Of a stretch of DNA of 34,982 bases, positions 1-34,982 are shown piece after piece (positions within the stretch are counted from its first letter, which is position 1; each line of letters starts with the position of its first letter). Source of the stretch: Verrucomicrobiota bacterium (lineage in GTDB: Bacteria > Verrucomicrobiota > Verrucomicrobiia > Chthoniobacterales > UBA10450); the NCBI GenBank assembly GCA_003219265.1, contig QHQE01000003.1, positions 1-34,982 on the forward strand, given 5' to 3'. The notes under the pieces are model-generated. The model was given only the letters and a program-made list of their open reading frames with translations, was not told where the DNA came from and ran no database searches. Made by a program: the position numbers and the translations under genes.

Positions 1-2
1 TC

Positions 3-215
3 GACGGAATTTATGGTTCGGCCATGGAATTTTCCCTGCGGGCCTATCAGGCGCGCATTGGGCTTCCAGTTACGGGCCAGTTCAATTTGGAAACGCTCGC
101 CGCGCTTGAGTTGTTGCCCGGCGCGCACACGCCGGTCTTCGCTCCACGTCGACGAGTGGTGCGGCCCCGTCCCGAATGGGAACCGCCCGTACGCGGCGAA
201 TGGATTCGGCCGTAG
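3..215 (+). CDS. C-terminal fragment of a peptidoglycan-binding-like (PG_binding_1) protein, truncated at the window start
   Basis: Open frame from base 3; DGIYGSAMEFSLRAYQARIGLPVTGQFNLETLAAL matches the PG_binding_1 pattern (YGxxTxxAVxxFQxxxGLxxTGxxxxxTxxAL). Confidence 0.75.
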   Translation, partial: DGIYGSAMEFSLRAYQARIGLPVTGQFNLETLAALELLPGAHTPVFAPRRRVVRPRPEWEPPVRGEWIRP

Positions 216-228
216 AGATCGATCTTTC

Positions 229-317
229 GGTGGATCGAGCAGTCCCTTGCTCGATGTCAATTTAGGCGGCGAAGCCGCACTTGTTTCAGCATTGCCCGGC
301 GGAGCGGCCGATCCACC
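229..317. repeat. MITE/REP-like element, copy 1, terminal inverted repeats GGTGGATCG/CGATCCACC
   Basis: Starts GGTGGATCGAGCAGTCCCTTGCTCGATGT and ends GAGCGGCCGATCCACC; near-identical ends recur at 29643-29734; internal hairpin ATCGAGCA-GTCCCT-TGCTCGAT. Confidence 0.85.
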
Positions 318-1216
318 TAATGTTTCATTTCTTCGAAGCGGACCGACTGCAATTCGGCGAAAACTGTCCCGATAAAAATTTGCGCTTCGATTCGTAGGAG
401 GATGCGATCGGAGTCGTCAGACACCCAGATGGTGGCGCGCCGGAATTTACGGTGCGGTTCCAATTCAAGATTCTTACCGAGTCGGTGGAGCTGCAAATCG
501 ATTTTGATTGCGTTGTAAATGCCGGCGCGCACCGAGATTTTTTCATGACCAATCACGGTGACAGTGGCAAGATAAGCCGAAGTCGCGGGATAAACGACGA
601 TCCGGTGGACGTTGCCGTCGGCGAGCGGTTGACTGCGCAAATAAAGCAGAGCCGAGTGCAAATCGAATAGATTCGGAAAACTAAACTCACGGGTTTTTGC
701 GCGCTCAGAGCCGGTTCGACCTTCGGTTCTCGCGCGCGTGACGCCCTTGGCGGTGAAAGTGAGATACGTGGTAATCTTTTTTGATCGATAGCTCTCGGTC
801 TGCCTGGTTTCGACTGGGCGCAGCGTTTCCGCATCAGCGAGCGCGCGATAATTCACGTCCAATTTCCATAAGGCGCGGACGAAGCCGGTCGTGCGCCCTG
901 TTGCCTCGAGTTGGAACTGGCTTTCGGACGGTTTTGCAAAATGGACTTCGCCAGTAGCCGCGGTGAATCCAGCCCAGCCAAAATGATAGGTGGCGCGGAT
1001 TGGTCGCAGCTCGGGGAAAGTGCCAGGTGGATCTTTGGTGAGGGTTGACTGCCAGTTTCCCCCCAAAGCTTTCGGGGTGAAGCACGAAGCGAGAAGAAGC
1101 AGGGCGATCCCGGCGGAACGCGCGGGCAAAAACGCGCCGCTGCGCCTCGCAGAGTTGTAGCCGCCGCTCTCCGAGCAGCGCGACGCGCAGGTAAACAACA
1201 CGATCAAAAAAATCAC
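317..1216 (-). CDS. DUF3108 domain-containing protein
   Basis: 299 aa ORF; FxFGWAGFTAATGEVHF and later beta-rich segments resemble the DUF3108 family; lies downstream of bamA/ompH. Start codon uncertain. Confidence 0.7.
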   Translation of the reverse strand: MIFLIVLFTCASRCSESGGYNSARRSGAFLPARSAGIALLLLASCFTPKALGGNWQSTLTKDPPGTFPELRPIRATYHFGWAGFTAATGEVHFAKPSESQFQLEATGRTTGFVRALWKLDVNYRALADAETLRPVETRQTESYRSKKITTYLTFTAKGVTRARTEGRTGSERAKTREFSFPNLFDLHSALLYLRSQPLADGNVHRIVVYPATSAYLATVTVIGHEKISVRAGIYNAIKIDLQLHRLGKNLELEPHRKFRRATIWVSDDSDRILLRIEAQIFIGTVFAELQSVRFEEMKH

Positions 1217-1299
1217 CTTTGGGCCGCGCCTCGCAAAGCAAGGCCTCTACACCGCCGCGGCCCGCGTGTGTTTCTTGAATTGAATTGTCGAAGTTGAAG

Positions 1300-1950
1300 C
1301 TAAGGTTTGGAAGCTTTCGCGGGGCTGGGGGAAGGGCTTGTCGCCGTCTTCTCACTTGGGATTAAGCTGGTGGCACGTCCGGGTTTGTTCAGGACGGTGA
1401 CGATATCGTTTGTGAAATCGACATTTTCGGGCGCATACATCAAAACCGGCACACCATTGAGGCTCATGCCGGATTTGTCGAACACCAGGTCCATGCGGTT
1501 GGCCTTTACTTTTTCCATCACTACGTCAGTAATTTCTTTCACGATGCCCTCGCGCATCCGCATCGCCTGCTCCTGCAACTGCCGCTCGCGCGTTTGCCGG
1601 AACTCGGTGATTTCGCGCTCCATGTTCTTAATGTTGGCGATCTTGTCGTCGCGCTCCTTGGCTTTTTGCGTCTTGGCGTCGGCGCTCAGCGCTGGCGCAT
1701 CGAGTTGCTTGTTTAAGTTGTTGATTTCATCGAGCGCCTTCTTGTAGCCATCGGCTCGATCGTCGTACTCTTTCTTGGCGGCATTTTTGGCGTCGTTAAT
1801 CTTCGCCTCCGCGTCCTTGGTCTTGCTGTATTCCTTGAACGCGCGTTGCATATCGACCGTGCCGATTTTGAGTGTGCCCTGGGCGAAAGCCGCGACGGGA
1901 AGCGCGACCAGCGAAGTCAGGGCGATGGAGAGGAGCTTTTTCATAAGCAT
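1300..1950 (-). CDS. OmpH/Skp family periplasmic chaperone
   Basis: Signal peptide, KIGTVDMQRAFKEYSKTKDAEAKI and a long charged coiled coil; directly downstream of bamA. Confidence 0.88.
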   Translation of the reverse strand: MLMKKLLSIALTSLVALPVAAFAQGTLKIGTVDMQRAFKEYSKTKDAEAKINDAKNAAKKEYDDRADGYKKALDEINNLNKQLDAPALSADAKTQKAKERDDKIANIKNMEREITEFRQTRERQLQEQAMRMREGIVKEITDVVMEKVKANRMDLVFDKSGMSLNGVPVLMYAPENVDFTNDIVTVLNKPGRATSLIPSEKTATSPSPSPAKASKP

Positions 1951-2001
1951 AGATAGAACAGGTGGTCGGAAACGCTTTAGACTGCAAGCATTAATATTCG
2001 T

Positions 2002-4383
2002 TCAAAATTGATAGCCGACGCTGAAGTTAAATTTCCCGCTGTTGGTAGTTCCAGCTTTTTGCACTGGAATTCCGTAATCGAGGCGCAGGGGACCGATCGG
2101 TAGATCAAGTCGAATTCCAACACCGACGTCGGAGGCGATGTTGTCATAAGTGATGGGCACCCTTGGGGGCTTTGTTGAGCCGCTTGGTCGTGGCTTTACA
2201 GGGATGAACTGCGTTTCTAGGCTGAAATCCCAGGCGCCGGGGTTGACAAAACCGGTGTCGTAAAAAATTGCGCCGCGCGCTTTTACGATAATCGGGAACG
2301 TCCATTCCACCGTGGCGCGCGCCATTGATTTGCCGCCGAGAGGCTCTTTATTGAAGTCCTTGGGGCCGACATCGCGATAGTCGAAGCCGCGTAAATTGTT
2401 TGAGCCGCCCAGGAAAAGCCGATCGAAGATGCGGACATCGCTGCCTCCGCCCCAATTATTTACCGTTGCGATTTCGCCGTTCAACAGCAGGATCGTATCC
2501 CACCACATGTGGAAATATTGGGACGCTTCCAAGTTCCAGCCATAAATCTGGTCGTTCCCGCCCAGGGGCCCGCCGGCCACGTACGGCGAAATGGTTACGC
2601 GCTGGCCAGTCCGCGTCAGCAAAGGATTATCGCGCCGATCAAAGACGACGCTGCTGAAAATTTGGCTTTTTGTCTGTTGGCCCAACTCCTGGCCAAGCTC
2701 TTGCGAGATGCTGAGAGCGACATTAAAGATGTCCAACCTCTCCAAACGGTAACCCAGCGTCGCATACATATAGGAATTGAGCGGCTTGCGCGCCTCCAGA
2801 ACGAATCCGTAATCGCGCTGGTCATAAAGCGAGCTCAAGTAATTCGCCTCGCTGTAAAATAGCTGGCCACTGACCGAGAAAGGGCGATCGAGAAACCACG
2901 GCTCCGTCAAGACCAGAATGAAATCCTTGCGTTGCGTGCCGTACTGCACGCGGAGTCTGAACTTCTGGCCGGCTCCGGTGAGGGCCGGCCAATTCAGCAA
3001 ATCGAAGTTGCCTTGCGTGAGCTCCGCAAAACCGACCAACTGATCAATCGTGCTGAAACCGCCGCCGAAACTGAATGAACCGGTCCGTTTCTCTTCCACC
3101 TGGACGGTTAAATCCTTGCGACCAGCCACACCGGTATCGTCCGGATAGGTTTCGACTTTGGAAAAGTAGCCCAGGTTCTCAAGCCGCTTCTTACTCACAT
3201 CCACCCGCACGGTGTTGAAGACGTCGCCCGGCGCGATGAGCACCTCGCGGCGGATCACTTTGTCCTTTGTTCGCGTGTTGCCTACGACGTTAATCCGCTG
3301 CACAAAGAAACGATCGCCTTCTTCGATTTTGTAATGAACGTCGATCCGGCCAGGCCCGGTCGGCGCGCCTTCCGGCACGATTAAAGTGTCAACATATCCG
3401 CCGGAGCCGTAGGCATCGGCAACCGCTTTCGCATCGTCGTGCAACGCCTTTGGCGAATAGACGGCGCCTTCCTTCATCTTGAGCAGCGCGCGAATCTTTT
3501 GCTCCGTCGTGGCCTGATAGCCCGAGATCGAAATCTTGCCGACGTGATATTGCGTCCCTTCCGTTATCGCAATGGTGATGATCATTGGCCCGTTCTCGCG
3601 CTCCTTCCGAACCTCTTTCACTTCCACGTCGATGTAACCGTGATTTTGATAGAATTCTTTCACGCTATCGAGGTCTTGCTGTAACTGCGTCTCGTCCAAC
3701 CGGCCCGACTTATCGAGAAATGCAATGAGCGTCTTGCCCCGCGTCTTCATCTGCTTGCGCAGCACCCTCTCGCTGAAATGCGCGTTGCCTTCGAAACGAA
3801 TCGAGCGAATCGCCCCTTTCACTCCTTCGTTAATCGTGTAAACCACGCGCGCAGTTCCGCGCCTCTCATCAATGGGCTCGACCCGAAATTGCACACCGAC
3901 GTCGTTGAACCCACGTGCTTTATAAATATCGATAATTTTCTGGCGGCCTTTCTCCAACTCCTCCTCGTTCACCATCGAGTTGATTCTTATCCCGATCTCT
4001 TTGCGGATTCTTCTCGCTTTGATTCGCTGAGCCCCAGCGATTTCGATCTCGCGCACCGCGGAACGCGTTTGCACCGCCACGATCACCTTCACCCCGTCGC
4101 CTTCCGGCTGGGCAAAGATGCGAACATTTAGAATCGCGCCCATCTTATAGAGGTTTTGGATGTCCTGCTCGACCACTTGATCGGAGTAAAGCTGGCCCAC
4201 CGCCGTCCGCATCTGCGCCAGAATTCGCTCTTTGCTCACCGTGGCAGGTCCGGTATAGCGTACGTCGATTGAGCGGACCACCGGAGGGCCTTGTCCACGG
4301 GCCGCTGCCGCGCCCAGTAGCGCACAAACGAACGCGAGGAAAATTGAAGAGGGGCAGCGCAGCGATCCGGAAAATTGTCTCAT
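2002..4383 (-). CDS. bamA: Outer membrane protein assembly factor BamA
   Basis: 793 aa with signal peptide, repeated POTRA domains and a C-terminal Omp85 barrel (LFLGGSNNLRGFDYRDVGP, terminal NFSVGYQF). Confidence 0.95.
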   Translation of the reverse strand: MRQFSGSLRCPSSIFLAFVCALLGAAAARGQGPPVVRSIDVRYTGPATVSKERILAQMRTAVGQLYSDQVVEQDIQNLYKMGAILNVRIFAQPEGDGVKVIVAVQTRSAVREIEIAGAQRIKARRIRKEIGIRINSMVNEEELEKGRQKIIDIYKARGFNDVGVQFRVEPIDERRGTARVVYTINEGVKGAIRSIRFEGNAHFSERVLRKQMKTRGKTLIAFLDKSGRLDETQLQQDLDSVKEFYQNHGYIDVEVKEVRKERENGPMIITIAITEGTQYHVGKISISGYQATTEQKIRALLKMKEGAVYSPKALHDDAKAVADAYGSGGYVDTLIVPEGAPTGPGRIDVHYKIEEGDRFFVQRINVVGNTRTKDKVIRREVLIAPGDVFNTVRVDVSKKRLENLGYFSKVETYPDDTGVAGRKDLTVQVEEKRTGSFSFGGGFSTIDQLVGFAELTQGNFDLLNWPALTGAGQKFRLRVQYGTQRKDFILVLTEPWFLDRPFSVSGQLFYSEANYLSSLYDQRDYGFVLEARKPLNSYMYATLGYRLERLDIFNVALSISQELGQELGQQTKSQIFSSVVFDRRDNPLLTRTGQRVTISPYVAGGPLGGNDQIYGWNLEASQYFHMWWDTILLLNGEIATVNNWGGGSDVRIFDRLFLGGSNNLRGFDYRDVGPKDFNKEPLGGKSMARATVEWTFPIIVKARGAIFYDTGFVNPGAWDFSLETQFIPVKPRPSGSTKPPRVPITYDNIASDVGVGIRLDLPIGPLRLDYGIPVQKAGTTNSGKFNFSVGYQF

Positions 4384-4519
4384 GAGTTAAGAAGCGCAGT
4401 CCCGCGCGACGAACCGGCGCGGGGCAAGCGGCTATTAGATGAGTAAGAAGCAGGCAATCGTCAAGGCGGGATTTTTCGCGGGTGCAGGCGGTTTGTCCAT
4501 AGACAGCGCCCGACGGCGT

Positions 4520-5614
4520 TCAGTTCAAAAGCTCGTACCAATTGTTCCGGCGTCGCGGCTCGTAACCGGCATCGCGAATAAGCGATTCAATTTGCGCGGC
4601 ATTTAATCGAAACGTCGTGCCCGCGCTGCTCACCACGTTCTCTTCCATCATCACCGATCCAAAATCATTCGCGCCGTACTTGAGCGCGATTTGACCGATG
4701 CCTGGTCCCTGTGTCACCCATGAGCTTTGCACATTGTCGATGTTGTCCAGGAAAATTCGGGCCAGCGCTTGCGTGCGCAGGTATTCCGCCACGCCCGTCG
4801 GGTGCTTCACTTTCAGCACGGTGTGCTGCGGTTGAAACGTCCAGCAGATGAACGCGGTGAAGCCTCCGCTCCGGTCCTGCTGCTCGCGAACGCGCTGCAG
4901 ATGTTCGATGCGATCCTCAATCGTCTCCACATGACCGAACATCATCGTCGCGCTCGAGTTCAATCCCAGTTCGTGCGCCACTGACATCACTTCCAGCCAC
5001 TGATCGGTGTTAATTTTCAGCGGCGAAATTTTCTTGCGCACCCGATCGACCAGGATTTCCCCGCCCCCGCCGGGAATTGATCCGAGCCCGGCGTTCTTGA
5101 ATTTCGAAATCACCTCGCGTAGCGGCATCCGGAAAGTTTCCGCGAAATGCTGAAACTCCGGCGGACTAAACCCGTGGATGTTGATGTGCGGATATTTTTC
5201 GCGGATGTGTCGTAAAAGATCGAGATACCACTCGAACGCCAGCTTCGGATGATGCCCGCCCTGCATCAGGATTTGAACACCGCCCGCGGCGGAGAGTTCC
5301 TCAAGTTTTTCATCGATCTGCTCGAATGAGAGCACGTAATGATCTTCATCGCGTTCCGTGCGATAAAACGCGCAGAACTTGCAGTAAACATTGCAGACGT
5401 TCGTGTAATTGATGTTTCGATCGACAATGTAGGTCACGATCTCGCGTCCGCGATTGCCGTAGCTTTTCGCCTTCGCCAAGTCGCGCCGTGCATTCGCCAG
5501 CACGCCGAGTTCTTCCAGCGGCCATTGGTACAACTCGAGCGCGTCTTCAGACGAAATTCTTTCGCCCGTGAAAATTTTTTCCGTCAGCGCGTCTCGATTT
5601 AACGAAACCATCAC
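4520..5614 (-). CDS. mqnC: Cyclic dehypoxanthinyl futalosine synthase (radical SAM, menaquinone futalosine pathway)
   Basis: Radical SAM motif CNVYCKFCAFYR; MqnC-type segments LMQGGHHPKLAFEWY and GGFTAFICWTFQPQHT. Confidence 0.93.
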   Translation of the reverse strand: MMVSLNRDALTEKIFTGERISSEDALELYQWPLEELGVLANARRDLAKAKSYGNRGREIVTYIVDRNINYTNVCNVYCKFCAFYRTERDEDHYVLSFEQIDEKLEELSAAGGVQILMQGGHHPKLAFEWYLDLLRHIREKYPHINIHGFSPPEFQHFAETFRMPLREVISKFKNAGLGSIPGGGGEILVDRVRKKISPLKINTDQWLEVMSVAHELGLNSSATMMFGHVETIEDRIEHLQRVREQQDRSGGFTAFICWTFQPQHTVLKVKHPTGVAEYLRTQALARIFLDNIDNVQSSWVTQGPGIGQIALKYGANDFGSVMMEENVVSSAGTTFRLNAAQIESLIRDAGYEPRRRNNWYELLN

Positions 5615-5661
5615 TGCGCATTTTATATGACGTAGCGGCGCGTTGCACGTAGATCATTTGG

Positions 5662-6606
5662 ATGGTCAAAAGCGTGGCGATAGTCGGTGCCGGTGTGTCG
5701 GGGTTGACCTGTGCCGTTCTTTTCGCCGAGCGCAGCTATCGCACCGTGATTTTCGCGGAGGAAACCGGCGAACGGACAACATCTGCAGCTGCGGCCGCAA
5801 TTTGGTATCCGTACGACGCCGAGCCGGCCGATTCTGTGATCGCGTGGGCGCTCGAAACTTACAAGGTACTTGTCGGTCTCAGCCGCGATTCGCAAACGGG
5901 CGTGTCGATGATTGAACTGCGCTCCTTTTCGCGGACGGGCGAAATTCCAATTCCAGAATGGGCCATTCCGCTCGGCGCGAAGCGACTCGTGCGCGACATG
6001 TTGCCGGTGTTCAACAGCGGTTTTGCCCTCGGCGTTCCGCTGATGGATACAACAATCTATCTCGATTATCTGACGAATCGGTTTGTCAATGCCGGCGGCT
6101 CAATCAACGGAAACGTTCGCTTCGAGAAACTCGAGAAGGTCGATCCAAAATTCGATCTCGTGATCAACTGCGCGGGCATCGGCGCGAGGACTCTCGTTCC
6201 CGATGCCGATCTTGAACCGCATCGCGGCCAAGTCGCGATCGTGCCGAAGCTTGATCTGGGTCACGCGGTCGTTTGCGACGATTTTCCGCTGATGTACGCG
6301 ATTCCGCGCGCGAACGATTGCGTTTTCGGCGGAACCAATGAACTGAGCGACCATCACGATGTCGATCCCGCGACGACATCGCGCATCGTCGCCGGCTGCA
6401 GCCGTGTTCTGAAGATTGATAAACCGAAAGTTCTGGCCGAGCGCGTCGGCTTGCGCCCATTTCGTAAATCAGGCGTTCGTCTCGAACGCAATCGGTTGCG
6501 CGATGGCCGCACCGTCATTCACAACTATGGCCACGGCGGCTCCGGTTTCACACTCTCCTGGGGCTGCGCGAAAAAGGTCTTGGATCTCGCAGGTTTGTCT
6601 GGGTAG
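5662..6606 (+). CDS. FAD-dependent oxidoreductase, D-amino-acid oxidase (DAO) family
   Basis: N-terminal VAIVGAGVSGLTCAVLFAERSYRTVIFAEE Rossmann motif; C-terminal VIHNYGHGGSGFTLSWGCA typical of DAO. Confidence 0.9.
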   Translation: MVKSVAIVGAGVSGLTCAVLFAERSYRTVIFAEETGERTTSAAAAAIWYPYDAEPADSVIAWALETYKVLVGLSRDSQTGVSMIELRSFSRTGEIPIPEWAIPLGAKRLVRDMLPVFNSGFALGVPLMDTTIYLDYLTNRFVNAGGSINGNVRFEKLEKVDPKFDLVINCAGIGARTLVPDADLEPHRGQVAIVPKLDLGHAVVCDDFPLMYAIPRANDCVFGGTNELSDHHDVDPATTSRIVAGCSRVLKIDKPKVLAERVGLRPFRKSGVRLERNRLRDGRTVIHNYGHGGSGFTLSWGCAKKVLDLAGLSG

Positions 6607-6607
6607 C

Positions 6608-6746
6608 GCACGCGGCTCGCGTGCCGGCGATGGCGTTCCGCCATCGCGAACTTTGTTTGGACGAGGTTTTGCCCTTGTGTTGTGGTCAGCTCAGAAAAGA
6701 TTGTTGCCCGAACGCTTTCGGGGCAACCAGCACGCGACTCGCGTGC
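6608..6746. repeat. Palindrome-rich intergenic element bounded by GCACGCGRCTCGCGTGC repeats
   Basis: GCACGCGGCTCGCGTGC (6608-6624) and GCACGCGACTCGCGTGC (6730-6746); internal perfect hairpin GCGATGGCG-TTC-CGCCATCGC (6627-6647); imperfect stem GTTGCCCGAA...TTCGGGGCAAC (6702-6726). Confidence 0.8.
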
Positions 6747-6775
6747 ACCGCTCAAGCAAATGCGTGCCGTGAAAT

Positions 6776-7174
6776 TTAGGTCAGCGCGATTGCTTGGAAA
6801 GAGCTGACCACGTCGTCGGGGCCTTTCTCGGCGAAGAAGCTTTCGTAAAAACCGGGGCCGAGGTCCCAGTGATCGCCTTTATAATATTCGTCGCGATAAA
6901 ATCGCCAGACGCCGCTGACGACGATGAGGCAGCTGATCCGATCGTTCCAGAAATCGCCGATGTAATGGAAGCTCAAGTTCGTGCGCGCGTAGGCTCCCCC
7001 GAAACCAATGTGGTCGTAAACCACCAGCTCAGGCACCCGGATGATCTCTTTGCTCGGCTCCACTTTGACTTTGCCAGCGGCCGAGGCGTGATAACTGAGT
7101 GGGCCGAGTTTCCATTTCGTGTCGATGATACAGCCGTTATCCGGCGAAAGTTCTGTTTTGGGTATTTGTTTCAT
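6776..7174 (-). CDS. Small beta/gamma-crystallin-like protein
   Basis: Two Greek-key-like repeats (VVYDHIGFGGAYARTNLSFHYIGDFWNDRISCLIVVSG and WRFYRDEYYKGDHWDLGPGFYESFF...DDVVSSFQAI) with N/D-N/D-x-x-S/T-S type motifs NDRISC and DDVVSS. The ORF extends to 7237; the start at 7174 (MKQIPKTE) is preferred. Confidence 0.72.
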   Translation of the reverse strand: MKQIPKTELSPDNGCIIDTKWKLGPLSYHASAAGKVKVEPSKEIIRVPELVVYDHIGFGGAYARTNLSFHYIGDFWNDRISCLIVVSGVWRFYRDEYYKGDHWDLGPGFYESFFAEKGPDDVVSSFQAIALT

Positions 7175-7238
7175 AAGCAGCAGGTTTTTCTGATTAGAAC
7201 AAATGGCCAACGCGGTGTCGAGCGCGAGATTCAGCAAA

Positions 7239-7280
7239 GTGTTCAGCGTTCAGTGAGCAGGGTTCACACTGAACGCTCAA
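7239..7280. repeat. Heptad-phased inverted repeat between glpX and the crystallin-like gene
   Basis: GTGTTCA GCGTTCA GTGAGCA GGGTTCA CACTGAA CGCTCAA; perfect 11-bp inverted repeat AGCGTTCAGTG (7245-7255)/CACTGAACGCT (7267-7277). Confidence 0.75.
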
Positions 7281-7289
7281 ATCTGTTCC

Positions 7290-8354
7290 CTAAATCGTGT
7301 GCTCGCGGTTATCCGAGCGCAGGCGGATGGTTTTGGTCTGCAAATTGTGCGCGGCGCGGATGAAACGCACGGTTTTACTCTTTGCCCGCATCAAAATGGA
7401 ATGGGTGATGGCAGTTGTGCCCTTTGATTTCACCCCGCGCAAAAGCGCGCTGTCGCTGATGCCGGTTGCGCAAAAGACCATGTTTTCTCCTTTGGCGAGG
7501 TCATCGGCGACAAAAACGCGGTCGAGATCCTTTTCATGACCTTCGTCGATGAGTTGTTTGCGTTCCTTTTCGTCGCGCGGCCACATCTTGCATTGCATCT
7601 CGCCGCCCAGGCATTTGATTCCTGCCGCGGCGAGTACGGCTTCCGGTGATCCGCCCATGCCCATGTAAAGATCGATATCGCTCTCCGGCAACGATGGCGC
7701 CATGGCGGCAGCAATATCGCCATCGCCGATCATGCGCAGCGACGCGCCCGCATTGCGAATCCCCTCGACAATTTCCCTGTGGCGCGGCCGGTCCAGCATC
7801 ATGACGACGACATCCTGCACTCGTTTTTCCACCGCGCGCGCGACAATCGCAAGCGTTTCCGGAATTGGACTGTCGATGTTGAGTGTGTCGCCGCGCTTCT
7901 GCATGTAATGGATGACGCGCGGTCCGTACGATAACTTCATCATATAGAACGAGGGCACGTCGCGCAGCGCCACTTTCACCCCTTCCTCGGGGCTGGCCGC
8001 CGCGATGCAACTAATCGAGTTGGGCGCACCTTTGGAAATGTTGGTTGTGCCATCAATTGGATCGATCGCGATATCGAACTGCGGTGAACCCGGAATCCAA
8101 GTGCCAAGTTGTTCGCCTTTGAAAATGCCCGGCGCATTATCCTTGATCCCTTCGCCGATCACGACTTCGCCGCAGATGTTCATGAGGTCGAACATGCCGC
8201 GCATCGCATCGCACGCCGCCTCGTCGGCCTTTTCCTTGTCGCCGCGGCCGAGCCAACGCAGCGAATTGAGCGCCGCCGCTTCCGTTGCGCGGACGAAATC
8301 GAACTCAATGATGCGCTCGATATCGTAATAATTTTGTTTCGGCAACCGGGGCAT
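7290..8354 (-). CDS. glpX: Class II fructose-1,6-bisphosphatase
   Basis: GlpX signatures: GEVVIGEGIKDNAPGIFKGEQLG, DIAIDPIDGTTNISKG, DLYMGMGGSPEAVLAAAGIKCLGGEMQ, DDLAKGENMVFCATGISDSALLRGV. Confidence 0.96.
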   Translation of the reverse strand: MPRLPKQNYYDIERIIEFDFVRATEAAALNSLRWLGRGDKEKADEAACDAMRGMFDLMNICGEVVIGEGIKDNAPGIFKGEQLGTWIPGSPQFDIAIDPIDGTTNISKGAPNSISCIAAASPEEGVKVALRDVPSFYMMKLSYGPRVIHYMQKRGDTLNIDSPIPETLAIVARAVEKRVQDVVVMMLDRPRHREIVEGIRNAGASLRMIGDGDIAAAMAPSLPESDIDLYMGMGGSPEAVLAAAGIKCLGGEMQCKMWPRDEKERKQLIDEGHEKDLDRVFVADDLAKGENMVFCATGISDSALLRGVKSKGTTAITHSILMRAKSKTVRFIRAAHNLQTKTIRLRSDNREHTI

Positions 8355-8455
8355 GCGGAAGAATAAGATTCACGCACTCCTCCGCGATGACAAGGCGGCC
8401 TCTAGAGCGCCCGTGGAGGCCGTTCACTTCTAGCTGTGGCCAACGTCCGGGCGCA

Positions 8456-9958
8456 TCATTTGATCTCCTCTGCCTGCTGCGTGGCAAGATGGACATGTTG
8501 CGATGGGCGGATACGCAGAAAAAATTCAAACGTATAACCAAGATTTTCTCCGTAATAACGGTCGAGGCTGTCTGGTCGATCGTTGATCGTGAATTGGCCG
8601 CCCAATCCGATGTCGATGCCATTGCCGTGCGACAAATCGCGAATGTAACCGATCGTGTAGGCGGAAACCGGAAAGATTTTCTCTTCATCCGCCCTCGCGA
8701 GGACGAGCTCGTGGCCGGATTTCTCCACGCGCTCCCAGCGCGCATAAACCGTGTTGCGACCGTGCTGATAATTTGATTCGAGCAGGAACGACTGCGTTTT
8801 CCCCTCGCCGGTGTCGTGATTTTGGCCCCAGACAAAACTGTTCGACCAGTTGCTTTCTTTGGCGAGTGGCCGGTTGTAAATGAGCGACGCAGTTGTGCGA
8901 TGCCGTTTTGTATCCGGCTCGAGCGCTTCGGGACTTTTGATGTAACCGTGCGAAAATTGGAGCGCGAGATCTGGGGTCGGGTTCCAGGAAACGCGCCCGC
9001 TGAATGAATCGAAGCGCGGCTGATCGAAATCGTAACGGTCTTCGTCTGGCTCGCGCCCGGTGAACACACTGCCTTCGATTTTTACGTTGCGCCATTGTAA
9101 GCCGGCTGTCGCCACGCCAAAGGTGATGTGGGTTGAGTCCTGCCAATGATGACCGAGCGGAGCGTCGGGATTGTCCATCGCGGAGAGCCGATGCATAAAC
9201 GTCGGCGGCCCGAGTGCCGGTTCGCCCGGATAACCGACATATATATATGAGGAGAGATCGGGCCCGAGGTTTTGGGAAAGCGAAATCGAAATCTCGTCGA
9301 ACAAATCGTGCGGATGTTGTCGATCGTGCAACGGTTGGCCGTGCCACGATTCGCCGCTTTGAAAAAGAAGCGGATAACCGCGCCCGCCTTCGGTGAGCGG
9401 ATCGAGACTCATCATCAGGCGCGCACCGAGTTGCGTACTCTCGCTGAACGGGTGCGAATACATCGCCATAATCCAGTTCGGCGCATCGATGCGATCGTCG
9501 CCGCGACGGGTGCTCACGTTGGTGTAGCGCGGGAAAATTCCGCCGTGCAACATCAGCATGTCGTCACCAAGCGTGAACATTTTCCCGTACATCGGCGTCG
9601 AGTCCGGCACCCAGGCTGTGCCGGAACTCTCCCGACTCATCGGGTCGGCAATGTTGACCGACGATTGCATCGACATGTGTTCCATCGACATCCCGTGCTG
9701 ATGATCGGAACCATGCATGTGCTGCATGTCCGCTTCATTCGGGGTCGGACGTTGGACGTTGGACGTTGGACGTTTGCTTTTTGGTTTCAGAGGAACAAGC
9801 GTCATCCCGCACTTCGTGCATTTCCCCGGATGATCCATCACCACTTCGGGATGCATCACGCAGGTGTATTTCTGCTTCTCGTGCTCGGTTTGCTGCGCGA
9901 TTGCGACGCTCGTTCCGAGCGAGGCTGCGACGATCAAAATTGAAATCTGTCTTTTCAT
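8456..9958 (-). CDS. Putative outer-membrane barrel protein with N-terminal heavy-metal-binding domain and Met/His-rich linker
   Basis: Start at 9958 gives the signal peptide MKRQISILIVAASLGTSVAIA; then YTCVMHPEVVMDHPGKCTKCGMTLVPL (HMBD-like), MQHMHGSDHQHGMSMEHMSMQ, and an alternating beta-strand C-terminal part. Confidence 0.82.
   Translation of the reverse strand: MKRQISILIVAASLGTSVAIAQQTEHEKQKYTCVMHPEVVMDHPGKCTKCGMTLVPLKPKSKRPTSNVQRPTPNEADMQHMHGSDHQHGMSMEHMSMQSSVNIADPMSRESSGTAWVPDSTPMYGKMFTLGDDMLMLHGGIFPRYTNVSTRRGDDRIDAPNWIMAMYSHPFSESTQLGARLMMSLDPLTEGGRGYPLLFQSGESWHGQPLHDRQHPHDLFDEISISLSQNLGPDLSSYIYVGYPGEPALGPPTFMHRLSAMDNPDAPLGHHWQDSTHITFGVATAGLQWRNVKIEGSVFTGREPDEDRYDFDQPRFDSFSGRVSWNPTPDLALQFSHGYIKSPEALEPDTKRHRTTASLIYNRPLAKESNWSNSFVWGQNHDTGEGKTQSFLLESNYQHGRNTVYARWERVEKSGHELVLARADEEKIFPVSAYTIGYIRDLSHGNGIDIGLGGQFTINDRPDSLDRYYGENLGYTFEFFLRIRPSQHVHLATQQAEEIK
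9747..9774. repeat. Tandem heptanucleotide repeat (GGACGTT)x4 inside a CDS
   Basis: ggacgttggacgttggacgttggacgtt read directly; on the coding strand it encodes RPTSNVQRPT. Confidence 0.95.
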
Positions 9959-10013
9959 GTCGATGTTGAAATTGATTTGAGATGGAATTCGCGTGTGGAC
10001 GCGGTGCGGCTGG

Positions 10014-10075
10014 TGTAGCGGCGCTTGTGCCAAGCGCCGGTCCAGCATTCGGCGGCTGACACAGCCGCCGCTACA
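10014..10075. repeat. 62-bp palindromic REP/MITE-like element
   Basis: Ends TGTAGCGGCG/CGCCGCTACA (10/10 inverted) enclose two perfect hairpins: GGCGCTT-GTGCC-AAGCGCC (10020-10038) and GGCGGCTG-ACA-CAGCCGCC (10051-10069). Confidence 0.9.
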
Positions 10076-10084
10076 ACGCTGGAT

Positions 10085-10519
10085 CTAGGCGGAAACTGGC
10101 GGAGCGTGCGCGAGGATGCTCCGCTGCAAAATCAATTCAGCAAAACTTCGAGCGCCGGGCGGGCCGGTGTCGAGCAAGAGCGGCGATGTCGCGCTTTGCG
10201 AGTTCGCGATGATGGCCAATTCTTCGAAATAAAGATCGACATCGGAAACGCCCGCGTCATTTCGCGCCCAGCCCTTCGTGAATGTCGGAATGATTGCGCG
10301 CAGAATTTTGCAGCATTGAATTCCCCCGGGTTGTGGTGGCGTCTTGGGTTGGGAATGAAACGGACACGTGCTTTGTATTGTGTCGGTTTGCGCAACGACC
10401 GCGCTAAATGCGCAGTGGTTCGAAATCGCGATCCAAGAACAAATGGTAATTGCAACCGCCACACACCGCACGCTTACGTTCACGATTGTTTCAATCGTCG
10501 AAGCGCGGCGAACGCTCAA
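10085..10519 (-). CDS. Hypothetical small protein with N-terminal hydrophobic segment, Cys-containing
   Basis: 144 aa ORF with a probable TTG start overlapping the MFS stop (TTGA); hydrophobic N-terminus, then CPFHSQPKTPPQPGGIQCCKIL. Confidence 0.55.
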   Translation of the reverse strand: MSVRRASTIETIVNVSVRCVAVAITICSWIAISNHCAFSAVVAQTDTIQSTCPFHSQPKTPPQPGGIQCCKILRAIIPTFTKGWARNDAGVSDVDLYFEELAIIANSQSATSPLLLDTGPPGARSFAELILQRSILAHAPPVSA

Positions 10520-11820
10520 ATGCTTTCTTTTGGATCGACGATCGGACTGATGCCGGGACTAATCCCGCCTTGGGGAACAACTTCTTCGCCATCAATCGTC
10601 TTCTCGGTGGCTTGAGTAAACTGCGGTTGTTCGAGCCGCGTGGCCATAATCATCGCGGTGAAGAGCAGCGCAGCCGCTAGATAATAAGGCGCGCCCGGCA
10701 GTTGAAATGAGTGCTTCGGATTGATGAACCAGGCGAAGATTCCCGAAAACAAGAACGGACCAATGACGAACGCGATCGAGCGCAAGCTGCCGATCGCGCC
10801 TTGTAATTCGCCTTGTTCCCGCTCGCTCACCCGATGCGTCATCATTCCTTGCGCCGCGGGAAACGAAATGTTCCACATCGAAATCACTGGAATCGAAGCG
10901 ATGTAAAGTGTGCCGCTGCGAGCGATGCCGGCCATAACCATCCCGACCGCACCGAAAAATTGTCCGATGTAAAGTGTGCGGCGTTCACCCAGCCACGCGA
11001 CGATTCGTCCGGTTAATCCGCCGGAAATCGCCGCGGTGAAGATGCCAACGACCGTTAGCGAAATCCCAACCATTGTTTGATTCCACGCGAAGCGATAAAT
11101 CGCGTAGAGCGCCCAAATGACGAAGACCTCGTGCGAGACGTAGGCGAGAAATTGGAGCGTGGCGAGCTTCCACAATTCCGGATGCGAGCGGAGCAACACC
11201 AGAGAGCCGACCGGATTAGCACGGCGCAATGTGAAAGCCTTGCGATGTTCCAGTCGCAGCGATTCGGGGACAAAAATGTAACCGTAGAGCCAATTCGTTA
11301 GGCTGAAGCCGGCCGCGACCCAGAACGGCAAGCGCGGACTGACATCACCGAGCGGCCCGCCAATCGCCGGTCCCAGAATAAAACCGAGACCGAAGGCGAC
11401 ACCGATCAATCCGAAGGCGCTGGCGCGTTTCTCTTTCGGAACAACGTCGGCGATGTAAGCCATGCCGGTTGGAATGCTCGAGGCGGTAATGCCGGAAATG
11501 ATTCGGCCGACAAACAGCCAGCCGATAGTGGGTGAGAGCGCCATGACAATGTAATCGAGACCAAGCCCGAGATTCGAGAGCAAAATGACGGGGCGCCGTC
11601 CGAAACGATCGGACAAGACGCCGATGACCGGCGAAAAGAAAAACTGCATCAGCGCGAAAATGGTCCCGAACCAACCCAGCCAGTAGGCCGCACTGACCGA
11701 ATCACCGCCGCGAAAATCGAGAATCAGTTTTGGCAAGACCGGCGCGATCAGACCAAGCGCGAGCATGTCGAGCATCACGGTGATGAAAATAAAAACGACG
11801 GCGGCTTTGCGCGGCTTCAT
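10516..11820 (-). CDS. MFS transporter, TetA/TCR-like
   Basis: 12-TM style ORF; LGLIAPVLPKLI, GVLSDRFGRRPVILLSNLGLGLDYIVMALSPTIGWLFVGRIISGITASSIPTGMAYIADV typical of the TetA-like MFS branch. Confidence 0.9.
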   Translation of the reverse strand: MKPRKAAVVFIFITVMLDMLALGLIAPVLPKLILDFRGGDSVSAAYWLGWFGTIFALMQFFFSPVIGVLSDRFGRRPVILLSNLGLGLDYIVMALSPTIGWLFVGRIISGITASSIPTGMAYIADVVPKEKRASAFGLIGVAFGLGFILGPAIGGPLGDVSPRLPFWVAAGFSLTNWLYGYIFVPESLRLEHRKAFTLRRANPVGSLVLLRSHPELWKLATLQFLAYVSHEVFVIWALYAIYRFAWNQTMVGISLTVVGIFTAAISGGLTGRIVAWLGERRTLYIGQFFGAVGMVMAGIARSGTLYIASIPVISMWNISFPAAQGMMTHRVSEREQGELQGAIGSLRSIAFVIGPFLFSGIFAWFINPKHSFQLPGAPYYLAAALLFTAMIMATRLEQPQFTQATEKTIDGEEVVPQGGISPGISPIVDPKESI

Positions 11821-11856
11821 TGGGGCACCGTTAAATCGTTACATCGTTGCATCGGA

Positions 11857-11880
11857 TCACGATTCACGATTCACGAATCA
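11857..11880. repeat. Heptad repeat TCACGAT TCACGAT TCACGAA TCA
   Basis: Read directly in the intergenic region between the MFS and SET genes. Confidence 0.85.
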
Positions 11881-11910
11881 GAGATTAAATCTGTGTTAAT
11901 TTGTGGCAAG

Positions 11911-12441
11911 ATGCTTCGGCTTTCCTATCTCTCGCCGAAAACTGCGTTGCGCGAGAGTAAAATCCACGGTCGCGGATTGTTTGCGACATCGGACATTGCC
12001 AAAGATGAAATCGTGGCGGTGAAAGGTGGCCACATTGTTAGCCGAGACGTTTTGCGCCGGAAAATCACGCCCCCGCTTGGCCCGGTTGAAATTCAAATCG
12101 GCGATGATCTGTTCATCGCGCCGGTGACGGAAGAAGAGCGTGAAGGCTCGATGCTCTACAGCAATCATTCCTGCGAAGCGAACCTAGGCCTGCGCGGCGA
12201 GATCACGTTCGTAGCGATGCGCGATATCCGCGTCGGCGAAGAACTCACTCACGACTGGTGCACGACCGACGACGACAACTATTCGGTTGAATGCAATTGC
12301 GGCGCGCCGAATTGCCGAAAAATTCTCACCGGCAAAGATTGGCAGCGCCCGGAATTGCAAAAGCGTTATGCTGGATATTTCTCAGCGTATCTCGCGCGGA
12401 AGATTGCGGTAGGGCGAGACTCTGGCGAGCCGACGAAATAA
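11911..12441 (+). CDS. SET-domain protein (putative protein-lysine methyltransferase)
   Basis: SKIHGRGLFATSDIAKDE, LYSNHSCEANLG, VGEELTHDWC and post-SET CNCGAPNC. Confidence 0.9.
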   Translation: MLRLSYLSPKTALRESKIHGRGLFATSDIAKDEIVAVKGGHIVSRDVLRRKITPPLGPVEIQIGDDLFIAPVTEEEREGSMLYSNHSCEANLGLRGEITFVAMRDIRVGEELTHDWCTTDDDNYSVECNCGAPNCRKILTGKDWQRPELQKRYAGYFSAYLARKIAVGRDSGEPTK

Positions 12442-12727
12442 TCCGCGGGTCCGCCGAACGTCGCCCTGCCGACAACTACAGCGCGACGTCGGCGCAGGGC
12501 CGGGAACGATGCGCCAAAATCCACGCTCATCCTGAATGACGTGCCGTTCGCCTGAATCGCCGCGCGGGAATTCGATGATGCGCCGCGCGTTGAGAGCGCG
12601 TTCCGCGGCAGCTTTGTCCTCGTAGATTTCGTCCAAAATTCGATCGACTCTTGGATCAATCGGTTTTTCCAGCAGACATTTTTGTTCGGCGCTTAGCGAA
12701 ATTTCAAGTGGCTGTTTGGGCGGCGCA
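12382..12727 (-). pseudogene. Small hypothetical ORF, possibly frameshifted or element-interrupted at its 5' end
   Basis: Reverse-strand frame reads PPKQPLEISLSAEQKCLLEKPIDPRVDRILDEIYEDKAAAERALNARRIIEFPRGDSGERHVIQDERGFWRIVPG with no ATG in frame; MKLFRRRPPQ (ATG at 12804-12806) lies upstream in another frame, separated by a GC-rich palindromic block. Confidence 0.4.
12408..12470. repeat. REP-like element spanning the 3' end of the SET gene
   Basis: GGTAGGGCGA (12408-12417) and TCGCCCTGCC (12461-12470) pair 9/10; followed by bulged hairpin GCCCTGCCGAC/GTCGGCGCAGGGC (12463-12500). Confidence 0.65.
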
Positions 12728-12910
12728 GGCTGCGGACCGGCGCAGCCGTCGCGTCGGCGCAGTTCGCCGGACCCGCCTGAGGTGGCCTTCTACGAAACAG
12801 CTTCATCAGCTAAGGAGATATGGTCGATTTAAACTTGGGCTGTGCCACGGATCGGCTTGACCCAGCGCACGACGCGGCGGCATTATCAAGTTGACAACAC
12901 CGTTTCACCT

Positions 12911-13576
12911 ATGAGCAAATCCTATTATCCAACCGACCGGGCCGGTCGGATCGACTGGCACAGCAATTTCGCAAAAGAATTCCCGAAGGTTAGAAAGGAT
13001 CTCGGATTCACCGATGCCGAGATCACCAATGCGGTGAACGATTCCAAATACGCCGTCCACATCTTGCGGACGCTCGGGCCCGAAATCGATTCTGATCCGG
13101 GGCACGCGGCGAATGCCGTGCTGTCAGGACAATCGTCCGGCGAATATGTGGATCTTCCCGCCGGAGGTAGTGCTCCGACCCCGGTTCGGCCCGGGATCGA
13201 TACGCGCCGGCAGGCACGCGTGGAGCGAATCAAACGGCACAACGCTTACACGGATGCGATCGGCAAACAGCTGAAGGTTGTTTCGGAAGCGAAGTTTGAC
13301 GCTAAAAAATACAAGGCAGAGCTGGGCCGGCCGCGCCAGACCGGACCGACCGTCACGATTCCATTCCGCAAAGCCGGCGGCGAAGTTTCCGGAATTAATT
13401 TGTATCGTCAACGCAAAGGCGAAAAGTCTCCGCAAAAGGTCGGCTTTTTCATGCGCACACCCGCCATCGACACTACCCCCGGTAAATCCGGCCAACTCAC
13501 TTACACCGCTCGCGCCGTCATTGACGGCCAAGAAATCGGCAATCCAAGCGACCTGGTGAGCGTGACGGTCGGGTGA
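12911..13576 (+). CDS. Hypothetical protein
   Basis: Open frame with ordinary codon usage; MSKSYYPTDRAGRIDWHSNFAKEFPKVRKDLGFTDAEI...; the C-terminal part resembles a fibronectin-like beta segment (LTYTARAVIDGQEIGNPSDLVSVTVG). Confidence 0.7.
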   Translation: MSKSYYPTDRAGRIDWHSNFAKEFPKVRKDLGFTDAEITNAVNDSKYAVHILRTLGPEIDSDPGHAANAVLSGQSSGEYVDLPAGGSAPTPVRPGIDTRRQARVERIKRHNAYTDAIGKQLKVVSEAKFDAKKYKAELGRPRQTGPTVTIPFRKAGGEVSGINLYRQRKGEKSPQKVGFFMRTPAIDTTPGKSGQLTYTARAVIDGQEIGNPSDLVSVTVG

Positions 13577-13599
13577 TTGTCGATGTTCCATGCGTGATC

Positions 13600-13627
13600 G
13601 ACGTTGGACGTTGGATGTTGGACGTTT
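13600..13627. repeat. Heptad repeat GACGTTG GACGTTG GATGTTG GACGTTT
   Basis: Same unit, rotated, as the repeat at 9747-9774. Confidence 0.9.
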
Positions 13628-13817
13628 TGCGTTCGATGTTTGGTGGTAGGGCGGCGCCGCAGCCGGCGTTGGTTTTGGCGCGGAGGCGTTGAAATTATTC
13701 GACAAAGCGGTCTTCATTCCCGCATTTCGGGACGGAAAGCCTACGGCCTCCAAGACAACTGCGACTTTCTAGTTTCCGCACGTCTGAGGCGTCGATGCAG
13801 TAGCGTTCCGCTGGAAA

Positions 13818-15251
13818 TCAATAGCGATAATGCTCTGACTTATACGGACCTTCAATCGGGACGCCGAGGTAATCGGCTTGCTCTTCCGTGAGCTTGGTGA
13901 GCTTGACGCCGATCTTTTCCAAATGCAGGCGCGCAACTTCTTCGTCGAGTTTCTTGGACAAAACGTAAACGCCGGCTTTGTAGGTATCTCGATTCCTCCA
14001 GAGATCGAGCTGCGCGAGCACTTGATTGGAGAATGAGTTCGACATGACAAAGCTCGGATGACCCATCCCGCAACCGAGGTTCACGAGCCGGCCTTCGGCG
14101 AGGAGGAAAATTTCGTGGCCGTCGGGGAATGTATATTTATCTACCTGCGGCTTGATGTTCGTTTTCTTCACGCCGGGCGCGGCGTTGAGCGCATCGACCT
14201 GAATCTCGTTGTCGAAGTGGCCGATGTTGCAAACGATCGCCTGATCTTTCATCCGCAGCATGTGCTCGAGTGTGATGATGTCGATGTTGCCGGTGGCCGC
14301 AACGTAAACGTCACCACGGCCGAGCGTCTCTTCGATGCTCGTGACTTCGTAGCCTTCCATTGCGGCCTGCAACGCGTTAATCGGATCGATCTCGGTGATG
14401 ACAACCCGCGCGCCCTGCCCGCGCAGTGATTGCGCGCAACCTTTACCGACATCGCCATAGCCGCACACGACCGCGACTTTCCCGGCCAACATGACGTCCA
14501 GCGCGCGATTCAATCCATCAACCAGCGAATGCCGGCAACCGTAGAGATTGTCGAATTTCGATTTGGTGACCGAGTCGTTCACATTGATCGCGGGAACGAG
14601 CAGCCGGTTTTCCTGATGCATCTTATAAAGGCGATGTACGCCGGTCGTCGTTTCTTCCGAAACGCCGCGCCATTGCTTGACGATCTCGTGCCAGCGAAAC
14701 GGATTGTCGCGCTGAATTTCGAGCAACAAATCTTTGATGACCTGCTCTTCCTTGTTCGCGGATTTGGTCTTCGCCCAATCGCTGCCTTCCTCCAGCTCGT
14801 AGCCTTTGTGGATGAGCAACGTGGCGTCGCCCCCATCATCGACCACCAGCTGGGGGCCTTTGCCGTCGGGATGCGAAATCGCTTGATAAGTGCACCACCA
14901 ATAATCTTCAAGACTCTCGCCTTTCCACGCGAAGACGGAGACGCCTGACTTCGCGACGGCCGCCGCGGCGTGATCTTGCGTCGAAAAAATATTGCAGCTT
15001 GCCCAGCGCACACTCGCGCCAAGATCGACAAGTGTATCGATGAGCACCGCCGTCTGAATCGTCATGTGCAATGAACCGGTCACGCGCACACCGGCGAGCG
15101 GTTTGCCCGGCGCATATTTTTCCCGGATCGCCATCAACCCCGGCATTTCTTTTTCCGCGATAGCGATCTCTTTCCGGCCCCAATCAGCCAGATTGATGTC
15201 GCGGATTTTGTAATCCTGTTTCTTTTCTGTTTGGGTTGTCGTGCTGCTCAT
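13818..15251 (-). CDS. ahcY: S-adenosyl-L-homocysteine hydrolase
   Basis: AhcY signatures: [57 protein letters not shown], terminal PYKSEHYRY. Start [11 protein letters not shown] at 15251. Confidence 0.97.
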
Positions 15252-15256
15252 AAAAT

Positions 15257-16435
15257 CTATTTCGCCGCTTCTCTCAGCGCGTCGGCCTTGTCCGTTTTTT
15301 CCCAAGTGATGGCGTCGAGATCGTCCACGCGACCGAAATGTCCGTAGTTAGTTGTCTTGCGATAAATCGGGCGCAGCAAATTGAGTTGCTTGATGATTTC
15401 GGCCGGTTTGAAATTGAAAACTTCGCAGACTACGCGCTCGAGTTTTTCGTCGTCCACTTTGCCTGTGCAAAAAGTGTTAACGCTCACACTAACCGGTTCG
15501 GGATGGCCGATGGCGTAGGCAAATTGCACTTCGCAGCGGTCGGCCAGTCCTGAGGCGACCACATTTTTTGCGATCCACCGGCCCAAGTAGGCTGCGCTGC
15601 GATCGACCTTACTCGGATCCTTTCCCGAAAACGCGCCGCCGCCATGACGTCCCATTCCACCATACGAATCGACGATGATTTTGCGACCAGTAATGCCGGC
15701 ATCGCCCTCTGGACCGCCGATGACAAAACGGCCGGTGGGATTAATCAGGTATGTCGTCTTCTCATCCAGCCATTCCGGCGGCATTACTTTTTTGATGAGG
15801 AGTTCGATCAAAGTTTCGCGTATTTCCTTTTGTTTCACGTCCGCGGCGTGCTGCGAGGAAACAACCACCGTCGTGACGCGCACCGGCTTGTATCCGTCGT
15901 ATTCAATCGAGACTTGCGTCTTCGCGTCGGGCCGCAGCCACGGAATCTCACCGGCCTTGCGCAACCGGGTCAGCTCGCGGCCGAGTTTATGGGCGAAGGA
16001 AATTGGAGCGGGCATGAGCTCCGGGGTTTCGTTGCAGGCAAAACCGAACATCAATCCCTGATCGCCGGCGCCTTGCTCGGCCGTGCCTTTGCCCTCGGCC
16101 GCGGTGTCATCAACACCTTGTTTAATGTCGCGGGATTGCTCGCTCATTTCGCAAATCACCCGGCAGGTATCGGCGTGAAAAATGCAATCGCCGTTCACAT
16201 ATCCAATGCTGCGAACCGCCTCGCGAACGCGCTCTTCGAAATCAAACTTCGCGTTGCTCGTAATCTCGCCGGCGAGCACGACGAGGTTGCCTTTGGCGAG
16301 GGTCTCGCAAGCGACGCGACTGAGCGGGTCCTGATCGAGACAGGCATCGAGAACGTAATCGCTGATCGTGTCGCAGACTTTATCGGGATGACCTTCGGTA
16401 ACGGATTCGGAGGAAAAGATGTAGCGATGCGACAT
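15257..16435 (-). CDS. metK: S-adenosylmethionine synthetase
   Basis: [71 protein letters not shown]. Confidence 0.97.
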
Positions 16436-16443
16436 GGGGAATA

Positions 16444-16478
16444 GTGATTAGTGATAAGTGATTGGTGAAAGGTGGAAA
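16444..16478. repeat. Degenerate heptad array GTGATTA GTGATAA GTGATTG GTGAAAG GTGGAAA
   Basis: Five consecutive 7-mers each starting GTG, read directly; immediately upstream of metK. Confidence 0.8.
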
Positions 16479-16541
16479 AGAAAAACGAGAACTATACAAC
16501 TGAGTCCTGAAAACTCAGGCCGGAACATATTGACCGATCAT

Positions 16542-16570
16542 GATACGTCGATATATCGTTGAACGTTATC
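16542..16570. promoter_or_regulatory. Candidate operator in the metK / ArsR-MTase divergent intergenic region
   Basis: Perfect 10-bp palindrome CGATATATCG (16549-16558) flanked by GATACGT (16542-16548) and ACGTTATC (16563-16570). Confidence 0.45.
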
Positions 16571-17506
16571 ATGGCGTCAACCATTAATTTCCTGCGCCTG
16601 CTGGCGGACCCGACCCGGTTGCGGCTGCTTTTGTTGCTCGAGCAGGAGGAACTTTCCGTGGCCGAATTACAGGGCATTCTCGGCATGGGCCAATCGCGCA
16701 TCTCCAGTCATCTCGCGCAACTGAAGCGAGCAGGGGCAGTGGAGGACCGGCGCGCCGGGAAAAACGTTTACTACGGCCTGACCAAGAAAGAGGAGCGTAA
16801 CTCGGCGCGCGGGCCGATCCGGGACCTGATGCAAGCCCTGGCCCGCGAGGTGCCGGAAACGGCGCGCGACCGGACGGCGCTCAAAGTCACCTTGCGCAAA
16901 CGCCAGGACAAAGCGCGCGAATATTTCGATGAACTGGCCGGCAAGTTCGGACGCAGTTATGTTCCCGGCCGCTCGTGGCAGGCGCTCGCGCATACTCTGA
17001 TCACGTTGCTGCCGCCGCTCACGGTGGCCGATCTCGGCGCCGGTGAAGGAACGCTCTCGCAGTTGCTGGCAAAAACGGCGCGCAAGGTCATCGCCATTGA
17101 TAATTCGCCCAAGATGGTTGCGTTCGGATCGAAGCTGGCAAGGAAACACGGCTTCAAGAATCTCGAGTATCGGCTCGGCGACATCGAGGATCCGCCGATC
17201 GCAAAGAACAGTGTCGATCTTGCCATTTTGAGCCAGGCGCTCCATCACGCGATCAAGCCGGAACGCGCGATCCAATCTGCGCATCGCATTTTAAAAAAGA
17301 ATGGGCGAATCGTCGTGCTCGATTTGCTCAGTCACCGCTTCGAGAAAGCGCGCGAGCTTTATGCCGATCATTGGCTGGGCTTCAGCGAAGTGCGATTGCA
17401 CGAGCTTCTGGAAAGGACTGGTTTTCGCGAGATCGAAATCAGCGTGGTCGCGCGCGAAAAGCAGAGCCCGCAATTTCAGACCGTGTTCGCGACCGGGGTA
17501 AAGTGA
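16571..17506 (+). CDS. ArsR-family HTH regulator fused to a SAM-dependent methyltransferase domain
   Basis: N-terminal LRLLADPTRLRLLLLLEQEELSVAELQGILGMGQSRISSHLAQLKRAGAVEDRRAGKNVYYGL (ArsR wHTH); C-terminal TVADLGAGEGTLSQLLAKTARKVIAIDNSPKMV (class I MTase). Confidence 0.93.
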   Translation: MASTINFLRLLADPTRLRLLLLLEQEELSVAELQGILGMGQSRISSHLAQLKRAGAVEDRRAGKNVYYGLTKKEERNSARGPIRDLMQALAREVPETARDRTALKVTLRKRQDKAREYFDELAGKFGRSYVPGRSWQALAHTLITLLPPLTVADLGAGEGTLSQLLAKTARKVIAIDNSPKMVAFGSKLARKHGFKNLEYRLGDIEDPPIAKNSVDLAILSQALHHAIKPERAIQSAHRILKKNGRIVVLDLLSHRFEKARELYADHWLGFSEVRLHELLERTGFREIEISVVAREKQSPQFQTVFATGVK

Positions 17507-17574
17507 ACAGCGCGCTTCATTGTCGTGTCTAACCTTCGCCGTGCTATAGTCGCGACGAACCCAAATTTCTTCTT

Positions 17575-19578
17575 ATGAGTGGCTTCTTTGAGGAAGTGCA
17601 GCGACGAAAAGTTTATCGGGTGGCGGCAGCCTACATCATCGCGGCTGGATTTATCATCCAGATCGGCTCGGCCGTTTTCCCGGCGTGGGAATTGCCGAAT
17701 TGGACATTTCGCTTGGTCGTAGTGCTGCTGCTGATCGGGTTTCCGATTTCATTAATCCTGTCCTGGGCCTACGACGTCACGCCCCAGGGAATTCGCGCGA
17801 CCCCGACTCCGTCTGCACCCGGCGCGCACCGGCGACGCAACCTGATTATGCTTATCGCGACCGGCGTCGTAATTTCGGCGGCCGCGGGTTTTTTCCTGTT
17901 GCCGCGCGCCGCCGCACACAAGATCGACAAATCGATTGCGGTTCTGCCTTTTGAAAATCGGAGCGCTGAAAAAGAGAACGCGTTCTTCGCTGACGGGATT
18001 CAGGATGATATTCTCACGAACCTTTCCAAAATCGGTGACCTGAAAGTGATCTCGCGCACATCGGTCATGGCGTATCGCGGGCAAACGCCGAAAGTGCGTG
18101 AAATTGGGAAAACACTCGGCGTCTCGACAATTCTCGAAGGGAGTGTGCAGCGTGTCGGCAACCGTGTCCGGGTCAACGTCCAGCTGATCGACGCGACAAC
18201 CGACGAGCACATTTGGGCGAACGATTACGACCGCGAGTTGACCGACGTTTTCGCCATCCAAACTGATCTCGCACAAAAGATCGCGAGCGAATTGCAGGCG
18301 AAACTTTCGCCGACCGAAAAAGCGATGATGACGCGCAAGCCAACGGAAAACAACGAGGCTTACCTCGCGTTCGTGCAGGCTCACGATCTCTTCACGCGGC
18401 CGGACAAATTCCGCGCGGAAACCGAGAAAGCTGAGCAGCTTTTTGAGCAAGCGACCAAACTTGATCCGAATTTTGCTGGCGCCTTTGCCGGATTAGCCTG
18501 GGTGGAAGATTGGATGTATCACAGCTTCGACCCGACTCCCGCGCGAAAGGAAAAAGCGCGAGCGGCTGCAAACGAAGCGATTCGGTTGCAGCCGGACCTG
18601 CCTGAAGCCCATCTCGCCCTTGGTTTTTATCAGTACTATGGTGAACGCAATTATCAGGGGGCACTGAACGAATTTGCGATTGCGCAGAAAAGTTTGCCGA
18701 ACTGCGCCGATTGTTATATGGCGGTTGGGGCGATTGAGCGCCGCCAAGGCAAATGGGCTGAATCGACCGCCAATTTGGAAAAGGCGGCCGCGCTCAGCCC
18801 AAAGGATGCATTCCTTCTCATAAATCTCGCCGACAATTATCGCGCCAACAGAAATTTCGAAAAGGCGGACAAACTTTACGATCGTGCCATCGAAGCCGCA
18901 CCGAATTCGTTTGGTGCGCGTGCGCAGAAGGCCATGGTTGCTATCGAGCTAAAAGGAGATTTCAGCGTACTGGAAAAAGAGTTGCCGCTAATACCACCGG
19001 GAGTCGACCCGGAAGGTCTGGCTACGCTCGGCCGGGCAAAGGCCTTAATGCTGCAAAGAAAATTTACTGAGGCTCTCGCGGCTGTAAAACAATTGCCCCA
19101 GGATGTTTTTCACGACAGTACCGCTCCGATACCGAAAGGATTTCTCGAGGGAATGCTTTATACCTATTTGAACGATAAACAAAAAGCACACTCTGCTTTC
19201 GAGAGTGCACGCGGCGTTGCAGAGCAATCGCTCCGCGAAAGTCCGGATAGTCCAGACAGCGCCGCAAGGCATGGACTGTTGGGCCAGATTCTTGCCGGAC
19301 TCGGTCAGAAGGAAGCGGCCATCGCGGAGGGCAGACGGGCAGTGGAGCTTTTGCCTGAGTCTCGGGACGCTTTCGATGGACCAAGCGCCACGGTGCTGCT
19401 GGCGCAAATCTACGCGCAGACCGGCGAAGCAGAGCAGGCGTTGCAACTGCTCGATCATTCGCTCAACACGCCGAACGGAATCACCGTTCCAATTCTTAAG
19501 CTCGATCCAGTCTGGGACCCCCTGCGTAATGATCCGCGCTTTCAGGCTTTGGTCGATAAGTACGGGCGCGCAACGTGA
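17575..19578 (+). CDS. Membrane-anchored TolB-like/FlgO-type domain plus TPR protein (paralog 1)
   Basis: QRRKVYRVAAAYIIAAGFIIQ N-terminal TM block; KSIAVLPFENRSAEKENAFFADGIQDDILTNLSKI TolB-like domain; C-terminal TPRs. Confidence 0.88.
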   Translation: MSGFFEEVQRRKVYRVAAAYIIAAGFIIQIGSAVFPAWELPNWTFRLVVVLLLIGFPISLILSWAYDVTPQGIRATPTPSAPGAHRRRNLIMLIATGVVISAAAGFFLLPRAAAHKIDKSIAVLPFENRSAEKENAFFADGIQDDILTNLSKIGDLKVISRTSVMAYRGQTPKVREIGKTLGVSTILEGSVQRVGNRVRVNVQLIDATTDEHIWANDYDRELTDVFAIQTDLAQKIASELQAKLSPTEKAMMTRKPTENNEAYLAFVQAHDLFTRPDKFRAETEKAEQLFEQATKLDPNFAGAFAGLAWVEDWMYHSFDPTPARKEKARAAANEAIRLQPDLPEAHLALGFYQYYGERNYQGALNEFAIAQKSLPNCADCYMAVGAIERRQGKWAESTANLEKAAALSPKDAFLLINLADNYRANRNFEKADKLYDRAIEAAPNSFGARAQKAMVAIELKGDFSVLEKELPLIPPGVDPEGLATLGRAKALMLQRKFTEALAAVKQLPQDVFHDSTAPIPKGFLEGMLYTYLNDKQKAHSAFESARGVAEQSLRESPDSPDSAARHGLLGQILAGLGQKEAAIAEGRRAVELLPESRDAFDGPSATVLLAQIYAQTGEAEQALQLLDHSLNTPNGITVPILKLDPVWDPLRNDPRFQALVDKYGRAT

Positions 19579-21569
19579 ACACGTTTGTTGCCGAGCTGCA
19601 GCGGCGAAAAGTTTATCGGGTGGCGGCGGCCTACATCATCGCGGCTGGATTCATCATCCAGATCGGCTCGGCCGTTTTCCCGGCCTGGGAATTACCAAAC
19701 TGGACCTTCCGTTTGGTGGTCGTGTTTTTGCTGATCGGGTTTCCGATCTCGTTGATTCTGGCCTGGGCCTACGATGTTACCCCGCAAGGGATTCGGGCGA
19801 CGCCTGCGCCAGGAGCGCACCGGCGTCGCAATCTGATTACGCTCATCGCCATTGGCGTCATCGTCTCGGCCGTCGCGGGATTTTTCATCCTGCCGCACGC
19901 CCTGGCGCGCAAGATCGACAAGTCCATCGCCGTGATGCCGTTTGAAAATCTAAGCGAGGACAAAGAGAATGCGCATTTTGCCGACGGAATCCAGGACGAC
20001 ATCCTCACCAACCTCGCAAAAATCGGCGATCTGAAAGTCATCTCGCGTATTTCGGTGATGGCCTACCGTGGCGCGCCGCACGGCGCGCGCGAAGTCGGCA
20101 AGGCGCTCGGCGTTTCCACCATCCTCGAAGGAAGCGTCCGGCGCAGCGGCAATCGCGTCCGCGTCAATGTGCAACTCATCGACGCCGCGAACGACGAACA
20201 TATTTGGGCGAACAATTACGATCGCGATTTGAATGATGTTTTCGCCATTCAGACCGATCTGGCCAAGGAAATCGCTGGCGCGTTACAGGCGAAACTTTCG
20301 CCGAGTGAAAAGGCGCAGATCGAGCGCAAGCCGACGCAGAATGGCGAGGCTTATCTGGCTTTTGTCCAGGCGCATAATCTTGCCTGCGCTTTTGAGGATT
20401 TCGACAAACTGAAACAAGGCGAACAGCTTTACGCGCGCGCAATCGAGCTCGACCCGAAATTCGCGCTCGCCCTCGCGTGGTACTCGCAGTTGGAAAGCTG
20501 GATCCTACACACATTCGAGCGCACGCCGCAACGCCGCGAAAAAGCGCGCACTCTGGCCGAGCGCGCTCTTGAATTGCAGCCCGATTTGCCCGAGGCGCAT
20601 CTGGCCCTGGGATACTCATATTATTACGGCGATAACAACTACGACGCGGCGCTGAAAGAATTCGAAATTGCACAACGCGGATTGCCTAACGAATCGGACG
20701 CGTATCTCGCGATTGGCGCGATCCAGCGCCGGCAGGGCAAATGGGCGGAATCGACCGCCAATATCGAGAAGTCCGCCAGTTTAAATCCGAAAGACAGCTG
20801 GCCGCTGCAGAATCTCGCTGACAATTACCAGGTGCTGCGGAACTTTGATGCGGCCAACAAAACGATCGACCGCGGGCTTAATATGAATCCAAACGGCGTG
20901 GGACTTTGGGAGGCCAAGTCCAAGCTGGCCATCGCTGAGAAAGGCGATTTCAGCGTCGCAGAGAAAGCATTTGCGGCCGCGAAATCGATCCCGATGACCA
21001 ACGAGGAGAAACTTAGGATCGCCGGCGCGCGGGCGGACGTTTTTCTTTTGGAACGGAAATATCAAGAAGGATTGCGCGAAGCCGAAAGTCTGCCGGACGA
21101 TCTCTTCCACGAGTTCCAGCAGCACTTGAGTGGGAAATATTTTCTCATTGGCTTTGCGCGAAAGGCGCTTCAGGACGAAGCCGGCGCGCGAGCCGCCTTC
21201 CTGAAAGCAAAAGACCTCCTCGAAGCGCAACTGAAACAAAGCCCCGATGCGGCGGACATACATATTCAGCTCGCGAAAGTTCTGGCCTATCTCGGAGAAA
21301 AAGATGCCGCGCTGGCCGAAGCGCAGCGCGCCGCCGAATTGCTTCCGGAGAGCAAAGACGCCTTTGGCGGGCCGGAAATCACGGCCGGCGTGGCCGACGT
21401 TTATTGCATCGTGGGCGAAAACGGCCGGGCGATCGAGGTTCTGGATGGTTTGTTGAGTCGGCCGAGCGGTGTGACCGTGCCGCTTCTTAAACTTCGTCCG
21501 GCATGGGACCCGTTGCGAAACGATCCGCGCTTTCAAGCCTTGATCGACAAGTACGGTGCGAAAGTTTAG
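19575..21569 (+). CDS. Membrane-anchored TolB-like/FlgO-type domain plus TPR protein (paralog 2)
   Basis: Same architecture; GTG start overlaps the paralog 1 stop (GTGA). Confidence 0.88.
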   Translation: MNTFVAELQRRKVYRVAAAYIIAAGFIIQIGSAVFPAWELPNWTFRLVVVFLLIGFPISLILAWAYDVTPQGIRATPAPGAHRRRNLITLIAIGVIVSAVAGFFILPHALARKIDKSIAVMPFENLSEDKENAHFADGIQDDILTNLAKIGDLKVISRISVMAYRGAPHGAREVGKALGVSTILEGSVRRSGNRVRVNVQLIDAANDEHIWANNYDRDLNDVFAIQTDLAKEIAGALQAKLSPSEKAQIERKPTQNGEAYLAFVQAHNLACAFEDFDKLKQGEQLYARAIELDPKFALALAWYSQLESWILHTFERTPQRREKARTLAERALELQPDLPEAHLALGYSYYYGDNNYDAALKEFEIAQRGLPNESDAYLAIGAIQRRQGKWAESTANIEKSASLNPKDSWPLQNLADNYQVLRNFDAANKTIDRGLNMNPNGVGLWEAKSKLAIAEKGDFSVAEKAFAAAKSIPMTNEEKLRIAGARADVFLLERKYQEGLREAESLPDDLFHEFQQHLSGKYFLIGFARKALQDEAGARAAFLKAKDLLEAQLKQSPDAADIHIQLAKVLAYLGEKDAALAEAQRAAELLPESKDAFGGPEITAGVADVYCIVGENGRAIEVLDGLLSRPSGVTVPLLKLRPAWDPLRNDPRFQALIDKYGAKV

Positions 21570-22311
21570 CGCCGCATTCCTTCTTTTCCTTGTCGCGACA
21601 GCAGCGCGGGGCGAATGGATTGAGAAAAATTCGCGCGATGAAGATTTTGCCGATGCCCGGGTGCTATATCGGCATGTCGATCTTCAAGATTTAGACACCG
21701 GAAAAAGCGCGATTGTCGATCTTGCCATCTTTTCGGCGAAATCATGCAAACTGCGGATGATCGATAATGCGGAGGACGGGAACAATCTCATGAACGCGAT
21801 GCGATTGGCGAATTGTATCGCCGGCGTAAATGGCGGGTACTTTGATACAAATTTCGCGCCGCTCGGTCTGCGCGTCGTCGATGGGAAAACGACATCGCGA
21901 TTGAGCCGTGGCCATTTGATGAGTGGCGTGCTCGCGTCAAACGGCTCCGTGCAAATTTTACGGCTCGCGGAATTCTCCCGCTCAAAGAAATGGAGCGCGG
22001 CCGTCGAGTGCGGTCCGTTCCTTGTCGATCTTGCGCGGCCGGTTCGCGGCTTAGAAGCGACGCGCTCGGCTCGCCGGACCATTGCCGCGGTCGGTTCCGG
22101 TGATCGCGCCGCCCTCGGATATTGTCCCGGCGCAACGCTGGCCGATCTGGGAAAAATTCTGGCGACGCCGCTTGGCGATTTCAAAATTCAGCGCGCACTC
22201 AATCTCGACGGCGGCTCATCGAGCGCATTCTATTTCAAAGGCGAGCGCGGCCTGTTTTTGTATCCCGAAGAAAAGACAGTGCGCGACTTTGTCGGAATCG
22301 TTTCTAAATAG
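21556..22311 (+). CDS. Phosphodiester glycosidase (NAGPA-like) family protein
   Basis: Signal peptide; CIAGVNGGYFDTNFAPLGLRVVDGK and ALNLDGGSSSAFYF are typical of the family. Confidence 0.87.
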   Translation: MRKFSAAFLLFLVATAARGEWIEKNSRDEDFADARVLYRHVDLQDLDTGKSAIVDLAIFSAKSCKLRMIDNAEDGNNLMNAMRLANCIAGVNGGYFDTNFAPLGLRVVDGKTTSRLSRGHLMSGVLASNGSVQILRLAEFSRSKKWSAAVECGPFLVDLARPVRGLEATRSARRTIAAVGSGDRAALGYCPGATLADLGKILATPLGDFKIQRALNLDGGSSSAFYFKGERGLFLYPEEKTVRDFVGIVSK

Positions 22312-22313
22312 GT

Positions 22314-23078
22314 ATGCGCGCATTCGGCGGTTTCAAATTAGGCGATCGATTTTTTTATGGTGAGGTGCGCGGGGACGAGGTGCACGCCTTGGCGCGGCCG
22401 TACTGGATCGACATCGACCCGACGGGCGAAGTGCTGAAGCTTGCAGAGGTACATGTTGATCTTCCGGTTGCGCCATCGAAGCTGATCGCGGTCGGCCTCA
22501 ACTACGCCGATCACATTGCGGAAATGAAACGCACGCCGCTCGGCACACCGCTGATTTGGTTCAAAGCGCCCAGCTCACTTTTGCCGCATAACGGCGCAAT
22601 TGAGGTCGCATTTCCCGAGCACCAAACCGATTTCGAACTGGAACTGGTGATCGTGGTCGGTGCAACGGCGAAAAATGTGACGGCGGAACGCGCACTCAAT
22701 CACGTCTGCGGTCACACCATCGGCTTGGACATCAGCGATCGCGTTCTGCAAAAAGCGGAAAAGCAATTTGGCCGTTGCAAATCGTTCGACACCTACACGC
22801 CGGTGGGGCCGTTTGTATATGCCGATGTCGATGTTAGCGATCTCGCCATCGAGCTCCGGCAAAATGGTGAAATCAAACAGCGCGCACGCACCAGCCAGAT
22901 GATTTATTCCGTGGCACAACTCGTCTCCTTTGCCAGCCAGGCAATGACGCTTGTGCCTGGTGATTTGATTTTGACCGGGACGCCCTCGGGCGTGGGACCA
23001 ATCTGCGCGGGCGATCGGCTTGAGGCAAAGATCGACAATTGGCCGCCATTGCGAATCAGCGTCGTAAACGCGCGCTGA
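22314..23078 (+). CDS. Fumarylacetoacetate hydrolase family protein
   Basis: KLIAVGLNYADHIAEM, FELELVIVVGATAKNV, LVPGDLILTGTPSGVGP. Confidence 0.93.
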   Translation: MRAFGGFKLGDRFFYGEVRGDEVHALARPYWIDIDPTGEVLKLAEVHVDLPVAPSKLIAVGLNYADHIAEMKRTPLGTPLIWFKAPSSLLPHNGAIEVAFPEHQTDFELELVIVVGATAKNVTAERALNHVCGHTIGLDISDRVLQKAEKQFGRCKSFDTYTPVGPFVYADVDVSDLAIELRQNGEIKQRARTSQMIYSVAQLVSFASQAMTLVPGDLILTGTPSGVGPICAGDRLEAKIDNWPPLRISVVNAR

Positions 23079-23153
23079 TTAAATCCGTTGTCGATGCAGG
23101 ATCGACGGTTCCTGCGCGTATTGATAAGCTTGCCTTACATCCCGCAGGCGCAG

Positions 23154-23167
23154 ATAATTCGAATTAT
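23154..23167. promoter_or_regulatory. Perfect 14-bp palindrome ATAATTCGAATTAT upstream of exbB
   Basis: Read directly; lies in the AT-rich 23079-23292 intergenic region. Confidence 0.45.
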
Positions 23168-23292
23168 TAATTACGCGAAGTGTCGAATCAAATAAGATGA
23201 AAAGTTTTTGCTCGACTCGGGCCAGTCCTTTTGGGATAAAAGAGCCGGAAAAGAACTGTCACCGAAACCGAGCCGGTAACTGAACCTAAACT

Positions 23293-24252
23293 ATGAAAAC
23301 ATTACTTACTGCCTGTCTGTTCTCTCTTGCGCTTGCGCTCACTTCATTCGCGCAATCTCCTCCCCCCGCGCCGCCACAAACATCTCCGCCTGGAGCTCCT
23401 GCTCCAGCCGTGAGTCCGGGTGCTCTGGCGAACCCTGCTGCGCCGCCGCAGTTGCCCACTGCGGCCACATCTCCAGCGGGACCTGCCGTGCCAGCATCTC
23501 CGGGACTGGCCACTTCGCCAACTGCTACGGTAACTGCGACGTTAAGCGCATCGCCGGGCGAAGCTCAGACCAAACCAAGCGGGCTCGGCTCCAACTTTTT
23601 GATCGACAATTTTCGCAAGGGCGGCCCCATCATGTGGCCGATTCTCATCGTGTCGATCGTCGGCCTCACCGTGGTGATCGAGCGAATTTTTTGGTGGGGC
23701 GGCCGCTGGTTTCGACGCGATCCGAAACGGATCGAAAAGGTGTTCACCGCGATTGAAAGCGGCGACTTGGCCGAAGCGTCCAGGCTTTCCCGCGGATCGC
23801 GCGATCCGGTCTTGCGCATGATGTGGAACGGTCTCAATCATCAGCACGCTTCGCTGCAAGGCGCGTTGCAAGTCGCCGCCGGCATCGAGATCAAGCGCGC
23901 GGGCCGGTTTCTCGTGGTCATGGACACGCTGGTCACGCTCGCACCGTTACTCGGTCTATTGGGCACGATCACCGGTCTGATTCGTTCATTCAGCTTCCTC
24001 GGCAACGAAGAACTCGCGGTCCAAGCCGTCACCGGCGGTATCGCTGAAGCGCTTATCGCCACGGCGTGCGGTCTCGGCATTGCGATCTTCGCCTTGATTC
24101 CGTTTAACTTTTTCACTTCTCGCGTGTCGAACTTAGAGTTCGAACTGCAGACGGCAGCCACGAACTTAGAAGTGATGTTAGGAGCACAAAGCGCGGCGCG
24201 CGAGATGGAGATCGGGGCACCTCAAGCTTCTGGGAAAGGCGCGTCGATCTAA
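23293..24252 (+). CDS. exbB: MotA/TolQ/ExbB proton channel protein with Pro/Ala-rich N-terminal extension
   Basis: GPIMWPILIVSIVGLTVVIERIFW, LAPLLGLLGTITGLIRSF, GIAEALIATACGLGIAIFALIPFNFF. Confidence 0.9.
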   Translation: MKTLLTACLFSLALALTSFAQSPPPAPPQTSPPGAPAPAVSPGALANPAAPPQLPTAATSPAGPAVPASPGLATSPTATVTATLSASPGEAQTKPSGLGSNFLIDNFRKGGPIMWPILIVSIVGLTVVIERIFWWGGRWFRRDPKRIEKVFTAIESGDLAEASRLSRGSRDPVLRMMWNGLNHQHASLQGALQVAAGIEIKRAGRFLVVMDTLVTLAPLLGLLGTITGLIRSFSFLGNEELAVQAVTGGIAEALIATACGLGIAIFALIPFNFFTSRVSNLEFELQTAATNLEVMLGAQSAAREMEIGAPQASGKGASI

Positions 24253-24261
24253 AGGTATCCA

Positions 24262-24699
24262 ATGTACGTAAGCTCACCAATTCCCCACAAGAAAGCGCGG
24301 ATCGAGATCATCCCGTTGATCGATATCATGTTCTTTCTGCTCGCCAGTTTCATGATGGTGAGCTTGAGCCAGGTGCACATGAAAGGCATCAAAGTGAACC
24401 TGCCCACGGGCGTGTCGGGCCAGACGCAATCAAAGCGCGATTACATCAGCGTGTCGGTCGATAAAGACGGCCATTACTTCTTCGACAAGAACGAAGTCAC
24501 AGACTCTGATCTGCAAGAGCGCTTGGTAAAGGTGCATGCATCGTCACCTGAAGCGAAAGTGTTTCTGCGCGGTGATCGCGACACGGCTCACCTAAACGTT
24601 AGCCATTTGCTTGATATGCTCCGCGCGGCGGGATTCTACAAAATCTCGTTTGAAATTAAGAGCGAGGCGCTCAAGGCAGTCCCAGGGCCCCGGGGGTAA
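24262..24699 (+). CDS. exbD: ExbD/TolR biopolymer transport protein (copy 1)
   Basis: ARIEIIPLIDIMFFLLASFMMVSL; ExbD TM with conserved Asp. Confidence 0.9.
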   Translation: MYVSSPIPHKKARIEIIPLIDIMFFLLASFMMVSLSQVHMKGIKVNLPTGVSGQTQSKRDYISVSVDKDGHYFFDKNEVTDSDLQERLVKVHASSPEAKVFLRGDRDTAHLNVSHLLDMLRAAGFYKISFEIKSEALKAVPGPRG

Positions 24700-24708
24700 T
24701 TTTTTGAT

Positions 24709-25314
24709 ATGGCCACAACGCCGATAAAACCGTTACTTTACCAGCCAGCCCCGCGTTGGCATTTGTGGACGGCTCTGGGTGGTGCAGTGGCAATTCACCT
24801 CACCGCGGTTGCACTTGCTCAAAAGCGCGAGGCACTGGTAGATATTCCTCCTAATACACAAACGACCATCGTCGAGGCGACATTGGCGCCACCTGAGGCC
24901 ACTCCGCCGCCAGAAGATATTCCAATACCAGCACCTCCACCGCCTCCAGAAATTAAGCCGGAGTTTGTCGAAGAAAGAACACCTCCACCGCGACAACCAA
25001 CGGCGCAAAAATTCACGCCGATCAAAAGCTCCGAGATGTCGATGTCCCGAGCGAAAGCCCTCGCCATATACGCGCCGCGCCCCCAGTACCCCTATGAGGC
25101 GCGTTCGCGGCGCATTACGGGCAGTGGAGTTTGCGTGGCGGATGTCGACCCAGGTAGTGGCAACGTAACCAGCGCGACCATGGCGCAAAGCATCGGCAAT
25201 CCGATATTGGATAACGCTGCAGTGAGCACCTTCCGGCAGTGGCGATTCAGACCTGGGACAGTTTCAAAGGTCAGAATTCCCATTACCTTCACCATGACGG
25301 GCGCCTCGTATTAG
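24709..25314 (+). CDS. tonB: Energy transducer TonB
   Basis: Single N-terminal TM, Pro-rich PPPEDIPIPAPPPPPEIKPEF, C-terminal YAPRPQYPYEARSRRITGSGVCVADVDPGSG...FRQWRFRPG. Confidence 0.9.
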   Translation: MATTPIKPLLYQPAPRWHLWTALGGAVAIHLTAVALAQKREALVDIPPNTQTTIVEATLAPPEATPPPEDIPIPAPPPPPEIKPEFVEERTPPPRQPTAQKFTPIKSSEMSMSRAKALAIYAPRPQYPYEARSRRITGSGVCVADVDPGSGNVTSATMAQSIGNPILDNAAVSTFRQWRFRPGTVSKVRIPITFTMTGASY

Positions 25315-25333
25315 ATTCTACCAAATCCAGGCT

Positions 25334-25798
25334 ATGAGACTATCTTCGCCAGTTCCGCATAAACGAGCGCGCATCGAGATCATTCCATTGATCGACATCA
25401 TGTTCTTTCTGCTTGCCAGCTTTATGATGGTGAGCTTGAGCCAGGCGCACATGAAAGGTATTCGCGTTAATTTGCCGGCCGCAGTGGGGCCTCCGCCAAG
25501 CCAGGTGAAGGACTTTGTCTCAATAAAGGTGCTGGAAGCAAACGCCGTCTTTTTCGATAACGAGTACGTAGCAGATGACCAAGTCCTGCCGCGCCTTTAT
25601 CAACTCCATCAGGCGAATCCGGACATCAAAATCTCGATCAGCGCAGCCCCGATGGCCATGTACGGCGATGTCATTGCGGTCCTCGACAAAGTTCGGTCGG
25701 TCGGAATCACAAAAGTTGGGTATCAGATCAGAGCAGCTTCTGGCCCCGGCGCGCCAGCGCCTCCCGGCGCTCCACCACCGCCCCCGCCGAAGCCTTAA
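25334..25798 (+). CDS. exbD: ExbD/TolR biopolymer transport protein (copy 2)
   Basis: Near-identical N-terminus to copy 1 (ARIEIIPLIDIMFFLLASFMMVSLSQ), diverged periplasmic part, Pro-rich tail. Confidence 0.9.
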   Translation: MRLSSPVPHKRARIEIIPLIDIMFFLLASFMMVSLSQAHMKGIRVNLPAAVGPPPSQVKDFVSIKVLEANAVFFDNEYVADDQVLPRLYQLHQANPDIKISISAAPMAMYGDVIAVLDKVRSVGITKVGYQIRAASGPGAPAPPGAPPPPPPKP

Positions 25799-26415
25799 TC
25801 GCTCGGCTTAAGAGCTGCAAGTTTAGCGGCAAGGGCACGAATTGCTTCCGCCCGGTGACTGATCCTGTTCTTCACTTCCGCAGGCAACTCAGCAAAAGTC
25901 TGTTCGAATCCATTCGGAACGAAAATTGGATCGTAACCGAATCCACGGGAGCCGCGCGGAAGATCGACAATCGATCCTTTGACAATTCCTTCGAATTTGC
26001 CGAGTAAATTGCCTTCGTGCGCGAGTGCAATTACGCAACGAAAGCGCGCCGATCGCTGATCGAGCGGCACATTTCTGCGCGCAAGCTCGCTAAGTAGCTT
26101 ATCGATGTTCTCTTTGTCGCTGGCGTGTTCGCCGGCGTAACGCGCGGAAAAAATTCCCGGCGCACCGCCCAGCGCATCGACCTCGAGACCGGAATCGTCC
26201 GCGACGATCAGCAGATGTCGATCTTGTACTCGTCGATCTTGCGAGGCGGCCACTGCTTTAAGGATCGCGTTCTCTTCAAATGTTCGACCGCTTTCTTTCG
26301 GAATTGCCATTTCGTCAAAAAAGCTGAGATCGTACACATCGAAATCTTTGCCGAGCAACTCGCGAAACTCGCGCGTCTTATTTGCATTGCCGGCGGCCAG
26401 GAGGAGCGGTTGCAT
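25795..26415 (-). CDS. rdgB: XTP/dITP diphosphatase (RdgB/HAM1)
   Basis: LLLAAGNANKTREFRELL, IVADDSGLEVDALGGAPGIFSARYAGEHASD, GSRGFGYDPIFVPNG. Confidence 0.95.
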   Translation of the reverse strand: MQPLLLAAGNANKTREFRELLGKDFDVYDLSFFDEMAIPKESGRTFEENAILKAVAASQDRRVQDRHLLIVADDSGLEVDALGGAPGIFSARYAGEHASDKENIDKLLSELARRNVPLDQRSARFRCVIALAHEGNLLGKFEGIVKGSIVDLPRGSRGFGYDPIFVPNGFEQTFAELPAEVKNRISHRAEAIRALAAKLAALKPSD

Positions 26416-26446
26416 TGGAACAAACTCTAAACGTGCGAATTTCTTT

Positions 26447-26470
26447 TTCCTGATTTCCTGCTTTCCTGAT
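26447..26470. repeat. Octamer tandem TTCCTGAT TTCCTGCT TTCCTGAT
   Basis: Read directly in the rdgB-leuS intergenic region. Confidence 0.8.
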
Positions 26471-26480
26471 TCGTTATTTT

Positions 26481-29165
26481 ATGAGTTCAGAGCGCCGCAA
26501 ACCTTACCCATTCGACCAGATCGAACCCAAATGGCAGGCGATCTGGGATGAACGCTGCGCATTTCATGCGCCCAATCCGGGCGAGACAAATTTCGATCCA
26601 GCCAAACCGAAATTTTACATCCTCGACATGTTTCCCTATCCGAGCGGCGCGGGTTTGCATGTCGGACATCCGGAAGGTTACACCGCCACCGATATCATCG
26701 CGCGTTACAAGCGGATGCGCGGCTTCAGCGTTCTCCATCCGATGGGCTGGGACGCGTTCGGTCTTCCCGCCGAGCAATATGCGATCAAGAGCGGCCAACA
26801 TCCTGCAATCACCACGCGTGAGAATGTGGCCAAATTCAAAGCGCAACTGAAGCGGATCGGTTTCTCTTACGATTGGCAGCGCGAGATCAACACCACCGAT
26901 CCCGCCTATTACAAATGGACGCAGTGGATTTTTCTCCAGCTCTACAACTCGTGGTTCAATCCGAAGACGAACAAAGCGGAACCGATCTCGACGTATCGTG
27001 GCAAAAATCCAGACGGGGTTCGTCTCGCTTACGTGGCCGATGTCCCAGTCAACTGGTGTCCGGAGCTTGGCACTGTTTTGGCCAACGAAGAAGTTGTCGA
27101 TGGAAAAAGCGAGATCGGCGGTTTTCCGGTCGTGCGGCGCCCGATGCGGCAATGGATGCTGCGCATCACCGCCTACGCGGAGCGATTGCTGAACGAGCTC
27201 GAGGGACTCGATTGGCCTGAGGGGATCAAATTGCTCCAGCGCAATTGGATCGGTCGCAGTGAAGGCGCCGAGATCGATTTTACAGTGGCGCAAGTTTCCA
27301 ACTTGCAAACCGAAGAGGATGGCAACTTGGAAAGTTGCCCCACGATCCGCGTGTTCACCACGCGGCCGGACACGCTTTACGGCGCTACTTACATGGTGCT
27401 CGCGCCTGAGCATTCACTTGTCGATCTTATCGTCACAGAGGAACAGTGGCCGGCGGTGCGCGAGTATCGCGAGCGGACTGCGCGCAAGAGCGAGCTGGAG
27501 CGCACAGATCTTGCGAAAGAAAAAACCGGCATTTTTACCGGCGCTTGCGCGATTATTCCGGTCAATCAAGAGCGCATTCCGATTTGGATCGCGGATTATG
27601 TTCTGCTCGGTTACGGCACCGGCGCGATCATGGCCGTGCCCGGGCACGATGAGCGCGATCTGGAATTCGCGAGAAAATTTGATCTTCCGATTCGCGAAGT
27701 TGTCCAACCACCCGGTGGGGAAGATCCAATTGGATTCATCGGCGACGGCATCGCAATTAATTCGCCAATCATCGAAGGTCTCCCGAGCGCGGAGGCGAAG
27801 AGGAAAATCACTTCGTGGCTGGATGAGCGCGGTCTGGGTAGATCGACAATCAACTACAAACTACGCGACTGGCTCTTTTCGCGCCAGCGTTATTGGGGCG
27901 AGCCGTTCCCGGTTGTCTGGGAAGACGGAAAACATCGCGCGCTCGACGAAAGCGAACTACCAGTCGTTCCGCCACCGCTGGATGATTACAAACCGACCGG
28001 CACGGGCGAGCCGCCGCTGGCCAAAGCGAAAGATTGGATCCGCTATTCTGAGAAGGCGACGCGCGAAGCGAACGTGATGCCGCAATGGGCCGGCTCATGT
28101 TGGTACTACTTGAGATTTTGCGATCCGCAGAACGATGAGCGGTTCGTTAGCGAAGAAGCCGAGAAATATTGGATGGGCGGCGCAAATGACGAAGCTCGAA
28201 TGACGAAGGACGAAGGAATGACGAAGCACGAGCCGCCGGGAAATTCGTCATTCGTCATTCGTCATTCGTCATTCAAATCGGCTCCGGGAGGAGTCGATTT
28301 GTACGTCGGCGGAACGGAGCACGCGGTCTTGCATCTTTTGTATGCGCGCTTCTGGCACAAGGCGCTGTTTGATCTTGGTCACTTGTCGAAGCCGGAGCCG
28401 TTTCAGCGATTGGTCAATCAGGGAATCATTCTCGGCGAAGACAATCAGAAGATGTCGAAGTCGCGCGGCAACATCGTCAATCCCGACGACGTAATCGACC
28501 AGTACGGCGCGGATGCCTTTCGTTGTTACGAAATGTTCATGGGTCCACTCGAACAGATGAAGCCGTGGAGCATGCGCGGCGTGGAGGGGGTGGCGCGGTT
28601 TCTTGCGCGCGTTTGGCGCTTGTTCATGAACGAAAATCAGGCGGGCGAGTGGCAGTTGTCCGCCGCGATAAGAGATGTCGATCCAGACAAGGCGCAGCAG
28701 AAAATTGTGCACGCGACGATAAAAAAAGTCACTGAAGACATCGAGTCCCTTTCATTCAACACCGCGATTTCGCAAATGATGATTTTTGTAAATGCGTTCA
28801 CCAACGCCGAAATCATTCCATTGTCTGCGATGCGTACATTTCTTGTTCTGCTCAACCCGTTCGCGCCTCATCTCGCCTCGGAGTTATGGGAGAAGCTTGG
28901 CGCAAAGTTCAGCGACGCCCGCCGCGATATTACTGAGCAATCATGGCCAAGTTACGACGAACGATTGCTCGTCGAAAACGAAGTCGAGATCGTTGTGCAG
29001 GTGAACGGCAAAGTGCGCGACCGGATGCGATTGTCGATCCACGCCACGGAAGCTGAGTTGAAAGCTGCGGCCCTGGCTAGTCCCAAGATCAAAGCGTTGA
29101 TCGCTGGCAAAACCGTCCGCAATGTGATCGTGATTCCCAAAAAGCTAGTCAATGTTGTCGTATGA
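26481..29165 (+). CDS. leuS: Leucyl-tRNA synthetase carrying two repeat-derived peptide insertions
   Basis: [57 protein letters not shown]; insertions described in findings. Confidence 0.97.
27290..27339. repeat. Paired-hairpin element inside leuS
   Basis: GCAAGTT-TCC-AACTTGC (27290-27306) and GGCAACTT-GGA-AAGTTGCC (27321-27339), both perfect stems. Confidence 0.85.
28182..28280. repeat. Inverted heptad repeat element inserted in-frame in leuS
   Basis: Left arm has AATGACGAA at 28185, 28199 and 28217; right arm is (TTCGTCA)x4 at 28244-28271; encodes [30 protein letters not shown]. Confidence 0.93.
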
Positions 29166-29641
29166 AACGTCTGGAGAACGTGTGGAAGGAATTCAAAGAA
29201 TTTACGATCAAAGGTAACGCGGTTGATCTCGCCGTGGGCGTGATTATCGGCGCGGCCTTTGGCGCGATTGTCAGCTCGCTCGTCAAAGACATCATCATGC
29301 CGCCGGTCAGCCTGCTCACCGGCGGGCTCGATTTCTCGAACAAGTTCGTCGTGCTGCGCGCACCGCCGAGCGGAGGAACTTTCCCCACAGCCGCAGACGC
29401 GGTGAAGGCGGGCGCGATCACTTGGAACTACGGCAACTTCATCACGCTGATAATTAATTTCGTGATCGTGGCCTTCGCGGTGTTTCTACTCGTGCGCGGC
29501 ATCAACAAAATGAAGGAGCCGACGCAGACGGCGCCGGTTTCGAAGGAGTGTTCGGCCTGCGCGATGACGATTCCAGTGAAAGCGACGCGTTGCCCGCATT
29601 GCACGACGGATTTGTCCCGACCGTCAGCCACGCAGCCATGA
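29162..29641 (+). CDS. mscL: Large-conductance mechanosensitive channel MscL with C-terminal zinc-ribbon-like tail
   Basis: [38 protein letters not shown]; tail [22 protein letters not shown] overlap with leuS. Confidence 0.95.
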
Positions 29642-29736
29642 AGGTGGATCGAGCAGTCCCTTGCTCGATGTTAAGAATAATGTCGGCGAAGCCGAGACTT
29701 ATTTAGTATCGCCCAACAGAGCGGACGATCCACCTT
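29641..29736. repeat. MITE/REP-like element, copy 2, perfect 11-bp terminal inverted repeats AAGGTGGATCG/CGATCCACCTT
   Basis: Shares its first 29 bp with copy 1 at 229-317 and the GAGCGGNCGATCCACC end. Confidence 0.9.
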
Positions 29737-29814
29737 GGGTTGGCCATCGCAGCCCGGCAAACTATTGTCTTGCCACGCTACGCAGCAATGCTATTGAGGC
29801 AGCGATATTTGCAA

Positions 29815-30372
29815 ATGCCGAAGCGCCTTAACCTTATAACCGCAGGAATTGTCGCTTGCCTGGTCGTTGGCTGTGCGACCCAGTCGAGACCGACGGTCGC
29901 CGCGGGGCATCACATGCGAAAAGTTCGCACGACGGCCTATACGCATACCGAAAGAGGTGGTCGTCATAATGCGATCGGGACTTATTTGTCCGGTCGCCAG
30001 GTGATGAGCGCCGCGTCCGATTGGTCGCGCTTTCCGCTGGGGACGCGGTTCCGACTTGTCGATACAAAGGAAGAATACATAATCGACGATTACGGGGCGG
30101 CCCTGGTTGGGACGGAAACGATCGATCTCTACAAGCTAAGCCGCCTGGAGATGCAACGGTGGGGCGTGCGTCACGTGGATATCGATATCTTGCAGTGGGG
30201 CTCGGCGGAGGAGAGTTTGAAGGTACTAGGGCCGCGCGCGAAAAATCGTACCGTGCGGCAGATGATTGCCGAACTTCAGAAGAAAGCTCCTGTCCAATCT
30301 TCAATAGGCGCCGAAGCTTCCAAGTCCGGGCAGGCGTCAGCTCGCAAAGCTGCACTCCGCACTTTGGATTGA
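29815..30372 (+). CDS. Putative lipoprotein with 3D (DPBB-like) domain
   Basis: Lipobox-like LVVGC; VRTTAYTHTERGG...SAASDWSRFPLGTRFRL...YIIDDYG...IDLYKLSRLEMQRWGVRHVDIDIL. Upstream start at 29740 also possible. Confidence 0.7.
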   Translation: MPKRLNLITAGIVACLVVGCATQSRPTVAAGHHMRKVRTTAYTHTERGGRHNAIGTYLSGRQVMSAASDWSRFPLGTRFRLVDTKEEYIIDDYGAALVGTETIDLYKLSRLEMQRWGVRHVDIDILQWGSAEESLKVLGPRAKNRTVRQMIAELQKKAPVQSSIGAEASKSGQASARKAALRTLD

Positions 30373-30402
30373 TTAACGCAGCGACCTGCCGATTTTCCGG
30401 GA

Positions 30403-31374
30403 ATGAAGATTCTCGTCGTGGGCGGCGCCGGTTATATCGGAAGCATTTGCGCAGAGTTGCTTCTCGATGAAGCCCACGAGGTGGCCGTCTTCGATAATCT
30501 CACCGAAGGACATCGCCGCGCTGTCGATGACCGCGCCACCTTCATCGAAGGCGATCTTTCCGATCAGAAAAAAATCGAGGCTGCGCTTTCCAGCATGCGC
30601 CCAGATGCCGTGATGCATTTTGCCGCGAATGCGCTCGTTGGCGAATCGATGCGCGATCCGTCAAAATATTTTCGCAATAACGTCGCCAACGGCGTGAATC
30701 TGCTCGATGCCATGGTTGCCACGGGCGTCCAGCGGCTCATTTTTTCATCAACCTGTGCAATCTTTGGGCTCCCGGAGCGTGCGCCAATCGACGAAACTTC
30801 ACCGCCGCGCCCGATCAATCCTTACGGTGAATCAAAGCTCGCCTTCGAGAAAATTCTGCGCTGGTACGATCAAATCCACGGTTTGAGATTCGTCTCGTTG
30901 CGCTATTTCAACGCCGCCGGCGCCTCAGCAAATTTCGGCGAGGACCATCGGGTCGAAACGCATTTGATTCCGAATGTGCTCAAAGTCGCGCTCGGCCAAA
31001 AGCCGCACGTGGAAATTTACGGCGCCGATTATGAGACGCCGGACGGCACCTGCATTCGCGATTACATCCACATTATCGATCTTGCGCGGGCGCACATTCT
31101 GGCGCTGGGCGCGCCCCGAAGTGAATTCTATAATCTCGGCACGGGTGGTGGCTCCAGCGTTCGCGAAGTGATTGCGGCCTGCCGTAAAATCACCGGACGC
31201 AAGATCGACATCGTCGAAAAGCCGCGACGCCCCGGCGACCCGGCCCGGCTCATTGCCTCTTCCGAAAAAATTAAACGCGAGCTCGGCTGGCAACCGACCT
31301 TTCAATCGTTGAAGCCGATCATCGAGAGCGCCTGGAGATGGCATCAGAAATTTCCAAGCGGCTACGGCGATTGA
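30403..31374 (+). CDS. galE: UDP-glucose 4-epimerase (GalE-like SDR)
   Basis: MKILVVGGAGYIGSICAELLLDEAHEVAVFDNL; SSTCAIFG; NPYGESKLAFEKILRWY; SLRYFNAAGAS; DYIHIIDLARAH. Confidence 0.93.
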   Translation: MKILVVGGAGYIGSICAELLLDEAHEVAVFDNLTEGHRRAVDDRATFIEGDLSDQKKIEAALSSMRPDAVMHFAANALVGESMRDPSKYFRNNVANGVNLLDAMVATGVQRLIFSSTCAIFGLPERAPIDETSPPRPINPYGESKLAFEKILRWYDQIHGLRFVSLRYFNAAGASANFGEDHRVETHLIPNVLKVALGQKPHVEIYGADYETPDGTCIRDYIHIIDLARAHILALGAPRSEFYNLGTGGGSSVREVIAACRKITGRKIDIVEKPRRPGDPARLIASSEKIKRELGWQPTFQSLKPIIESAWRWHQKFPSGYGD

Positions 31375-31468
31375 AAGATCGACATCGCGCGCTTGGCGCA
31401 GGCTGTAGTCGTCGCCCTCTGGGCGATGCGATGCACGCGAGCCATCCCATCGTCGCGTTTACCGCGGC

Positions 31469-31513
31469 GAGCGGCTCCGCTCAAAAAGCGCTCGCGGATT
31501 TAACTCCGCGAGC
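31469..31513. repeat. Intergenic hairpin cluster downstream of galE
   Basis: GAGCGG-CT-CCGCTC (31469-31482) and GCTCGCGGA-TTTAAC-TCCGCGAGC (31490-31513). Confidence 0.75.
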
Positions 31514-31548
31514 ACCTTGAATTCCTGCGATCTAACTGATGCCGCGCC

Positions 31549-31971
31549 TTACGGCGGGGTCGTAGTCGTAGTTGTGCTTTCTTTTTTCTCGTAAGTCGCG
31601 GCCGGTTTGGTCAACACGATCTTGCGCACGATCATGCGATCGCCTTCCTTGACGTAATAGAACGTCGCCGGCAGGTCCGGCCGAATGGCCGACCAGGTCA
31701 CCGTGCGACCTTCCGGATCAAGGATGGTCGTGTTCTTGTTGTAATAATACCGCACGGGGGCGGTATCGGTCGTGCTCCGGAACGTGATGTAATCCGAGCT
31801 CGGCGTGTAAGTCGTGATCGTTCCAGTGCTCGTGGTCGTCGATTCCGTCGTCGCGCCGGTCGCTGGGTTCGTTGTGGTCGTGGTCGTGGTCTCCTGCGCG
31901 AAGGCCATGCCCAGCGCCACCGCGAAAGCTGCTCCCGCGGCTAACATTTTCACTAATCTCGTTTGTTTCAT
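31549..31971 (-). CDS. Hypothetical secreted Thr-rich protein
   Basis: Signal peptide MKQTRLVKMLAAGAAFAVALGMAFA; TTTTTTNPATGATTESTTTSTGT and C-terminal ESTTTTTTPP. Confidence 0.7.
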   Translation of the reverse strand: MKQTRLVKMLAAGAAFAVALGMAFAQETTTTTTTNPATGATTESTTTSTGTITTYTPSSDYITFRSTTDTAPVRYYYNKNTTILDPEGRTVTWSAIRPDLPATFYYVKEGDRMIVRKIVLTKPAATYEKKESTTTTTTPP

Positions 31972-32135
31972 ATTTGTCCTCTGCTTTGGTTAAACGGATG
32001 CTTTCCGTCGTATATCTTTCCGACTGCTCTGAGCCGGAGTTTATTCAACCTCATATTGATTTCGTAAATTCCTTCCTCCTCGGTTGCATAAAAATCAACG
32101 ATAGAAGGTTGCTCCGAGACGTAGTCTGATTTTTC

Positions 32136-33392
32136 ATGCAACCATTACCGGGATTTCGCGATTTTCTGCCGGACGATTGCGCAGCGCGTAATTACATTTT
32201 TGCGCGCTGGCGCGATGTTGCCCGGCGCTACGGCTTCGTGGAATGGGACGGCCCGCTGCTTGAACCAACCGATCTCTACCGGAAGAAAAGCGGCGCGGAA
32301 ATCGTGGATCAGCTGTTCAATTTCATCGACAAAGGCGAACGGGAAGTGGCGCTGCGCCCGGAGCTGACGCCAACGCTAGCGCGCGTGATCGCCGCGCATG
32401 AGCGCGAGTTCAAAAAACCGCTCAAGTGGTTTTCCATCGGGCAGTTTTTCCGTTACGAAAAACAGCAGCGTGGCCGGTTGCGCGAACATTTCCAGCTCAA
32501 TTGCGACATCGTGGGCGAAGCCGCGCTCGCCACGGACATCGAGTTGATCGCGCTTGGCATCGACATCTTGCGCGCGTTCGGTTTCACGGAAAAAGATTTT
32601 GTCGTGCGCATCAGCGACCGTGAATTCTGGACCGAATTGCTCCGTTCAAAAAATGTGTCGACTGATCGTTGGGACGAATTACTCCAAGTCATCGACAAAT
32701 CGGAGCGCGAGCCGCGCGCAAAGACGATCGAGAAACTGGGCAACCTGGCTGATCCTGTATTTGCAATCCTGGGCGAAGGGGGAAAAAGCGAAAAGCTCGA
32801 ACAGATTGTCGATGGTTTGCACACTCGCGGCCTTTCCGATTACGTCGATGTCGATGTCCGGATCGTGCGTGGGCTTGCTTATTACACTGGTGTCGTCTTC
32901 GAAGTGTTTGATCGCGCCGGGAAACTGCGCGCCATAGCCGGCGGCGGCCGTTACGACAATCTGATTGAGCAACTCAGCGACGGCGCCATTTCAATGCCGG
33001 CGCTCGGTTTTGCCATGGGCGATGTTGTGCTCGGCGAATTGATCAATGAGACGCCGAGGGCGCGAGATGCAATGAAAGAAACGATCGCGGCCGAGCACAA
33101 GATCGACGTCTATATCGTCATCGCGAAGGAACAACGGCGGGCCGACGCGCTCGCCCAAATCCAACAGCTGCGGGATCGTGGGTACCGCGTCAATTATCCG
33201 CTCACGGCCGAAAAGGTCGGCAAACAATTTCAGACGGCCGAAGATCTTGGTGCCTCACTTGCGCTTCTTTACGGTGACGAATGGCCACAGGTTAAGGTAA
33301 AGAACCTGGCCACGCGCAAAGAGTCGCTTATCGCCCATCAAGGGTTGCCGGACAGCGTCGCGAAATTCTTCAACGTCACCGCTTCCGCCTGA
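32136..33392 (+). CDS. hisS: Histidyl-tRNA synthetase
   Basis: PLPGFRDFLPDD, LRPELTPTLARVIA, GRLREHFQLNCDIVG, VRGLAYYTGVVFEV, IAGGGRYDNLI. Confidence 0.95.
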   Translation: MQPLPGFRDFLPDDCAARNYIFARWRDVARRYGFVEWDGPLLEPTDLYRKKSGAEIVDQLFNFIDKGEREVALRPELTPTLARVIAAHEREFKKPLKWFSIGQFFRYEKQQRGRLREHFQLNCDIVGEAALATDIELIALGIDILRAFGFTEKDFVVRISDREFWTELLRSKNVSTDRWDELLQVIDKSEREPRAKTIEKLGNLADPVFAILGEGGKSEKLEQIVDGLHTRGLSDYVDVDVRIVRGLAYYTGVVFEVFDRAGKLRAIAGGGRYDNLIEQLSDGAISMPALGFAMGDVVLGELINETPRARDAMKETIAAEHKIDVYIVIAKEQRRADALAQIQQLRDRGYRVNYPLTAEKVGKQFQTAEDLGASLALLYGDEWPQVKVKNLATRKESLIAHQGLPDSVAKFFNVTASA

Positions 33393-33394
33393 TT

Positions 33395-34982
33395 ATGTAT
33401 CGCGACACGGATTGCAATTCGCTTGGTAAGATCGACATCGGCAAGCAAGTCACACTCGCCGGTTGGGTGCATGTGTCGCGCGATCACGGCGGCGTCATTT
33501 TTATTGATCTGCGCGATCGCGAAGGCCTCACCCAAGTTGTGTTTCGCCCGGAGGAAAATGCGGAGGTCGCGAAGGAAGCGCACAGCTTGCGTAGCGAGGA
33601 CGTCATCGAAGTTTCCGGCAAGGTGGCGGCGCGTGTGCCGGGCACAGAAAATCCGAAACTAGCGACCGGCGACATCGAAGTGATTCCGAGCCGATTGCGA
33701 ATTCTCAATCGCGCCGACGCGCTGCCGTTCCCGATCGACGCCGAGATTCACAACGAAGATTTGCGATTGACTTATCGCTATTACGACCTGCGCCGTCCGC
33801 AGCTCGCGCGCAATCTGCGTCTGCGGCACAAAGTTGCCAAAGCCACGCACGATTATCTCGACAGCCAAGGCTATATCGAAGTTGAAACCCCGATTCTATC
33901 GAAGAGCACGCCGGAGGGCGCGCGTGATTTTCTGGTCCCGAGCCGATTGATGCCGGGGAAGTTTTACGCGCTGCCCCAGGCCCCGCAGCAATACAAGCAA
34001 TTGCTCATGGTCGGCGGTGTCGAGAAATATTTCCAGATCGCAAAATGTTTTCGCGACGAAGATTTGCGCGCCGATCGGCAACCGGAATTTACCCAGATCG
34101 ATATCGAAAGTTCGTTCGTTACGCCGGATGACATTTTCACTCTCACCGAAGGAATGCTCGCCGCCATTTTCAAGGTCGCGCGCAACATCGATATCAAGAC
34201 GCCGTTCGACCGGCTGACTTATCACGAGGCTATCAGTCGGTTCGGCAGCGACAAACCTGATCGCCGCTTTGAAATGCAACTTGTCGATCTTGGAGAAAAT
34301 TTTCAATCGAGCAGTTTCAAAGTCTTTCGCGGCGCGCTCGATGCCGGCGGCGTGGTGAAGGCAATCAACGCGAAAGGGTTTGCCGGAATTACGACCGGTC
34401 AAATAGAGGAAGTCACGGAGATAGCCAAAGTTTTCGGCGCCAAAGGACTCGCCTTCGTCAAGGTCGAGAACGGCGAATGGAAATCGCCAATCGTTAAATT
34501 TTTCAGCGAATCGGAAAAGGCTGCGCTGCAATCGAAATTACAAGTGGAAGAAGGCGATTTGATTTTGTTCGCCGCTGACAAATGGGAAATCGCCTGCGAA
34601 GTGCTTGGGCGAATCAGATTGCGCGTGGCCGAGATTCAAAAACTGGTGCGCGATCCAGAGCAGCTCGACTTTCTTTGGGTCAAAGATTTCCCGCTCATGC
34701 AGTGGAGCGCGGAGGAGAACAAATGGAACGCGGTACATCATCCTTTCACGCGACCAAAGTCGGAGGACATGCCGCTGCTGGAGGCAAAGAAATTCGGTGA
34801 AATTCGAGCCGAAGCCTACGACGTGGTTTTAAACGGCGTCGAAATCGGCGGCGGCAGCATGCGGATTCACGAGCCGGAGCTGCAAGAGAGAATGTTCGAA
34901 GCGCTCGGCATCAGTCCCGAAGATCGACAATCGCTTTTCGGCCATTTGCTACGCGCATTCAAACTCGGCGCGCCGCCGCACG
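33395..34982 (+). CDS. aspS: Aspartyl-tRNA synthetase, truncated at the window end
   Basis: Frame open to the window end (not in the ORF track); GWVHVSRDHGGVIFIDLRDREGLTQVVF, EVETPILSKSTPEGARDFLVPSR, ALPQAPQQYKQLLMVGGVEKYFQIAKCFRDEDLRADRQPEFTQID. Confidence 0.97.
   Translation, partial: MYRDTDCNSLGKIDIGKQVTLAGWVHVSRDHGGVIFIDLRDREGLTQVVFRPEENAEVAKEAHSLRSEDVIEVSGKVAARVPGTENPKLATGDIEVIPSRLRILNRADALPFPIDAEIHNEDLRLTYRYYDLRRPQLARNLRLRHKVAKATHDYLDSQGYIEVETPILSKSTPEGARDFLVPSRLMPGKFYALPQAPQQYKQLLMVGGVEKYFQIAKCFRDEDLRADRQPEFTQIDIESSFVTPDDIFTLTEGMLAAIFKVARNIDIKTPFDRLTYHEAISRFGSDKPDRRFEMQLVDLGENFQSSSFKVFRGALDAGGVVKAINAKGFAGITTGQIEEVTEIAKVFGAKGLAFVKVENGEWKSPIVKFFSESEKAALQSKLQVEEGDLILFAADKWEIACEVLGRIRLRVAEIQKLVRDPEQLDFLWVKDFPLMQWSAEENKWNAVHHPFTRPKSEDMPLLEAKKFGEIRAEAYDVVLNGVEIGGGSMRIHEPELQERMFEALGISPEDRQSLFGHLLRAFKLGAPPH

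Follow-up and report, generated by a model that had tools for sequence, protein, structure and literature searches.

Near the start of the window (i.e. the whole stretch of 34,982 nucleotides analysed here, from a Verrucomicrobiota assembly) a short inverted repeat lies between the ends of two convergent genes, and a second copy follows mscL; the locus thus raises the question of what kind of element this is, and how it comes to lie at gene ends. The original prediction envisaged a MITE-like non-autonomous repeat, inserted at 3' gene ends and possibly acting as a bidirectional transcript-end structure. The features concerned, named here according to the reading that we consider very probable, i.e. 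that the element is a REPIN (an inverted doublet of REP units), are as follows.

229-317, plus strand: REPIN copy 1, entire element, 89 nt (from the sequence, genome-wide blastn and a covariance model)
229-233, plus strand: left REP foot of copy 1, GGTGG, which pairs with CCACC at 313-317
234-255, plus strand: left REP hairpin of copy 1, ATCGAGCA-GTCCCT-TGCTCGAT, with covarying pairs across copies
266-278, plus strand: central hairpin of copy 1, GCGGC-GAA-GCCGC, with covarying pairs across copies
291-312, minus strand: right REP hairpin of copy 1, inverted with respect to the left REP hairpin
313-317, minus strand: right REP foot of copy 1, CCACC (GGTGG inverted)
213-215, plus strand: TAG stop of the PG_binding_1 gene, 13 bp ahead of copy 1
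317-319, minus strand: TAG stop of the DUF3108 gene (317-1216, minus strand; PF11306), the terminal base of copy 1 being the third base of the stop
29643-29734, plus strand: REPIN copy 2, 92 nt, 1 bp after the mscL stop
29162-29641, plus strand: mscL gene (PF01741), bearing copy 2 at its 3' end

The anatomy originally described is borne out throughout: the terminal inverted repeats GGTGGATCG (229-237) and CGATCCACC (309-317) and the perfect 8-bp hairpin formed by ATCGAGCA (234-241) and TGCTCGAT (248-255) are present, the first 29 nt of copy 1 recur exactly (229-257 and 29643-29671), copy 1 begins 13 bp past the PG_binding_1 stop, and its last base falls within the opposing DUF3108 stop, since this minus-strand TAG spans 319-317 and base 317 is therefore its third base. 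Beyond that description, copy 1 also contains the central and right-hand hairpins, and so consists of two inverted foot-plus-hairpin units; the element has no coding content. Elsewhere in the window, two adjacent open reading frames (17575-19578, 667 aa, and 19575-21569, 664 aa) share DNA stretches of 75-85% identity and are a tandem gene duplication.

The element belongs to a dispersed, multi-copy family, its matches being far more numerous than chance would give. A blastn search of the window's own assembly (2.1 Mb in 200 contigs, 84% complete) returned 53 matching pieces, representing about 40 copies, and a covariance model identified at least 52 copies in the same genome, which carries about 50 copies. 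Among 83 genomes of the same family the covariance model found the element in 66, with at least 1,195 matches in total, a figure that is a lower bound although near-palindromic copies may count on both strands. Genera are uneven in this respect, with no copies in seven g3 and five g11 genomes and at least 52 in some of g7, and none of 21 genomes from other families of the same order contained the element. An exact 28-nt pattern occurred in 63 stretches among 84,980 species genomes, 62 of which belong to MAGs bearing the names Verrucomicrobia, Spartobacteria, Chthoniobacterales or Udaeobacter; the remaining match, in a MAG with the label Acidobacteria gp1 (locus L091, QIAB01000121.1), probably lies on a mis-binned contig. 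Phage and plasmid searches gave no match to the element, so that no vehicle was seen, and a search of Rfam with the element returned nothing. Of 39 copies, 37 lie outside predicted genes.

Alignment of copies reveals a common GGTGG foot, a left hairpin (ATCGAGCA-loop-TGCTCGAT), an inner stem in which GATGYTA stands opposite TARCATC and encloses the central hairpin GCGGC-GAA-GCCGC, a right hairpin (ATCG..CGAT) and a terminal CCACC, i.e. two REP units, each a foot with an imperfect palindrome, in inverted orientation, as the alignment and pair counts for 46 copies both indicate. In these 46 copies 95.3% of cells are paired under a four-armed clover, falling to 23-47% in controls with slid partners, and eight pairs have changed on both sides, compared with 3.5 in shuffles, of which none in 500 reached eight; some of these compensatory changes come from few sequences, and perhaps few events. 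As the double-sided changes are located in the left, central and right hairpins and in the inner stem, the clover, and not the long hairpin alone, appears from the aligned sequences to be conserved. When folded as single-stranded DNA, copy 2 gives predicted clover-like minima on both strands (z -3.2 and -3.5); for copy 1 the minus strand does so as well (z -2.0), and the predicted minimum of its plus strand is a long hairpin. A variant of about 120 nt, with some 30 extra nucleotides that hold further hairpins in the left arm (TTGTCCGCCAGTCGGACGGACTCGTCC), is present in several genome copies (L011 2700-2820, L018, L028, L030, L032, L035 and L039). The foot is GGTGG, rather than one bearing the GTAG tetranucleotide, in nearly all copies, and this GTGG head places the element outside the GTAG REP superfamily as defined.

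Genes for Y1_Tnp proteins (PF01797) are frequent in genomes of this family, and one clade of them, hereafter the clade RAYT, is bracketed by the element. A profile built from three members separates a group of 11 genomes scoring 258-329 bits, ten of them with an open frame and one (G088) with a single stop; the window's own genome (G000) follows at 197 bits with a shifted frame, G096 has a decayed gene, and the next match lies at 129 bits. The element stands on both sides of the clade RAYT at nine of 12 loci (in G009, G024, G063, G004, G032, G078, G084, G025 and G000), the remaining loci comprising G067 and G088, with divergent or one-sided repeats, and G093, where no element was detected. The Y1/HUH RAYT gene and an adjoining element thus occur in the same genomes, and each of these has one clade RAYT, the exceptions being a gene fragment in G024 and the pieces of genes that are broken. 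Copies per genome have a median of 40 where there is an intact clade RAYT and 6 in the other genomes (P 0.0002, a test that ignores phylogeny and MAG incompleteness). The clade RAYTs match NCBIfam REP_Tyr_transpos with E values of 1e-17 to 1e-20, under the curated cut-off, and the only relative of solved structure found with their profile is E. coli TnpA-REP (4er8, E 0.0013), with which the HxH motif and the tyrosine align.

G006 and G012 are nearly complete and copy-rich and have no clade RAYT, a state that fits either loss of the RAYT after spread or another mobiliser. A different RAYT clade was considered for the latter role in genomes without the clade RAYT, and was rejected: of 30 RAYT-family loci outside the clade, in 11 element-rich genomes, none has the element nearby. 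At two further loci the element model gives weak matches next to the gene: at L190 in G094 (about 30 bits; 57 and 73 nt) and at L193 in G089, the RAYT of the latter probably being a decayed clade member. Several individual loci deserve mention. The sole clade RAYT of the window's genome (G000:C159:5925-6383, L188 1501-1959) is frame-shifted in its second half, which could be a decayed gene or an assembly error. In G063 (L179 / L079 2669-3292) a cysteine occupies the position of the presumed catalytic tyrosine (VNCIRQNPV compared with NYIRQNPV), in a genome that nevertheless has about 41 element matches. Near the RAYT of G025 (L187 3037-3411) three near-identical variant elements in a row, spaced by 133 bp, are a tandem REPIN cluster, and L182, L185 and L193 contain related repeats with a common GGTGGA foot and other stems (ACGCGTTGTC.., TCGTCTTGTC..), which seem to be sister families of REPs located next to clade RAYTs.

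The arrangement of long, non-GTAG repeats around the clade RAYT gene also recalls TIRtrons, in the sense of PMC3733652, where such long, double-palindromic repeats flanking the gene form a named category. On that reading the transposase would be of the same Y1 kind and would recognise the long terminal repeats, the hairpin of each half-element not being a functional unit. TIRtrons and their TIRYTs (published motif GGGGWSAS; PMC3733652) are alike in that the Y1 transposase is flanked by long, partly self-complementary repeats that are also dispersed; they differ in that here each half of the repeat follows the REP plan of a guide-like foot and a hairpin, the halves being inverted doublets as in REPINs, with hairpins that covary separately. 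We consider the TIRtron reading the less likely one, although on sequence the two categories overlap and their distinction is partly one of naming.

That the window copies are insertions follows from orthologous loci without them. The DUF3108/PG-binding junction measures 12-173 bp and contains no element in the 26 relatives whose convergent partner is readable; in the nearest relatives (G017, G031 and G005) a 40-bp spacer ends in gaagatcgacat or a similar sequence, which matches gaaagatcgatct next to copy 1 and indicates that copy 1 lies directly behind the DUF3108 stop and that about 27 bp of spacer is gone. On the 3' side of mscL, likewise, those relatives in which the next gene is unchanged have no element. 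Two genomes of one genus (G022, G065) have in common a copy behind mscL, flanks included, and G099 carries a different copy at that place, so that copies can be inherited and the mscL gene end has probably been the target of repeated insertion. Behind the DUF3108 stop in G024 (L210) the convergent spacer is 173 bp, against about 40 bp, and contains other insertion-like sequence without the element's ends. The original description of a dispersed non-autonomous repeat is thus upheld by the copy number, the extragenic placement and these empty sites, and the family extends well beyond the two copies in the window.

The further suggestion of insertion at 3' gene ends is likewise supported. Tandem or convergent neighbours could be read for 28 copies, and 11 of these have a stop no more than 4 bp away, where 4.9 would be expected if copies fell at random in those spacers (P 0.0008); in tandem gene pairs six copies adjoin a 3' end and no copy adjoins a 5' end. 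These context statistics derive from the loci that surround copies, with genes called by a simple dicodon method, for which stops are firmer and starts unreliable (the true start of the gene 3' of copy 2, for example, is probably near 29817). The clade RAYT genes, too, mostly terminate at the element: the stop is followed immediately by GGTGG in G009, G024, G067 and G000, a TAG overlaps the element's first G in G004 and G032, and in G078 and G084 the foot is a variant one with a TGA inside it. Part of the excess at stop codons may reflect selection against gene damage. It is also possible, and we propose this only tentatively, that insertion is guided to translation stop codons, with the terminal G completing a TAG or the element directly following TGA, TAA or TAG, and with the RAYT gene ending at or inside the element's edge; if so, this target preference would render insertions harmless and would tie the RAYT frame to its own substrate.

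The same excess at 3' gene ends, with the strong inverted repeat, the covarying pairs and the effects on mRNA ends reported for REPs (PMC3733652), could be taken to indicate a structured RNA or transcript-end signal, i.e. a terminator acting in both directions or a stabiliser of mRNA, which would be retained for this role and be mobile only secondarily. However, there is no T-run at the element's ends, three copies sit between divergent genes, the distribution within genera is patchy, and the element is missing from the same gene junctions in relatives and hence is not required there. Only one marginal terminator-like site was identified (the central hairpin; 0.5 expected), and none at the outer ends. 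The bidirectional transcript-end role originally proposed so far finds little support, an incidental effect on mRNA ends being possible.

Target-site duplications, a check proposed with the original prediction, gave a negative result, with no excess of 2-9 bp duplications over shuffled expectation in 125 copies; the base just outside the element is A in 66% of cases on the left and T in 64% on the right. HUH/Y1 enzymes, as in IS200/IS605, are not expected to generate such duplications. A classical MITE, i.e. an internally deleted relic of a DDE-transposase IS with short terminal inverted repeats and moved by that IS, would account for the inverted repeats, small size, many copies and empty sites, but is very improbable given the absence of duplications, the covarying internal hairpins, an HUH/Y1 enzyme as the sole transposase found between copies, and no full-length DDE element with these ends among the loci examined. 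Of the MITE-like label, then, mobility and non-autonomy stand and the classical MITE does not; with no duplication and an associated HUH/Y1 RAYT, REPIN is the better name.

We therefore return to the REPIN reading, under which the element is very probably recognised, cut and spread in trans by the RAYT of one specific clade. Each REPIN would comprise two inverted REP units (GGTGG foot and hairpin) flanking a spacer with the third hairpin, and in its single-stranded form could adopt either a clover or a single long hairpin; we infer that this single-stranded form is the substrate. The host-encoded RAYT, an HUH/Y1 enzyme, would cut and rejoin one strand, and copies would thereby move to extragenic DNA, often at stop codons and without duplication of the target.

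REPINs were described as doublets of inverted REPs, presumably mobilised by RAYTs, with a clover fold proposed (PMC3116915). The family described here resembles the REPINs and RAYTs of Pseudomonas fluorescens SBW25 (PMC3116915) in its two inverted REPs forming a hairpin or clover, its many extragenic copies, the presence of REPINs beside the RAYT gene and the lack of a self-mobile transposon; it differs in sequence and phylum, in its third, central hairpin, in copies directly at stops, and in numbering tens of copies rather than hundreds. GTAG REPs and REPtrons (PMC3733652) are alike in that foot-plus-hairpin units flank a Y1 transposase and lie behind genes, and one Verrucomicrobium, Opitutus terrae, was reported among their hosts; this mention is the only link between REPs and Verrucomicrobia in the literature searched. 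Here, in contrast, the head is GTGG, the host range is one family of another order-level lineage, and the unit is always an inverted doublet. E. coli TnpA-REP (4er8), whose HxH and tyrosine motifs align with those of the clade RAYT, is distant in sequence and acts on GTAG-headed REPs; one characterised RAYT cut a GTGG-headed substrate, at CC (PMC8266576). Under the guide rule established there for Marinomonas REPs, in which a GTGG foot sets the cleavage site at CC, the present element would be predicted to be cut at a CC step. The REPIN/RAYT kind is thus known, and the literature searched appears to contain no account of this GTGG-headed family from the present Verrucomicrobiota group. The series of empty sites, intact and decayed RAYTs, and relatives with and without copies would allow RAYT loss to be set against REPIN spread, and the clover as a selected form and the preference for stop codons to be tested. 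REPIN/RAYT systems in the literature searched are mostly from Proteobacteria; the present family is a well-delimited one of soil Verrucomicrobiota, with at least about 1,200 copies.
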